Source of the DNA: Acidobacteriota bacterium
GTDB taxonomy: Bacteria > Acidobacteriota > Vicinamibacteria > Vicinamibacterales > UBA8438
Length of the DNA: 64,000 bases
Direction of reading: 5' to 3'
NCBI GenBank assembly: GCA_009861545.1
Contig: VXME01000070.1
Span: forward strand, 1 to 64,000
Both the position numbers and the translations under genes were made by a program. The notes under the pieces are model-generated. The model had not been told where the DNA came from. It did no database searches and saw only the letters and a program-made list of their open reading frames with translations. Below, in pieces: positions 1-64,000 of this stretch (positions within the stretch are counted from its first letter, which is position 1; every line of letters begins with the position of its first letter).

Positions 1-1302
1 CGAACCGGCCGATCGCGTCCTCGCCAACCGGCAAAAATAATTGTCGTTGATCACCTGAGCAGCTATGTCACGACACTCTGCGAGAACATAGAGCGGAACC
101 TGCACATCCTGTGTACAGCGGAGGAGCGCGAAGCGATTGCCGTTTCCACGGTCCATAAGGAGGCTCTCGCGCTGGTTCGGAAGGTACACCCGCGGATGTT
201 TCCGGCGACGGAAGCAGATGTTCGAGAATGCGTCGAAACCCTGCGCCTTCGTCACGCGCCCGAGTACGACGCCGGGTTCGTCCGCGGGGAGTGGGACAAC
301 GTCGTGCGCCTGCAGGGGATTGGCCGCTGGGAGGAGTACCGTAGCGCCCAGCGCACTGGACGCGGGCGCGGCCTGGGGATCAAGGAACGACGTCGGCTCT
401 GGCAAGTGTTCGGGGGAACGCTCGACAACTTTGAGGGCCGGGACCTGTTGGACTGGTCCGGGTTGTGTCAACGAGGGTTGGAGCTGCTGACCGATGGCAG
501 CGTCCGCAGTCCGTACACCGCAGTAGTCGTCGACGAAGTCCAGGATCTCACTCCACCGGAGCTTCGTTTTCTAAAGGCGTTGTGCAGCGTCCAGCCTGGC
601 AACCTGCTTCTTTGCGGCGACACTGGGCAGCGCATCTACCCTGGAGGGTTCAGCCTCAGGACGCTGGGCATCGAGGTCCGCGGGCGGGCCTCGGTGCTGC
701 GCATCAACTACCGCACGACGGAGCAGATCCGACGCTGCGCTGATCGCATCCTGGGCGCCGTCACTGACGATATGGACGGCGGGGACGAACAGCGGGCCGG
801 CACACGGAGTCTCCTTCGCGGCCCGGAGCCACGCTTCGCGGGTCATCCGACCCGCGAGGACGAGATCACCGCTGCCGTTGCGACGGTCCGTGCCTGGGTG
901 GCGGATGGCTTGGCGCCGGAGGCTGTCGGGATCTTCGCGCGTACAAACAAGCGTCTCGACGATTTGTGCGAGGCCTTTGACAAGACTGGCGTGTCGTGGC
1001 ATCGCCTGTCCGACAGAGACGCAGCGGGTGAAGGCAAGGTGCATCTCGGCACGATGCATCGGGCCAAGGGACTCGAGTTCAAGGCAGTTCTCGTCTTGGG
1101 TTGCGGCGACGCAGAGGTTCCGAGTCGCGCCGCCCTGCGTTCTGCCGATGACCCTCAGGATCGCGAGGCCGCAGAAGCCCGGGAGCGGCGTTTGCTGTAC
1201 GTCGCGATCACTCGCGCCCGAGACGAAGTGGCTGTTTTCTGGACAGGAACACCGAGTCGTTTTCTCGATCCGCTCATTGGTACCAAGGAAACCGGCGCGT
1301 GA
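1..1302 (+). CDS. UvrD-like superfamily 1 DNA helicase, 5' end outside window
   Basis: The frame is open from base 1, so only the last 433 codons are present. Visible SF1 motifs are the Walker B box VVVDEVQD (around residues 175-182), LLLCGDTGQRIYPGG (motif III region), LRINYRTTEQIRR (motif IV), the GTMHRAKGLEF box near residue 350 and LLYVAITRARDEV (motif VI) near residue 400. These make it an ATP-dependent 3'-5' helicase/translocase of the UvrD/Rep type. The Walker A part, and any N-terminal nuclease such as NERD, would lie upstream. Its stop codon overlaps the GTG start of the next helicase by four bases, so the two are probably translationally coupled and work in one complex or pathway. 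Placement in a defence operon is inferred from the neighbours. Confidence 0.9.
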   Translation, partial: RTGRSRPRQPAKIIVVDHLSSYVTTLCENIERNLHILCTAEEREAIAVSTVHKEALALVRKVHPRMFPATEADVRECVETLRLRHAPEYDAGFVRGEWDNVVRLQGIGRWEEYRSAQRTGRGRGLGIKERRRLWQVFGGTLDNFEGRDLLDWSGLCQRGLELLTDGSVRSPYTAVVVDEVQDLTPPELRFLKALCSVQPGNLLLCGDTGQRIYPGGFSLRTLGIEVRGRASVLRINYRTTEQIRRCADRILGAVTDDMDGGDEQRAGTRSLLRGPEPRFAGHPTREDEITAAVATVRAWVADGLAPEAVGIFARTNKRLDDLCEAFDKTGVSWHRLSDRDAAGEGKVHLGTMHRAKGLEFKAVLVLGCGDAEVPSRAALRSADDPQDREAAEARERRLLYVAITRARDEVAVFWTGTPSRFLDPLIGTKETGA

Positions 1303-4135
1303 GTTTCGATGTTGGCGCGCTCGTCAGGGCGCGGGGGCGCGAGTGGGTCGTTCTGCCCCAGAACCGCGATGACCCGGACACGCTCATCTTGCGTCCCTTG
1401 GGTGGCACTGAGCACGAAGTCACGGGCATCTACTTGCCCTTGGAGCGCGTCGAGCCGGCGCAGTTCGACTTGCCCGACCCGGCGACAGATCTGGGCAACC
1501 ACCTGTCATTCAGCCTGTTGCGGGACGCCGTGCGCCTGGGATTTCGCGCTGGTGCAGGGCCGTTTCGATCGCTCGCCCGCATCGCGGTTGAGCCCCGCCC
1601 GTACCAGCTTGTGCCGCTTCTCATGGCGCTCCGGCTCGATCCTGTCCGCCTGCTGATCGCCGACGACGTCGGAGTCGGGAAGACCGTGGAGGCGTGCCTC
1701 GTGGCGCGCGAACTCGTTGACCGATGTGAGGTCGACGGTTTGTGCGTACTCTGTCCACCGCATCTTGCCGAGCAGTGGCAAGCGTCGCTGGCAGGGCAGT
1801 TTCACCTCGATGCCGAACTCGTACTAGCCGGCACGGCTGCCCGCCTCGAGCGGACCTGTCGGCAAGACGAGTCTCTCTTCGACCGTTACCCGTTCACTGT
1901 TGTTTCCACCGACTACATCAAGAGTGAACGCCGTCGCGACGAGTTCCTGCGAGCCTGTCCTGATCTCGTGATCGTCGACGAGGCACACACTTGCGCCACT
2001 GCGACGACCCTTTCTTCTGGGCAGCAGCGGCACGAGTTGCTGCAGGCCCTCGTCCGGCCGGACACGAGAGGCGGCGCATCTCGTCACCTCGTGCTTGTCA
2101 CTGCGACCCCGCACAGCGGGAACGAAGAGACCTTCCGTTCTCTGCTTGTGCTGTTGGACAATCGATTCGCCGATCTGCCTGCCGACCTGTCCGGGGAGCA
2201 GAACCGGGGGCACCGTGAGGCGCTTGCACGACATTTCGTGCAGCGGCGACGGGGTGATCTCAAGGCGTACCTTGACACGGTGACGCCGTTTCCGACCCGC
2301 GAGATCGCCGAGGAGCATTACACGCTCACGCCGCGGTATCGCGAGTTTCTCGATCGAGTACTGGGCTATTGCCGTGAGAGTGTGCTCGACAAGTCGCTGG
2401 AAAGGCGGCGCCAGCGCGTCCGCTGGTGGTCAGCGCTGGCGCTTCTCCGAGCCCTGGCCTCCAGTCCGGCGGCGGCCGCAGCAACCCTGCGTAACCGTTC
2501 AGTAGCGGAGGATGCAGAGACCATCGAGCAGGTCGACGAGGAAGGACGGCGCGCGGTGCTCGATCTCGATGAGGACCTAACCGAGGCGATCGATGTGGTG
2601 TCGGGCTGCGAGTCCGAGGAAGACGCTGATCGCGATAGGGGACGACTCATGCGACTCGCCCGTGAGGCCGATGAGCTCGCCGGGGAGGGCGATGCCAAAC
2701 TCTCGCGCGCCTTGGAACTCGTCCGGGATCTGCTTGATGACGGGTACGCGCCGATCGTCTTTTGCCGTTTTGTGCCGACTGTCGACTACGTGGCGGCGTT
2801 CCTCCGCGCCAGACTCGAACGCAGGGGCGTCGTGGTTGAGGCTGTTACTGGCCGGTTGCCTCCCGAGGAACGGAAACGTCGTGTGGAAGCTCTCGGGGCT
2901 CACGAAGGCCGTATCCTCGTGTGTACGGACTGCCTGAGCGAGGGTATCAACCTACAGGATGCCTTCGACGCGGTGATGCACTACGACTTGTCGTGGAATC
3001 CGACTCGCCATGAACAGCGCGAGGGTCGCGTGGACCGCTATGGGCAGAATCGCTCGACCGTGCGGACTCTCACCTACTACGGCCAGAACAATCCGGTCGA
3101 CGGCATCGTACTGCAGGTTCTGCTCCGGAAGCACAAGACCATCCACGAGCGCCTCGGTGTCATCGTGCCCGTGCCGATGGACACCCGAATCATTGAAGAC
3201 GCCGTCCTCGAAGGGCTACTGATGCGTGAGGCCGATACCACGCAGCTTTCGTTCGACTTCCTTGAACCGCTTCATCGAGACGTCGACGGGCAGTGGGACG
3301 CGGCCGTCGAGCGGGAGAAGCGGAGCCGGACCCTGTTCGCGCAGAACCAGATCCTCCGGCTGGTGAACACAGAGGTGCGAGTCGAGCTCGATGAGCTACG
3401 CCGAGCGATTGGAAGCGGCGCAGACGTGCGAAGGTTCACGGCCACGGCGTTACGAACGCTTGGCGCTCAGGTGTCCGGCAATGAACCAATGCAGGTCGAC
3501 ATGCGCGAGACGACCCGCGCCCTACGGGACGCGATCGGCGAAGAAGGACGCTTTGTGGCGGTCTTCTCCGGGGCGCCGGAGCGCGACGCGCACCGCCTCA
3601 CCAGAACCCACCCGATCGTCGAGGGTTTGGCCGCTCACGTGCTTGAAATCGCGCTCGATAGGACGCGGAACGGCTTGGGGTTGCGGTGTGGCGTGGTTCG
3701 GACGAACGCGGTGCAACGACGTACCACGCTCGTCCTTCTGCGCGTCCGGTTCCACATCGTCAATCGGGGACGGGACGATGCGGAGCGTCCACTGCTTGCG
3801 GAGGAACTTGCCCTGGCAGGCTTTCGCGGCAGCCCGGACCACGCAGACTGGCTCGCGCCGGATGACATCGAGCCATTCCTCGATGTCGGCGCAGACGCCA
3901 ACATCGGCGCCGATCAGGCGCAGACTCATATCCAACGCGTGCTGGATCGCCTCGATGCCCTCAGGCCGAGACTAGACGCAATCGCCGAGGAGCGCGGGCG
4001 TGCGCTCTTCGACGCGCACCGCCGAGTCCGGCGGGCGACCCGGAGCGGCGTCCGAGCGTTGAGGGTCGACGTGCACACACCTCCCGACGTTCTCGGCGTC
4101 TATATGCTGCTTCCGGTAGTCGCGGGAGGGCACGG

Positions 4136-4139
<4 letters not shown>
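1299..4139 (+). CDS. SNF2-family helicase of DrmD/BrxHII type
   Basis: This 946-residue protein has the SNF2/SF2 motif set: Walker A ADDVGVGKTVEA (residues 121-132), the DEAH box LVIVDEAH (223-230), LVTATPHSGNEETF (motif III, about 267-279), ILVCTDCLSEGINLQ (motif V, about 535-550) and HEQREGRVDRYGQ (motif VI, about 571-583). Length and motif wording match the helicases of DISARM (DrmD) and BREX type 3 (BrxHII), which translocate on DNA beside an adenine methyltransferase. The GTG start at 1299 lies inside the upstream stop (GTGA), and the end overlaps the next ATG (ATGA), so the three genes form a tight operon. Family assignment is firm. Membership of a named system is not, because no drmA, drmB, drmC or pglZ is visible. 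Confidence 0.88.
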
Positions 4140-8077
<3,938 letters not shown>

Positions 8078-8233
8078 AGCGACCTTCGCAGCCTGCTGCT
8101 TCGGCTCAGGAACGTGGTGCGGTTCCAACGCCAGGGCATGAACTCCGGCGTTAAGGAGGCCCGACCGCCCAGACCGAGCGTTGAGCCACTTCGTTTTTTT
8201 GGGAAACATCTCCACCGGTCTCCTCGGGTGGTA

Positions 8234-8239
8234 TATAAT
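8234..8239 (+). promoter_or_regulatory. Perfect -10 box TATAAT upstream of the KAP gene
   Basis: TATAAT lies in an AT-rich patch inside otherwise GC-rich DNA, 157 bases after the methyltransferase stop. No convincing -35 hexamer is seen 16-18 bases upstream. If used, transcription would begin near 8246. That would favour the GTG at 8298 as the KAP start codon over the ATG at 8238, which overlaps the box. Confidence 0.45.
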
Positions 8240-10367
8240 GACGTGCTTACGCCGAGCGAGTGCAGATACAACGATTACCAATTCCGAGCAACGAGTCGTG
8301 GCTGTTCCAGCAGACAATCCAATTCGTGAAGCCAAAGAGGACCTCCTTGAGCGAGCCTCCACCGCGCGATCTTTTGCGGAGCACATCCTTGAGATTGATT
8401 CACGTCAAGGACTGGTCGTCGGCGTCTTGGGGCCTTGGGGCGCGGGCAAGACATCATTCGTTAACCTCGCACGATCTCATCTGAAGGGCCTCGGCATAGA
8501 TGTACTTGAGTTCAATCCATGGATGTTTAGCGGTGCCGAGCAGCTGGTGAGTTCCTTCTTCTCAGAACTGTCAGCCCAGATGAAGCTACGCCCCAATCTC
8601 GCTACCCTTGGCGAGAATCTCGCCGCGTACGGTGATTTTCTGGCGGAGCTAGGATGGCTGCCCGTCTTCGGTCCGTGGCTCGACCGCCTCCGTGTGATTG
8701 CGAAGTTCCTGGCCAAGCAGTCCAAGGGGCGGGGTGGGACCGTCGCCAGTCATCGGGAGAAGATACAAACAGCCCTAGCCGCACTCAATCAACCGATCGT
8801 AGTCGTGCTCGATGACATTGACCGGCTTAGTACTCGGGAAATCCGGGATATGTTTAAGCTTGTACGCTTAACAGCAAATTTTTCGAACATCGTATACATT
8901 GTTTCTTTTGATCGCATCAGGATTGAAGAGGCACTTGCCGAGCACAAGATTCCAGGGCGCGCCTATATCGAGAAAATTTTGCAGTTTGCTGTCGATCTTC
9001 CGGAGGTGCCGGAAGACGTTCTCATCAGGAACACATCGAACGCAATCGATGAAGTCGTTTCCCCGGTCAAGCAGCCAGGCTCGTTCGATGAGACCGCTTG
9101 GCCGGACGTGCTCATGGAAGTCATTCGTCCTTTGATCAGGAATATAAGGGACGTCCGCCGTTACGCGCTCTCCGTACATGTTACGGTGCGTCAACTCGGT
9201 GGCCAAGTAGACCTCGTCGATGTTCTAGCCCTCGATGCGATTCGAGTTTTCTTGCCAGATGTATTTCGCTTCATGCACGGCTCAGTCAACGCCCTTACTA
9301 TGACGTCTGACGAGTATGCAAGAAACCCCGGCCCCGCCGAGCACTTCAAGAAGCGCATTGACCTGTTGCTAGAAATAGCTGAAGAACACGCGGCGGTCGT
9401 GAGAGCAATGATCCAGCGGTTGTTTCCTGCAGCGCAATGTCACGTCGGCGGCCCGCACTATGGGAGTGATTGGAAGACTCAGTGGCTACAGAACCGCCGC
9501 GTTGCTCATGAGTACGTGCTTCGGCTTTATCTCGAACGAGTTGTTGGGGAAGGCCTCGAGTCCTTTATGCAGGCGGAACACGCATGGGCCTGTATGGCCG
9601 ACCAGCAAGCCCTTGACACCTACTTGCGGTCGCTAGACCCAAAGCGTTTGCACGCTGTCATACACTCGCTCGAAACGTACGAGGGACAGTTCGCTCGTGA
9701 GCATGTCGTCCCCGGATCTGTTGTCTTGCTCAACCTGATGCCGGATCTGCCTGAACGGCCGAAGGGCATGTTCGAACTCGACAGTAGCGTCTACGTAACG
9801 CGGGTGGTTTACCGCCTCCTGCGCTCAATTCGGGACGGCGAACAGATTGCGCAAGTAGCGCAGAGTATCTTGCGCGAACTCAGAACACTGTCAGCAAAGC
9901 TGGAACTCATTGACATCGTAGGGCATCGCGAGAATGTAGGTCACAAACTGGTGTCCGAACCGGCAGCGCGTGCACTGGAGCGCGCGTGGCGCGACGAAGT
10001 TCGGTCAGCGTCAGCAGATGCGATACGGCGGGAAGCGGACCCTCTCAGGATCTTGCGACTGGCGAAAGGAGGATTGTTGCCGCCCGAGCCGGACGTTATA
10101 ATCCCCGATACGGCACAGATGACTCTTGCACTATTGAGAGCGGGGCGTTGCGAAGTGCGACAGCAGGCGGTGGGAAGTCGCGCGATAACTCGGTCTTCTC
10201 GTCTTGCTTGGGATGTGCTGGTTGGCGTGTACGGGGACGAGGACACCTTGAAGACGCGGATCGGAGCAATAAGGGCTTCGTGTCCGGAGGATTCTAAAGA
10301 CCTGCTGGACTTGGCGGACAAGTATCTTTCCGGCTGGCAGCCTGACGACATAAGCGAGGACAATTAA
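8238..10367 (+). CDS. KAP-family P-loop NTPase
   Basis: A KAP NTPase with Walker A GPWGAGKTSF near residue 65 and Walker B VVVLDDIDRL near residue 190. The family's FNPWMFSG motif lies between them, and a long helical C-terminal region follows. KAP NTPases are membrane-associated or cytosolic ATPases that recur in phage defence (for example QatA of QatABCD). No strong paired membrane helices are seen here. The start is uncertain: TTG 8181 and ATG 8238 are in frame, and GTG 8298 gives a protein beginning just before the typical ADNPI segment. Base composition (runs such as aaatttttcgaac) is clearly less GC-rich than the neighbours, suggesting separate acquisition. No qatB, qatC or qatD partner follows; the next gene is on the other strand. 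Confidence 0.85.
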   Translation: MTCLRRASADTTITNSEQRVVAVPADNPIREAKEDLLERASTARSFAEHILEIDSRQGLVVGVLGPWGAGKTSFVNLARSHLKGLGIDVLEFNPWMFSGAEQLVSSFFSELSAQMKLRPNLATLGENLAAYGDFLAELGWLPVFGPWLDRLRVIAKFLAKQSKGRGGTVASHREKIQTALAALNQPIVVVLDDIDRLSTREIRDMFKLVRLTANFSNIVYIVSFDRIRIEEALAEHKIPGRAYIEKILQFAVDLPEVPEDVLIRNTSNAIDEVVSPVKQPGSFDETAWPDVLMEVIRPLIRNIRDVRRYALSVHVTVRQLGGQVDLVDVLALDAIRVFLPDVFRFMHGSVNALTMTSDEYARNPGPAEHFKKRIDLLLEIAEEHAAVVRAMIQRLFPAAQCHVGGPHYGSDWKTQWLQNRRVAHEYVLRLYLERVVGEGLESFMQAEHAWACMADQQALDTYLRSLDPKRLHAVIHSLETYEGQFAREHVVPGSVVLLNLMPDLPERPKGMFELDSSVYVTRVVYRLLRSIRDGEQIAQVAQSILRELRTLSAKLELIDIVGHRENVGHKLVSEPAARALERAWRDEVRSASADAIRREADPLRILRLAKGGLLPPEPDVIIPDTAQMTLALLRAGRCEVRQQAVGSRAITRSSRLAWDVLVGVYGDEDTLKTRIGAIRASCPEDSKDLLDLADKYLSGWQPDDISEDN

Positions 10368-10606
10368 CATTAACAGGCTCTGAAGAATCGAGTCTTGGGA
10401 GATCGACGCGCCGATCCCGATGTACCACGATCGTTCCCACTGGTTACGACAAGGCGTGCGCCTGCGTTGGGTTGACGAGCTATGCCGTAAACTTTCGGCT
10501 CTCCGGCGCCCGAACAGCGCGTACCGGCGGACCGTCTCTTCCGTGGGATCCGTGCGGTGGCCGATCGAGCAGTGCGTTGGATGTCTGGGCAGTTGCAACG
10601 GTCGTG

Positions 10607-11983
10607 CTACCTCACCGGCAGCAAGCCCTCTCGGTTCACCCACGCTCCACCCTGCATGACCCGGTCAATCGCGAGCGTATTCCGAATATCCTCCAGCGGA
10701 TCCGCATCCAGCACCACCAGGTCCGCAAGCTTCCCCGCCTCCAGCGTCCCGAACTCCGCCTCCCCCACCGGCGGCGTCACGCCAGCGCTGGTCGCGGTCG
10801 CCGCGACGATCGCCTCCATCGGCGTCAACCCGGCCTCCACGTAGAGCTCCAGCTCGTGGTGCGTCCCCCAGCCCATCGGGACGTTGGCGGTGCCGCTGTC
10901 GGTGCCGAGGGCGATGCGGACGCCGGCGTCGTGCATGGTCTTGACGAAGTCCTGCAGTTGCCGGAACGCCGCCTTGCGGTCCTCGAAGTCGTCGGCCTCG
11001 ACCACTGCGGCCCGCGCCTCGGGGTCGCTCCACCGCGCCAGCGCCTGCGGGTTCATGGCCGCGCGCAGCTCAGGGTCGTCGAGCAGCTCGGGGTGTTCGG
11101 CGAAGTGCCAGTTGTTCTGGACGCTCGACAGCGTCGGCGTGAACGAGACGTCGTTGTCCAGGCACATCCGGATGAACTCGGCCGAGGGCGTGGGGTCGGC
11201 CATCGGCGCGCCGCTGCCGGGGCCGAAGGTGCGCACGGTCGAGTGCAGGAAGTCGCTGAGGCCGGCCTCGACCAACTGGCGGCCGTCGGCCTCCTCGTCG
11301 ATGTGGGCGACGGGGACGAGGCCGTTGGCGATGGCCTCGTCGACGATGGCGGTGCGGATCTCGGGCGTGATCTTGAGATTCGGCTCCGGCATCTCGTTGA
11401 CCCACATCTTGACGAAGTGGACTCCCTGGCCGGCCAGGGCGCGGACCATCTCGCGCGCCTCGTCCGGCGAGGTGGGCTGCTGCGCGCCGGCGTTGAAGCC
11501 GCCGGGGTGCGTGAAGCCGCGGCCGGCGGTGAACATGCGCGGCGTGTCGGGGCGGCCGGCATGGGCCTCGAGCATCAGGGCCGTCTGCTCGGGGTTGTCG
11601 GTGCCGATGCTGCGGGCGGTGGTGACGCCGAAGTAGAGCTGCGTCCGCAGCATCTCCAGGGCCGCGTCGGCGTCGCTCCCGTAGTGGTTGTGCATGTCCA
11701 CCAGCCCGGGGATGACGGTCTGGCCGGCGGCGTCGACGACCTCCGCGCCCGCCGGAATCCCGGTGGTCGCGCGCGGCCCGGCGGCGACGATGCGGTCGTC
11801 GCGGATGACGATGACCGAATCGGGGATCGGATCCCCGCCCGTGCCGTCGATGAGCTGGGCGCCGACGATGGCCAGGCCGCCCGGCTCGGCGGGCGGCGAC
11901 GGGCTGCCCGCGCAGGCGGCCAAGGCGGCGACGGCGACCAAGACGGCGAGGACCTTCAGGAATCCGGCCATGCTGCCGCGCAT
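10607..11983 (-). CDS. Lipoprotein amidohydrolase (imidazolonepropionase-like)
   Basis: A metal-dependent hydrolase of the amidohydrolase superfamily, about 458 residues. A hydrophobic signal with lipobox LAAC (Cys about 24) predicts a lipid-anchored, periplasm-facing protein. Metal-binding elements are DMHNHYG (HxH, residues 98-100), the lysine in FVKMWV, VAHID, FLHSTV and the late aspartate in GTDSGTANVPMG. The C-terminus (LADLVVLDADPLEDIRN) is the family's closing composite-domain signature. The start was placed at ATG 11983; ATG 11971 is equally good, and the longer in-frame extension to 12037 would bury the signal peptide. Substrate is unknown: relatives cleave cyclic amides or dipeptides. 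It stands alone, convergent with the KAP gene. Confidence 0.88.
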   Translation of the reverse strand: MRGSMAGFLKVLAVLVAVAALAACAGSPSPPAEPGGLAIVGAQLIDGTGGDPIPDSVIVIRDDRIVAAGPRATTGIPAGAEVVDAAGQTVIPGLVDMHNHYGSDADAALEMLRTQLYFGVTTARSIGTDNPEQTALMLEAHAGRPDTPRMFTAGRGFTHPGGFNAGAQQPTSPDEAREMVRALAGQGVHFVKMWVNEMPEPNLKITPEIRTAIVDEAIANGLVPVAHIDEEADGRQLVEAGLSDFLHSTVRTFGPGSGAPMADPTPSAEFIRMCLDNDVSFTPTLSSVQNNWHFAEHPELLDDPELRAAMNPQALARWSDPEARAAVVEADDFEDRKAAFRQLQDFVKTMHDAGVRIALGTDSGTANVPMGWGTHHELELYVEAGLTPMEAIVAATATSAGVTPPVGEAEFGTLEAGKLADLVVLDADPLEDIRNTLAIDRVMQGGAWVNREGLLPVR

Positions 11984-12119
11984 CGTAGCACGCTCATCGG
12001 GGCGGCCCGTAGCATGGCGATTCGGGGGATCGAGCACGGCGCCCTGCGGCCGTTGCCGCGTCGCAAGCGGTTCGAACTTGACCGCGGCTTCGCGCGAACG
12101 CTGCCGCCCTGTCGCGCCG

Positions 12120-13349
12120 TCAGTGCTCCTCGCCCGCCGAGGCGCCGAGCGGGGCGCCGCGCAGGAAGTCGGTCAGCGACTGGTGTCGCACGCCCTGCAG
12201 GTCGGCGGGCTGGTGCGGGTCGAGGGAGAGCAGCACCCGCGGGTAGGCGTCGCGCACCGCATCGAAGGCGGCGAGCTCGCGCTCGATGGTGGCGGGCGAT
12301 TCGAGCAGGTAGGCGACCTGCACGTAGCGGCGTCCGGACCGTCGTTCCGCCACGAAGTCGATCTCGCGCGATCCCGCTACGCCGACCGTCACCGTGTAGC
12401 CGCGGCGGCGCAGCTCCAGGAAGACCAGGTTCTCCAGGATGCCGCCGATGTCGCGCTCGCGGTAGCCGATGATCCCGTTGCGCAGGCCGATGTCGCCCAG
12501 GTAGTGCTTCTGGTTCACCTGCAACAGCTTTCGGCCCTGCACGTCGAAGCGGGGCACGGCCGTCAGCAGGAACGCGTCGCCCAGGTGCGCGAGGTAGTTG
12601 AGCACCGTATCCACCGCCGCCGTTCGGCGCTGGCTCTTCAGGAAGTCGGCGATGCGCTTGGCGGACACGAGGCTGCCGATGCTGTCGACCGCGAACCGCA
12701 GGATCGCCTCGAACAGGGCCACATCGCGGATGCGGTGCCGCCGGACCACGTCCCGGATGGCGATCGTGCTGACCATGTCCGCCAGCATCTGGTCGACCAC
12801 CAGCTCGCTCAGGTCGGTGTGAAGCAGCCCCGGTAGACCGCCGATGCGCAGGTAGAGCCGGAAGAGCTCGGCGTCGTCCAGCGTCGCGTCGGGACGCTGC
12901 CGGTACAGCTCTCCGAACTCGGCCAGCGTCAGCGGGAAGACCTGGAGTGTGATGTACCGGCCGGCGATCAGCGTCGCGAGCTCGGCCGACAGCAGCGTGG
13001 CGTTGGAGCCGGAGATGACGACCTCGGTGCGGTCCTCGCCGTTCAGCGAGGCTACCGCGCGCTCCCAGTCGACGATCTGTTGCACCTCGTCGACGATCAC
13101 CACCCGCGGCTCGCCCCGGCGCGTGGCGGACTCCACGTGGTCGATCAGGTCGCGCGCCGTCCGCAGCGCGTCGAACGCGAACGACTCCTTGTCGACGTAG
13201 ACCACCTGCCGGTCGTCGCGCAGCGAGGCCGCGAACTGCCGCAGCAGGACGCTCTTTCCGGCCCGCCGGATGCCTGTCACCGCGGTGATCGCGGGGGCGT
13301 CCAGCAACCGCCGGAGGCGGTTGAGGTACTCCTGGCGTAGAAGCTCCAT
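12120..13349 (-). CDS. AAA_14/DUF4143 family ATPase
   Basis: This 409-residue protein has Walker A GIRRAGKS (residues 26-33) and Walker B VVIVDEVQQI (83-92), followed by the ISGSNATLLS sensor-like stretch and a C-terminal DUF4143-type domain (EIDFVAERRSGRRYVQVAYLL) resembling a PD-(D/E)xK fold. The family is widespread and of uncertain function, often found near toxin-antitoxin or mobile genes. The ATG start at 13349 abuts an AT-rich divergent region (13350-13410). A second intact relative (41226-42380) and a broken one (33833-34155) occur in this window. Confidence 0.88.
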   Translation of the reverse strand: MELLRQEYLNRLRRLLDAPAITAVTGIRRAGKSVLLRQFAASLRDDRQVVYVDKESFAFDALRTARDLIDHVESATRRGEPRVVIVDEVQQIVDWERAVASLNGEDRTEVVISGSNATLLSAELATLIAGRYITLQVFPLTLAEFGELYRQRPDATLDDAELFRLYLRIGGLPGLLHTDLSELVVDQMLADMVSTIAIRDVVRRHRIRDVALFEAILRFAVDSIGSLVSAKRIADFLKSQRRTAAVDTVLNYLAHLGDAFLLTAVPRFDVQGRKLLQVNQKHYLGDIGLRNGIIGYRERDIGGILENLVFLELRRRGYTVTVGVAGSREIDFVAERRSGRRYVQVAYLLESPATIERELAAFDAVRDAYPRVLLSLDPHQPADLQGVRHQSLTDFLRGAPLGASAGEEH

Positions 13350-13378
13350 TGTTTCAGATACAGTCGAACAAAAGTGAA

Positions 13379-13394
13379 AATTTGGATATAAATT
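13379..13394. promoter_or_regulatory. AT-rich palindrome between ATPase and HicB-like gene
   Basis: AATTT, a six-base GGATAT spacer and AAATT form a 16-bp inverted repeat inside an AT-rich stretch (13350-13410), in contrast to the GC-rich surroundings. It lies in the divergent region upstream of the minus-strand ATPase, so it may be its promoter/operator. Palindromes also head the other two DUF4143 loci. Confidence 0.35.
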
Positions 13395-13513
13395 CGATCA
13401 TAAACGAAATGTTGGAGATGCGCCGACGGGGCAAACGCTCTACCCCAAAGGGGGCGAGGCGCGACGATCTACGCCTTGACCGCGGTCGAGTCCCGGTCAT
13501 ACCGTTGACCAGG

Positions 13514-13678
13514 ATGCGGAGCTACACAGCCGTCGTGGAACGTTGCCCGGCTACGCGCCTCTACGTCGGGTACGTGCCCGGGTTCCCTGGAGCCCACAGC
13601 CAGGGCGACACTCTCGAGGAACTCAACGAGAACCTCAAGGAAGTCATCGCAATGCTTCTCGATGACGGCTGGCGCTGA
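13514..13678 (+). CDS. Orphan HicB-like antitoxin
   Basis: A 54-residue protein whose sequence (YTAVVERCP ... YVGYVPGFPGAHSQGDTLEELNENLKEVI) is the partial-RNase-H-like fold of short HicB proteins. HicB normally neutralises the mRNA interferase HicA. No HicA gene is visible on either side, so this is an orphan or a regulator captured from a lost pair. The frame is open back to 13349, but the upstream residues do not look like HicB; ATG 13514, just before the conserved region, is the better start. It is divergent from the DUF4143 ATPase. Confidence 0.7.
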   Translation: MRSYTAVVERCPATRLYVGYVPGFPGAHSQGDTLEELNENLKEVIAMLLDDGWR

Positions 13679-13791
13679 ACCCCTCGAATCGCGGAATTAC
13701 ACAACTATTACACCGCGTCCGGCCGCGGCTTGGTAGGCTAATCGCCCGTTGCCCGGGCGCCGGTGCCCGGCCCGGTTTCCAAGGAGTTGCC

Positions 13792-14712
13792 ATGCCCGCA
13801 AGGGAGATAGATTTCGCCAGCGCCGACGGGATCAGTTGGAGCACCGCCACCGCGTTCGCCATCTTCCACGTGCTGGCGGTCGTCGCCCTCTTCAATGCCA
13901 CCTGGGGGGCCGTGCTCGTCGCCGTCGCGCTGCACTGGATGTGCATCGGGTGGGGCATCGGGCTGGGCTATCACCGGCTCCACACGCACCGCTCCTACAA
14001 GACGCCGAAGCTGGTGGAGTACTTCTTCGCCGTCTGCGCCACGATGACGTTGCAGGGCGGGCCGATCTTCTGGACGGCGCTGCACCGCATCCATCACCAG
14101 CACTCCGACCGGGACGGCGACCCGCACACGCCGCGCGACGGCAAGTGGTGGTCGCACATGCTGTGGACCATCTTCGGCGAGTCGCTGCACGGCGACACCG
14201 AGAACCTGGGGAAGTACGCGCCCGACCTGATGAAGGACCCCTTCTACCGGGCGCTGTCGAAGTGGCACTGGGTGCCGCTGGTGGTCCTGGGGCTGTCGCT
14301 GCTGGCCATCGGCGGCCTGCCGTGGCTGCTGTGGGGCGTGTTCCTGCGCGTCGTCGTCGGCCTCCACTGTACGTGGGCGATCAACTCGGTGACGCATATC
14401 TGGGGCCGCCGCCGCTTCCAGACCCGCGACGACTCGAAGAACTCGTTCTGGGTGGCGCTGTTCACCTTCGGCGAGGGCTGGCACAACAACCACCACGCCT
14501 ATCCCACGTCGGCCCGGCACGGCATGTCGTGGCGCGAGGTGGACCTGAGCTGGATGCAGATCAAGCTGATGTCGTGGGTGGGGCTGGCCTGGGACGTGAG
14601 GGTGCCCACCCCGGCGCAGATCGCCAACAAGGCGATCACGGCCGAGCAGGACATCGTCGGGGCGGTGATCGAGCCGGCCGCCGGTCCGGTGCTCGGCGCC
14701 CCCGCGCAGTGA
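13792..14712 (+). CDS. Acyl-CoA (delta-9 type) fatty acid desaturase
   Basis: A 306-residue integral-membrane di-iron desaturase. The three histidine boxes are present: HRLHTH (61-66), HRIHH (98-102) and HNNHH (231-235). Hydrophobic segments around residues 20-60 and 70-95 and a pair near 150-185 form the membrane anchor. It introduces a double bond into saturated acyl chains and so adjusts membrane fluidity. The length is close to that of short bacterial stearoyl-CoA desaturase homologues. It sits directly upstream of a two-component system on the same strand, with 146 bases between, so a regulatory link is possible but unproven. Confidence 0.93.
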   Translation: MPAREIDFASADGISWSTATAFAIFHVLAVVALFNATWGAVLVAVALHWMCIGWGIGLGYHRLHTHRSYKTPKLVEYFFAVCATMTLQGGPIFWTALHRIHHQHSDRDGDPHTPRDGKWWSHMLWTIFGESLHGDTENLGKYAPDLMKDPFYRALSKWHWVPLVVLGLSLLAIGGLPWLLWGVFLRVVVGLHCTWAINSVTHIWGRRRFQTRDDSKNSFWVALFTFGEGWHNNHHAYPTSARHGMSWREVDLSWMQIKLMSWVGLAWDVRVPTPAQIANKAITAEQDIVGAVIEPAAGPVLGAPAQ

Positions 14713-14858
14713 GCGCGGCCAGCCGTCGGCGCGCCGGGCTGTCGGCTCGGTGGCGTGCGACCCCCGCGCCGTGGATCGCGGGGCCGTAGCCCGTGCCCGG
14801 GCCGCGCCCCGGTTCGGGCGTGCAGCGGATACGGGCCGGGGTTATCCTATTCCCCGCC

Positions 14859-15770
14859 ATGCAACGCTTCGGCGGCGGCAACCGCAAGCGGTCCATCGTC
14901 CTGGCGGCGCTGTTCGGCAGCGGCCTGATCGCCGTCGCCGTCTTCCTCAACGTCAGTTTCATCGTCGTCAACTGGCGCGCCGGGCTGCTGGTGCTGCTGG
15001 GCGTGATCACCTCCGTCGTCCTGGTGGGCGGCCTGGTGCTGAACACGCTGTTCCTGATTCGCGAAATCCGCCGCGGCGAGCAGCACGACGCCTTCATCCA
15101 CGCGGTGACCCACGAGCTGAAGACGCCGCTGGCGAGCATCAAGCTGTACCTGCAGACGCTGCGCCAGCGCGAGCTGGCGCCCGGCACCCGGCACGAGGTC
15201 ATCGACACGATGCTCGACGACTCGGACCGGCTGCAGCGGACCATCGACCAGATTCTGCTGGCCGGCAAGACCGGGGACGCCCGGCGGGTCGACCACCCGG
15301 CCGACGTCGACGTGTCCGAGGTGGTGGGCGAGTGCGTGTCGCTCGCCGGGAAGCGGCATCACCTGCAGAACGGCGAGGTGGCCTACGTCCACCGCCCGCC
15401 CGACGGGGCGTTCGTGGTCAGCGGAGACCGCGACGAGCTGCTGGCCGCGGTCACCAACCTGGTCGACAACGCCATCAAGTACTCCGGCGCGCAGGTGCGG
15501 GTGGCGGTGGAGGTGGCGCGGGTCGGCGCGCGGCGGGTGGCGATCAGCGTGCGCGACCAGGGCATGGGCATCACCGGCGACGAGCTGAAGCGGGTGTTTC
15601 GCCGCTTCTACCGGCTGCCGGCCGCGCTGCGGGCGCGGGTGCGGGGGACCGGGCTCGGGCTGTCGATCGTGCGCGCGGTGGCGCGGCGGCACGGCGGGCG
15701 CGCGTTCGCCGAGAGCCGCGGGGCCGGCCGCGGGAGCACCTTCACCCTCGAGCTGCCGCTGAAGGCGTGA
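14859..15770 (+). CDS. Membrane sensor histidine kinase
   Basis: About 303 residues. Two N-terminal transmembrane helices enclose a very short loop and are followed by the HisKA box HAVTHELKTPLASIKL (phospho-His about 85). The HATPase motifs are N box LVDNAIKYSG, G1 VRDQGMGI and G2 GTGLGLSIV. With almost no periplasmic domain it probably senses a membrane or intracellular signal. ATG 14859 was chosen because the in-frame upstream extension has no coding character. The stop codon overlaps the start of the response regulator by one base (TGATG). Confidence 0.9.
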   Translation: MQRFGGGNRKRSIVLAALFGSGLIAVAVFLNVSFIVVNWRAGLLVLLGVITSVVLVGGLVLNTLFLIREIRRGEQHDAFIHAVTHELKTPLASIKLYLQTLRQRELAPGTRHEVIDTMLDDSDRLQRTIDQILLAGKTGDARRVDHPADVDVSEVVGECVSLAGKRHHLQNGEVAYVHRPPDGAFVVSGDRDELLAAVTNLVDNAIKYSGAQVRVAVEVARVGARRVAISVRDQGMGITGDELKRVFRRFYRLPAALRARVRGTGLGLSIVRAVARRHGGRAFAESRGAGRGSTFTLELPLKA

Positions 15771-16528
15771 TGACTGCCGCCGACGGCGTCACGAGCCGCG
15801 TCCTCATCGTCGAAGACGAGGAGCACCTGGCCCGCGGCCTCAAGCTGAACCTCGAGGCGGAGGGCTTCGCCGCCGAGGTGGAGGAGAACGGCGAGGTGGC
15901 CCTGCAACGCCTCGTCGGGGCCGCCGCCGGCGCGGGCGGGTTCGATGTCGTCCTGCTCGACGTCATGCTGCCCGGCCTCGACGGCTTCGAGGTGGTGCGG
16001 CGGCTGCGCGCGGCGCGGCAGTTCGTGCCGGTGATGCTGCTGACCGCCCGCTCGGACACCGACGACGTGCTGCGCGGCTTCGAGGCGGGCGCCGACGACT
16101 ACCTGCCCAAGCCGTTCGACCTCTCCATCCTGCTGGCGCGCATCGCCGGCCTGCTCCGCCGGCGCACGTGGCTGCGGGGCGACGACGGTGCCGGGCAGGA
16201 ACAGGAGCTCCACGAGTACCGCTTCGCCGACGTCGTCATCGACTTCCGCAACCAGGTGCTGCGCCGCGGCAAGGCGGAGCAGCCGCTGACCGTGATGGAG
16301 GCGACGCTGCTGGGCTACCTGGTCCGGCACGCCGGGGAGACGGTGTCCCGCAAGTCGCTCCTCGAGGAGGTCTGGGGCGTGCGGCACGACACCGACACCC
16401 GCACCGTCGACAACTTCATGGCCCGGCTGCGGCGCTACATCGAAGAGAAGCCGGCCCGTCCGCGGCACCTGCTGACGGTGCGCGGCGTCGGCTACCGCTT
16501 CGTCGAGCAGCCGGACGGCGACGGATAG
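15770..16528 (+). CDS. OmpR/PhoB-family response regulator
   Basis: This 252-residue regulator has a receiver domain (acidic pocket VEDEEH, phospho-acceptor Asp 64 in LLDVMLPGLDG, conserved Lys in LPKPFD) and a winged-helix DNA-binding domain (EATLLGYLVRHAG, TRTVDNFMARLRRYIE, VRGVGYRF). It is coupled to the histidine kinase by a one-base overlap and will be its cognate partner. Targets are unknown; the adjacent desaturase gene is a plausible candidate. Confidence 0.93.
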   Translation: MTAADGVTSRVLIVEDEEHLARGLKLNLEAEGFAAEVEENGEVALQRLVGAAAGAGGFDVVLLDVMLPGLDGFEVVRRLRAARQFVPVMLLTARSDTDDVLRGFEAGADDYLPKPFDLSILLARIAGLLRRRTWLRGDDGAGQEQELHEYRFADVVIDFRNQVLRRGKAEQPLTVMEATLLGYLVRHAGETVSRKSLLEEVWGVRHDTDTRTVDNFMARLRRYIEEKPARPRHLLTVRGVGYRFVEQPDGDG

Positions 16529-16701
16529 CCGGCCCCGGGGGGCTGAGCACACCGTGCCAATCTTGGCCCGTCCGCGTGCGCATGATCCCCGTGACACGCC
16601 GCGTCGCTTCGGCCGAGCGCCGACCTTCACCCATCGCTCACCTGAAGTGGTAGAGTTCCAATCCGGTGATCTTGCCGGATATCGGATCGGACGCCCTTCA
16701 G

Positions 16702-16935
16702 GTGAGCACGGTGCAGGTGACGATTCGTTACAAGGACGGTCGTGTCGAGGCAGTCGAGGACGTTGACGCGATCCAGGATGGCCGCGCGGGCTTGACGTTC
16801 ATCCACGCATCCGGGCTCTTTCACGTGCGTAGCCAGGATGTCCTCGGCCTCGAGGTCGGGATGGATCGGATCAGGAGCAAGCCGCCGGAGCTGGTGGAGG
16901 TGCAGCCGTACCTCCGTCCGGTGTCGAGATACTGA
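16702..16935 (+). CDS. Small hypothetical protein
   Basis: A 77-residue reading frame from GTG 16702 (an alternative GTG at 16666 is in frame). The sequence STVQVTIRYKDGRVEAVEDV looks like a real beta-rich domain start, and it lies in a same-strand gap after the response regulator. No family was recognised and no signal peptide is seen. It could be spurious, although the frame does not shadow any gene. Confidence 0.35.
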   Translation: MSTVQVTIRYKDGRVEAVEDVDAIQDGRAGLTFIHASGLFHVRSQDVLGLEVGMDRIRSKPPELVEVQPYLRPVSRY

Positions 16936-16983
16936 GACCAGGCCGCGCTGTGCGAGAGAGCCGTCGTCCTGCCAGCGGGGTCT

Positions 16984-18783
16984 TCACTGCCGCGTGAGCC
17001 GAAACGCCGCCATCTCCTCGGTGTTGCGCACGAGCAGGATGTCGTCGACCAGCACCGGGTGGTTCCAGGTCTTGCCCTCGATCGCCGGTACCCGCGCCCG
17101 TTCCTTGAACCCCGCCGGCGTCGCGTCGACCAGCGCCAGGTCTCCCCGCTCGCCCAGGACGAGCAGCAGGTCCTGGTCGGCCAGCAGCAGGAGCTGCCCG
17201 TGGCCGTAGCGGCCGCCCTTCCAGGCACGCTCACCCGTCTCCAGGTCGACGCTGGCCAGGATGCTGCCGTCGAAGCCGTAGGCGTGGCCCTCGTGCGCCA
17301 CGAAGTCGTTGAAGTACGGTTTGAGGCCTCTCGTCGTCCAGCGCACCTCGGTCGCCCAGCCGGCGTGCTCGCCGGCCGTCCGCGTCGCTGACACGCGCCG
17401 CAGACCCGCGAAGCCGTCCGCGCCGACGAGGATGTCGCCGGCGGCGGTCAGCGCCGGCTGCACGACGCGGCTGGAGGTGGGCCAGTCGTGGGTCCACAGC
17501 ACCGTGCCGTCGGCCGGCGCGACGCTGGTGACGCCGGCGGAGGTGAGCAGCAGTACCTGCGGCACACCGTCGAGGGTCACCGGATGCGGCGAGCTGTAGC
17601 TGTCGCCCGCGCCCGGCGCGGACCACCGCGGGGCGCCGGTCTCGGCATCGTAGGCGGCCAGGGTGCCGATGGCCGCGACGATCACGACATCGTCGACCAC
17701 CAGCGGCGAGCCTGCGAAGCCCCACCCCGACGAGAACACGTCGTGTTCGGCGGCCATGTCGCGCCCCCACAACCGCCGGCCGGTCCGGGCGTCCAGCGCC
17801 GTCAGCAGTCCGGTGCCGCCCAACGTGTACACGCGATCGCCCGCCACCGTCGGGGTGCCGCGGGGGCCGGCGCCGGCGTGCGAGTCCCAGAACCGCACCG
17901 GGTCGGCGTGCCGCCAGACCGGCTCGCCGGTCGCCAGCAGATAGCTCGACACCACCTCCTGTTCGCCGCGCTGCTCCTGGGTGAAGACCTGCCGCCCCCG
18001 GACCGAGAACGAACCCACCCCCGGGCCGACGGGCCGGCGCCACAGCGCTTCCGGCGGCGAGGTGTCCCAATCGGTCGCGATGCGGATGCCCCGTACGACG
18101 CCGTCGCGGTTGCGGCCGCGGAACCCCGGCCAGTCCGCGTCGTTCGCGTCGTTCGTGGCGCTCGGCGCCATCGTCGCTTTCGGCGGTGGCGTAAGTCGTT
18201 CATCGACGGTCGTCGCCATCGTCGCACCGGGCGGCGGCGCGAGTCGTTCACCGGCGGTCGTCGCCAGCAACCGTGATTCGGCGGTCTCCGTCCAGCGCCA
18301 GGTCAGTTCCTGACGGCCGTCGCCGGTCATCCCGTCGGTGCGCAACGTGGTCCAAAAGCCGGAGGCCAGCACGATCGCCGCCACCAGACCAACCCGCCGC
18401 GGCCGGTCGGCCATCCGGCGGGTGGCCACCGCCCACGCCACGAAGACCAGGCTCAGCACGGGCGCGGTGTAGACCGGGAACATCAGCCCCATCATCGAGC
18501 TGGAGATCGAGACGTCGAGCAGCGGCACGGTGGCGAGCGACACGGCCAGCATCAGCAGCGGCGCGCCCCAGCGCTCGATCGGTGCCGCCCCGCTGAAGAA
18601 CGCCCACCACACCAGGATCCCCAGCCCGCCCAGCAGCGCGCCGACCATGGCGATCGGCGCCGCGGCCGGGACCAGCAGCGGCAGTCCGATCCAGGTCGAC
18701 CACAACAGCGTCACGATGACGATGCCGGGCCGGAGTCTGAGCGCGCGCGGGGGCTGCCGTGGAGCGGAGTCTGTTCTGATCAC
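16984..18783 (-). CDS. Membrane-anchored PQQ-type beta-propeller protein
   Basis: A 599-residue protein. Roughly the first 150 residues form several transmembrane helices. A low-complexity linker (about 170-220) follows, then a PQQ/BamB-like eight-bladed propeller beginning DWPGFRGRNRDG, with blade motifs such as LTALDARTGRRLW, LAAYDAETGAPRW and LASVDLETGERAW. The propeller is predicted to face the periplasm. Three other propeller proteins in this window share the WxGxxRDG entry motif but have simple signal peptides; only this one is membrane-fused. Catalytic quinoprotein activity cannot be assumed. Confidence 0.85.
   Translation of the reverse strand: MIRTDSAPRQPPRALRLRPGIVIVTLLWSTWIGLPLLVPAAAPIAMVGALLGGLGILVWWAFFSGAAPIERWGAPLLMLAVSLATVPLLDVSISSSMMGLMFPVYTAPVLSLVFVAWAVATRRMADRPRRVGLVAAIVLASGFWTTLRTDGMTGDGRQELTWRWTETAESRLLATTAGERLAPPPGATMATTVDERLTPPPKATMAPSATNDANDADWPGFRGRNRDGVVRGIRIATDWDTSPPEALWRRPVGPGVGSFSVRGRQVFTQEQRGEQEVVSSYLLATGEPVWRHADPVRFWDSHAGAGPRGTPTVAGDRVYTLGGTGLLTALDARTGRRLWGRDMAAEHDVFSSGWGFAGSPLVVDDVVIVAAIGTLAAYDAETGAPRWSAPGAGDSYSSPHPVTLDGVPQVLLLTSAGVTSVAPADGTVLWTHDWPTSSRVVQPALTAAGDILVGADGFAGLRRVSATRTAGEHAGWATEVRWTTRGLKPYFNDFVAHEGHAYGFDGSILASVDLETGERAWKGGRYGHGQLLLLADQDLLLVLGERGDLALVDATPAGFKERARVPAIEGKTWNHPVLVDDILLVRNTEEMAAFRLTRQ
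18167..18262. repeat. Two-copy 48-bp tandem repeat in propeller gene linker
   Basis: Copies at 18167-18214 and 18215-18262 both begin gccatcgtcgc and end cggtcgtc. They encode two 16-residue units of the Pro/Ala/Thr-rich linker (ERLAPPPGATMATTV and ERLTPPPKATM types). A microrepeat of tcgttcgcg adjoins on the left. This looks like slippage expansion in a flexible spacer. Confidence 0.7.
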
Positions 18784-18823
18784 AACCCTCTATACGCCAT
18801 CAGGCTGCGTATGAGTTCCACGT

Positions 18824-20341
<1,518 letters not shown>

Positions 20342-20467
20342 CGTCATCCTCCTCGTGGTCTGTCGTCCGCAGGTCGCAATCCTACTTGACGTGGGACTGC
20401 CGTGCCGGCATTGTTGGGCACCGCACCCGAGCCGACCAGCGGGATGCAAGCGAGTGGGATGCACGCG

Positions 20468-21979
20468 ATGAAGAAGACAAGACTGGTGCCCGGTATCGTC
20501 CTGACCTGCCTCGCCGCGCTGCTCGCGGCCCTGTCGCCGTTGCGCGCCGAGGACCGGCCGAACTTCATCCTGCTGATGGGCGACGACCACGGCTGGGAAG
20601 AGACCGGCTACAACGGGCACGCCCACCTGCAGACGCCGGTGCTCGACAGGATGGCCGCCTCCGGCCTGCGCATGGACCGCTTCTACGCGGCGCACCCGTC
20701 CTGCTCGCCCACCCGCGGCAGCGTGCTGACGGGGCGGCATCCGGTGCGCTACGGCACGTTCGCGCCCAACTGGTCGATGCGTCCGGAGGAGATCACCGTC
20801 GCCCACGTGCTGCGCGAGGCCGGCTACGCGACCGGCCACTTCGGCAAGTGGCACGTCGGCACCGTGAAGGCCGGCTCGCCGCTCAATCCCGGTGCGATGG
20901 GCTTCGACGAGTGGCTGTCGCACGACAACTTCTTCGAGCTGCACCCGACCCTGTCGCGCAACGGCGGCCCGCCCGAGCGTTTCGAGGGGGAGAGCTCGGC
21001 GATCGTCGTCGACGAGACCATCCGCTTCATCGAGAAGTCGCGGGATTCCGGCAAGCCGTTCCTGGCCGTCGTCTGGTTCGGATCGCCCCACGAGCCCTAC
21101 AGCGGGCTGCCGGAGGACCTGGCCCTCTACGACGAGCTGCCGGCGCAGTACGCGGACCGGATGGTGCCGCTGACCTCGAACGAGACCGGTCTGCAGATCG
21201 AGCGGCCGCTGGGCGACGTCCTGCGCGAGCGCTACGCCGAGATCACCGCCATGGACCGTGCCATAGGCACGCTGCGCGACTACCTGGACGGGGCGGGGCT
21301 GCGCGAGAACACCCTGCTCTGGTACAACGGCGATAACGGGACGCCCCGCAGCGGATTGGCGGAAACACCCCTGCGCGGCCTGAAGGGGACGATGTACGAG
21401 GGCGGGATCCGCGTGCCCGGCATCATCGAATGGCCCGCGCGCATTCCGGCGCCGCGCACCACCGATGTGGCCGCGGTCACCAGCGACATGCTCCCCACCC
21501 TGGCCGCCCTTGCCGGCCAGCCGGTCCCGAACCGGCCCCTGGACGGGATCGATCTGGAGCCGCTCATCGACGGCCGGATGACTGCACGCCCGGCGCCCAT
21601 CTTCTTCTGGAGCTTCGACACCGGCGTCCTGGCGGGCCGCGACCACGATCCCTGGATCGATCCGGCCCTGCAGGTGGGCACGACGCCCCTGGTCAAGCTG
21701 ATGAACGGCATCGCGACCCGCAACTTCGAGAACTTCCGCTATCCGGCCGTCGACGCGCAGGACTTCGGCGGGGCGCGCGTGATGCTGCACGACGACTACA
21801 AGCTGGTCGTCGACGGCTCCCGCGGGTCGGGGGCCGAGCTGTTCGACCTGCGCGGCGACAGGGCGGAGAGCCGCGACCTGGCCGCGGTCGAGACCGACGT
21901 GCTGCAGGACCTGCGGCAACGGCTGCGGGCGTGGCAGGAATCGGTGCTGCAGAGCCTGACCGGCGCGGACTATCGGTAG
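20468..21979 (+). CDS. Exported sulfatase (type I, formylglycine)
   Basis: This 503-residue protein has an N-terminal signal peptide, the metal-binding MGDDHGW near residue 40, the sulfatase signature CSPTRG (Cys 79 is the residue converted to formylglycine), GKWHVG and a C-terminal NGDNG metal site. It would hydrolyse sulfate esters, probably of polysaccharides, outside the cytoplasm. ATG 20468 (MKKTRL) gives a classic signal peptide and was preferred over upstream in-frame starts. The Cys-type motif needs a maturation enzyme (FGE or anSME), which is not in this window. Confidence 0.92.
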   Translation: MKKTRLVPGIVLTCLAALLAALSPLRAEDRPNFILLMGDDHGWEETGYNGHAHLQTPVLDRMAASGLRMDRFYAAHPSCSPTRGSVLTGRHPVRYGTFAPNWSMRPEEITVAHVLREAGYATGHFGKWHVGTVKAGSPLNPGAMGFDEWLSHDNFFELHPTLSRNGGPPERFEGESSAIVVDETIRFIEKSRDSGKPFLAVVWFGSPHEPYSGLPEDLALYDELPAQYADRMVPLTSNETGLQIERPLGDVLRERYAEITAMDRAIGTLRDYLDGAGLRENTLLWYNGDNGTPRSGLAETPLRGLKGTMYEGGIRVPGIIEWPARIPAPRTTDVAAVTSDMLPTLAALAGQPVPNRPLDGIDLEPLIDGRMTARPAPIFFWSFDTGVLAGRDHDPWIDPALQVGTTPLVKLMNGIATRNFENFRYPAVDAQDFGGARVMLHDDYKLVVDGSRGSGAELFDLRGDRAESRDLAAVETDVLQDLRQRLRAWQESVLQSLTGADYR

Positions 21980-22079
21980 CGGCGCGCGGGCGCTCGGTCG
22001 ATCGCGACCAACTTCGTGCGGATGCTCTACAGCGAGGCGCAGGCGGCCCGGTAGCCGGGAACTGCCCGCCGGACGCGCA

Positions 22080-22859
22080 TCACCGGCGATCGGGCTCCGA
22101 TCGAGAAATCTCGCGATACCGCCCGCGGAGCCGCCTCTCGAGTTCGGTCACCCTTGCTTCGGCGGCCGTGGCACGGGCCTCCGCGGCGGCTGCGCGGGTC
22201 TCGGCCGCCCGGCGCGCCTCGGCTTCCGCCCGGCGCGCCTCGACTTCCGTTCGGCGCGCTTCGGCTTCCTCGTCGTGGCTGAGCAGATCGCAGCCGGTTG
22301 CGGGGTCCCGGAAGCGCATTTCCCGCCCCGGGGCCGCCCGCAACTCCAGGCCGAGGGTTCGGCTCCGCAGCGTCAGCGTGCCGTCCCGCGCCGTCGCCGC
22401 CGGTTGACGCACGTAACCCGCCGGCGTCAGCCGCTCCCCTTGCAGGCGCGCCGGCAGATGCGCTCCCGCCGGGTCGTACTGCCAGTACTCGCGCACGCCG
22501 AGGCGCGCATACAGGGACCGCTTCCGGCCGAGATCATCCCGCCACGTGCTCGGCGAGGCCACCTCCAGCACGAAGGCCGGCGCCCGGCCCTCTTCCCACA
22601 GCTTGTAGTTGGGCCGCTCGCGTTTGTCCACACCGAACACCACGAAGACGTCGGGGGCGACCGACAACCGCGGGTTCCCCTCCCGGTAGTAGATAAGCAG
22701 ATCCCCGGAGACGTACACGTCCTGCCGGCTCTTGAAGTGGCGGGCCAGTGCGCCGATCCCGTACATGATGGCGCTGCGCTGGGCGTCGTTCTCCGCCATC
22801 GGCTGGCCGTCGGAGCTCGGGTAGTCGATCGGGACGGCGGCAGGTGCGGGTTGGACCAT
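22080..22859 (-). CDS. Uma2-family PD-(D/E)xK nuclease-like protein with coiled-coil tail
   Basis: 259 residues. The Uma2/DUF820 core shows APDVFVVFG, LEVASPSTWRDDL and KRSLYARLGVREYWQYDP, supplying the D, E and K of the restriction-endonuclease-like fold. The last 55 residues are an Ala/Glu/Arg-rich repeat (EARRAEAEARRA units) predicted to form a coiled coil. Uma2 proteins are abundant in Acidobacteriota and cyanobacteria, and their biological role is unsettled. The gene is monocistronic. Confidence 0.88.
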   Translation of the reverse strand: MVQPAPAAVPIDYPSSDGQPMAENDAQRSAIMYGIGALARHFKSRQDVYVSGDLLIYYREGNPRLSVAPDVFVVFGVDKRERPNYKLWEEGRAPAFVLEVASPSTWRDDLGRKRSLYARLGVREYWQYDPAGAHLPARLQGERLTPAGYVRQPAATARDGTLTLRSRTLGLELRAAPGREMRFRDPATGCDLLSHDEEAEARRTEVEARRAEAEARRAAETRAAAAEARATAAEARVTELERRLRGRYREISRSEPDRR

Positions 22860-23045
22860 CGCGGGACCTCTTCAGGCAGGCGCGGCCACGGGGCGCCGGC
22901 GGCGCGCACGATTCTCCCAAGCTACCACACGCTGCGACGCCGCTTCCACGTCGGGGCGTCCGTGCGGAAGTGAAAGCACGTATCGTGCCAACCGTCGGCC
23001 GACGTCAGTCACTGTCCCGAGCCACTATGCTTTGAGTACCTGCCC

Positions 23046-23324
23046 ATGAACGCCGTCACCTTCGACACGCACGCCGCCGTTCGGAAGCTCCGCGCCGCCG
23101 ACCTCAGCGAACAGCAGGCCGAAGCACTTGTCGAAGTGTTCAGCCATGTGGTCGGAGAGTCGGCCACCAGGACCGACCTTCGACAATTCAGCGACGGAAT
23201 CACCGAGCATTTCGCGACCAAAGCGGATCTCGCGGCCCTCGAGACACGCCTGATCAAGTGGATGGCCGGGATCGCCGTAGCTGGTGGCGGACTACTGTTT
23301 GCCGCCTTGCGCACCCTCGGGTAG
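23046..23324 (+). CDS. DUF1640/CCDC90-like small coiled-coil membrane protein
   Basis: This 92-residue protein opens MNAVTFDTHAAVRKL, has a coiled-coil middle with the family's FATKADLAALETRL motif, and ends with one transmembrane helix (IKWMAGIAVAGGGLLFAAL). The family is widespread and of unknown molecular function. Similar small helical membrane proteins occur at 53102, 61871 and 62126. Confidence 0.8.
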   Translation: MNAVTFDTHAAVRKLRAADLSEQQAEALVEVFSHVVGESATRTDLRQFSDGITEHFATKADLAALETRLIKWMAGIAVAGGGLLFAALRTLG

Positions 23325-23362
23325 AGAGTCTCGGGCGGGCTCTCCGCGCAACCAGGAACGCG

Positions 23363-25372
23363 CTACTCCTCCGTGGCCCGGTACCAGATCGGCGACGTCC
23401 ACGCCCGCTCCTGGATCTGCCAGGGCAGGTCGGGCGCCATGCACGCCGCCGGGCGCTCCTCCTCGGGCAGGGCCGTGCACTGCAGCGCGTTCCAGCGGCA
23501 GCTCGGGTTCTCGACCACGCGCGCGTAGTAGACGGCCGAACGGGAGGGGTCGAAGTCGGGATCGGTCCAGACCGCGCACAGGGAGGCGGCGCCGTCGCCG
23601 CTGCGCTCGCAGGTCGCCCGCGACACGTCGGCGCCGTTGTCGGCGTCGCCGGCCACGTCGTGGATCGCCTCATGGAACAGGCCGTCGTCGCCCACCCAGC
23701 CCTTGATGATCTGGAGGCGCTGCAGCGGCGTTCCCGGGTACGCGTCCGTCCCCGGATCGGCGAGCGCGGTCAGGAAGAAGCTGGGCGCCTCCGTTCCGTC
23801 CCGGCCGGGCAGCACGCTGCCCATCGGCACGCCCGCCTCGTACGCGTCGGCGATCATGTCGTCGCTCGCGCACAGGTCGGGCAGGTCCCAGCCGCCGAAC
23901 AGCCGCGCCTGAATCCGCACGCCGCTGGTGCCGAAGGTTTCCTTGCGCTGCATCGCGTCGAACAGCGAGTCGCGCGAGTTCTCCTCGGCCCAGACGCCGA
24001 CCAGCCCGCCGGGATTCCGCAGCGGATGCGGGGCGTAGGCATCGGTCGTCAGGCGCTTCTCCAGGTCGGAGTCGACGTTCGAGTTCTGGCCCTGATAGTC
24101 GTACTCGTCGGTGTCGCCCGGCAGGCCGTTGTGCCCGTCCGTGCTGGCGATCAGGCCCAGCTGGATGGGGTTGATCCCGATGCGCTCCTCCTGCGCGATG
24201 CCTTCGATGAGCGCGTAGCGGACGAAGTCGAGGCGCGACTGGCAGCCCTCGCCGCGCAGCCCGCCCTGCCCGGTGCCGTCCTCGCAGTCGGGGGGGCGCT
24301 CGCCGTCGATGTAGCGCACCTTCTCGAAGTCGCACAGCTCGTCCTCGCCGCCGATCACGTTCCACATGCCGCGGCGGCACTCGGACTCGCCCTTGGCCTG
24401 CATCATCTCCACCAGCGGCTCCATCTCGCTGCGCAGCGCGGCCCGCGCCCGCTGCTCGTCGATCGGCAGCCCGCCCCAATCCAGAGTGAACATCTGGCCG
24501 TTGGAGATGTTGGGGTTGTGGGGGATGGTGAGCGCCTCGCAGCCGGTGCCGGTGTCGTTGCAGCGCGCCTTCAGCCGGGTCCACAGGTCGAGCGGCTGGT
24601 CCGCGTCGATCCACGAGATCGGCAGCTCCGGCCCGATCTCGTTGCGCAGGATGACGTTGCGGTGCACCTTGGAGCGGCCCGGCGCCCGCGTGTACTCCCA
24701 CGCGTGGAACGCCGTGAACGAGCAGTCGCTGGAGCGGTCGTAGTGGCGCTCGGCCGCCGCGCGGGTTGCCTCCCAGGCGGTGAGGAGGCCGTCCCGGCAC
24801 TGGGTGCCGTCCTCGCCGCAGACCAGCGGGCCCCGGCCGGCGAGCCGGTCCGCCTGCCAGACGGCGCGCTCCTCGTCGTTGCCGCCGGGCCGCAGGCCGC
24901 GGCAGACCGGCGTGTCGTAAGCCGGGGAGGACGGGTCGGTGCACACCGCCACCTCTCCCAGCCACTCGGAGTGGTCCGTGACCGCCGCGAAATCGAGGGG
25001 ACGGTCCAACTGCGCCGTGCGCATCGGCCGGCCCTCGGCATCGACCGGGCTCAGGCCGATCGCCTCGCCGCGTGCGAAGCGGTAGGCGTCGTCCGGCGTC
25101 TGGAAGCCGCCGCGTCCCAGGGCGTCCAGCGAGAAGGCGGTGTGCGTGTGCAGGTCGCCGAAGAAGGCCTGCCGCAGCGGGTCGTTGTGCGCGCACGGCT
25201 CCCGCGGGGCCAGATCGGCCGCCTGCGCCGGCGCGCTCGGCGGGCTCCACTCCACGACGGGGCGGTCCGCCCCCACGGCCCGAGGCTGTGCGTCGTCGGG
25301 CGGCGCTTCGGCTTGGCCGCAGGCTAGGGCAACCAGGGTCAACAGGCAGGCTGCGAATCGTAATGCCGTCAT
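23363..25372 (-). CDS. DUF3604 family lipoprotein (PHP-like metal hydrolase)
   Basis: A 669-residue exported protein. The signal MTALRFAACLLTLVALAC ends in a lipobox. FFGDLHTHTAFSLDA (HxH metal site), AVTDHSEWLG, LTIPHNPN and IASTDGHNGLPG are the DUF3604 signatures and resemble PHP-type metal centres. Cysteines are unusually frequent (for example CRRGMWNVIGGEDELCDF), suggesting disulfides in the periplasm. ATG 25372 was chosen because it gives the signal peptide and follows a GGAGAG sequence. Substrate is unknown; the family often occurs near sulfatases and other exported hydrolases, as here. Confidence 0.88.
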   Translation of the reverse strand: MTALRFAACLLTLVALACGQAEAPPDDAQPRAVGADRPVVEWSPPSAPAQAADLAPREPCAHNDPLRQAFFGDLHTHTAFSLDALGRGGFQTPDDAYRFARGEAIGLSPVDAEGRPMRTAQLDRPLDFAAVTDHSEWLGEVAVCTDPSSPAYDTPVCRGLRPGGNDEERAVWQADRLAGRGPLVCGEDGTQCRDGLLTAWEATRAAAERHYDRSSDCSFTAFHAWEYTRAPGRSKVHRNVILRNEIGPELPISWIDADQPLDLWTRLKARCNDTGTGCEALTIPHNPNISNGQMFTLDWGGLPIDEQRARAALRSEMEPLVEMMQAKGESECRRGMWNVIGGEDELCDFEKVRYIDGERPPDCEDGTGQGGLRGEGCQSRLDFVRYALIEGIAQEERIGINPIQLGLIASTDGHNGLPGDTDEYDYQGQNSNVDSDLEKRLTTDAYAPHPLRNPGGLVGVWAEENSRDSLFDAMQRKETFGTSGVRIQARLFGGWDLPDLCASDDMIADAYEAGVPMGSVLPGRDGTEAPSFFLTALADPGTDAYPGTPLQRLQIIKGWVGDDGLFHEAIHDVAGDADNGADVSRATCERSGDGAASLCAVWTDPDFDPSRSAVYYARVVENPSCRWNALQCTALPEEERPAACMAPDLPWQIQERAWTSPIWYRATEE

Positions 25373-25469
25373 GCGAAACTCTCCCACGCGTCGGGGGGAC
25401 GCGTCCAGTTCCGTGCTCCGTCGCCGCTTGCAGCGGACGCCGCACCCGGGAAGCTGCGTGGCGGCACCT

Positions 25470-26390
25470 CTATTCTCGTGTCGAGTCGGCGCCGCTCGCC
25501 GTCTCCGGGAGCCGCACTTCGTAGGCATCGCGCAGCTCCTGGTACGCGGCCAGGCTACGGTCGCGGCGGCGGTCCTCGCGCAGGTCCGCGAGGACGCGAT
25601 CCCGAACCTCGGCGAGCGCCGGCGCGCGGGACGCCGTCCGGCCGTTCACCCGCACGAGGTGTGCGCCGTAGGTCGATTCCACGGGTCCGTTCCAGCCGCC
25701 CACCGGGAGCCCGGCCACGGCCTCCGCGAAGACTCTGCCGAAGAGCCCTGCGATCTCCTGGTCGCCTCGCTCGGCGTAGCTGCGTGCCAGCATGAAGGGG
25801 TCGCCCAACCGCTGCCAGCCGTCGTCGTCGACGCCGCGCAAGTCGCCGAGGAGGACCCTCGCGTCGCCCGCCGGGTCGGTCCTGCTGTCCCCCGACAGGA
25901 ACACGTGGTCGAACGTCGTCCGTCCCGGCCGCCGGTAGCGCTCGGCGTGCCGGGCGTAGTACTCCTCGACCTCCGCTTGTGACGGCGGCCCGGCGGCGCC
26001 GGCGTCCTCCAGGATGAACGTCAGCTTCTGGGCGAGCCGCCGCCGCACGATGGCGTCGTCGCGGTCGAGGCCCAGGCGCTGCGCCTCGCGGTACAGGATC
26101 TCCTCGTCGACCGCTTCGTCGATCAACGTCTGCAATTCGTCTCCTGTCGGTTCGCGGCCCCACTGCGCGATCCACCGCGCGCGGAGGCGCTCGACCTCGT
26201 CCGGCGTGATCTCCACCACGGGTCGCGCCGTCTCGCCGCCGGCCAGCCAGCCGTCGAGCGCGAACACGCCGATGCCGAGGAGCACGAAGACGACGAGGGG
26301 ATCGCGCAGCCAGCGCGGCATCCGGTCGGCCGGCGCGCCGCCCGACGCCGTGTTGGATGGGGGACCGTCGGGAGCGTTGTCTGCGCGCAT
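25470..26390 (-). CDS. Membrane-anchored PpiC-type peptidyl-prolyl isomerase
   Basis: This 306-residue protein has one N-terminal transmembrane helix (PLVVFVLLGIGVFALDGWL), a SurA/PpiC-like helical segment (TPDEVERLRARWIAQWGREP, EEILYREAQRLGLDRDDAIV) and a C-terminal parvulin-like part ending YGAHLVRVNGRT. It probably assists folding of exported proteins. ATG 26390 was chosen; the frame upstream to 26465 runs through an intergenic repeat. It follows the same strand as the DUF3604 gene, 97 bases apart. Confidence 0.85.
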   Translation of the reverse strand: MRADNAPDGPPSNTASGGAPADRMPRWLRDPLVVFVLLGIGVFALDGWLAGGETARPVVEITPDEVERLRARWIAQWGREPTGDELQTLIDEAVDEEILYREAQRLGLDRDDAIVRRRLAQKLTFILEDAGAAGPPSQAEVEEYYARHAERYRRPGRTTFDHVFLSGDSRTDPAGDARVLLGDLRGVDDDGWQRLGDPFMLARSYAERGDQEIAGLFGRVFAEAVAGLPVGGWNGPVESTYGAHLVRVNGRTASRAPALAEVRDRVLADLREDRRRDRSLAAYQELRDAYEVRLPETASGADSTRE

Positions 26391-26430
26391 CGGTCGAGTG
26401 ACCGCGGGTCGACCGCATTCTAGCCCGTCA

Positions 26431-26497
26431 ATCGTCGCCTGCGGCTCCGGCTGCCGCCCAACCATGGAGTCTGCACATAGAACGAGGCGCGGACTCC
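26431..26497. repeat. Intergenic hairpin repeat, copy A
   Basis: A block reading tcgtcgcctgcggctccgg, followed by ctgccgccc, leads into an inverted repeat: GGAGTCTGC at 26466-26474 and GCGCGGACTCC at 26487-26497. A second copy with the same order and a stronger stem is at 30771-30848. It lies between the divergent isomerase gene and hipB. Confidence 0.55.
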
Positions 26498-26614
26498 TGG
26501 CGCGGGAGAGTTGCGCTCCGGTGTGTCGTGAATGCCATGCGTTGCAGTGATGGTGCGATCCGCGTGGCGGCCCCGGTGACGTCGCAGTCGGGCCTCAGTG
26601 GTAGCAGCTATAAA

Positions 26615-26630
26615 GTCCATAATAAAGGAC
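26615..26630. promoter_or_regulatory. HipB-type operator palindrome
   Basis: GTCC, eight bases (ataataaa) and GGAC form a perfect spaced palindrome 20 bases before the hipB start. It has the same geometry as the E. coli HipB operator (TATCC-N8-GGATA). It lies in an AT-rich promoter patch containing TATAAA (26609-26614), so bound HipB would block transcription of the pair. Confidence 0.6.
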
Positions 26631-26649
26631 ATTAAAAAGATTTCAGCTT

Positions 26650-27006
26650 ATGATTATGGACGCTATGGGCGTGCCGAGAAGTAAGGCTCTGCCGTTGCCG
26701 GTCGGACGTGCGCTCACCAGGCTCGGCGCGGACATCCGCGACGCCCGGCGGCGCCGCCGCATCCCCACGGCGACGATGGCGGAACGCGCGGGGATCAGCC
26801 GCACGACCCTGCACAAGGTCGAGCGGGGTGACCCGGGCGTCTCCCTGGGCATCTATGCCACGGTGCTGTTCGTGCTGGGGTTGGAGGAGCGCCTCGCCGG
26901 ACTGGCCGATCCGCGAAACGACGCGGTGGGCCTGGATCTCGAAGCCGAAGCGCTGCCCAAGCGCATCCGCGGTCGACGCCGGCGCACGCCGACGACCGGT
27001 GCGTGA
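26650..27006 (+). CDS. hipB: HipB-like XRE-family antitoxin/repressor
   Basis: 118 residues. The helix-turn-helix spans about residues 25-75 (RLGADIRDARRRRRI, MAERAGISRTTLHKVERGD, GIYATVLFVLGL). The basic C-terminus may contact the toxin or DNA. It should bind the palindrome at 26615-26630 and repress its own operon with HipA. The stop overlaps the hipA start (TGATG at 27004-27008). Confidence 0.85.
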   Translation: MIMDAMGVPRSKALPLPVGRALTRLGADIRDARRRRRIPTATMAERAGISRTTLHKVERGDPGVSLGIYATVLFVLGLEERLAGLADPRNDAVGLDLEAEALPKRIRGRRRRTPTTGA

Positions 27007-28259
27007 TGGATAGAGAGGTCCTCGTTTCCGTCGATCTCCATGGCGCGCCCGTCTTCGTCGGACGTCTGTGGTGGCGAAGCCGCAAGGGCCGGGAGAGCGC
27101 CTCGTTCGAGTACGACCCCGGGTGGCTCGAGCACCCGGAGCGCTTCGCCCTCGAGCCGGCCCTGGCGCTGACTCCCGGTCCGTTTCACACTGCACCCGGA
27201 CGGTCGTTGTTCGGCGCCGTCGGCGATTCGACGCCCGACCGCTGGGGCCGGCTCCTGATGCGTCGCGCGGAACGCCGCCGCGCCCGGCAAGAAGGCCGCG
27301 CTCCACGGGCCCTCTCCGAAGCGGACGTCCTCCTGCGCGTCGACGACGAGACGAGGCAAGGAGCGCTGCGTTTCTCTACCGAGACGACCGGTCCGTTTCT
27401 GGCGGAGCCCGGTCTCAGCCGTATTCCCCCGCTTGTGGAACTCCCGCGCCTTCTCGCTGGCGCGGAGCGCGTCGCTGACGACAAGGAGGACGACGATGAC
27501 ATCCGGCTGCTCCTCGGACCCGGTTCTTCACTCGGCGGCGCGCGCCCCAAGGCCTCCGTTCGCGATGCCGACGGCCGGCTCTGCATCGCGAAGTTCCCGC
27601 ATTCGCAGGACGAGGTGGACGTCGTCCTCTGGGAGGGAATTGCGCTCGCGCTTGCCGAGGAGAGCGGCATCGACGTGCCGGAACGGCGGATCGAGACGGT
27701 CGCCGGCAAGCGCGTGCTGATCGTCCGGCGCTTCGACCGCCGGGCGGAACACCGCGTCCCGTTTCTCTCGGCCATGAGCATGCTCGGCGCGACGGATCGT
27801 GAGCCCCGCTCGTATCCGGAAATCGCCGCTGCCCTGCAGCGACACGGCGCGGCGGCGCCCCACGACTTGCACCAGTTGTGGCGGCGCGTCGTCTTCAACG
27901 TGTTGATCTCGAACACCGACGACCACCTTCGGAACCACGGGTTCCTGTACGAAGACCACCGGGGCTGGCGCTTGTCTCCCGCCTACGATCTCAATCCGGT
28001 GCCCACCGACATCCGGCCGCGGGTGCTCTCCACGTCGATTGCCGCCCACGATCCCACGGCATCGCTCGACCTGGCGCTGGAGACCGCCGGGCACTACCGG
28101 TTGGGCTTGAACGAGGCGAGGACGATCGCGAGGGAGGTGGCGAACGCAGTCGTCCAGTGGCGCGCGATGGCTCGCCGCCTGGGTGCGGCCCGGCAGGACA
28201 TCGACCGGATAGCGTCCGCGTTCGAGCACGCCGACCTGGACGCGGCGCGGCGTCTCTGA
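27006..28259 (+). CDS. hipA: HipA-like serine/threonine kinase toxin
   Basis: This 417-residue protein has a HipA N-terminal subdomain (SVDLHGAPVFVGRLWW ... GDSTPDRWGRLLM), a nucleotide-binding loop GPGSSLGGARPKAS, FPHSQDEVDV, the catalytic loop ISNTDDHLRNHGFL and the metal-binding LSPAYDLNP. HipA toxins phosphorylate a translation factor such as a glutamyl-tRNA synthetase and drive dormancy. Catalytic residues look intact, so the toxin should be active. ATG 27006 overlaps the hipB stop by one base; GTG 27003 is possible. Confidence 0.9.
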   Translation: MDREVLVSVDLHGAPVFVGRLWWRSRKGRESASFEYDPGWLEHPERFALEPALALTPGPFHTAPGRSLFGAVGDSTPDRWGRLLMRRAERRRARQEGRAPRALSEADVLLRVDDETRQGALRFSTETTGPFLAEPGLSRIPPLVELPRLLAGAERVADDKEDDDDIRLLLGPGSSLGGARPKASVRDADGRLCIAKFPHSQDEVDVVLWEGIALALAEESGIDVPERRIETVAGKRVLIVRRFDRRAEHRVPFLSAMSMLGATDREPRSYPEIAAALQRHGAAAPHDLHQLWRRVVFNVLISNTDDHLRNHGFLYEDHRGWRLSPAYDLNPVPTDIRPRVLSTSIAAHDPTASLDLALETAGHYRLGLNEARTIAREVANAVVQWRAMARRLGAARQDIDRIASAFEHADLDAARRL

Positions 28260-28376
28260 TCCTACAGTTTCGGTGCACCTACGACGTGCTCTTCCGGCGC
28301 TCGACCTCGGCCCGCAGGTCTCGGACCGAGAAACGCGAAGGCAACCCGAGCGGCGCCGGCGCCGTCCAACCCGTTG

Positions 28377-28946
28377 ATGATCGAGACGCGGGTGGTGGAC
28401 GGCTTGCCGCTGGCCACCGAGACGGGTGCGGACGAGACCGCTGCCGACACGAACGCGGAGGAGCCGGCTTTCGAGGCGCTCTATCGCACCCACGCGAAGC
28501 GGATCTACTCGCTTGCCTACCGGTTCACGGGCAACGCGGCCGACGCGGAAGAGCTGCTGCAGGACATCTTCCTGCAGGCGTATCGGAGGCTCGACAGCTT
28601 CCGGCAGGAGGCGGCGTTGTCGACCTGGCTGCACCGGCTTGCTGTCAACCGCTGTCTGGATCATCTGCGGAGCCGCGCGGCCCGACAGGATGCGAGGACG
28701 GGATCGCTGGCTGACGAGGCGCGGCCGCAGCCGCAGGCCCGGACCTCAAGCCCGATCACCCGTCTGGACCTCGAACGGGCGATTGCGCAGCTCCCGGACG
28801 GCTGCCGCGCCGCATTCGTGCTGCATGACGTCGAGGGCTACGAGCACCGCGAGATCGCCGCGTTGCTCGGCATTGCGGCCGGCACTTCCAAGTCGCAGGT
28901 GCACAAGGCTCGCCTGCGCCTCCGTGCGCTTCTGAGGCGGACATGA
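28377..28946 (+). CDS. ECF RNA polymerase sigma factor
   Basis: A 189-residue sigma-70 family protein. Region 2 is FEALYRTHAKRIYSLAYRFTGN, with DAEELLQDIFLQAYRRLDSF and TWLHRLAVNRCLDHLR. Region 4 is IAQLPDGCRAAFVLHDVEGYEHREIAALLGIAAGTSKSQVHKARLRL, a clear helix-turn-helix in which the arrangement is as in RpoE-like factors. It is followed by its anti-sigma factor with an ATGA overlap (28943-28946) and so forms a sigma/anti-sigma switch that probably also drives the DUF4097 gene downstream. Confidence 0.92.
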   Translation: MIETRVVDGLPLATETGADETAADTNAEEPAFEALYRTHAKRIYSLAYRFTGNAADAEELLQDIFLQAYRRLDSFRQEAALSTWLHRLAVNRCLDHLRSRAARQDARTGSLADEARPQPQARTSSPITRLDLERAIAQLPDGCRAAFVLHDVEGYEHREIAALLGIAAGTSKSQVHKARLRLRALLRRT

Positions 28947-29704
28947 CCATGAGCAACCGTGAGCCGGCGTCCGAATCCGAGTGCGAACGGTTCGCCGACG
29001 CGCTCGCCGCGCTGGTCGACGAGAGTCTCGATCCGCGCGACCGGCGGCGGGTCGACGCCCATCTGGCCGACTGCGAGGCCTGCCGGGGGCTCCTGGCCGA
29101 CCTGCGGGCGATCCGGTCCCTCGCCGCCACGCTGAAGCCCATCGAGCCGCCGGCGCGGGTCTGGCACGACGTCAGGCGGCGGGTCGCGGCGGAGGGACGG
29201 GCGTCGCGGGCGGCGGCCGGATGGTGGTCGCGGTGGTCCTTCGGCGGTGCGGGGCCGATCCGGGCAGCCGGCCTCTGGCCGCGGTGGTCCGTCGGGGGGA
29301 CGGCCCTTGCCGCGGCGGCCGGTATCGTACTGGCGACCGTCCTGGTGCGGAGCCTGGACCGGGTGCCGCTACCGACATCGGACATGCCGGGCGGCGCCGA
29401 GCTTTCGACTGCGGCCGGCGGCCTTGGACCCTTCGAACCCGCATACGTTTCCGCGATCCGGGATCTGGAGCAGCTCGCCGGCTCGCGGGGACCGGCTCTT
29501 CCGGCGGTTCAGACCGTTCTTGCCGGGAACCTGGCGGTGGTGGAGCGCGCGATCACCGAGAGTCGTTCCGCGGTCGAGGCCGCACCGGGAAGCGCAGTGG
29601 CTCGCGACCGGCTCCGGGCCGGGTTGGCGCGCAAGCTCGCGCTGCTGCGGACGAGCGCGGCCCTGGGGCTCGAACCTGGCGGCCGTGGCGATCCTCGACC
29701 CTGA
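28943..29704 (+). CDS. Zinc-finger anti-sigma factor
   Basis: This 253-residue protein has an N-terminal anti-sigma zinc finger (HLADCEACR: His 40, Cys 44, Cys 47), a single transmembrane helix (GGTALAAAAGIVLATVLV, about 115-132) and a periplasmic tail. It would hold the upstream ECF sigma factor at the membrane until a signal arrives. A short internal duplication (SRWSFGG and PRWSVGG) sits before the membrane helix. Coupled to the sigma gene by ATGA. Confidence 0.88.
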   Translation: MTMSNREPASESECERFADALAALVDESLDPRDRRRVDAHLADCEACRGLLADLRAIRSLAATLKPIEPPARVWHDVRRRVAAEGRASRAAAGWWSRWSFGGAGPIRAAGLWPRWSVGGTALAAAAGIVLATVLVRSLDRVPLPTSDMPGGAELSTAAGGLGPFEPAYVSAIRDLEQLAGSRGPALPAVQTVLAGNLAVVERAITESRSAVEAAPGSAVARDRLRAGLARKLALLRTSAALGLEPGGRGDPRP

Positions 29705-29756
29705 GAACCTCACGAATCGAACAGAGATGAACCGGCGGAACTGGAGGCAACAGACC

Positions 29757-30752
29757 ATGACCGGACTGGCAATGCGGAGCGCACTCGTCGCTATCGTCCT
29801 GATCGGCGCGGCCGGCGCGGCCGCGGGGCAGACGGAAGAACTGGTACGGACCATCCCGATGCAGCCCGGCGGCCTGCTCACGCTCAGCAACATCAGCGGC
29901 GATACGACGGTGACGGGGGTGGACGGCGACGACCTGACGCTTCGGGCGACGAAGCGGCTCGTCGGCCGCGGCAGTGCCGAGTCGTTGGACCGCGTCGAGA
30001 TCGAGATCGAGGAGCGCGGCAACCGGGTCGACGTCGAGCCCCGGTACCGGCGGCGCTCCCTCCTGCGGTCGCTGGGCAGCCTGCTGGGCGGCGGTCCGGG
30101 ATCCGTGGCCGTGGACTACGTGGTGACCGTGCCCCGCAGCGCCGGCGTCACGATCGAGTCCGTGTCCGGCAACGTCACCGTCGAAGACGTGGCGGGCGAG
30201 ACGCGCATCGAGGTGGTGAGCGGCGACGTGCGGCTCGCTTCGCTGGCGAATCTGGTCGAGGTGGAGGCGGTGTCCGGCCGTGTGCGGATCGCCGACGTGA
30301 GCAGCGACGACGCGATGACGGTCGAGGCGGTCAGCGGTCGAATCGACATCGAAACGGTCCGGGCGCCGCGGCTGGAGGCCTCGTCGGTGAGCGGCGCCGT
30401 AGCGCTGCGCGGGGTGGAGGCGCGGCGCGTCGAGGTGGAGACGGTGTCGGGATCGGTGACCTTCTCCGGGGCGCTGGCGACGAACGGACGCTACGAGTTC
30501 GAGTCGCACTCGGGCGGCATCCACCTGACGGTGCCGGAGGGCACGGGATTCGAGCTGGAGTCCGAGTCGTTCAGCGGCGGCCTGCGCTCGGCCATCCCCA
30601 TCGTCGTCGGCCGGGGCGACCGGGCCGGCGAGGTGACCGTCTTCGAGTCGGGGAGCCGCTCGATAGAAGGCGTCGCCGGCGACGGGGGCGGCCGCCTGGA
30701 GCTGTCCACCTTCAGCGGGGACATGCGGATCGAACTGGGACCGGTCCCATGA
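29757..30752 (+). CDS. Exported DUF4097 beta-strand repeat protein
   Basis: 331 residues. A signal peptide (MTGLAMRSALVAIVLIGAAGAAAG) is followed by a repeated beta-helix-like series of short strands, each with a VSG turn: ESVSGNVTVEDV, EVVSGDVRLASL, EAVSGRVRIADV, EAVSGRIDIETV, SSVSGAVALRGV, ETVSGSVTFSGA. This is the DUF4097 pattern. A GGAGG Shine-Dalgarno lies nine bases before ATG 29757, which is preferred over ATG 29727. As the third gene of a sigma/anti-sigma operon it may be the sensor or an envelope-stress output. Confidence 0.85.
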   Translation: MTGLAMRSALVAIVLIGAAGAAAGQTEELVRTIPMQPGGLLTLSNISGDTTVTGVDGDDLTLRATKRLVGRGSAESLDRVEIEIEERGNRVDVEPRYRRRSLLRSLGSLLGGGPGSVAVDYVVTVPRSAGVTIESVSGNVTVEDVAGETRIEVVSGDVRLASLANLVEVEAVSGRVRIADVSSDDAMTVEAVSGRIDIETVRAPRLEASSVSGAVALRGVEARRVEVETVSGSVTFSGALATNGRYEFESHSGGIHLTVPEGTGFELESESFSGGLRSAIPIVVGRGDRAGEVTVFESGSRSIEGVAGDGGGRLELSTFSGDMRIELGPVP

Positions 30753-30770
30753 CGCTCTTGTCCTGCCCGG

Positions 30771-30848
30771 TCGTTGGCTTCGGTTCCGGTTGCCGCCCGA
30801 CGATGCCGGTCCAGGAGTCTGCGCTGCTGCTTGTCGCGGCGCAGACTC
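30771..30848. repeat. Intergenic hairpin repeat, copy B, terminator-like
   Basis: The block tcgttggcttcggttccgg, followed by ttgccgccc, matches copy A at 26431. It is followed by a perfect 10-bp stem, GAGTCTGCGC (30815-30824) and GCGCAGACTC (30839-30848), with a 14-base loop. It lies between the convergent ends of the DUF4097 and SRPBCC genes, where it could stop transcription from both sides, although no U-tract follows. Confidence 0.6.
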
Positions 30849-31481
30849 TCAGGGGACGGTTTCGCCGGTGTAGAAGGCGGTTGTCCGCGTCGCCGCCGCA
30901 TGCGCGGCCTCGGGATCCGTACCGGCGGCGACCGCGGCCTGCTCCCATCCCTCGCTGCTGCCGGTGATGAAAGCCTTGCCGTCCGGCGAAGCGGCGAAGG
31001 CGGCTTCGTCGGGCTTCGCGGCGTCCGGCTGCGCAATGTGGAGCGCGAGTCCCAGCAGGCCCATCTCCCAGCCGACGCCGGCTGCGCCCGGTCCGTACTG
31101 GTCCCAGTGATCGGACAGGTGCGCGATGTGCGAGAGCGTGAGCCGGGCGCTGCCGTCTCCGCCGTCCGCGACGCGCACTTCCACCCAACTGACGCCGTAG
31201 AACTCCCACGTGAGCTCGAAGTGCGAGGGCGGTTCGCACCCGGTTATCACGCCGCCGGCGTTGCCCTCCAACTGGTAGCGGCCGCCAAGCTGGAGATCGC
31301 CGCTGACGGGCGCGAACCAGCGGGGGATGCGCTCGCCGTTCGTCACCGCGTCCCACAGGTCGTCGACCGTCGTCGCGAAGCTGCGAGACAGCGTGACCGC
31401 GCGGGCGGGTTGTCCCTCGCGCTCGAGCGCCGACACCGAGCGCTCCATGGCGCCGAGGTGGGTTTCGACATCGAACTTCAT
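30849..31481 (-). CDS. SRPBCC (AHSA1-like) domain protein
   Basis: A 210-residue protein with the START/AHSA1 fold pattern: VTLSRSFATTVDDLWDAVTNGERIPRWFAPV, GGRYQLEGNAGGVITGCEPPSHFELTWEF and a C-terminal GWEMGLLGLALHI helix. Such proteins bind hydrophobic ligands and often pair with an ArsR regulator, absent here. The start codon overlaps the stop of a truncated antitoxin-like frame (ATGA at 31478-31481). The function is otherwise unknown. Confidence 0.85.
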   Translation of the reverse strand: MKFDVETHLGAMERSVSALEREGQPARAVTLSRSFATTVDDLWDAVTNGERIPRWFAPVSGDLQLGGRYQLEGNAGGVITGCEPPSHFELTWEFYGVSWVEVRVADGGDGSARLTLSHIAHLSDHWDQYGPGAAGVGWEMGLLGLALHIAQPDAAKPDEAAFAASPDGKAFITGSSEGWEQAAVAAGTDPEAAHAAATRTTAFYTGETVP

Positions 31482-31573
31482 CGTTGCTCCTCTTCCATCG
31501 CGGCGTTCAGATACGCGGCGAAGTCCGCCGGTGTCCGCAAGTACTCGCCGGCATCATGCGTTCTGGCGGGCAT
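31478..31573 (-). pseudogene. N-terminal remnant of an addiction-module antidote gene
   Basis: A 31-codon frame beginning MPARTHDAGEYLRTPADFAA and continuing YLNAAMEEEQR. It closely resembles the start of HTH antidote proteins of the HigA-like addiction-module family, in which a segment of the type DxAEYLxxPEDIAAYLNAALEE precedes the DNA-binding domain. It stops exactly where the SRPBCC gene begins (ATGA). The DNA-binding domain and toxin are missing, so it is read as a relic. It may still act as a leader peptide for the next gene. Confidence 0.55.
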
Positions 31574-31658
31574 GGGATCATGGTACACGGGCGATCGGGA
31601 TGAAAATCCCGAGCCCCCGGTGAATCGACTACGATCTCCCGGCGAAGGTCACGATCTC

Positions 31659-32249
31659 ATGACTCGACATCCGAATCCCCGCGTGGCGGCGGCCCGCGTC
31701 GACGCGCTGTTCATCGACCGCTGGTCGCCGCGAGCCTTCTCGCCGGAGCCGCTGACCGAGGCCGACATCGCCTCGATGTTCGAGGCGGCGCGCTGGGCGC
31801 CTTCGTCGTCCAACGTCCAGCCGTGGCTCTTCCTGTACGAGACGGACGGCCCCGACCGGGAGGTCTTCGATTCCATCCTCAAGCCGCGCAACCGGGAGTG
31901 GGCGGCGAAGGCCCCGTTTCTGGGCTTCCTCTTCGCCAACACGCGCACGGCGGACGGCCGCGAGCCGCGCACCGCGCAGTTCGACGCCGGCGCGGCGTGG
32001 ATGTCGCTGGCGCTGCAGGCCCTGGCGCTGGGCATCTACACGCACGGGATGGCCGGCATCGACGTCGACGCGGCGCACGAGAGGCTGGGCGTCGACACCG
32101 AGCTCTGGACGGTGATGTGCGCGTTCGCGGCCGGGCGGATCGGCCCGCCGGAGGCGCTGCCGCCGGCGTTGCGGGAACGCGAGCTGCCGAAGGACGACCG
32201 CAAGCCGCTCGGCGAGATAGCGCACCGGGGCAAATGGAGATCGTCATGA
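31659..32249 (+). CDS. Nitroreductase-family flavoprotein
   Basis: 196 residues. FMN-binding nitroreductase signatures are SPRAFSPEPLTEADI, FEAARWAPSSSNVQPWLF and MSLALQALALGIYTHGMAG. The family reduces nitro compounds, quinones or similar with NAD(P)H. ATG 31659 starts the conserved region. Its stop overlaps the ATG of the sulfatase (ATGA at 32246-32249), so the two are cotranscribed, an unusual partnership without an obvious metabolic reason. Confidence 0.88.
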   Translation: MTRHPNPRVAAARVDALFIDRWSPRAFSPEPLTEADIASMFEAARWAPSSSNVQPWLFLYETDGPDREVFDSILKPRNREWAAKAPFLGFLFANTRTADGREPRTAQFDAGAAWMSLALQALALGIYTHGMAGIDVDAAHERLGVDTELWTVMCAFAAGRIGPPEALPPALRERELPKDDRKPLGEIAHRGKWRSS

Positions 32250-33793
32250 GGCTGCTCAAGCTGCTCGCCGTTCCGATGTTCGTGGTGGGTGCGACGTTCG
32301 TGGCTGGTGCGTTTCCGGGACCGTCGGGGGCGCAGGAGAGCGCTGCCACCCCCAACGTGGTGCTCATCCTCGCCGACGACCTGGGCTGGGGCGACGTCGG
32401 CGCGATGCATCCCGCTTCCGCAATCCGGACGCCGCACATCGACAGGCTCGCCGACGAGGGGATGCGCTTCGTGGACGCGCACTCGCCCTCGGGCGTTTGC
32501 ACGCCGACGCGCTATGCGCTGCTCACCGGACGCTACACCTGGCGGACGCGGCTGACCCGGGGCGTGCTGGGCGGCTACAGCCCGCCGCTGCTGGAGCCGG
32601 ACCGCCCGACCCTGGGGACGCTGCTCCAGGCGCAGGGCTACCGGACCGCCGCCATCGGCAAGTGGCATCTCGGCATGGACCTGCCGTACCTCGACCCAAC
32701 GGCGGAACGGAGCGAGCCGTGGGAGGGCGATCCCGGCATCGACTTCGGCGGCGTAATCACCGACAGCCCCGTTCACCACGGCTTCGACGAGTACTTCGGG
32801 GTCAGCGCGTCGCTCGACATGGCGCCCTACGTCTACATCCGCGACGACCGCTTCACGGCGCTCCCGACGCACGAGCAGCCGGCCGTGCCGTTCCCGTACT
32901 TCCTCCGCCACGGACCGCGGGCCGACGACTTCGTCATCGACGAGGTGCTCGACCGGCTGGTGGAAGAGGCGGTCGGCTTCATCGATCGGTCGGCGCAAAC
33001 CGGTGATCCGTTCTTCCTCTACTTTCCGCTGACCGCGCCGCACAAGCCGACGCAGCCCCACGAGCGGTTCCGGGGCGGCACGGGCCTCGGCGAGTACGGC
33101 GACTTCGTGGCGCAGGTGGACGATGCGGTCGGACAGGTGCTCGCGGCCCTGGACCGGGCGAGCGCCGGCGACGAGACGCTGGTGATCTTCACCTCCGACA
33201 ACGGCTCGTACATGTACCGCCGCGACGACGCGGCGCCGGATCACGTGGACGACCCGTCGATTCAGGCCTACCGCGTCGGCCGCCACCGCTCGAATGCCGA
33301 CTGGCGCGGTACGAAGGCCGACATCTGGGAGGGCGGCCACCGCGTGCCGTTCGTGGCGCGCTGGCCGGGCGTGGTCGAGCCGGGGTCGGAGTCTACCGCC
33401 ACTGTCGTCCATGCCGACCTCTACGCGACGCTGGCCGACATCGTCGGCGCCGCGCCCGGCCCCGATGCCGCGGAGGACAGCGTGTCGCTGCTGCCGATGC
33501 TGCGGGGCGAGCCGATGGCGCGCGGCGTGCCGGTGGTCCACCATTCCTCCGGCGGGATGTTCGCGATTCGCGACGGGGCGTGGAAGCTGGTGCTGGGCAA
33601 CGGGTCGGGCGGGCGCCAGGAGCCGCGGGGCGAGCCCTTCGGACGGCCCTATCAGCTATTCGACCTGTCGCGGGATCCCGCCGAGGCCCGCGACGTCGCG
33701 GCGGATCACCCGGAGGTCGTCGAGCGGCTCGAGGCGGCGCTGGAGCGTTTCCGGCGCACCGGCCGGAGCGCGCCGCTGAAAACCAGCCATTGA
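32246..33793 (+). CDS. Exported arylsulfatase A-like sulfatase
   Basis: This 515-residue protein has a signal peptide (MRLLKLLAVPMFVVGATFVAG), metal-binding LADDLGWGD (about 42-50), the formylglycine signature CTPTRYALLTGRY (Cys 85), GKWHLG, a second metal site TSDNGS and APHKPTQPH. It hydrolyses sulfate esters outside the cytoplasm. ATG 32246 was chosen: GGAGA lies five bases upstream and it overlaps the nitroreductase stop (ATGA). ATG 32234 is in frame. Confidence 0.92.
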   Translation: MRLLKLLAVPMFVVGATFVAGAFPGPSGAQESAATPNVVLILADDLGWGDVGAMHPASAIRTPHIDRLADEGMRFVDAHSPSGVCTPTRYALLTGRYTWRTRLTRGVLGGYSPPLLEPDRPTLGTLLQAQGYRTAAIGKWHLGMDLPYLDPTAERSEPWEGDPGIDFGGVITDSPVHHGFDEYFGVSASLDMAPYVYIRDDRFTALPTHEQPAVPFPYFLRHGPRADDFVIDEVLDRLVEEAVGFIDRSAQTGDPFFLYFPLTAPHKPTQPHERFRGGTGLGEYGDFVAQVDDAVGQVLAALDRASAGDETLVIFTSDNGSYMYRRDDAAPDHVDDPSIQAYRVGRHRSNADWRGTKADIWEGGHRVPFVARWPGVVEPGSESTATVVHADLYATLADIVGAAPGPDAAEDSVSLLPMLRGEPMARGVPVVHHSSGGMFAIRDGAWKLVLGNGSGGRQEPRGEPFGRPYQLFDLSRDPAEARDVAADHPEVVERLEAALERFRRTGRSAPLKTSH

Positions 33794-33794
33794 G

Positions 33795-33820
33795 TTGCTG
33801 AATTTCATGAAAATCAGCAA
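33795..33820. promoter_or_regulatory. 26-bp near-perfect palindrome upstream of broken ATPase gene
   Basis: Arms TTGCTGA and TCAGCAA flank a core containing TTTCATGAAA; only one symmetric base pair mismatches. It starts two bases after the sulfatase stop and ends 13 bases before the ATG of the DUF4143 pseudogene. This suggests an operator from the lost regulatory circuit or a protein-bound boundary. Confidence 0.5.
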
Positions 33821-33832
33821 TAGAATCGCTGG

Positions 33833-34155
33833 ATGTACCGTCGCGTCCTGAGTCTCCGCGCCCTCGTCGAGCACCGGTTCGTCTTCCTGTTCGGCCCCCG
33901 GCAGACCGGAGCCGCGGGAAGACCTGCGGGCCTATGTCGGCACGTACGTGCAGGAGGAGATTCAGGCGGAAGGGCTGACCCGCTCCATCGGCAACTTGCT
34001 ACAAGGGCCTGCTCGCGCTGGCTGAGGAGGTCCCGCTCCACCGGAAGCTGGTGGTCTGCCACGAGCCGCGCCGGCGGCGGGAGGAAAACGGCGTCGAGAT
34101 CGTGCCGGTTCGGGATTTTCTGAGCGAGTTGTGGGGAGACGCGATCGTCGAGTGA
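33833..34155 (+). pseudogene. Degraded DUF4143 ATPase gene
   Basis: Pieces of one protein appear in order but in different frames with large internal losses. The N-terminus MYRRVLSLRALVEHRFVFLF with GPRQTG is a P-loop that breaks off before its GKT. A mid part follows (EDLRAYVGTYVQEEIQAEGL and TRSIGNL), then the C-terminal YKGLLALAEEVPLHRKLVVC with VEIVPVRDFLSELWGDAI, ending TGA at 34155. These match the start, centre and end of AAA_14/DUF4143 ATPases such as those at 12120 and 41226. No functional product is expected. Confidence 0.8.
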
Positions 34156-34461
34156 GCGCGGCAACCAACTGCGCCTGCAGACACAAGTCATTGAATTATG
34201 TGCAGCGTGTGCTCATTCTTCAATGCGATGGAGGTTCGTCGGCACACCATCTCCGTCGGTTGGCGCTGCTCCTGCGGGAGTCTCCGGTCGTTGCTGTGCG
34301 CGCCGGTCTGCGCGGCGACATGCCGGGGGTGGCCGTCGAGGAGGCAGTCGGTCGGATACGATAGCGGAGCGCATGGAGACGTCAGCCGGAGGCTTGGAGG
34401 CGTGGATCTGCGCCCGTTCGCGAAGCGTTCACGCGAGTGCGAATTGCACTAGAGGTGTGAC
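34156..34461. other. 306-base gap without a recognised gene
   Basis: Between the ATPase relic and the amidase. Reading frames here have no recognisable protein character, and I see no RNA gene. A GAGGTG about five bases before the amidase ATG is its likely ribosome binding site, so the amidase promoter is probably in this gap. Confidence 0.4.
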
Positions 34462-35931
34462 ATGGCAAGAGCCCTCGATCGGCGCGAGTTCCTTGGGACC
34501 GGTGCGGTCGCGGCCGCCGCGTACGCGTTGAGCGGTCCCGCGTTCGCGCAGGCCACCGATCCGACCACGCTGAGCATTGCCGAGGCGCAGCGGCTGATTC
34601 GTGCCGGGGCGCTCTCGCCGCTGGAGCTGGTGGAGGCCTACCTGGAGCGCATCGGGCGCTTCGACGATCGCCTGAACGCCTTCGTCACCGTGACCGGCGA
34701 ACGCGCCGTGGCGCGCGCGCGGTCACTGGAGGCCGAGCTCGCCCGCGGGGGATGGCGCGGCCCGCTGCACGGCATTCCGATCGCGCTGAAGGACAACATC
34801 GACACGGCCGGCGTGCTGACCACCGCCGCGAGCGCGGTGTACGCGGACCGCGTGCCGGACGAGGACGCCGAGGTGGTGACGCGGCTCGAGGCGGCCGGCG
34901 CCGTCATCGTGGGCAAGCTCAACATGCACGAGTTCGCCTACGGCGGGACGTCGGCGTTCACGCACACCGGCCCCGTGCGCAATCCGTGGGACGCGGACCG
35001 CATCGCCGGCGGGTCGTCCGGCGGCTCCGGCGCGGCGGTCGCCGCGCGGCTGTGCGCTGGCGCCCTGGGGACTGATACCGGCGGATCGGTGCGCATTCCG
35101 GCCGCCCACTGCGGCATCGCCGGTCTGAAGCCGACCTACGGGTTGGCCAGCATTCGCGGCATCATCCCGCTCAGCGTGTCGCTCGATCACGTCGGCCCGA
35201 TGTGCCGGACGGTGGCCGATTCCGCGCTGCTGCTGCAGGCGCTGGCCGGATACGATCCGCGCGGCATCGCGAGCATCCGCGCGCAGGTGCCCGACTACGC
35301 CAGCGCCCTGCTGCACCGCACATCGTCGCTGCGCCTCGGCGTGCCCCGCACGCCGTTCTACGACGACCTGGACCCGCAGGTCGCCCAGGCGGTCGATCGG
35401 GCGCTCCCCGTGCTGACCGACCTCACGGCGAGCACGCGGGACGTGCAGTTGCCGGCGCTGCCGCAGGCCCGTCCCGTGGCGGTCGAGTCCTACGCGTATC
35501 ACGCCAGTCTGCTCGACGAGAGCCGGGAGCTGTACGAGGAGAGCACGCTGGCGCGCATCGAGCCCGGCGCCGAGGTGCCCGCCACGGAATACGCCGCAGC
35601 GCTCTATCAGTTGAAGCTGGTGCGAAAAGCAATCGCGGGCGTGTTCGACGACGTGGATCTGCTGGTCACGCCGACGTTGCCGATACTGCCGGTCGGGATC
35701 GACGCGGCCCGCGAGTCGCCGCTCGAAGCGACCCGGATCCTGATCCGCAACACCGCGCCATTCAATTCCTACGGGACTCCGGCGATCACCGTTCCCTGCG
35801 GATTCAGCCGGGAAGGCCTGCCCATCGGCTTGCAGATCTGCGGCCGCGCCCTGGGCGAAGTCGACGTGCTCGCCCTCGCGCACGCCTACGAGCAGGCGAC
35901 CGACTGGCACGGGCGCACGCCGCCGCTGTGA
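34462..35931 (+). CDS. Tat-exported amidase (amidase-signature family)
   Basis: 489 residues. A twin-arginine signal (DRREFLGTGAVAAAAYALSG) predicts folded export. The Ser-Ser-Lys triad is complete: Lys 110 in GIPIALKDNID, the serine pair in AGGSSGGSGAAVAA (185/186) and the nucleophile in GTDTGGSVRIPAA (Ser 209). The family hydrolyses amides or transfers amide nitrogen; GatA is its cytosolic cousin, but the signal peptide and absence of gatC/gatB argue for a periplasmic amidase. It is monocistronic. Confidence 0.9.
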   Translation: MARALDRREFLGTGAVAAAAYALSGPAFAQATDPTTLSIAEAQRLIRAGALSPLELVEAYLERIGRFDDRLNAFVTVTGERAVARARSLEAELARGGWRGPLHGIPIALKDNIDTAGVLTTAASAVYADRVPDEDAEVVTRLEAAGAVIVGKLNMHEFAYGGTSAFTHTGPVRNPWDADRIAGGSSGGSGAAVAARLCAGALGTDTGGSVRIPAAHCGIAGLKPTYGLASIRGIIPLSVSLDHVGPMCRTVADSALLLQALAGYDPRGIASIRAQVPDYASALLHRTSSLRLGVPRTPFYDDLDPQVAQAVDRALPVLTDLTASTRDVQLPALPQARPVAVESYAYHASLLDESRELYEESTLARIEPGAEVPATEYAAALYQLKLVRKAIAGVFDDVDLLVTPTLPILPVGIDAARESPLEATRILIRNTAPFNSYGTPAITVPCGFSREGLPIGLQICGRALGEVDVLALAHAYEQATDWHGRTPPL

Positions 35932-35975
35932 ATCGTGCGGCGCACTGGTTGGCGCGACGGGTGCGGGGGACTGCT

Positions 35976-37778
35976 TCAGGTCCGCATGACCCCCAGGACC
36001 TGGACCGCTTCCTCGACCTCTTCCTCGTAGGTGAGCGGCGTCGATGACGCCAGCCTGTCTCGCCGGAGCGTAATGCAGGCTGCCAGGCAGGCGATCAGAA
36101 GGGCACAAGCGATGCTCCACCGCAGTGGCGCGGCCAGCAGCCACAGCTCCAGCCGCGCCGTCCACCAGGCGTACGCCGTCAGGGCGAGCGCATAGACCGG
36201 CCACAGGTACTTCACGTTCGCCTTGCCCGGCACGTAGCTGCAGGCGAAAGGCATCTTGTGGAAGCCGCACAACAGCAGTTCTGTCAGGCAGGCGGACATC
36301 AGCAGCCAGAAGGCGGTATGTTGCAACGCCGCTGCGGGTCCCCACCACGCGGCGTAGACGGGAAGCGTCACGCCGACGATCGGCAGTGCGCCGAGCAGCC
36401 ACATCGCTTTCCGCGACCCGTTCAGGTAGGCCGCCTTGTCGTCGATCTCGGTCATGACGAAGACCCGGTTCGCACGGATCTGGGTCGGGATCGCGAACAG
36501 CACCCGCAGCGCCACGAGCACGAAGAACGAGAGCACGAGGGGAATCGATAGCAGCCGCGCCGACGGTCTCGAAAGCGACTCGCTCAGGGCGTTCTCGGCG
36601 ACGCCCGTGATCGGGCTCAGGAACGAGCCGACGACGAACGCCAGTCCGACGCCGACGTAGGCCGCGACGAGCAGCCGATGGCGGCGGCTGCGGGTCAGGC
36701 TCCGTGCGGCGAACGCCACGATGCCCTGCTCCACCGGATGTCGCAGGATGGTCGCGCTCGCTACGCGACTTGCCGCGCGCAAGACGAGACCGGCCGGTCG
36801 CGCAACGTCCGGCGGCGTTTCCAGCGCGTGCCTGACGACCCGTCGAAAGACGGCGCCGTAGGCGAGTGTCGCGATCGTGAGCGTGACGACGAGCGCTAGC
36901 AGGCCTGCGACAGCCAGACCTCGAAACGCTTCCGGGTCGAAGCCCCAGATGATCTCGTAGACCCCGAGGAACCACACGGGCGGCAACCAGATCCCGGCGC
37001 GGCTGCTCGTCAGCCCGACGAACGCGTACGGGCCGTCCGCCGCGGCCAGTGCCTCGCTCGTCGCCCCGGGGTCGATGGCGGCCAGCCTGACCAGCAGCCC
37101 CGGCGCGAAGACGAGCCATTCGATCAGGACGATGACGAACAGCAATTGCGCGAGCATCGATACCCGTCGCAGCAAACGCACGGGAAGGACGAGGGCGAGG
37201 CACGCCTGCAACGCGGCCAGGGCGAGGAACACCAGCAGGCCCGCGGAAACCGTCGCCATGAAGTGCGCCACCGGGTAGCGCAGGAACGCCTCGAGCGGAA
37301 GGTAGTTTCCGGCGACGAAGGAGAAGATCACCGTGCCCGGCAGGTTCACCACGATCGCGAAGCCGACCACGACGGCGATCAGCGCCGAGAGCCTTGCGAA
37401 CACGAGCGTGCGCGTGCGTATCGGCAGGCTGCCGGCCACGATCGCGTCGCGGCGGTCGGGGAAGAGCTTGTCCCACACCAGCACCGTGACGAACCCGACG
37501 GCGGCCATCGAGTAGCCGATGAAGTAGAGCTTCTGCGGCACCGCTCTGAGCGCCAGCTCCTCGTCGGTCATCCACGAGCCGTAGGACAGGGAGACGAACA
37601 GGGCGAAGATCGCCGGGGGAATCATGAACACGGCGGCCAGCCAGAGCGCCGACTGGCGCAGGTCGACCGTTTCGGGGACGAGGTCGTTCTCGAACAGCCC
37701 GCCCAGGAAGGTCCGGAACAGGAGCCGGAACTGCGCTCGCTCATCGTCGACCCCGGTGCCGCGGCCCCTGCCCGTCAC
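35976..37778 (-). CDS. ABC transporter permease, large multi-span membrane protein
   Basis: A 600-residue protein with about a dozen transmembrane helices (for example IIPPAIFALFVSLSYGSW-like, VVVGFAIVVNLPGTVIFSFVAG and PLVLSFFVLVALRVLFAI segments) and few long loops. GTG 37778 overlaps the stop of the ATPase gene (GTGA at 37775-37778), so it is its dedicated permease. The helix-rich type with no large periplasmic domain fits ABC-2-like exporters. The substrate is unknown. It is last in the PadR-controlled operon. Confidence 0.82.
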   Translation of the reverse strand: MTGRGRGTGVDDERAQFRLLFRTFLGGLFENDLVPETVDLRQSALWLAAVFMIPPAIFALFVSLSYGSWMTDEELALRAVPQKLYFIGYSMAAVGFVTVLVWDKLFPDRRDAIVAGSLPIRTRTLVFARLSALIAVVVGFAIVVNLPGTVIFSFVAGNYLPLEAFLRYPVAHFMATVSAGLLVFLALAALQACLALVLPVRLLRRVSMLAQLLFVIVLIEWLVFAPGLLVRLAAIDPGATSEALAAADGPYAFVGLTSSRAGIWLPPVWFLGVYEIIWGFDPEAFRGLAVAGLLALVVTLTIATLAYGAVFRRVVRHALETPPDVARPAGLVLRAASRVASATILRHPVEQGIVAFAARSLTRSRRHRLLVAAYVGVGLAFVVGSFLSPITGVAENALSESLSRPSARLLSIPLVLSFFVLVALRVLFAIPTQIRANRVFVMTEIDDKAAYLNGSRKAMWLLGALPIVGVTLPVYAAWWGPAAALQHTAFWLLMSACLTELLLCGFHKMPFACSYVPGKANVKYLWPVYALALTAYAWWTARLELWLLAAPLRWSIACALLIACLAACITLRRDRLASSTPLTYEEEVEEAVQVLGVMRT

Positions 37779-38539
37779 AGCTTCATCGCCTCCACCAGCC
37801 CGCCCGCCACCTGTTCGGCGTCGTCCTGCCCCGCGAGTTGCGTGAACACCCCTTCGAGCGACGGCTGGCGCATCAGCGCCCGCAGCCGTTCGACGCGATC
37901 CGCCGCGGCCACCCGCCCCTCCCGCAGGATGACGACCGACGAGCAGATCTGCTCGACCATCTCGAGGATGTGCGAGCTGTAGATGACGATCTTGCCGCGG
38001 GCCGCCAGCGCCCGAATGAGCTGCTTCAGGACGAGCGTCGCGCCGACGTCGAGACCGGAGGACGGCTCGTCGAGAATGACGATCTCCGGATCGTGCAGCA
38101 GCCCGGCCGCGATCAGGATTTTCTGGCGCATGCCCTTCGAGTAGGCCGAGAGCCGGGCGTGCCGGTCGTCGTAGATGTCGAAGAGCCGGAGGAACCGGTC
38201 GATCTTCTCGTCGAGCACACTGGCTTCCATCTGCCGGAGCCGTCCGACGAGCGTCAGGTACTCGGGACCGGTCAGGTACGAATAGAGGTCGGGTGTTTCC
38301 GGCACGTACCCGATCCGGCGCCGGTGCCCGAGGAGATCGTTCCGGATGTCCTCGCCGTGGACGCGGATCTCGCCGTCCGTCGGCTCGAGGAGCCCCGCGA
38401 CCATGTTGACCGTCGTCGACTTGCCGGAACCGTTCGGGCCCAGGTAGCCGAGCACGTCGCCGGGGCGGACCGAGAAGCTGACGTCGCGGACCGCGGCCAG
38501 CGCGCCGTAGTACTTGGTGACGCTCACCACATCGAGCAT
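37775..38539 (-). CDS. ABC transporter ATP-binding protein
   Basis: This 254-residue ATPase has Walker A GPNGSGKST (34-42), the signature SAYSKGMRQKILIA, Walker B EIVILDEPSSGLD and an H-loop (YSSHILEMVEQI). The type is that of multidrug/bacteriocin exporters (CcmA/NatA-like). An AAGGAGA Shine-Dalgarno precedes ATG 38539. It overlaps the downstream permease by four bases. Confidence 0.93.
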   Translation of the reverse strand: MLDVVSVTKYYGALAAVRDVSFSVRPGDVLGYLGPNGSGKSTTVNMVAGLLEPTDGEIRVHGEDIRNDLLGHRRRIGYVPETPDLYSYLTGPEYLTLVGRLRQMEASVLDEKIDRFLRLFDIYDDRHARLSAYSKGMRQKILIAAGLLHDPEIVILDEPSSGLDVGATLVLKQLIRALAARGKIVIYSSHILEMVEQICSSVVILREGRVAAADRVERLRALMRQPSLEGVFTQLAGQDDAEQVAGGLVEAMKL

Positions 38540-38559
38540 GCGACTCTCCTTCGGGCGCG

Positions 38560-40836
38560 TCACTCCCGCAACATCGCCCCCACATCGAGCCGGCCGACAC
38601 GCGCCGCCGGACCGATACAGGCCACGACCGACACACCGAGGATCAGCGAGCAGACGGCGACGACGATCCACGGGTCGGCCAGGCCGATCTCGAACAGCTC
38701 CAGGCTCAGGGCGCGACTCGCCGCGATGGCAAGGAGCGCGCCGGCGCACAGGCCGGCCAGCACGCACGCCAGGGTCGAGCGCAGCAGCTCGGCGAGAACC
38801 CGGCTCCGCCTCGCACCGAGCGCCTGGCGCAGCGCGAGCTCGCGCAGTCGGCGATTCGCAGTATCGCTCACCATCCCGAAGACGCCGAGCGCCGCCAGCA
38901 GCGCGGACCCCACTCCGAACGGGAGCAACAACGCGCTCTGGAACCGCTCCCGCGACAGCGCGCGCTCGACGAGCTCCGCCGTGGTGAGGTCGGCGCTCAT
39001 CGGTTGTTCCGGGTCCACCTCGGCGAGCGCGCGGCGCAGGACTGCCCGTGCCGCGGCGGGGCCGGCGGTCGTGCGGACCACGACGTACCGCAACGGAATG
39101 GCCGTCTGCGTGTAGGGCAGGAACACGTCGCCTACTTCCGCGTTCGCTCCCAGTCGTGCAATCACGTCCCGAAAGAACCGCCGCCGGGCGGCCGCGTCGG
39201 GGTAGCGCACGCGGCTCGGGTTCACGAAGGCGGTCAGTACGCTCTCGCGGTCGAAGCCCAGGTCGGCGCGGTGCAGATTGAGGAAGCTCACGGTGAGTGC
39301 CCCGGCGACGATCAGCAGCGCTGCCGTCCCGGCCACCTCGACGGTGAGCAGCGCGCTGCCGAATCGCGCGGCGCGGGTCGAGCCGCCGACGCCGGCCGCC
39401 CTGCCGCGGAGGAGCGCTTCGATGGACGGGGCCCCGACCGCCATCAAGGGGACGCACCCGATCGCGAGGGTGACCGCCACGAGACACGCTGCGGCGAACA
39501 GGAGTGACCGGCCGTCGATCGACGCGGAGGCGATCCGGGCGATGCCGTCCGGCGCGAGCGCGACCACCGCGTCGAGGATCGCGACCGCCAGGCCGATCCC
39601 GACGATGGCGCCCAGGGTCGCGAGGACCAGCCCCTCGGCCGCGAACTGCCGCAGGAGATCGCGGTTCGAGGCGCCGAGGCCGAGACGTAGCGCCACCTCG
39701 CCGCCGCGGCGGGCCGCGCCCGTCGCCAGCAGCCCGCTCAGGTTGACGATCGCGACGAGCAGCAACACGACCGCGCCGGCGAACAGCAGCGCCGCGATGA
39801 CCCGCGCGTTTCCCAGTATGTGCTCCCGCAGCGGCGTGAGCGCCGCCGCCTGATCCTCGACGTTCGAGCCCGCACGCTGTGCCTGCTGTCGCGACACGAT
39901 CCCGTCGAGCTCGGCGGCCGCCTGTCCGCGCGACACGCCCGGGCGCAGTCGCCCGATCACTTGCAGGAACACCGTCCGGTTGGTGGCCAGTCCGGGCCGC
40001 GTGCCGAGCGCCGTGAAGACGTCGACGCCCTGCGGAAAGACGAGCCCGGCCGGGAGAATGCCGATCACGGTGAAGTCGACGCCGGTGAGCGTCAGGCCGG
40101 ATCCGATCGCCTCGGGGTCCGCGCCGAGGATGTTCGTCCAGAACGCGTGCGTGAGCACTACCGTCGGCTGGGCTCCCTCCCGGTCGTCCGTCGCCGTGAA
40201 GGTGCGTCCGAGCATCGGCCGCACGCCGAGCACGTCGAAGAACTCGCCGGTGACTCGTGCGCTCTCGATGGCGACCGGGTCGCCGCGGCCGGTCAGGACG
40301 TAGCTGTACCCGTAGACGGTGGTCGGCAGGGCGGCGAGTCCCTCGAAGCTCGTCGATTGCGCCCGCCACTCCAGGAACTCTGGGTAGGAGAGCTCGATGA
40401 ACCGCGTAGGGTCGTTGCGGCTGGTTTTCCAGCCGGCCACGAGGCGCTCCTCCTGCGGAAACGGAAGGGGCTGGAGCACGACGGTGTCCAGGACCCCGAA
40501 CATGGCGGTGCTCGCGCCGATGCCCAGGGCCAGTGTGACGACAGCGAGAATCGGGACGCGGGAATGCGCCCCCTTGAACTGGCGGCGCAGGGCGTACCGG
40601 ACTTCGCGTCCGAGGTCCTCGATCCACCGTGTGCCGCGGGCGTCGCGGCACAGCTCCTTGATCTGGTCCAGCCCGCCGAACTCCAGCCGGGCGAGTCTGC
40701 GCGCCTCACTCGCGGACATGCCGGCCCGGATGTGGTCGGCCACCTGCCGCGCGACGTGGTCGCGCAACTCGGCGTCGAGCTCGTCCTCCGCCCGATTACG
40801 ATGGAGCAGCCGCGGCAGCGCCTGCCGCCAGCTCAC
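38560..40836 (-). CDS. MacB/FtsX-like orphan permease (ADOP type) with cytosolic N-terminus
   Basis: A 758-residue permease. An N-terminal cytosolic helix bundle (AEDELDAELRDHVARQVADH, ARRLARLEFGG) is typical of acidobacterial duplicated orphan permeases. A transmembrane helix, a large MacB-like periplasmic domain and FtsX-type helices follow, the whole pattern being duplicated (FtsX regions near residues 330-480 and 650-758, including RRLRELALRQALGARRSRVL). GTG 40836 overlaps the PadR stop (GTGA). These proteins usually lack their own ATPase, but here an ABC ATPase follows 20 bases on. Confidence 0.88.
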   Translation of the reverse strand: MSWRQALPRLLHRNRAEDELDAELRDHVARQVADHIRAGMSASEARRLARLEFGGLDQIKELCRDARGTRWIEDLGREVRYALRRQFKGAHSRVPILAVVTLALGIGASTAMFGVLDTVVLQPLPFPQEERLVAGWKTSRNDPTRFIELSYPEFLEWRAQSTSFEGLAALPTTVYGYSYVLTGRGDPVAIESARVTGEFFDVLGVRPMLGRTFTATDDREGAQPTVVLTHAFWTNILGADPEAIGSGLTLTGVDFTVIGILPAGLVFPQGVDVFTALGTRPGLATNRTVFLQVIGRLRPGVSRGQAAAELDGIVSRQQAQRAGSNVEDQAAALTPLREHILGNARVIAALLFAGAVVLLLVAIVNLSGLLATGAARRGGEVALRLGLGASNRDLLRQFAAEGLVLATLGAIVGIGLAVAILDAVVALAPDGIARIASASIDGRSLLFAAACLVAVTLAIGCVPLMAVGAPSIEALLRGRAAGVGGSTRAARFGSALLTVEVAGTAALLIVAGALTVSFLNLHRADLGFDRESVLTAFVNPSRVRYPDAAARRRFFRDVIARLGANAEVGDVFLPYTQTAIPLRYVVVRTTAGPAAARAVLRRALAEVDPEQPMSADLTTAELVERALSRERFQSALLLPFGVGSALLAALGVFGMVSDTANRRLRELALRQALGARRSRVLAELLRSTLACVLAGLCAGALLAIAASRALSLELFEIGLADPWIVVAVCSLILGVSVVACIGPAARVGRLDVGAMLRE

Positions 40837-41180
40837 CGCGCGCCTCCGCTCGCGGCGCCGAGAATCAACCCGACCGCCTCTGCCAGCCGGGCCCAGCTTT
40901 CGGTCTCCGCTTGCAACTGCGCGCGGCCCTTCGGCGTCAGCCGATAGAACTTCGCGTCGCGGCCGGTGTCCGACGGCTTCCACTCCGCGGTCAGCAATCC
41001 CCGCCGTTCCAGCCGGTGGAGCGCGGGATAGAGCGAGCCCTGCGGTACCTGGAGCACGTCGCGCGAGACCTGCTTGATGCGCTGGGCGATGCCGTAGCCG
41101 TGTATCGGGCCGGAGGCCGCCACCTGCAGCACCAGCAGGTCTAGCGTGCCCTGCGGCAGATCCGTCCTGGGTATGGTCAT
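40833..41180 (-). CDS. PadR-family transcriptional repressor
   Basis: This 115-residue winged-helix protein (PQGTLDLLVLQVAASGPIHG, YGIAQRIKQVSRDVLQVPQG, LYPALHRLERRGLLTAEW, KFYRLTPKGRAQLQAET) is the short PadR-s2 type. It heads a four-gene export operon and should bind the palindrome at 41196-41223 just upstream of its start, giving autoregulation relieved by a ligand. Confidence 0.93.
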   Translation of the reverse strand: MTIPRTDLPQGTLDLLVLQVAASGPIHGYGIAQRIKQVSRDVLQVPQGSLYPALHRLERRGLLTAEWKPSDTGRDAKFYRLTPKGRAQLQAETESWARLAEAVGLILGAASGGAR

Positions 41181-41195
41181 CCGGATACCTCTGTC

Positions 41196-41223
41196 TTCTA
41201 CATGTACAGGATCACATGTAGAA
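41196..41223. promoter_or_regulatory. PadR operator, perfect 10-bp inverted repeat
   Basis: TTCTACATGT, eight bases and ACATGTAGAA. The core ATGT-N8-ACAT is the known PadR recognition pattern. It ends 16 bases before the padR start and begins three bases from the stop of the DUF4143 gene. A TTGACC (minus strand, 41224-41229) beside it may be the -35 box, so binding would block polymerase. Confidence 0.85.
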
Positions 41224-41225
41224 GG

Positions 41226-42380
41226 TCAAGGTATTTGGAGGTCGTCGAGAATTCGTGCTCCCGCGATGGCGCGCACGTGTGCTGCCAGCGGAAAGCTGTG
41301 GTCGCCGGCGTGGATCACGTCGAGTCGACTCAACCCGAGGTCGTCCATCGCCGAACGCATGGAGCGGGTCAAGGTGGGCGAGCTCGTGCGCTTGATCTCG
41401 AAGCCGCGCAACCGGGAGCCGCGCTGCACGACCAGGTCGATCTCCGGCCCGGAATGCGTGGCCCAGTAGTGGCACTGCCGTGCTTCCAGGCCGAGCGCAA
41501 GAATCAGGTTCTCGATGATGAAACCCTCCCAGGACGCGCCGATCTTGGGGTGGCGTTCGAGTTCCGCCCGGGTGGTCAGACCCAGGAAGTGGTGCAGGAG
41601 CCCGGTGTCGCGAATGTAGATCTTGGGAGACTTGACCTGCCGTTTCTTCAGGTTCGCGCTCCAGGGTTTCAGGCTCCGCAGCATGTAGGTCGACTCGAGG
41701 GCATCGAGATACCGGCGCACGGCGTGATGCGAGACGCCGAAGGCCCGGCCGAGTTCCGATCCGTTCCACACCTGCGCGTGGTAGTGCGCAAGCATCGACC
41801 AGAAGCGTTCGAGGACCGCGCTCGGAATGGCTATGCCGAGCTGCGGCACGTCGCGCTCGAGAAACGTGCGGATGAAATCGCCCCGCCAGCGATAGCTGTC
41901 GGCGTGGCTGCGGGCCGTGTACGACGGCGGGAATCCGCCGCGCAGCCAGAGGCGTTCGGCGTCGCGCGGGGTAACCTCGGGAAGCGTGAACCCGGGCAAC
42001 TCGTAGTGGGCGACGCGTCCGGCCAGCGTCTCTGCGCTCTGCCGCAGCAGATCCGGAGAGGCGCTACCGAGCACGAGAAACCGCGCTCCGCGAGGGCGGT
42101 CCGCCAGGACCCGCAGACTCGGGAAGAGGTCGGGACGCCGCTGGACCTCGTCGATGACAACGAGACCCCGGAGCGGCGACAGGGTGAGCAGCGGATCAGA
42201 GAGCCGCGCCACATCGGCCGACGACTCGAGATCGAAAATGTGGGTCGGTCCCTTCCGGCGCCTTGCGATCTCGCGCGCCAAGGTCGTCTTGCCGACTTGA
42301 CGCGCCCCGAGAAGGGCGACGACCCGCGCGCGCGTCAGGAGACGTTCGAGGGCCGTGCGATGCCCGTTGCGAGGGATCAT
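41226..42380 (-). CDS. AAA_14/DUF4143 family ATPase
   Basis: 384 residues. Walker A GARQVGKT (25-32), Walker B LVVIDEVQRRPD, the sensor-like FLVLGSASPDLLRQSAETLA, the family's PGFTLPEVTP segment and a C-terminal DUF4143 nuclease-like domain (GPEIDLVVQRGSRLRGFEIK). Its D-E-K spacing could be a PD-(D/E)xK site. ATG 42380 (MIPRNGH) matches the usual start of the family; TTG 42422 and ATG 42398 are in frame but overlap a palindrome. Biological role is unsettled. Confidence 0.88.
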   Translation of the reverse strand: MIPRNGHRTALERLLTRARVVALLGARQVGKTTLAREIARRRKGPTHIFDLESSADVARLSDPLLTLSPLRGLVVIDEVQRRPDLFPSLRVLADRPRGARFLVLGSASPDLLRQSAETLAGRVAHYELPGFTLPEVTPRDAERLWLRGGFPPSYTARSHADSYRWRGDFIRTFLERDVPQLGIAIPSAVLERFWSMLAHYHAQVWNGSELGRAFGVSHHAVRRYLDALESTYMLRSLKPWSANLKKRQVKSPKIYIRDTGLLHHFLGLTTRAELERHPKIGASWEGFIIENLILALGLEARQCHYWATHSGPEIDLVVQRGSRLRGFEIKRTSSPTLTRSMRSAMDDLGLSRLDVIHAGDHSFPLAAHVRAIAGARILDDLQIP

Positions 42381-42397
42381 CGCCAGCCAATTTAGCA

Positions 42398-42428
42398 TGA
42401 AAATTGGATGCTTGGAATCCAATTTTCA
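42398..42428. promoter_or_regulatory. Perfect 12-bp inverted repeat upstream of ATPase gene
   Basis: TGAAAATTGGAT, seven bases and ATCCAATTTTCA. It lies 17 bases upstream of the probable ATPase start and is strongly AT-rich against the background, so it is a likely operator or promoter hairpin. It shares TGAAAAT with the region heading the first DUF4143 gene and, more loosely, with the palindrome at 33795. Confidence 0.6.
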
Positions 42429-42558
42429 CAATAGAGTGCGTCCACACACCCGCGCGTGCGGGCGGTCGCCGCGGCCGCAGCCCGTCGAGCCGGTGGGGCC
42501 GTGAGCGGAACCTCTACCGCCGCCGGTCGAGGTCCCCACCCGTCGTCCCCACGGTTCC

Positions 42559-44499
42559 TCAGGGCGACGGCAGCAGGAAGTTGATGGTCACCGTCATCAG
42601 CACGGAGACGGGCGCACCGTCGACCAGCGTGGGCTCGTACCGCCACTGCTCGACAGCGGCGGTCGCCGCCTCTTCGAGCTCCGGCACGGAACGCAGCACC
42701 TCGATGTTACCCACCACGCCCGTCGGGTCGATGGTCGCTTCCAGGACTACCAGGCCCTGAACGCCGGCTTCCCGGGCCGCGGGGGGATAGACCGGCGGGA
42801 CATCGTGGATCTTCGCGGGCGGCGGGACCCCGTCGCCGATCCGGATCGGCTCGTCCGGGCGGTCGGCGGGTTGGTCGGGATCGTCGAGCACAGTGCGCAG
42901 CTCGTCGAGCACACTCTGCAACTGTTCCTGGAGGGCGGCGGCCCGCTCGACGAGCGCCGCGATGCGCTCGCTCGACGGTTCGCTCGGCGGCTGCTGCCCG
43001 ACCGCGCTGGCGGTCGTTTCGGCGAGCGGGCCGGTCGTGGCGGGCGCCGTTCCGGTCGTCCCCGACTCCGCTGCGGTCAGCGTTTGGCGACCCGCCGGCA
43101 TCCGGGAGAGCACCAGCTCTTCTTCACGCTGCTCCCCCGCTTCCAGCGAGAACTGCCGGACCAACGGCTCGAAGCCCGGTGCTCTCACGGCGAGGCCGTA
43201 CTCGCCCGGTCCCAGATCGAAGATCTCGAAGCGGCCGTCGTCATGGCCGCTCGGGCGCGCGAACTGCGAGGTGGTGCGGCTGATCGTGACGTCGGGATTC
43301 CGAACCAGGTTCCCGGCCCGATCGAAGAACGCATAGCTCCCCAAGCGCACCTGCCGCCCGGCGGTGCGGATGGTGAACGTGACGTCGGGATTCCGAACGA
43401 CGTTACCGTCCTGGTCGACGACGGTGCCGCTGATCCGGCCCGTCTGCGCACCGACCTGCAGGCCGGCGACAAGGATCGAGGCCGGCACGAGCAGACCGAG
43501 GCTCCACAGGCGGGCGAGGCGCGTCATCGGACGCCGATTCGTATGCGAATTCAACATGGCGGACAACCTCCGTTCCAGGTGTGACGGACGCGCCATCGCC
43601 GGCGCCGGCAACCACGTCCGCCGGTGTTTCCGAGCCTCTTTCGCGAGCTCGACGAGATGCGTCGCGCAGGTGGTGGCGGGAACGCCCCGAGCCAGGACGA
43701 GGTCGTCGGCCGCGTGCTCGCTCTCGCGGCGCAGCCGGGCACGGACCACCCACGCCAGCGGGTTGAACCACCAGACGCAGCGCAGCGCTTCGGCCGCCAT
43801 CTGCAGCAGCCAGTCGCCGTGGCGGGCGTGCGCCAGCTCGTGCAGCAGCACGACGCGCATCCGTTCCGCCGACCACCCGGCCGCGGCCGCCGGCAGCATG
43901 ACGGCCGGCCGCCGCCATCCCCAGGTCGCCACCAGCCCCGGACGCGGGCCGAACAGCAGGTCGACGCCGCGTCGCAGGCCGCACGACCGCGCGAGGTCGG
44001 CGCACAGGCGATGCCACGGCCCGTCCGTCAAGCGGGTCGACGTCGCGCGGAGCCAGCGGAGTCGCGCCAACCCGACCAGCAGCACGCCGGCGCGCGCGAT
44101 CGCGCCGGCCAGCCAGATCGTCACGGCCAACAGGCCGACGACATGGCCGCGCGCGCCGGCCGCCGCGGCGTCTCCGGAGCGACCGGATCGGAAACCCGCC
44201 TCCGACGCACCGGCGGATCCGAGCACATCGGCATCCGGCGTGAACAGGGCGTAGGGACGCAGCCCGAGCAGGTCGAAGACGGGGCCGGCGCTCCAGTCGA
44301 GCGCCCCGAGCGGCGCCACCCGCAACACCGGCGGAAACGGCAGCACGTGGAGGGCGGGCGCCACGCAAGCCGACACGACGCCGGCCGCCAGCACCCAGCG
44401 CCTCGCAGCCGCCGATCGAGTGCGCAGAAAAAGGGCGCCGATCAGCGCCAGGAGCAGGATTGCCGACACCTTGACCGTCAACGCGGCCAGCAGGCTCAT
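42559..44499 (-). CDS. BlaR1-like M56 peptidase fused to carboxypeptidase-regulatory-like and TonB C-terminal domains
   Basis: This 646-residue protein has N-terminal membrane helices, then the zinc protease site VLLHELAHARHGDW (HExxH 220-224) with downstream glutamate in RESEHAADDL. A further helix follows, then an Ig-like regulatory domain (GTVVDQDGNVVRNPDVTF, with NLVRNPDVTI repeated), a coiled-coil segment and a TonB C-terminal domain (DVPPVYPPAAREAGVQGLVV ... WRYEPTLVDGAPV). It probably senses envelope stress and cleaves the BlaI repressor. There is no penicillin-binding domain, so beta-lactam sensing is not implied. It overlaps blaI by ATGA. Confidence 0.88.
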   Translation of the reverse strand: MSLLAALTVKVSAILLLALIGALFLRTRSAAARRWVLAAGVVSACVAPALHVLPFPPVLRVAPLGALDWSAGPVFDLLGLRPYALFTPDADVLGSAGASEAGFRSGRSGDAAAAGARGHVVGLLAVTIWLAGAIARAGVLLVGLARLRWLRATSTRLTDGPWHRLCADLARSCGLRRGVDLLFGPRPGLVATWGWRRPAVMLPAAAAGWSAERMRVVLLHELAHARHGDWLLQMAAEALRCVWWFNPLAWVVRARLRRESEHAADDLVLARGVPATTCATHLVELAKEARKHRRTWLPAPAMARPSHLERRLSAMLNSHTNRRPMTRLARLWSLGLLVPASILVAGLQVGAQTGRISGTVVDQDGNVVRNPDVTFTIRTAGRQVRLGSYAFFDRAGNLVRNPDVTISRTTSQFARPSGHDDGRFEIFDLGPGEYGLAVRAPGFEPLVRQFSLEAGEQREEELVLSRMPAGRQTLTAAESGTTGTAPATTGPLAETTASAVGQQPPSEPSSERIAALVERAAALQEQLQSVLDELRTVLDDPDQPADRPDEPIRIGDGVPPPAKIHDVPPVYPPAAREAGVQGLVVLEATIDPTGVVGNIEVLRSVPELEEAATAAVEQWRYEPTLVDGAPVSVLMTVTINFLLPSP

Positions 44500-44972
44500 G
44501 ACGGTTCCTCCGGCTCGTCGCGCAACTCCCTGCTGTCCGGCCCGTCGCCTCGTGACGCGCCGGCGGGTCGACCGGCGCTTCGTTGCGCCGCGCGCGCGTC
44601 CGAGACGATCCGTGCGATCCGGTCGAGCTCCGGCTCGGTCAGATGCCTCGCCTCGCCGCCGAGCAGCGCGGCCACGGCCTGCTCGGCGGACCCGTCGAAG
44701 AACGTCTCGACCAGATGCTGCAACGCCGACCGGCGCGCGGTCCGACGAGGGGTCACCGGGCGATACACGTACCGCAACCCCTCCTCCTCGTGGCGCACGT
44801 GCCCCTTCTTCTCGAGGATGCGCAGTTGCGTGCGCACCGTCGACGAGCTCGGCTCGCCGGGAAGCTCCTCCCGGACGACGCTGGCCGGGGCGCGCCCGTG
44901 CCGGAAGAGGATGTCCATGATCTGTCGCTCGCGACGCGACAGCCGGCTGTGCCAGGGTGGCTTCATGTGCAT
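44496..44972 (-). CDS. BlaI/MecI/CopY-family repressor
   Basis: A 158-residue winged-helix repressor: LSRRERQIMDILFRHGRAPA, VVREELPGEPSSSTVRTQLR, ILEKKGHVRHEEEGLRYVY, then a dimerisation/cleavage segment (LVETFFDGSAEQAVAALL). It represses the blaI-blaR operon until cut by the M56 protease. ATG 44972 or 44966 may be used. The C-terminal tail beyond the core is unusually polar and probably disordered. Confidence 0.92.
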   Translation of the reverse strand: MHMKPPWHSRLSRRERQIMDILFRHGRAPASVVREELPGEPSSSTVRTQLRILEKKGHVRHEEEGLRYVYRPVTPRRTARRSALQHLVETFFDGSAEQAVAALLGGEARHLTEPELDRIARIVSDARAAQRSAGRPAGASRGDGPDSRELRDEPEEPS

Positions 44973-45024
44973 GTGAGCGCTCTCGGTCGGTTGCTCCGGG
45001 CTCCTGCCGGCCCGGAAGGTTATT

Positions 45025-45054
45025 TTTATAGCACACTGGTTACTAAATTAACAA
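45025..45054 (-). promoter_or_regulatory. blaI-blaR promoter with operator-like palindrome
   Basis: On the minus strand, TTGTTA (-35, 45049-45054) and TATAAA (-10, 45025-45030) are separated by 18 bases. GTTACTAAATTAAC (45039-45052) has palindromic ends GTTA/TAAC and overlaps the -35 box, the expected place for BlaI binding. The patch is AT-rich in a GC-rich context. Confidence 0.65.
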
Positions 45055-45157
45055 CTGTTTCCTCGAGTGGGCTCAAAGGGCAGTGAGGCGAAGGCTCGGC
45101 AATTGAAGCCTAATGGGGGAGGGGAGGCCCGAATGGCCGTGGGGCCGCCTCGCGGCG

Positions 45158-45197
45158 TTGACCGTCGTGTCCCATCATGAATACCATCGTGTCATGA
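45158..45197 (+). promoter_or_regulatory. vapBC promoter with twin TCATGA boxes
   Basis: TTGACC (45158-45163), 18 bases, then TACCAT (45182-45187) as -10. The self-palindromic TCATGA occurs at 45175-45180 and 45192-45197, 11 bases apart, bracketing the -10. Transcription would begin about at the vapB ATG (45194), implying a leaderless message. The boxes are the likely VapBC operator. Confidence 0.45.
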
Positions 45198-45463
45198 GAA
45201 TTGCCATCGACGGGGCGGGTCGCATCGTCGTGCCCAAGAGTCTTCGCGAGCGCTTCAACCTGGTCGCGGGCACGGAGTTGGAGATCGAGGCCCGAGGCGA
45301 GTTCCTGCAGATCTGCCGGACGGGTGCCGAGCCTGCGCTCCTGAAGAAGAAGGGGATTCTGGTGCACCACGGCGGCGAGCGCGCGAACCTGGACGTCACG
45401 GCGTTCATCCGGGCGGAGCGCGATTCGAGGAGCCGCCGAATTCTCCCCGAGGGCGCCGGGTAG
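45194..45463 (+). CDS. vapB: AbrB-type antitoxin (VapB)
   Basis: This 89-residue protein has an N-terminal swapped-hairpin AbrB/SpoVT DNA-binding domain (IAIDGAGRIVVPKSLRERFN, LVAGTELEIEA). The C-terminal half wraps the toxin. ATG 45194 starts the domain exactly. The stop overlaps the GTG of vapC by one base (45463). Confidence 0.88.
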   Translation: MRIAIDGAGRIVVPKSLRERFNLVAGTELEIEARGEFLQICRTGAEPALLKKKGILVHHGGERANLDVTAFIRAERDSRSRRILPEGAG

Positions 45464-45894
45464 TGCGCGTTCTCTTCGATACTTCGGTCCTGGTGCCGGC
45501 GGTCGTCGACCAGTTGGCCAACCACGAGGCGGCACTCGACGCCCTCCTGAGCTACACCGCCGGCGAGCACGCGGGATATTGCTCGACGCACGCGCTCGCC
45601 GAGTGCTACGCCACCGTGACCGCCTTGCCGCTGAGGCGACGCGTCCTTCCCGTGGAAGCGAGACGGCTCGTCGAGGAGAGTCTCCTGGAGCGACTGACCG
45701 CGGTTCCGTTGACCGAGGCCGACTACGTCGAGGCGATCCGCCGCGTCAGCCACGGCGGCCTCGGCAGCGGCGTCGTCTACGACGCGCTGCACGCCTGCTG
45801 CGCGGAGAGAATCCCGGTGGACCGCATCTTCACGTACAACCTGGCGGACTTCGAGCGGCTGCGGCCGGCCGGCATCGTCGTCGCGGGCCCGTGA
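45463..45894 (+). CDS. vapC: PIN-domain ribonuclease toxin (VapC)
   Basis: 143 residues. PIN acidic residues are in LFDTSVLV, LAECYATV and VYDALHACC, with a final FTYNLADFERL; all look intact, so RNase activity is expected. VapC toxins cut tRNA or rRNA and are inhibited by VapB. The GTG start lies in the vapB stop. Confidence 0.9.
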   Translation: MRVLFDTSVLVPAVVDQLANHEAALDALLSYTAGEHAGYCSTHALAECYATVTALPLRRRVLPVEARRLVEESLLERLTAVPLTEADYVEAIRRVSHGGLGSGVVYDALHACCAERIPVDRIFTYNLADFERLRPAGIVVAGP

Positions 45895-46044
45895 GCTCGT
45901 CCGAGGAAGGTGTCGCGGCCTCGGCCGGATCTGTGCGAGTCCCCCCGCGATCGTCTATCCTGACGACCGATTCGCTTCCGTAACCGCCGGCATATCGAAC
46001 AGGTGCGGGCGTCGAGGTGGTCTCGTACAGCCGTGGGGTAGCCG

Positions 46045-47412
46045 ATGTCCGACCGTCATGCACCGAGCCGAATGCGCGTTGCGATTTCGTGTGCCATCGT
46101 GTGCCTCGCGACGATCGGACTGCACGCCGAGGACTGGCCGCAGTGGCGCGGCGTCAACCGGGACGCGGTGTGGAGCGACACCGGCCTCATCGAGCGCTTC
46201 GCCGACGACGGGCTGGTCGCCAAGTGGCGGACGCCGATCCGCGGCGGCTTCGCCGGGCCGGCGGTGGCCGGCGGCCGCGTGTTCGTCCTCGACTACCAGG
46301 AGACGCCGGGAAGCCGCACCATGGACGGCCACGAACGGCTGCTGGTGCTCGACGAGGAGACCGGCGACGTGCTCTGGACGCGGGAGTGGCCGGCGACCTA
46401 CCGCAACATCCACTTCAAGTTCGCCATCGGTCCGCGGGCGACCCCCACGGTGGACGGCGAGCGGGTCTACGTTCTCGGTGCGGCGGGGATGCTGTCGTGC
46501 TTCGACGTCCCGACGGGAGAGCTGATCTGGCGCGTCGACACCGTCGCCGACTACGGCGTGACCGTGCCGGTGTTCGGCGTGTCGCAGTCGCCGCTGGTCG
46601 AGGGCGGCAACCTGATCGCGCTGCTCGGCGGCGAGCCGGACGCGATGGTGGTGGCGTTCGACAAGCTGACCGGGGCCGAAGCGTGGCGCGCCATCGAGAC
46701 CACCTCGGAGCCGGGTTACTCCTCGCCGATCGTGATCTCCGCGGGCGGGGTGCGCCAGTTGATCGTCTGGCACGCCGCGGCGGTGACCTCGCTCGATCCG
46801 GAGACCGGCGACACCTGGTGGCAGTACGACTTCGTGGTGCCGAGCGGGCTGACGATCGGCACGCCGGTCCGGCGCGGGCGGTACCTGCTGGTGACGCAAG
46901 TCGAGAACGGGGGCTTGATGCTGGCGCTCAACGCCGACCGCCCCGCGGCGCGCATGCTCTGGGAGGGCACCAACCCCAACCGGACCGACCGGCCGCCGCA
47001 GGGGGCGACCCTGTCGACGCCGATCGTCGCGGGGGATGCGATGTACGGCCTGAGCAGCTACGGCGAGTTCCGCGGCCTCGACGCGGCGACCGGCGAGCGG
47101 CTCTGGTCGACGGACCGGCTGACGCCGCACGAGCGGTGGGCGAACTCCTACCTCGTGCAGAACGGCGACCGCTGGTTCGTGATCAACGAGACGGGCGAGC
47201 TGGTCATCGCGCGCTTCACGCCCGCCGGGTACGAGGAAATCGACCGCACGCTGTTGCTGACGCCGACCACCCGCACCCGCGGCGGCGCCTCGGGCCGCTG
47301 GGACGACCGCGCGGTCCTGTGGTCGCACCCGGCGTTCGCCAACCGCCACGTCGTCGCGCGCAACGACGCCGAGGTGGTGCGGCTGTCGCTAGCCGCCGAG
47401 GACTACGAGTAG
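46045..47412 (+). CDS. Exported PQQ-type beta-propeller protein
   Basis: A 455-residue protein with a signal peptide (MRVAISCAIVCLATIGLHA), entry motif EDWPQWRGVNRDAVW and repeated blades such as LLVLDEETGDVLW, LSCFDVPTGELIW, VTSLDPETGDTWW and FRGLDAATGERLW. It belongs to the same paralogous group as the genes at 16984, 47666 and 56450. Probably a periplasmic scaffold or quinoprotein-like enzyme; no dehydrogenase active site is evident. Confidence 0.87.
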   Translation: MSDRHAPSRMRVAISCAIVCLATIGLHAEDWPQWRGVNRDAVWSDTGLIERFADDGLVAKWRTPIRGGFAGPAVAGGRVFVLDYQETPGSRTMDGHERLLVLDEETGDVLWTREWPATYRNIHFKFAIGPRATPTVDGERVYVLGAAGMLSCFDVPTGELIWRVDTVADYGVTVPVFGVSQSPLVEGGNLIALLGGEPDAMVVAFDKLTGAEAWRAIETTSEPGYSSPIVISAGGVRQLIVWHAAAVTSLDPETGDTWWQYDFVVPSGLTIGTPVRRGRYLLVTQVENGGLMLALNADRPAARMLWEGTNPNRTDRPPQGATLSTPIVAGDAMYGLSSYGEFRGLDAATGERLWSTDRLTPHERWANSYLVQNGDRWFVINETGELVIARFTPAGYEEIDRTLLLTPTTRTRGGASGRWDDRAVLWSHPAFANRHVVARNDAEVVRLSLAAEDYE

Positions 47413-47438
47413 GCTGTCCGACCCCGAGGTACTTGTAA

Positions 47439-47669
47439 GTGAGTGCTCAAGATCTGGCGAACACCCTCCATCGAATGTACGAGACCGCTGTAGATGGCCA
47501 GAAGGTCACGATGATCCACTTGTTCGGGATCAAGTATTCCGACGAAATCGCAGCATGCGGTGCTTCACCATCCGAAATCGTGAGGATGGCAAGCCTCCCG
47601 CAGTCCTATGGCACGGAAGTCAACAAGGGGCGCAATCTGGCCCGCTTCGTAACCGTGAAACGCGGATGA
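47439..47669 (+). CDS. Small HTH-like DNA-binding protein
   Basis: A 76-residue protein (VTMIHLFGIKYSDEIAACGA, SPSEIVRMASLPQSYGTEVN, KGRNLARFV) that reads as a short helix-turn-helix domain of a small conserved family found as stand-alone genes. GAGG lies upstream of GTG 47439. Its stop overlaps the ATG of the next propeller gene (ATGA, 47666-47669), giving translational coupling. A regulatory role for that gene is inferred. Confidence 0.65.
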   Translation: MSAQDLANTLHRMYETAVDGQKVTMIHLFGIKYSDEIAACGASPSEIVRMASLPQSYGTEVNKGRNLARFVTVKRG

Positions 47670-48958
47670 GGTTGCTGACTGCTTTCGTCGCCTCTCTCCT
47701 GCTATCACCGGCCGCGCTCGTTGCCCAGGAGGTGGACGCCGCCCGTGACTGGTGGCAATGGGGCGGCCCGAGCCGCGACTTCCTGTACGACGTCGAGGGA
47801 TTGGCCGAGACGTGGCCGGCGGAGGGGCCGCCGGTCATATGGAGCCGGTCGCTCGGAGCCGGGCACTCGGCGATCATCGCCGCCGCCGGCCGGCTGTACA
47901 CGATGTACCGCGTCGCCTACGGCGAAGGCGGCAGCTCGCCCTGGGCCGGAGAGGAAGCCGTGATCGCGCTCGACGCGGCGACCGGCGAGACCCTCTGGGA
48001 GCATGCCTATCCGTCGGTCGTGCAGGACTTCGACCAGGGCGCCGGCCCGCACGCGACGCCGCTGCTGCTGGGCGACCGGCTCTTCACGATCGGGACCAAC
48101 AAGGAGTTGCACGTCTTCGACGCGGCCACCGGCGAGGTTGCCTGGTCGCGCGACTTCGTGACCGACTTCGGCGCGCCCCCGCTGCTCATCCGCTCGATGA
48201 TCAAGTCGGGCTACGGCGTCAGCCCGCTGCCGTACAAGGACACGATCATCGTGCAGGTGGGCGGTCCCGGCCAGGCGGTGATGGCGTTGCGGCAGGACGA
48301 CGGCAGCGTGGTGTGGCGCAGCGGCAGCTTCCTGGTGTCGGAGGCGCCGCCGGGGCTCATCGACGTCGACGGCGAGCGGCACCTGGTGGTCTTCGCCGGG
48401 CAGGTCGTCGTCGGGCTCGACCCGGATACCGGCGAGATCCTGTGGGCGCATCCCCACGACGCCGGCAACGACTTCAACTTCCAGATCCCGCTCTGGAGCG
48501 ACGAGGACCATATCCTCTTCCTGTCTTCCGGGTACATCGGCGGCAGCCGGGCAATCCAGCTCACGAAGGACGGGGACGTGACGCGCGTGGAGGAGCTCTG
48601 GTACGACCCGCAGCTCCGCTTCACGTTCCTGAACCCGATCCGCCTCGGTGATTTCGTCTACGGCACGAGCGGACAGGGCGCCACCGCCGTCATGACCGCG
48701 ACGCGCGTCGCCACCGGCGAGACCGCGTGGCGCGAGCGCGGCTTCAGCCGGGCGAGCCTGCTGCACGCCGACGGCAAGACGCTGATCCTGGAGGAGGACG
48801 GCGACCTGAGTCTGGTCGTCCTGACGCCGGGCGGCATGACGCGGCTGGCGTCGACGCCGCTGTTCGACACGCGCTCCTGGACCGCGCCGACGCTGGTCGG
48901 AACCACCCTGTACGCGCGCGACCGCGAGAAGATCGTGGCACTCGATCTGTCGGAGTAG
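47666..48958 (+). CDS. Exported PQQ-type beta-propeller protein
   Basis: 430 residues. Signal peptide MRLLTAFVASLLLSPAALVA, entry motif DWWQWGGPSRDF and blades such as VIALDAATGETLW, LHVFDAATGEVAW, VVGLDPDTGEILW. ATG 47666 gives a perfect signal peptide and overlaps the small HTH gene. It lies 253 bases after another propeller gene on the same strand; the two differ in sequence, so the duplication is old. Confidence 0.87.
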   Translation: MRLLTAFVASLLLSPAALVAQEVDAARDWWQWGGPSRDFLYDVEGLAETWPAEGPPVIWSRSLGAGHSAIIAAAGRLYTMYRVAYGEGGSSPWAGEEAVIALDAATGETLWEHAYPSVVQDFDQGAGPHATPLLLGDRLFTIGTNKELHVFDAATGEVAWSRDFVTDFGAPPLLIRSMIKSGYGVSPLPYKDTIIVQVGGPGQAVMALRQDDGSVVWRSGSFLVSEAPPGLIDVDGERHLVVFAGQVVVGLDPDTGEILWAHPHDAGNDFNFQIPLWSDEDHILFLSSGYIGGSRAIQLTKDGDVTRVEELWYDPQLRFTFLNPIRLGDFVYGTSGQGATAVMTATRVATGETAWRERGFSRASLLHADGKTLILEEDGDLSLVVLTPGGMTRLASTPLFDTRSWTAPTLVGTTLYARDREKIVALDLSE

Positions 48959-49077
48959 CACTTCGGCAACCGCCGGTGCCTGCGGGTCGTGAATTTCTCC
49001 AAGTCGCGTTGGCAAGGACGGCGAACGGTCGCCCGGTTGATGGGGTCCTCTTGGTGCCCGTTTGTCTTCCGGGCCGG

Positions 49078-49602
49078 CTATCGCTGCTGGTGGGTGAAGT
49101 CCTTGCAGGGCATCGCCCACGTCTCGCAAGCGCCGACCGGCTGGTCCTTGCGGTAGACGAGCCGGTTCTTCGCGACGCCCTCCGGCGTGGTGGTCGTCAC
49201 GTCGATGGTGAGCCGGCTGCCGCCGTCGTCGAGCGTCATCACCTCGTGCATCCGCATGCCGCCCCGCGTGCCCTCCGCTATCAGCCGCTTGCCGTCCCAC
49301 CGCGAGGCGGCGCGCATCGTCGTGTCGCGCCCGACCGGGATCGTGCCTTCCTGTCCGGGCGTGTAGTGCCACGCCTTCAGACCATTGGTCTCGGTGCCGA
49401 TGACCACCGTGTCGTTGGCCGCGTGGGTGATGAAGAGCCGGTCGATGGACGCGCCGCCCCGGCCGCCGCTGAACGCGGGTGGGGTGATGTCGCTGGCTTC
49501 GCGATCGAGCGTCCAGAAGCCGGAGAAGTTCGGAGTCTGGGCGTGGGCCGTCGCGCCGGACAGCACGAGGAACAGGGCGAGCACGAGGCGCATGGTTGGC
49601 AT
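49078..49602 (-). CDS. Exported hypothetical protein
   Basis: A 174-residue protein with a signal peptide (MRLVLALFLVLSGATAHA) and a beta-rich mature part beginning PNFSGFWTLDREASDI and ending with two cysteines (CETWAMPC) that may form a disulfide. The opening WxLDxxxS pattern is shared by many exported acidobacterial proteins of unknown function. ATG 49602 or 49593 are both suitable starts. It is convergent with the propeller gene and downstream of the MutS-like gene. Confidence 0.75.
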   Translation of the reverse strand: MPTMRLVLALFLVLSGATAHAQTPNFSGFWTLDREASDITPPAFSGGRGGASIDRLFITHAANDTVVIGTETNGLKAWHYTPGQEGTIPVGRDTTMRAASRWDGKRLIAEGTRGGMRMHEVMTLDDGGSRLTIDVTTTTPEGVAKNRLVYRKDQPVGACETWAMPCKDFTHQQR

Positions 49603-49630
49603 GGGGCGGTACACTATCCGAACCTGCCGA

Positions 49631-51637
49631 TCACAGGTCACGCGCCGCGTCCTCATCTTCCGGCGAGGTCCATTCACTCATGGTTCCGGCAGGACCCTGC
49701 AGATAGTCGTCCCTGGGAATGTCGAAGCCGACTGAACGCATCAGCTCGAGGGCGTTGCCCTTGCCGACCACGCCGGCCCGCAGCGTGTAGTCGAAGCGGA
49801 GCTTTCCATTCGTGAAGTGGTCCGTGAAGTGCACGTTCTCGGCGCGCGGGCCGAGCGCGTCGGTGATCGCCGTCAATGCCAGGTCGTGCGTCGTCACCAG
49901 GCCGACCGCGCCCCGCTCGACGAGGCTCCTGACGACCGCATCGGCGCCGATCCGCCGATCGTGCGAGTTCGTGCCGTGCAGGCATTCGTCGATCAGGAAG
50001 AGGACGGGCAGGGCGTCGGGCGGCGCATCGGGTGCCGCGTCATCCCGGCTCGACGGGTTGTCCGGGCTCGGCGCCGGCAGGGAGGTCCTGGCCAGGATGG
50101 CCCGCAGCCGGACGATTTCCGCGTGGAAGCGAGAGCTGCCGTCCTGCAGCGAGTCGAGGATGCGGATGGACGCGCCGACCGCGAGGGGCGACATCCGCAG
50201 CCGGCGGGCCCGCACCGGTGCGCCGGCCTGGGCGAGAACCGTGTTGACGCCGATGGCGCGGAGCAGCGTGCTCTTGCCCGACATGTTCGAGCCGCTCAGG
50301 ACGAGCACCTGCGGCCGGCCGTCCAGCAGGACGTCGTTGGCGACCGCCTTCGCGTTCAGCAGGGGATGCGCGATGTCCTCCGCCTCGAAGCGCGGCGCCC
50401 CGTCCGCCAGCTCCGGCCAGACGTCGCCGGGTCGTTCGAATCGATATCCGGCCAGCGACACCAGGGCCTCCATCTCGCCGACGGTGTCGAGCCACGTGCC
50501 CAACTTCGGGCCGGAGGCGAGGCGCCAGCGCTCGACCGCGTGCGCGAGGTGCACGTCCCAGACCACGAAGAACCCGAACAGCAGGGCGAAGGCGTTGTGG
50601 CGCGAATCGACCTGCTCCATCAGACGGGTCAGCCGGGCGACCTGCCGCGACGGAGGCTCTCCCGCCACGTCGAGCCGGGCGCGAAGCGCGGCGAGGCGCG
50701 GCGCGCGGAAGCGTTCGGTCTCGAGCCGCGCGAGCAAGCCGCCGAGCAACGCGACGTGCCTTGCCGCGCTGTCGATCCCTTTGAAGACCTGTGCCGCGGC
50801 CGGCTGGATGCGCAACTGCACGAACGCCACCCCGACCACGGCGGCGACGAAGTACCAGCCGAGCAGCGACTGGACGCCGGCCGAGAGATCGAGGGAGCGC
50901 CCCGCCGCCAGCGCGTAGGCGAAGCCGGCGGCGAGGGCCAGCGTCCCGGCCACCGATGCGACGCGCCCCGCCGCCAGAAGCGCCGGCGAATCGAAGGCGG
51001 GCGGCGCCGCGCCCCAGGCGGCCAGAGCCCGTGCGTCGACGGCGGCCCGCGCGTCGTCGCCCAGCACCGCCAGGTCCTCCCGCAGGTCCAGGTTGGGTGT
51101 GAGCTCCTCGACCGCGGCCTGCCTCGCGCGCACGACGGCGGGCGCGGCGGGGGAGAGCAGCCAGTCGGCCAGCGTCGCCATTCCGCGGCGCGTTCGCGCG
51201 GCGCAGAGGCGCTGGAACAGCGAGCCGTCGCCGAACAGGTCGAGGTCGGCCGCGTACAGGTGCTTCGGGTCGGCGAACCCGTCCCCGCGCTCGCCGGTCC
51301 CGGCCCAGGCGTCGTCCAGCCGATCGAGGCCGCGGTCGTAGAACCCGATGGCCCGTTCCAGGCGGCTGCGCTCGGTCTCGATCCGGTCGAGGCGAAACCC
51401 GAGCCAGACGACGCCGGCCACCGGCGCCAGCAGCCACCAGGCGGAGTATCCCGCCCCGCCGACGATGCCGATCCCCAGCACCGCGGCGATGCCCACCAGG
51501 AGCAACCGGACGTTGCCGATGGCGTGGTGCCGCCGCTCGGCGGCCGCGTGCGCCGTCCGGCGAGCCGCCCGCCGTTCCTGGTAGACGGTACGAGGATCCT
51601 GTTCGGTTGGCCGTGAGGCAGGCGTCCGTTCTTTCAT
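49631..51637 (-). CDS. MutS-like ATPase with transmembrane helices
   Basis: This 668-residue protein has two or more N-terminal membrane helices (LLLVGIAAVLGIGIVGGAGY, WWLLAPVAGVVWLGF) and another pair near 250-310, then MutS lever-like helices and the MutS ATPase core. Walker A is LSGSNMSGKSTLLRAIG (Lys about 455), Walker B VLFLIDECLHGTNSHDR and the switch TTHDLAL. A Pro/Ser-rich insert (about 20 residues) interrupts the core before Walker B. No mismatch-binding domain is present. Such membrane MutS paralogues are uncharacterised; a DNA role is not certain. ATG 51637 was chosen as the start of the conserved region. Confidence 0.88.
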   Translation of the reverse strand: MKERTPASRPTEQDPRTVYQERRAARRTAHAAAERRHHAIGNVRLLLVGIAAVLGIGIVGGAGYSAWWLLAPVAGVVWLGFRLDRIETERSRLERAIGFYDRGLDRLDDAWAGTGERGDGFADPKHLYAADLDLFGDGSLFQRLCAARTRRGMATLADWLLSPAAPAVVRARQAAVEELTPNLDLREDLAVLGDDARAAVDARALAAWGAAPPAFDSPALLAAGRVASVAGTLALAAGFAYALAAGRSLDLSAGVQSLLGWYFVAAVVGVAFVQLRIQPAAAQVFKGIDSAARHVALLGGLLARLETERFRAPRLAALRARLDVAGEPPSRQVARLTRLMEQVDSRHNAFALLFGFFVVWDVHLAHAVERWRLASGPKLGTWLDTVGEMEALVSLAGYRFERPGDVWPELADGAPRFEAEDIAHPLLNAKAVANDVLLDGRPQVLVLSGSNMSGKSTLLRAIGVNTVLAQAGAPVRARRLRMSPLAVGASIRILDSLQDGSSRFHAEIVRLRAILARTSLPAPSPDNPSSRDDAAPDAPPDALPVLFLIDECLHGTNSHDRRIGADAVVRSLVERGAVGLVTTHDLALTAITDALGPRAENVHFTDHFTNGKLRFDYTLRAGVVGKGNALELMRSVGFDIPRDDYLQGPAGTMSEWTSPEDEDAARDL

Positions 51638-51771
51638 GAAGGTAACCCGTCGTCCCGCCGCAGTTCGTCGAGGGCTGCTGTCTTCCTTACGTGGATCGTC
51701 TTTCCCAGGTTCGGTGGGGCCGCAGGGGATCGTGGCGGTCCGGAGAGGACGGCGCCGATGAGCGGCCGCCG

Positions 51772-53097
51772 CTACCTTCTGACGGCCCCGAAGTAGCCGG
51801 GCAGGTCCGGCTTCGTATCGCGGAGGATCTCGACGATGGCCCGCCGATCGTCGCGCGTCAGGTGCTCGTACCGCGAGTCGCGGTCGGCGCCCGACAGCAC
51901 CTGCCACAGACGCCGGTAGACGGCGTCCTTCGCGTCGGCCGGCAGCGCGTCGAACGCGGCAGTGTAGACCATGTAGCTGCACGGGTAGCGGAACAGGCGC
52001 AGGTCGAGATCGATCTCCCGCAGCGTCCGCCCGCGCCGGTCGAACGGCCCGCGCGCCTCGAAGGCCGCTTCGAAACCGGCAGTTCCCAGCATGCGGTCGG
52101 TCAGCGGCGACTCGTCGACGAAGACCATGTAGTCGACGAGCGCTCGCACCGCCTCGCGCAGCGTATCGTCTTCATCCACCGTCATTCGTAGCGACGCGCC
52201 GGGCCGGCGGAACAGACCGCGGGTGGCGCGGTGCTCGTGGGCCGCGACCCGGAACTCCCACCCGGTGCGGACGAGCAGGTTCGTCATGTGGGTCTGGTGC
52301 TCCAGCACCATCAGCGCCGCGATGTCGCTGTACGGGGTCAGGTAGCCCGACGTGTCGAACCGACCCTCGACGGTGGGCAGGTTGAAGTTGGCCTCGTCTT
52401 CCAGAAGCATCGGCTGGTCGGGATCGGTCGCCACCGTGTTGCCGACGTGCGGGCCCAGGCCCGTGCTCCCGGTGACGTACCAGCCGCCCCAGCGTGACGA
52501 GATCGGCGTGCGCTGGTCGACGGGAATCGAGACGTACGGCACGCCCTCCGGATCGATGACGGCGCTGCCGACGGCCAGTCCCGGAACGCCGAGCGTTTCG
52601 TCCGAGACGTGGCATTCCAGGCACGACCGCGGCCGTTGGAATCCGCGCGCGCGGCGCCGCTGCGAGAGCGCGTAGAACATCACGCCCTGCTGCGGGTCGA
52701 GGGCGGCCAGCTCGATCGCGGGCGCGCCGCGAATCCAGGCGACGGCGACATCGTCGTTGAAGTAGAGGGCGCGCGGGTTGTCGGGGCCGATGAAGTCCGA
52801 CTGCAGGCTCGTCTTCGAGAAGACCAGGGTCTGCGACTCGACCGGCACGTCGAGGGCGTCGAGCACGGTCGGCAGGAATCCCCGGCGCGCATCGAACGAG
52901 AGCGTCGCCTCGCCGGTCCGCAGCCGCGCGTTCAACTGCGCCACCCGGTCGGTGCGGATGCGTGTGCCGTACTCGATGGCGGGATGCCGGTGTGACGCCG
53001 AGAAGCGCTCCGCCAGCGTCGCCGCGCCGGCGCCGGTGGCGGCGATGAGGCCGCAGGCGATCACCGCGGCGCGTGCGATGGCCGCGCGGTTCGGCAT
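51772..53097 (-). CDS. Exported c-type heme protein of unknown family
   Basis: 441 residues. A signal peptide (AVIACGLIAATGAGA) precedes a single heme-binding CLECH (Cys 159, Cys 162, His 163) in SCLECHVSDETLGVPG. Histidines and methionines downstream could supply the distal ligand. The rest is not recognised as a known cytochrome and lacks enzymatic motifs I know. It may serve periplasmic electron transfer. It ends close to the MutS-like gene with 134 bases between. Confidence 0.75.
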   Translation of the reverse strand: MPNRAAIARAAVIACGLIAATGAGAATLAERFSASHRHPAIEYGTRIRTDRVAQLNARLRTGEATLSFDARRGFLPTVLDALDVPVESQTLVFSKTSLQSDFIGPDNPRALYFNDDVAVAWIRGAPAIELAALDPQQGVMFYALSQRRRARGFQRPRSCLECHVSDETLGVPGLAVGSAVIDPEGVPYVSIPVDQRTPISSRWGGWYVTGSTGLGPHVGNTVATDPDQPMLLEDEANFNLPTVEGRFDTSGYLTPYSDIAALMVLEHQTHMTNLLVRTGWEFRVAAHEHRATRGLFRRPGASLRMTVDEDDTLREAVRALVDYMVFVDESPLTDRMLGTAGFEAAFEARGPFDRRGRTLREIDLDLRLFRYPCSYMVYTAAFDALPADAKDAVYRRLWQVLSGADRDSRYEHLTRDDRRAIVEILRDTKPDLPGYFGAVRR

Positions 53098-53101
53098 CGA
53101 T

Positions 53102-53335
53102 CTACGGAAGGAATGTGAGCTTGAACACCATTCCCGTGGTGCTCAGGAGCAGTCCGATCACGATCGGCCCGAAGACTGCCTTGAGGACCTTGATATCGGC
53201 CTTCACGTCGGCGATATCCGCTTTGGTGGCGAGCTGTTCCCCCACCGGGATCGCCGCGGCCGCAGCGCGGGCCTTGTCGTGAGAGGCGCCCGCCTCGATC
53301 AGGGCGTCGTAGACCTCGCTGACGATGACGCTCAT
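53102..53335 (-). CDS. Small DUF1640-like coiled-coil membrane protein
   Basis: A 77-residue protein: MSVIVSEVYDALIEAGASHD, then LATKADIADVKADIKVLKAV and a C-terminal membrane helix (GPIVIGLLLSTTGMVFKL). The ATKADIxxVKxDI signature and single C-terminal helix match the protein at 23046. It lies four bases before the heme protein and could be cotranscribed with it. Confidence 0.75.
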   Translation of the reverse strand: MSVIVSEVYDALIEAGASHDKARAAAAAIPVGEQLATKADIADVKADIKVLKAVFGPIVIGLLLSTTGMVFKLTFLP

Positions 53336-53577
53336 CGCTTCCACTGTAGCCGTCGGGGACCTTCCTGACAACCGACACGGACGCGCCTGGTCGCCGCAGG
53401 GAATCCGGGCCGGTCGCACGAGCTACATGCGGAATCCGCTGGCCGGCTGGCGCACCCTGTAAACTGTAGACCGGCGCGAGGCGTCAGACTCGTTGAAGCG
53501 GGGTAGTTCCCGAAGCTTCCCGGTTCGGGTGCGTCACGCATCGAGCCTTCGTGACGACCACCCCACGGACCACGTCA

Positions 53578-55896
53578 ATGCCGCGACTCATCAAGATACC
53601 GATGCTCTCGCTGTGCCTGTTGACCGCAACCGCGGTGGTGGACCTCCGCGCGCAATCCGGCGCAGGGTTCCCGATGGGCATCCACGGGCCCGATCGCCCC
53701 CGCGTGGACGACTCCGTCGTCGCGACGTCGGGCGCGGGCTACGGAATCCTCGGCGGCCGGCCGCGCGTCAGGGTGCGGCGCACCGACACGCCGCCGGAGA
53801 TCGACGGCCGCCTCGACGACGAGGTGTGGCGCACCGCCGCCATGCTCTCGGAGTTCGTGCAGCAGTCCCCGCTCGACGGCGCCCCGGCGACGGAAGAGAC
53901 CGAGATCTACATCTCCTACGACAGCGACCACATCTACTTCGCCTTCTACCTGCACTACGCCGACCCGAGCATCATGCGGGCCAGCCGGGTGGACCGCGAC
54001 ACGGCGTGGCAGGACGATCTGATGACGGTCTACCTCGACACGTTCATGGATCAGCAGGTCTGCTACGACTTCGATCTCAACGGCTACAACGTGCAGGGCG
54101 ACGGCATCATCAATGCCAGTCAGCCGCGCGGCGGCCCGATCCCGGTCGCCGACCGGTCCTGGGAGGCGCTGTTCTACAGCGGGACGCAGATCGTCGAGGA
54201 CGGCTACACGGCCGAGATGGCGATTCCGTTCAAGAGCTTCCGCTACCCGGAGCAGCCCCCCGGCGTGGAGCACCGCTGGGGCTTCCAGATCGTGCGCGAG
54301 ATCAAGGGCAAGAACCAGGAGAACGTGGTCTGGGCGCCGATGTCGCGCGACGTGCAGAGCTTCATGGCGCAGATGGGCGTGCTCGAGGGGATGACCGATC
54401 TGTCGACGAGCCGCAACCTGGAGGTCCTGCCGTCGTTCACCGCTATCCAGTACAGCTCGATCGATAGCGAGACCGGCGACTTCGTCAACCGGGGCACCGA
54501 CCCGGAAGGGGGCGTGAACGTCAAGTACGGCATCACGTCGAACCTGACCGCCGACTTCACCGGCAACCCCGACTTCTCGCAGATCGAGTCGGACCTGCCG
54601 CAGATCGAGGTCAACCAGCGCTTCCCCCTGTTCTTCCCCGAGCTGCGGCCCTTTTTCCTGGAGGGAGCCGAGATCTTCGAGTTCGTCTCGCCGGTCGACC
54701 TGGTGCATACCCGGACGTTGGTGGACCCGAATGTCGGCGCCAAGCTGACCGGCAAGGTGGGCAACACGACGCTCGGTGTGATGGTGACCGACGACGAGGC
54801 GCCGGGCAAGCGCGACGACCCGAACGATCCGGGGTTCGGCAGGAACGCGCAGGTGGCGATCGGCCGGGCGCGCTACGACCTCTACTCGGAGTCGCACATC
54901 GGGGTGCTGGCGACGGACCGCGAGTTCCTCGACGGGTACAACCGCGTGGGGGGCATCGACGGCCAGTTCCGGCTGAGTCAGGCCACCCGGCTCAACTTCG
55001 TCGCGTTCCAGTCGCAGGACCGGGACGAGCAGGGCGTAGAGCGCAGCGGGCCGATGCTCGGCGCCATGGTCGGGCACGAGGGCCGTAACCTGCAGGCCAG
55101 GTTCTTCGGAGCGCGCATCGACCCCGACTTCCGTACCGACGTCGGGTTCCTGCAGCGCGTGGACCAGCGGCTCGGGGGCGCCAACGTCGGATACCGCTGG
55201 TGGCCCGAGCACTGGCTCATCAGTTGGGGGCCGTCCATCGACTACCAGCTCAGCTACACCCACGCGGGCATCCGGGAGGACGAGATCATCGATGCCGAGG
55301 TGAACTTCGACTTCTCCCGGAACATCAACGTCGGCGCGAACGCCATCCAGGCCCACGAGCGGTTCGGGGGCGTCGACTTCGACCGCCGCAACTACGATGT
55401 CTCCACCTTCATCAGCACGAGCCGCCTGTTCTCGCTCGGCGGCAGCTACCGGTGGGGGGACGAGATCTACTACATCGACCGGCGGAATCCGTACCTGGGG
55501 CGCGGCAACAGCGCGTCGCTCTCTGCTACGGTCCGGCCGGATCCGCGGCTCACCTCGCAGCTCGACCTCGTCACCAGCCGCTTCTTCGACGTCCGCAACG
55601 GCAGTCGCGAGGTGTTCAACGTGCAGGTGCTTCGGGCGCTGTCGACATTCACCTTCACCGACCGGCTGCTGCTGCGGAACATCACCGAGTACAACTCGTT
55701 CCGGGGCACGCTGGGGACGAACCTTCTCTTCACCTATCGCATCAACGCGCTGACCGTGTTCTACGTCGGCTACGATGATCACTACCGGCAGGAGGACCTG
55801 ATCGACGTGCACGGTTCGCGGTTCTTCCAGTCGACGGCCTACCGGCGGACGAACCGCGCGCTCTTCACGAAGCTGCGGATTCTGTTCCGCTACTGA
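53578..55896 (+). CDS. DUF5916 protein with N-terminal CBM9-like domain
   Basis: This 772-residue exported protein has a signal peptide (KIPMLSLCLLTATAVVDLRA), a CBM9-like sugar-binding domain (VRRTDTPPEIDGRLDDEVWR, IYFAFYLHYADPS, YTAEMAIPFKSFRYPE) and a DUF5916 region with many alternating-hydrophobic strands and a final aromatic (ILFRY) typical of outer-membrane beta-barrels. It probably binds or admits carbohydrate at the cell surface. ATG 53578 was preferred over an upstream GTG at 53551 because it gives the cleaner signal peptide. Confidence 0.88.
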   Translation: MPRLIKIPMLSLCLLTATAVVDLRAQSGAGFPMGIHGPDRPRVDDSVVATSGAGYGILGGRPRVRVRRTDTPPEIDGRLDDEVWRTAAMLSEFVQQSPLDGAPATEETEIYISYDSDHIYFAFYLHYADPSIMRASRVDRDTAWQDDLMTVYLDTFMDQQVCYDFDLNGYNVQGDGIINASQPRGGPIPVADRSWEALFYSGTQIVEDGYTAEMAIPFKSFRYPEQPPGVEHRWGFQIVREIKGKNQENVVWAPMSRDVQSFMAQMGVLEGMTDLSTSRNLEVLPSFTAIQYSSIDSETGDFVNRGTDPEGGVNVKYGITSNLTADFTGNPDFSQIESDLPQIEVNQRFPLFFPELRPFFLEGAEIFEFVSPVDLVHTRTLVDPNVGAKLTGKVGNTTLGVMVTDDEAPGKRDDPNDPGFGRNAQVAIGRARYDLYSESHIGVLATDREFLDGYNRVGGIDGQFRLSQATRLNFVAFQSQDRDEQGVERSGPMLGAMVGHEGRNLQARFFGARIDPDFRTDVGFLQRVDQRLGGANVGYRWWPEHWLISWGPSIDYQLSYTHAGIREDEIIDAEVNFDFSRNINVGANAIQAHERFGGVDFDRRNYDVSTFISTSRLFSLGGSYRWGDEIYYIDRRNPYLGRGNSASLSATVRPDPRLTSQLDLVTSRFFDVRNGSREVFNVQVLRALSTFTFTDRLLLRNITEYNSFRGTLGTNLLFTYRINALTVFYVGYDDHYRQEDLIDVHGSRFFQSTAYRRTNRALFTKLRILFRY

Positions 55897-56024
55897 CGCC
55901 GAGGAGTCCGGACGTGGGTTCCCCGGCAGCCGCAGGGGGCAATGGGCGATTCGGCTCGCGGAATGTAGACGCTTCACAGCGAGGGCGCTCCGACTTGGGG
56001 AGCTGCGAAAGGTCCGGGTGACGC

Positions 56025-56450
56025 ATGAGTGACGATGCCGAGAAGGTGGAGATGTCGGATGCGGAGTGGTGCGAGCTGCTCTCGCAGGAGTCCTACGCCG
56101 TCCTGTTCAAGGAGGCGACCGAGCCGCCCGGCTCGAGCGCGCTCAACCACGAGAAGCGCAAGGGAACGTTCATCTGCGCGGCCTGCAACCTGCCGCTCTT
56201 CGAGTCGTCCGCCAAGTACGAGAGCGGCACCGGCTGGCCGAGCTTCTTCGATGCCATTCCCGGCAGCGTCGGCACGAAGACGGACTTCAAGCTGATCCTG
56301 CCGCGCACCGAGTACCACTGCGTGCGCTGCGGCGGTCACCAGGGGCACGTGTTCAAGGACGGCCCGCGGCCGACCGGGCAGCGCTACTGCAACAACGGCG
56401 TCGCGCTGCGGTTCGTGCCCGCCGGCGAGGAGCTGCCCCCGCTGCGGTAA
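56025..56450 (+). CDS. msrB: Peptide-methionine (R)-S-oxide reductase MsrB
   Basis: 141 residues. Two zinc CxxC pairs (Cys 51/54 and 99/102), GTGWPSFFDAI, HVFKDGPRPTGQRYCNNGVALRF with the catalytic Cys 122. It reduces the R isomer of methionine sulfoxide in oxidised proteins. No signal peptide, so cytosolic. Its stop overlaps the next ATG (TAATG at 56448-56452), placing it in an operon with a propeller and a VTT membrane protein. Confidence 0.95.
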   Translation: MSDDAEKVEMSDAEWCELLSQESYAVLFKEATEPPGSSALNHEKRKGTFICAACNLPLFESSAKYESGTGWPSFFDAIPGSVGTKTDFKLILPRTEYHCVRCGGHQGHVFKDGPRPTGQRYCNNGVALRFVPAGEELPPLR

Positions 56451-57727
56451 TGATCGAGACCGGGATGCCGAGTGACGATCGGGTCGTGGTGCAACGGGCG
56501 ATTGTCGCGGCGCTCGTGGTAGCGGCCGGTGCGGTGGGGTCCGCGCAGGAGTGGACCGGATGGCGCGGACCGGAACGCGACGGGATCGTGGCGGCCTCGC
56601 GGACGCTCGAGGCTTGGCCCGAAGCGTTCGCCCGCGCCTGGCGGGTCGAGATTGGAGAGGGCTACTCTTCGCCGGTGGTTTCCGGCGGGCGCGTCTTCCT
56701 CCACAGTCGGGAGGGCGACGCGGAGGTCGTGACCGCGTTCGACCTGTCGGGCGGCGTGCGCCTGTGGCGACAGGACTACCCGGCGCTCTACGTCCAGAAC
56801 GACATCGTTCCGGGTGGCATGCCGGGTCCGTTCGCGACGCCGTTGGTCGATGGTGGTCGCCTGTTCACGCTGGGCGCGGCCGGCATCCTCTCGAGCTGGG
56901 ACGCGGCGTCGGGCGCGCTGCTCTGGCGGAACGACTACTCGGCGTCGGTGCAGGTGACCGGTCTGTTCTGCGGCACATCGGCCTCGCCGCTCGTCGCCGA
57001 TGGGATGCTGATCGTGCAGGTCGGCAGCGACGCCGGGGGCGGCCGCGTACTCGCGCTGGACCCGGCGACGGGGGACGAGGTCTGGGTCTGGCGCGGCGTG
57101 GGCCCTGGATATGCGTCGCCGATCGTGGCCGAGATCGAGGGGCATCGCCAGATTGTGACGCTGACCGAATCGTCGGTCGTCGGGCTCGCCGCGGAGAACG
57201 GCGCACTGTTGTGGAGCATGCCGTTCACCGACGAATGGCACGAGAACATCATGACGCCCGTCTGGACCGGCGAGCACCTGGTGGTCTCCGGTCCCCGCCA
57301 GGGAACCCACGCGTTCGCGATCCGGCGCGAGAACGACGGCTGGCGAGCCGCTCCCGGTTGGAGCAACGCGAGGGTCACGATGTACATGAGCTCGCCGGTG
57401 CTGGTGGCCGGCACCCTCTACGGACACTCGTCCACTCGTAGCGGCCAGTTCGTGGCACTGGATGCCGCCAGCGGCGCCGTGCAATGGGCGAGCGAGGGAA
57501 GGGAGGGCGACCTCGCGTCCGTGCTGCTCGCCGGAGACGATCTCCTGCTGCTGAACAGCGACGCCGAGCTGGTTGTGGCCGAGCCGAACGCGGAGGCGTT
57601 CGCCGTCGCGCGCCAGTACGAGGTGGCGGACGGGGCCACCTGGTCGATGCCGGTTCCGTTGCCCGACGGCCTGCTCGTCCGGGACGCGACCAGCCTCGTG
57701 CGCCTCGTTCCGGCCGCACACCGTTGA
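56450..57727 (+). CDS. Exported PQQ-type beta-propeller protein
   Basis: A 425-residue protein with a signal (RAIVAALVVAAGAVGSA), entry motif EWTGWRGPERDG and blades such as VTAFDLSGGVRLW, LSSWDAASGALLW, VLALDPATGDEVW and FVALDAASGAVQW. ATG 56450 is in the msrB stop codon and the end is in the next gene's start (TGATG), so three genes are coupled. Same group as the genes at 16984, 46045 and 47666. Confidence 0.87.
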   Translation: MIETGMPSDDRVVVQRAIVAALVVAAGAVGSAQEWTGWRGPERDGIVAASRTLEAWPEAFARAWRVEIGEGYSSPVVSGGRVFLHSREGDAEVVTAFDLSGGVRLWRQDYPALYVQNDIVPGGMPGPFATPLVDGGRLFTLGAAGILSSWDAASGALLWRNDYSASVQVTGLFCGTSASPLVADGMLIVQVGSDAGGGRVLALDPATGDEVWVWRGVGPGYASPIVAEIEGHRQIVTLTESSVVGLAAENGALLWSMPFTDEWHENIMTPVWTGEHLVVSGPRQGTHAFAIRRENDGWRAAPGWSNARVTMYMSSPVLVAGTLYGHSSTRSGQFVALDAASGAVQWASEGREGDLASVLLAGDDLLLLNSDAELVVAEPNAEAFAVARQYEVADGATWSMPVPLPDGLLVRDATSLVRLVPAAHR

Positions 57728-58287
57728 TGACCACAGGCCGGCGCATCGCCCTCGGCTTCTGGCTGACCGTGACGGTCGGTCTCGGCGCGCTGTACGTCGC
57801 GCGGCCGGACCTCATCGAGCCGGCGCGGCTCGGCGACGTGCTCAGGCAGTCGGGTCCGTTCGTGCTGCTCGGTTACGTCGTCGTCAGCGTCGTGCGTCCC
57901 GTGACGCTGATTCCCAGCACGGTGCTGATCGTCGTCGGGACGCTCCTCTTTCCGGATCGCTACTGGACGGTGTTCGCGGTCTCGCTCGGCGGCGTCGTCG
58001 CATCGGCCGCGCTCATCTATTACTTCTTCGACTTCCTGGGCCTGGCCGAGCTGTTCGAGCGCCGGCACGCGGCGCGCGTCCGGTGGCTGGAGGAGCAGAT
58101 ACGGCTGCGCGGCTTCTGGATCGTGGTCGGCTGGTCGGTCTTCCCGGCGGTGCCGACCGACGCCATCTGCTACGTCGCCGGCTCCCTGCGGATGCCGATC
58201 GGGAAGTTCCTGCTCGGCGTGACCCTCGGCGAGATTCCCGTGGTCGCGTTCTACGTCACGGGCGGGACGTGGCTGTTCGGATCGTGA
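57727..58287 (+). CDS. TVP38/TMEM64 (VTT/DedA-like) membrane protein
   Basis: This 186-residue protein has several membrane helices and the VTT-type pattern: VVSVVRPVTLIPSTVLIVVG (reentrant-loop region), GGVVASAALIYYFFDFLG and RGFWIVVGWSVFPAVPTDAI. Relatives act as lipid scramblases or transporters. ATG 57727 overlaps the propeller stop by one base. The basis for linking it to msrB and the propeller is only the operon. Confidence 0.85.
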   Translation: MTTGRRIALGFWLTVTVGLGALYVARPDLIEPARLGDVLRQSGPFVLLGYVVVSVVRPVTLIPSTVLIVVGTLLFPDRYWTVFAVSLGGVVASAALIYYFFDFLGLAELFERRHAARVRWLEEQIRLRGFWIVVGWSVFPAVPTDAICYVAGSLRMPIGKFLLGVTLGEIPVVAFYVTGGTWLFGS

Positions 58288-58323
58288 GGGCTTGGCTGTG
58301 AAAGGGGGCCGCGGGCTCTACTG

Positions 58324-59160
58324 TCAGCGTTGTCTGTCCGGCACCCACGCGGTGGTCCGCCCGCCTATCGTCACGTGTTCGATCCGCTCGCCGCGCGTCG
58401 TGCGCGCGTCGCCCTGCTTCCCCCAGCGCCGGTGGAACAGCCACGTGCGGGGATAGAGGGAGTCGTCTGCGTTCGCTTCCACTGCGCGCTTGACGATGGT
58501 GCCGAGCTTGGTTCTCAAGCGCTGCGCCTCGGCGCCGGTCAACGAAGACGCCCGCCGCCGGGGATCGATCCCGGCCTGGAAGAGCACCTCGTCGGCGATC
58601 CAGTTGCCCACCCCGGCGGCGAACGACTGGTCGAGGAGCAGCGACTTGAGGATGCCGCCACGGCCCCGCAGCAGATCGGAGAACCGCTTCGGCGGGGGCA
58701 TCGCCAGCAGCGGATCGAAGCCGAGTTTCGAGATTGGCGGCTCGCGTTCGGGATCCTCGCGCAGCAGGATGCGCCCGAGCCGGCGCCCGTCGGTCATCGC
58801 CAGCTCGCCGCCGTCGTCCAGGTGCAGCCGGATCTTCAGGAAGCGGGGCGGCCAGACGGACGTGTCCTCGCGCGGTCCCGACTTGAGCTGCAGCGGCGTC
58901 GAGGCCGGCGTCTTGAACCCGCCCGACATCCCGAAGTGGAAGAGCGGATGCGGCGGCGTGTCCAGCTCCAGCCAGAGCTGCTTGCCCCAGCGCCGTGCCG
59001 CGACGATCCGCTTTCCCTTCAGTGTGCGTCGCCAGCGCGCCGGCTCGACGCCGGCGAACACGAGCGGGTCGTCGTTGCACCACACCCGCTCGATCCGGCG
59101 CCCGACCGTCACTGCTTCCGCCAGCTTGCGTCCCCGTTCGACCTCCGGCAACTCCGGCAC
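58324..59160 (-). CDS. Formamidopyrimidine-DNA glycosylase, zincless form
   Basis: This 278-residue enzyme has the N-terminal catalytic MPELPEVERGRK (Pro 2, Glu 3), Lys in TLKGKRI, Fpg/Nei H2TH segment (LLDQSFAAGVGNWIADEVLF) and a C-terminal finger-like FHRRWGKQGDARTTRGERIE with IGGRTTAWVPDRQR. The four cysteines that normally bind zinc (CxxC and CPxCQ) are absent while IGGRTT and the final Q are kept, so it is a zincless finger like those of plant FPG and some viral Nei proteins. It excises oxidised purines and nicks the abasic site. It could be a Fpg/Nei paralogue with altered specificity. Confidence 0.88.
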   Translation of the reverse strand: MPELPEVERGRKLAEAVTVGRRIERVWCNDDPLVFAGVEPARWRRTLKGKRIVAARRWGKQLWLELDTPPHPLFHFGMSGGFKTPASTPLQLKSGPREDTSVWPPRFLKIRLHLDDGGELAMTDGRRLGRILLREDPEREPPISKLGFDPLLAMPPPKRFSDLLRGRGGILKSLLLDQSFAAGVGNWIADEVLFQAGIDPRRRASSLTGAEAQRLRTKLGTIVKRAVEANADDSLYPRTWLFHRRWGKQGDARTTRGERIEHVTIGGRTTAWVPDRQR

Positions 59161-59241
59161 GTCACCTCCCGGACCCGTGCATCGTAACCGGGGCGGCCAG
59201 GTGTCCGTGGCGAAGCGCTTTCCGGGCTACTATCGAGAATC

Positions 59242-61668
59242 GTGTCCGATCTCCGTTTCGCGGTTCGCGGCCTCGTTCGGCGACCGGTCGCCGCGGCCGT
59301 CGCGGTCGCCACGCTGAGTCTCGGTCTCGCGTCCGTGACGGTGCTGTACGCGGTTACCGATGCGGTGCTGCTGCAGCCCATCGGGGACGGCGATTCGCGA
59401 CTGGTTCGGATCTGGAAGGATGACGTCGAGCGGGGCGGCGGCCTCCTGTTTCCGATCTCGTATCCCGAGTATCGGGTGTGGGAGGACGAGGCGACCAGCT
59501 TCGATGCACTCGCGGCCATCAACTACGCGGATGGCGCGACGACCGCCGTCTTCGTCGATGGCGAGCCGGTCACGGCCAATCGGGTGCTGGCATCGGCCGG
59601 GCTCCTGGATGTGGTCGGCGCGCGGCCGGCCTACGGGCGCCTCCTCGAGGCCGGCGACGACGTCGAGGGCGCCGAGCTCGTCGCCGTCGTCAGCCACCGT
59701 TTCTGGCGACGTGTCAGCGGCGACCCGGCATTCGTCGGCCAGCGCCTCCGGTTCCCCGGAGATACACCGTTCACCGTTGTCGGGGTTCTGCAGCCCGAGG
59801 TGACCTACCCGGTCGACGCCGATGTCTGGTTGCCGCTGGTTCCCGCCTTCACACGCGGTTCCGACGCGGTCCTGGACGGTCCGCGGACCCGGCAGTTCCA
59901 CGTCGTGGGAAGACTCGCGCCGGATGTCCCGATTGGCCGGGCGCGGTCCGAGCTGACGGTTGTCCACGGGCGGCTGAGCGCGGCGTATCCCGAGGACTAC
60001 CCTCGCATGCCGATCGTGGTGACGCCGCTGCTCGACGTCGTCGTCGGTCACGTCCGGCCCACCATCGCGCTCCTGCTGGCCGGCGCCGCGCTCGTGTTTC
60101 TCGTCGCCGGCGCGAACGTCGCCCTTCTGCTGCTCATGCGGGCCGAGTCGCGCCGCGTCGAGATGGCCGTGCGGTCGGCGCTGGGCGCGACGCGCGGGCA
60201 GCTCCTGAGACAGACCGTGGTCGAGGCGCTGGTTCTCGGCGTGGCGGGCGTGTGCGGCGCGCTGCTCCTGGGTCGCGGACTGCTCGCGCTCACCAGCGTC
60301 ATCGATCCGGCACAGGTGCCTCGTATCGACGAGACGTGGCTCAGTCCGCAGGTCATGGCGTTCACCGTCGTCGCGATGACCGCGTGGGTCCTGGCGTTCG
60401 GCACGGCTCCCGCGTGGCTGACGCGCGTCAGGAAGCTGCGCGGCTTTCTCGCGCACCGCGCCGCCGAGCCGTCCCGCGGGGCCGGCCGCCGGCTCCAGGC
60501 GATGGCCGCGGCCCAGATTGCGTTCGCCGTCGTGGTCCTCGTCTCGGCCGGACTCCTGACCCGGTCGCTGTGGCAGCTTCAATCGATCGACCGTGGGCTC
60601 GCATCGGACGGCGTAGTCACGGCGCGCATGTACCTGCCGTGGCAGCGCTACGGTACGCCCGAAGAGGTCCGCGCGTTCTACGAGCGCGCGGTCGAAGCGG
60701 TCGAACGGCTTCCCGGCGTCACCTCCGCGGCGCCGTTCCACCTGCCGCCGGGAACGGGCACCACGGGTCTCAGCTCCCCGTTCCAGTTCGAAGGCCAGAC
60801 GCCGGACGAGGCGGCGACGAACGAGTGGGCCAACTGGGACATCGCGACGCCGCGGTACTTCGAGACGATGGGCATCCCGATCGTGAGCGGACGCGCCTTC
60901 GCGCGCACCGATACCGCCGACGCGCAGCGCGTCGCGATCGTGAGCGAGAGCGCCGCTGCCCGCTACTGGCCCGGCGAGGAGCCGATCGGCAAACGGATCC
61001 GAATCAGCCCGCGCTTCGAGTGGGCCACGGTGGTGGGCATCGCCGCCGACCTGCGGTATCGCGAGCTCACCAACAACTGGATGACGGTCTACTATCCGGC
61101 CGCGCAATCGTTCCACTTCGACGCCGGCAACCTGGCGATTCGCACCGTACGGCCGCCCGCGACGTTGCTGCCCACCGTCCGCGAAACGATTCAGGCCATC
61201 GAGCCGGCGGTACCGATAGACACGCTGATGCCGATGGACGAGCTGCTCGCCGCGGATCTCGCCCGCCCGCGGCTCGCGGTGCGGATCTCGATCGCCTTCG
61301 CACTGGTGACGCTCGTCCTGATCACGGTGGGTCTGTTCGGAACGGTCTCGTTCGACGCGAGGCAGCGGCGGGTCGAGATGGCAATCCGCTCGGCCCTTGG
61401 GGCGAGCCCGCACGCGCTGCGGCGCCTGGTCGCGGGCCGGGGGCTGCGGATGGCCGCGGCGGGCGTGGTCACGGGTCTCGTCGCGACCGCCCTGGGAGCG
61501 CGCGCCCTGGGTTCCGTGTTGTTCGGCGTCGAGCCGCTCGATCCCGTCACGCTGGCGACGGTCTGCGGCGGGCTGGTGCTGCTGGCCGGCCTGGCATGCT
61601 GGATTCCGGCACGTCGGGCGGCGTCCAACGACCCTTCCGAGACGCTGCGAAGCGGCGAGTGGTCATGA
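59242..61668 (+). CDS. MacB/FtsX-like orphan permease (ADOP type), no cytosolic N-terminus
   Basis: 808 residues. Starts directly with SDLRFAVRGLVRRPVAAAVA and a membrane helix, followed by a MacB-like periplasmic domain, FtsX helices (VFLVAGANVALLLLM with RRVEMAVRSALGATRGQLLR), and the second half repeating the order (RQRRVEMAIRSALGASPHAL). It differs from the copy at 38560 in lacking the leading helix bundle. No ABC ATPase or PadR gene is adjacent, so partners would be encoded elsewhere. GTG 59242 is the start. Confidence 0.88.
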   Translation: MSDLRFAVRGLVRRPVAAAVAVATLSLGLASVTVLYAVTDAVLLQPIGDGDSRLVRIWKDDVERGGGLLFPISYPEYRVWEDEATSFDALAAINYADGATTAVFVDGEPVTANRVLASAGLLDVVGARPAYGRLLEAGDDVEGAELVAVVSHRFWRRVSGDPAFVGQRLRFPGDTPFTVVGVLQPEVTYPVDADVWLPLVPAFTRGSDAVLDGPRTRQFHVVGRLAPDVPIGRARSELTVVHGRLSAAYPEDYPRMPIVVTPLLDVVVGHVRPTIALLLAGAALVFLVAGANVALLLLMRAESRRVEMAVRSALGATRGQLLRQTVVEALVLGVAGVCGALLLGRGLLALTSVIDPAQVPRIDETWLSPQVMAFTVVAMTAWVLAFGTAPAWLTRVRKLRGFLAHRAAEPSRGAGRRLQAMAAAQIAFAVVVLVSAGLLTRSLWQLQSIDRGLASDGVVTARMYLPWQRYGTPEEVRAFYERAVEAVERLPGVTSAAPFHLPPGTGTTGLSSPFQFEGQTPDEAATNEWANWDIATPRYFETMGIPIVSGRAFARTDTADAQRVAIVSESAAARYWPGEEPIGKRIRISPRFEWATVVGIAADLRYRELTNNWMTVYYPAAQSFHFDAGNLAIRTVRPPATLLPTVRETIQAIEPAVPIDTLMPMDELLAADLARPRLAVRISIAFALVTLVLITVGLFGTVSFDARQRRVEMAIRSALGASPHALRRLVAGRGLRMAAAGVVTGLVATALGARALGSVLFGVEPLDPVTLATVCGGLVLLAGLACWIPARRAASNDPSETLRSGEWS

Positions 61669-61870
61669 GCGCTGAACGGCCGGTACCGGCCCCGAACCGC
61701 TGGTCTTCGTGTTCGCCTTCGCCCGCGACCGGTTGGATCAGGTCGTCTACCACTTCGATGCTTGAGAGCTTCTCGTCCCAGAGGCTCCTCGAGTCGAGAC
61801 TCCGGCACGCTGCTTGCTTCTCGGAAGGGCGATCGCGGAGGTTGCGCGAGCAGAGCGGAGGCGGGATCAT

Positions 61871-62116
61871 ATGGGTATGGAAGCGGGAACGATGGCGTTG
61901 CTCACGCTGATCACGGCGCTGATCACGGCGCTGCTATCACTTGTGAACGCCGTCGGTGTGCTGCTGGTCAACGGCAAGGTGGATCGGCTGGCGAGGCGGG
62001 TCGAATGGCTGACGGGACGGGTCGAACGATTGACGGGGCGCGTCGACGCCCTCGAGGGAACCGTTCAGTCGATGGTCGGCGCCATCGCAGGCGGCGCCCG
62101 CGGCGGGTCGGAGTAG
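61871..62116 (+). CDS. Small membrane coiled-coil protein
   Basis: This 81-residue protein has one N-terminal membrane helix (MALLTLITALITALLSLVNA) and a heptad-like tail (KVDRLARRVEWLTGRVERLT, GRVDALEGTVQSMV). The family is not recognised. It is nine bases before another protein with the same architecture, so the two probably act or assemble together. ATG 61871 was chosen; an in-frame ATG at 61814 has a charged, unlikely N-terminus. Confidence 0.65.
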   Translation: MGMEAGTMALLTLITALITALLSLVNAVGVLLVNGKVDRLARRVEWLTGRVERLTGRVDALEGTVQSMVGAIAGGARGGSE

Positions 62117-62125
62117 GCGTGGCGA

Positions 62126-62596
62126 ATGGGTAACGTTCGGTCGATGTTCGGATGGGACTGGGTTCGCGTCAACGCTGCCGCGCTCGCGGTCGTCGTCGCA
62201 ATCGTCGGCGGCCTCACGAGCGCAATCTGGTACTTGGGAACGTTGATGGGTACGCTGGCGCCGACAGCCTCTGTTGCGACGCTAGATGAGAAGGTCGAGG
62301 CCTTGAACGTCCGGGTAGAGACCCTGGCGACGACGGACGACGTCGAGGCCCTGGATGAGAAGGTCGAGGCGCTGAACGTCCGGGTAGAGACTCTGGCGAC
62401 GACGGACGACGTCGAGGCCCTGAACGTCAAGGTGAACCAGCTTCAGGCGATGTTTCCGCTCATGATGTCGTGCATCATCGAGCAGAATCGACAGATCTTC
62501 GTGGCGCTCGCGCAAGATCAGTTGCCGGTGCCGGAGCTGCCGGCAAGTTGCGAAACGTCCCTGGCGTTGGCGCAAGCCAGCGCCAGCGGCCGGTGA
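62126..62596 (+). CDS. Membrane-anchored coiled-coil protein with internal tandem repeat
   Basis: A 156-residue protein with one membrane helix (NAAALAVVVAIVGGLTSAIW) and a coiled coil built on two identical 23-residue units (DEKVEALNVRVETLATTDDV plus EAL), then a partial third unit beginning NVKV. The C-terminal part has a helix with Cys residues (MMSCIIEQNRQ). The TTDDVEAL motif recalls the ATKADxxxL signature of the DUF1640-like proteins here. Function unknown. Confidence 0.7.
   Translation: MGNVRSMFGWDWVRVNAAALAVVVAIVGGLTSAIWYLGTLMGTLAPTASVATLDEKVEALNVRVETLATTDDVEALDEKVEALNVRVETLATTDDVEALNVKVNQLQAMFPLMMSCIIEQNRQIFVALAQDQLPVPELPASCETSLALAQASASGR
62285..62422 (+). repeat. Two-copy 69-bp tandem repeat
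   Basis: Copies 62285-62353 and 62354-62422, both beginning gatgagaaggtcgagg and ending gacgtcgaggccctg. They differ at only three bases, all silent at the protein level, so the duplication is recent or maintained by selection. Confidence 0.85.
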
Positions 62597-62618
62597 CCAG
62601 CAACGGCGTCGCGAATGT

Positions 62619-62632
62619 GCAACCGTGGTTGC
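62619..62632. terminator. Short inverted repeat between convergent genes
   Basis: GCAACC-gt-GGTTGC is a perfect 6-bp stem between the ends of the coiled-coil gene and the thioredoxin-like gene. There is no T-run, so a terminator role is a weak guess. Confidence 0.25.
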
Positions 62633-62705
62633 CAGCCCGCGGTTCCCGATCTGAAGCGCAAACGCGGATGCTGACAGTCGGACGCGCATGCGGGGATCCC
62701 ACCTC

Positions 62706-63533
62706 TCATTCGGCCAGCAGTCGCTGGATCTCGCTCTCGAGGACAACCCGGTCCACGAGACCGACATGCGTGGCGGCCAGCCGCCCCTGGCGGTCGATGA
62801 GCCAAGTCGTGGGCAGCACCGTGATCGGACCGAACGGCGCCAGCCGCTCTGCTGTGTCGGCGAGCGCGATGCGGTAGTCGACCGGGCTCCGCTCCAGGAA
62901 CTCGCGCACGACATCCCGGTTGTCGTCTACGGAGACCCCGAGCACGGCAAAACCGCGTTCGGCGAACGCATCCTGGAACTCCACGAACCAGGGCATCTCG
63001 GTGCGGCACGGCCTGCACCACGTTGCCCAGAAGTTCAGGAGCAGCACTTGCCCAGCGTAGTTTCCCGGCGTCGCGTCGCCGCCTTCCATCGCCGGTAGCG
63101 CGAAACCCGGTGCCGCCGCGCGTTGCACCGCTGGAATGATCCCGGGCACACTCGCGGGTCCGCGCGCGGACAGCGCGACTCCGGAGCCGACCTCCTGGTC
63201 GGACGGTCGCGACTGCCACTCGAACGTCGGCGGCGCGAGAGTACCGTCGTCGGCGAGGCTTCCGCTCGGGGGCTCATGTTCCCTGAAGTCGGGGACGTCG
63301 CCGGACCCGTGCTGCTGCGGCCGCTCCACGGTCACCAGTACCGCAATCAGCAATGCCGCGGCCCCCGCGGCCAGCAACCAGGCGTGAACCGGGCGGTAGT
63401 GCGTGGCTGTCGCTCGCACGCGCAGTTGCGCCAGCGCGCGTTCCGTCTTCGTCTCGCCCGTCCGGTCGGGATCCAGGGCCGCCATGCGGGCATCCACCCA
63501 GCGTTCGAGGTCCGGATCGTCATGTCTGGCCAT
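62706..63533 (-). CDS. Membrane-anchored TlpA/ResA-type thioredoxin with anti-sigma-like N-terminus
   Basis: This 275-residue protein has an N-terminal cytosolic segment of about 50 residues (PDLERWVDARMAALDPDRTG) that looks like the short cytosolic part of an anti-sigma factor. A membrane helix follows (AWLLAAGAAALLIAVLVTV), then a linker and a periplasmic thioredoxin fold: LLLNFWATWCRPCRTEMPWF (WCRPC 172-176), VLGVSVDDN and the cis-Pro VLPTTWLID. It overlaps the ECF sigma gene by 14 bases. Periplasmic thiol redox state could therefore control the sigma factor; this is inferred from fusion and overlap, as no zinc-finger motif is seen. Confidence 0.85.
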   Translation of the reverse strand: MARHDDPDLERWVDARMAALDPDRTGETKTERALAQLRVRATATHYRPVHAWLLAAGAAALLIAVLVTVERPQQHGSGDVPDFREHEPPSGSLADDGTLAPPTFEWQSRPSDQEVGSGVALSARGPASVPGIIPAVQRAAAPGFALPAMEGGDATPGNYAGQVLLLNFWATWCRPCRTEMPWFVEFQDAFAERGFAVLGVSVDDNRDVVREFLERSPVDYRIALADTAERLAPFGPITVLPTTWLIDRQGRLAATHVGLVDRVVLESEIQRLLAE

Positions 63534-64000
63534 GGCGTCTGATGTACTCCTTGCGAAACGCCTGCCGGGCGCGGCGGAGCAGCGTGCCCACGGATGAGGC
63601 TTTGATCTCGAGCGTCGCCGCCAGCTCGTCGTAGCTGCAGCCGTGGCTGCGGAGCAGCAGCAGCGCGGCGTACTCCCGTCGAATGGCGGCCAGGACGCGA
63701 AGCACGCGCCGGCGTTCTTCTCCGGACGCGGCGCTGTCCTCCGGGGTCGGCACGTGCCGGACGAGCTTCAGGAGCGGTGCGTAACGGGCCCGCCGGGTCG
63801 CCCGGCGCAATTCGTCGATACCCAATCGCAGAGCCGTGCGGAGCACCCATGCGGTCGCGCGCGGTCCGTGCGCGTCGGGCGTCCGCCACAGCTTGAGGAA
63901 CGCGTCGACGGCCAGCTCCTCGGCGCGCGCCGGATTCCGGACGACACGTGAGATGACGCTGGTGACGCGTCCGTACTGCGCCCGGAACAGGTCGTCGAAG
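63520..64000 (-). CDS. ECF RNA polymerase sigma factor, 5' end outside window
   Basis: The frame is open to base 64000 on the minus strand, so the N-terminus is missing. Visible are region 2 (FDDLFRAQYGRVTSVISRVV, RNPARAEELAVDAFLKLW), the middle ATAWVLRTALRLGIDELRR, and region 4 (RREYAALLLLRSHGCSYDEL, AATLEIKASSVGTLLRRARQ). It matches ECF sigma factors of the Acidobacteriota type. Its 3' end overlaps the membrane thioredoxin gene by 14 bases, and that protein is the best candidate for its regulator. Confidence 0.88.
   Translation of the reverse strand, partial: FDDLFRAQYGRVTSVISRVVRNPARAEELAVDAFLKLWRTPDAHGPRATAWVLRTALRLGIDELRRATRRARYAPLLKLVRHVPTPEDSAASGEERRRVLRVLAAIRREYAALLLLRSHGCSYDELAATLEIKASSVGTLLRRARQAFRKEYIRRHGQT

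What the first reader, a model, noticed from the sequence alone, without database searches (positions are those of the whole stretch)
1..10367. Defence-type island pairing a UvrD helicase, a DrmD/BrxHII-like helicase, a large adenine methyltransferase and a KAP NTPase
Seen: three genes joined by 4-base start/stop overlaps (1299-1302 and 4136-4139), followed by a KAP NTPase with its own -10 box. Known: SNF2 helicase plus PglX-like methyltransferase is the drmD-drmMI pair of class 1 DISARM, and brxHII-pglX occurs in BREX type 3. Here drmA, drmB, drmC, pglZ and brxC are not next to it; a UvrD helicase takes the upstream slot and a KAP NTPase the downstream one. Inference: this may be a distinct methylation-guarded helicase system in which SF1 and SF2 helicases act together on unmodified invading DNA.
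Basis: partly seen in the sequence, partly recalled or inferred. Interest (0 to 1): 0.78.

Follow-up and report, generated by a model that had tools for sequence, protein, structure and literature searches.

The report
Broken ARMADA operon with extra helicase
This is the surviving end of a recently described bacterial anti-phage operon (ARMADA), in an uncommon version with an extra RelE-UvrD helicase gene; here that gene is cut by an insertion sequence, so the system is probably dead in this genome, and the neighbouring KAP ATPase is not part of it.

Summary
The three overlapping genes are real: a UvrD helicase tail, a SNF2 helicase (1299-4139) and an adenine methyltransferase (4136-8077). The UvrD gene is only a fragment. 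The contig starts at window base 1, the first 53 bases are the end of an IS21-family element, and the RelE-like domain and Walker A motif are missing. Related loci show the intact operon: YprA/DruE-like helicase, RelE-UvrD, SNF2, PglX-like methyltransferase. That gene set is ARMADA (Bell et al. 2025, PMC12458937). By phylogeny the SNF2 gene lies inside ARMADA type I, described as YprA-SNF2-methyltransferase without UvrD. Its RelE-UvrD belongs to a different lineage from type II ArmD (joint clade rejected, p about 1e-44), so it was probably recruited separately. A YprA fragment on contig C125 has the same sister relationships as the window genes and is probably the other broken end of this operon; about 4.6 kb between them is absent from the assembly. 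No KAP gene was found in 80 related loci, 59 of them with at least 2.5 kb downstream, so KAP is most likely an independent neighbour. The class is already known; the four-gene type I layout is a variant.

The parts
1..53 (+). End of an IS21-family insertion sequence at the contig edge; the apparent start of the UvrD frame is read through it
   Evidence: Exact 53-base repeat at seven contig ends of the same genome; 51 bases at 98% to the end of an element with IstA- and IstB-like genes in a genome of the same genus (L212)
54..1302 (+). armD fragment: C-terminal part of a RelE-UvrD helicase; RelE-like domain and Walker A missing
   Evidence: UvrD_C; alignment to full-length relatives starts after Walker A; tree
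1299..4139 (+). armA: BrxHII/RapA-like SNF2 helicase, helicase motifs present
   Evidence: phylogeny inside ARMADA type I
4136..8077 (+). armB: PglX/DrmMI-like adenine methyltransferase, DPACGSGHF and NPPW motifs present
   Evidence: homologues downstream of armA in related loci
8181..10367 (+). KAP P-loop NTPase (PifA-like): neighbour, probably not a component of the operon; true start uncertain
   Evidence: Pfam KAP_NTPase 148 bits, PADLOC PifA 188 bits; no KAP match in the related loci

Best explanation
The window holds the 3' part of a type I ARMADA defence operon of an uncommon four-gene layout: armC (YprA/DruE-like helicase), armD (RelE-UvrD), armA (SNF2), armB (methyltransferase). In its intact form, ArmB most likely marks host DNA with N6-methyladenine; ArmA, ArmC and ArmD load on and process invading DNA that lacks the mark or exposes replication-type structures, and the nuclease domain reported at the ArmC C-terminus cuts it (inferred from the published type II system and from DruE biochemistry). 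In this genome an IS21-family element lies inside armD, and another multi-copy repeat ends an armC fragment on contig C125. The system is therefore probably inactive for restriction, while armA and armB are intact and the methyltransferase could still act. Shown: gene content, truncation of armD, phylogenetic placement, recurrence. Inferred: function, inactivity, and the physical link of C125 to this contig.
For: Intact operons C-D-A-B in L057 and L058 and in L084 and L086 (in L084 two extra genes lie between armD and armA), D-A-B at a contig edge in L091. The upstream gene is DruE-like with DEAD, Helicase_C and MrfA Zn-binding domains. The armD N-terminal domain matches solved RelE/YoeB toxins as its five best hits (E 0.0016 to 0.36). 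ArmA tree: window with L084 and L086 (100), nested in type I. ArmD tree: window with L086 (96/90) in a type I clade (99/98); joint clade with type II rejected, p 1e-44. The C125 armC fragment groups with L086 (98/89) and L084 (100/97), the same triple. Truncation. Published requirement of all four genes and of the ArmD Walker A in E. coli type II: PMC12458937.
Against: The adjacency of C125 and C70 is not shown; about 4.6 kb between them is missing from the assembly and could be a deletion or an unassembled or discarded contig. Type I ARMADA has no experiment in the main text read; the mechanism is borrowed from type II and Druantia III.
Confidence: 0.85

Rival explanations
1. A distinct, undescribed methylation-guarded system made of UvrD, SNF2, methyltransferase and KAP.
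For: The four genes lie together in this window; DrmD, DpdE and PglX curated cut-offs are not met.
Against: All four complete relatives with the UvrD gene have a YprA/DruE-like gene upstream; no KAP match in the related loci; the gene set matches ARMADA.
Confidence: 0.04
2. The RelE-UvrD gene is a passenger in a type I ARMADA operon with no functional link to it.
For: Most type I relatives sampled lack it: 59 loci with armC directly upstream of armA against 3 with armD.
Against: It recurs between armC and armA in five further loci, mostly with overlapping start/stop codons; its tree agrees with the ArmA and ArmC trees for window, L086 and L084; in type II a homologous protein is essential.
Confidence: 0.1
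3. The operon is intact in the organism and only the assembly is broken at repeats.
For: Both breaks coincide with contig ends in multi-copy repeats, where short-read assemblies stop.
Against: In both cases the homology ends where the repeat begins, as expected for insertion inside the genes; an intact gene would not contain the repeat end.
Confidence: 0.08

Closest known systems
ARMADA type I (Bell et al. 2025, PMC12458937)
   Same: YprA-like, SNF2 (BrxHII-like) and PglX-like genes, YprA first; ArmA falls within this clade
   Different: An additional RelE-UvrD gene lies between armC and armA, not mentioned for type I in the main text; in this genome armD, and probably armC, are broken
ARMADA type II (tested in E. 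coli; here plasmid NZ_CP026578)
   Same: Same four protein kinds, including RelE-UvrD
   Different: Order A-B-C-D; ArmA and ArmD come from distant lineages
DISARM class 1
   Same: DrmD and DrmMI are near relatives of the SNF2 and methyltransferase proteins
   Different: DrmD cut-off not met; in the relatives YprA helicase and DUF1998 region are one protein, and no DrmC was identified
Druantia (DruE)
   Same: The upstream helicase of the relatives is DruE-like (331 bits)
   Different: SNF2 and methyltransferase partners instead of DruH, DruMFG or DruABCD; the ArmC fragment is far from the DruE1-like row
BPTD_3080 type III-like restriction-modification with RelE-UvrD
   Same: A RelE-UvrD gene follows a restriction-methyltransferase pair, also in this genome on C76
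   Different: Unrelated methyltransferase and restriction subunits; its UvrD is in another clade

Membership tests
[quoted passage not shown]
ARMADA type I | YprA-like helicase gene first in the operon | tested here: inconclusive
   Present in all complete C-D-A-B relatives; in this genome only a fragment on another contig that groups with them
ARMADA type I | Phylogenetic position in the type I clade | tested here: met
   ArmA tree, sets supported at 100, 95 and 99; one E. coli type II row on a very long branch. The published clade is defined on YprA, for which only the C125 fragment is available
ARMADA type I | C-terminal Vsr-type nuclease on ArmC | not testable with these tools
   That part of armC is absent from the assembly
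ARMADA type II | Strict order A-B-C-D with ArmD last | tested here: not met
   ArmD fragment lies upstream of ArmA; ArmD not in the type II clade
DISARM class 1 | DrmD equivalog | tested here: not met
   298 bits against a curated cut-off of 610
Dpd | DpdE equivalog | tested here: not met
   NCBIfam 164 bits against 500, although one PADLOC model named DpdE scores 769
BREX | PglX equivalog | tested here: not met
   Best 50 bits against 400
BREX | pglZ and brxC nearby | not tested
   Not searched for by model

The most novel reading that the evidence does not exclude
Type I ARMADA acquired its own RelE-UvrD helicase separately from type II, so the same four-part set was assembled twice in different gene orders; RelE-UvrD would then be a portable module attached repeatedly to methyltransferase-helicase restriction systems.
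Probability: 0.6. Interest if true: 0.5.

Novelty: new variant of a known kind. Interest (0 to 1): 0.38.

Why it matters
If the four-gene type I layout is functional, it links the two ARMADA types and points to the RelE-UvrD protein as a recurrent module: it occurs in ARMADA I, ARMADA II, type III-like restriction systems and BrxL-containing loci of Thermus and Meiothermus. It also shows how an interrupted operon at a contig edge can be read as a new defence system.

Tried and rejected
KAP as a fifth component: no recurrence; the KAP profile was built from the single window sequence, so very distant KAP proteins could be missed. DISARM, Dpd and BREX membership: rejected by curated cut-offs. 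UvrD N-terminal half elsewhere in the genome: only paralogues on C76 and C124. C125 repeat as the other end of the same insertion sequence: its end does not resemble the IS21 end, so treated as a different element; its family was not established. First armC tree had one row (L009) extracted in the wrong orientation; it was rebuilt with the correct sequence and without the long type II row, and the grouping held. No structure prediction was run.

Full report
Observation. The frames at 1-1302, 1299-4139, 4136-8077 and 8181-10367 are present, with overlaps GTGA at 1299-1302 and ATGA at 4136-4139. Pfam gives UvrD C-terminal, SNF2/Helicase_C, Eco57I/N6 methylase and KAP NTPase domains.

The UvrD gene is broken. 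The window begins at base 1 of contig C70. The first 53 bases recur exactly at seven contig ends. In a genome of the same genus the sequence ends an element with IstA- and IstB-like genes; the names IstA and IstB rest on my reading of the translations, not on a family search. Alignment to full-length relatives starts after Walker A, and no Walker A motif is found in the frame. The part missing here is, in relatives, a RelE-like domain plus the Walker A region. A profile of that domain finds RelE and YoeB toxins first among solved structures, with modest E-values.

What the operon was. A phylum-wide search with the UvrD fragment and a scan with the SNF2 alignment led to loci with YprA/DruE-like helicase, RelE-UvrD, SNF2 and methyltransferase in that order: L057, L058, L084, L086, and L091 cut at a contig edge. 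The upstream helicase is DruE-like. Of 80 named loci, 59 have armC directly upstream of armA, 3 have armD there, 7 have the order A-B-C, and 11 are undetermined. The gene set is ARMADA (PMC12458937). That paper describes type I as C-A-B and type II as A-B-C-D with a RelE-UvrD. Its supplements could not be read, so the four-gene type I layout may be listed there.

Phylogeny. The window SNF2 protein groups with L084 and L086 (100) inside the type I clade, far from the E. coli type II protein. The ArmD tree places the window fragment with L086 and L084 in a clade of type I loci. Type II ArmD, represented by E. coli and three loci whose neighbouring genes are of the type II kind, lies apart, and a joint clade is rejected. 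The root is at the midpoint, so separate recruitment is the likeliest but not the only reading.

Other half in this genome. An armC fragment on C125 (549 residues) ends at a repeat shared by four contig ends and groups with L086 and L084 (which replaces). Three gene trees give the same triple, which supports one operon split by mobile elements. The rest of armC and the start of armD are not in the assembly. The figure of about 4.6 kb missing is an estimate from the layout of L086.

KAP. No KAP match appeared in the loci searched, 59 of which have at least 2.5 kb downstream of armB. Several loci hold other ATPases there: OLD-like AAA plus TOPRIM in L084, PHP-SMC in L057, LmuB-like in C169. The window KAP is PifA-like, perhaps a stand-alone defence gene; this was not tested.

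Mechanism. Inferred from type II, where all four genes and the ArmD Walker A were required and protection was non-abortive, and from DruE of Druantia III, a helicase-nuclease that loads on 3' single-stranded DNA (PMC13192584). The missing Walker A in the window fragment therefore predicts loss of defence.

Verdict. A disrupted ARMADA type I operon of an uncommon four-gene layout: a new variant of a known kind, with moderate interest.

Noticed in passing
L009 3274-18001 and L030 (contig C169 of the same genome): A second, apparently intact three-gene ARMADA type I operon (armC-armA-armB, no RelE-UvrD) followed by a LmuB-like ATPase gene.
   Followed up: partly
L073 4888-11332, minus strand (contig C125): A ZacA-ZacB-ZacC set (397, 533 and 1070 bits) upstream of the armC fragment.
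   Followed up: partly
L061 140-10974 (contig C76): A BPTD_3080 type III-like restriction-methyltransferase pair followed by a RelE-UvrD gene read in two overlapping frames, possibly frameshifted.
   Followed up: partly
L064 2706-16313: A DruE1-like helicase (703 bits) next to a RelE-UvrD, with ZacB-like and SNF2 genes: another mixed island.
   Followed up: no
L084 7888-9887: In Nannocystis pusilla, ParA-like and SIR2-like genes lie between armD and armA.
   Followed up: no
L164 4878-17348: Deinococcus radiodurans plasmid MP1 carries helicase, SNF2 and methyltransferase genes in type I order, the methyltransferase annotated as two genes with an IS630 element just downstream.
   Followed up: no
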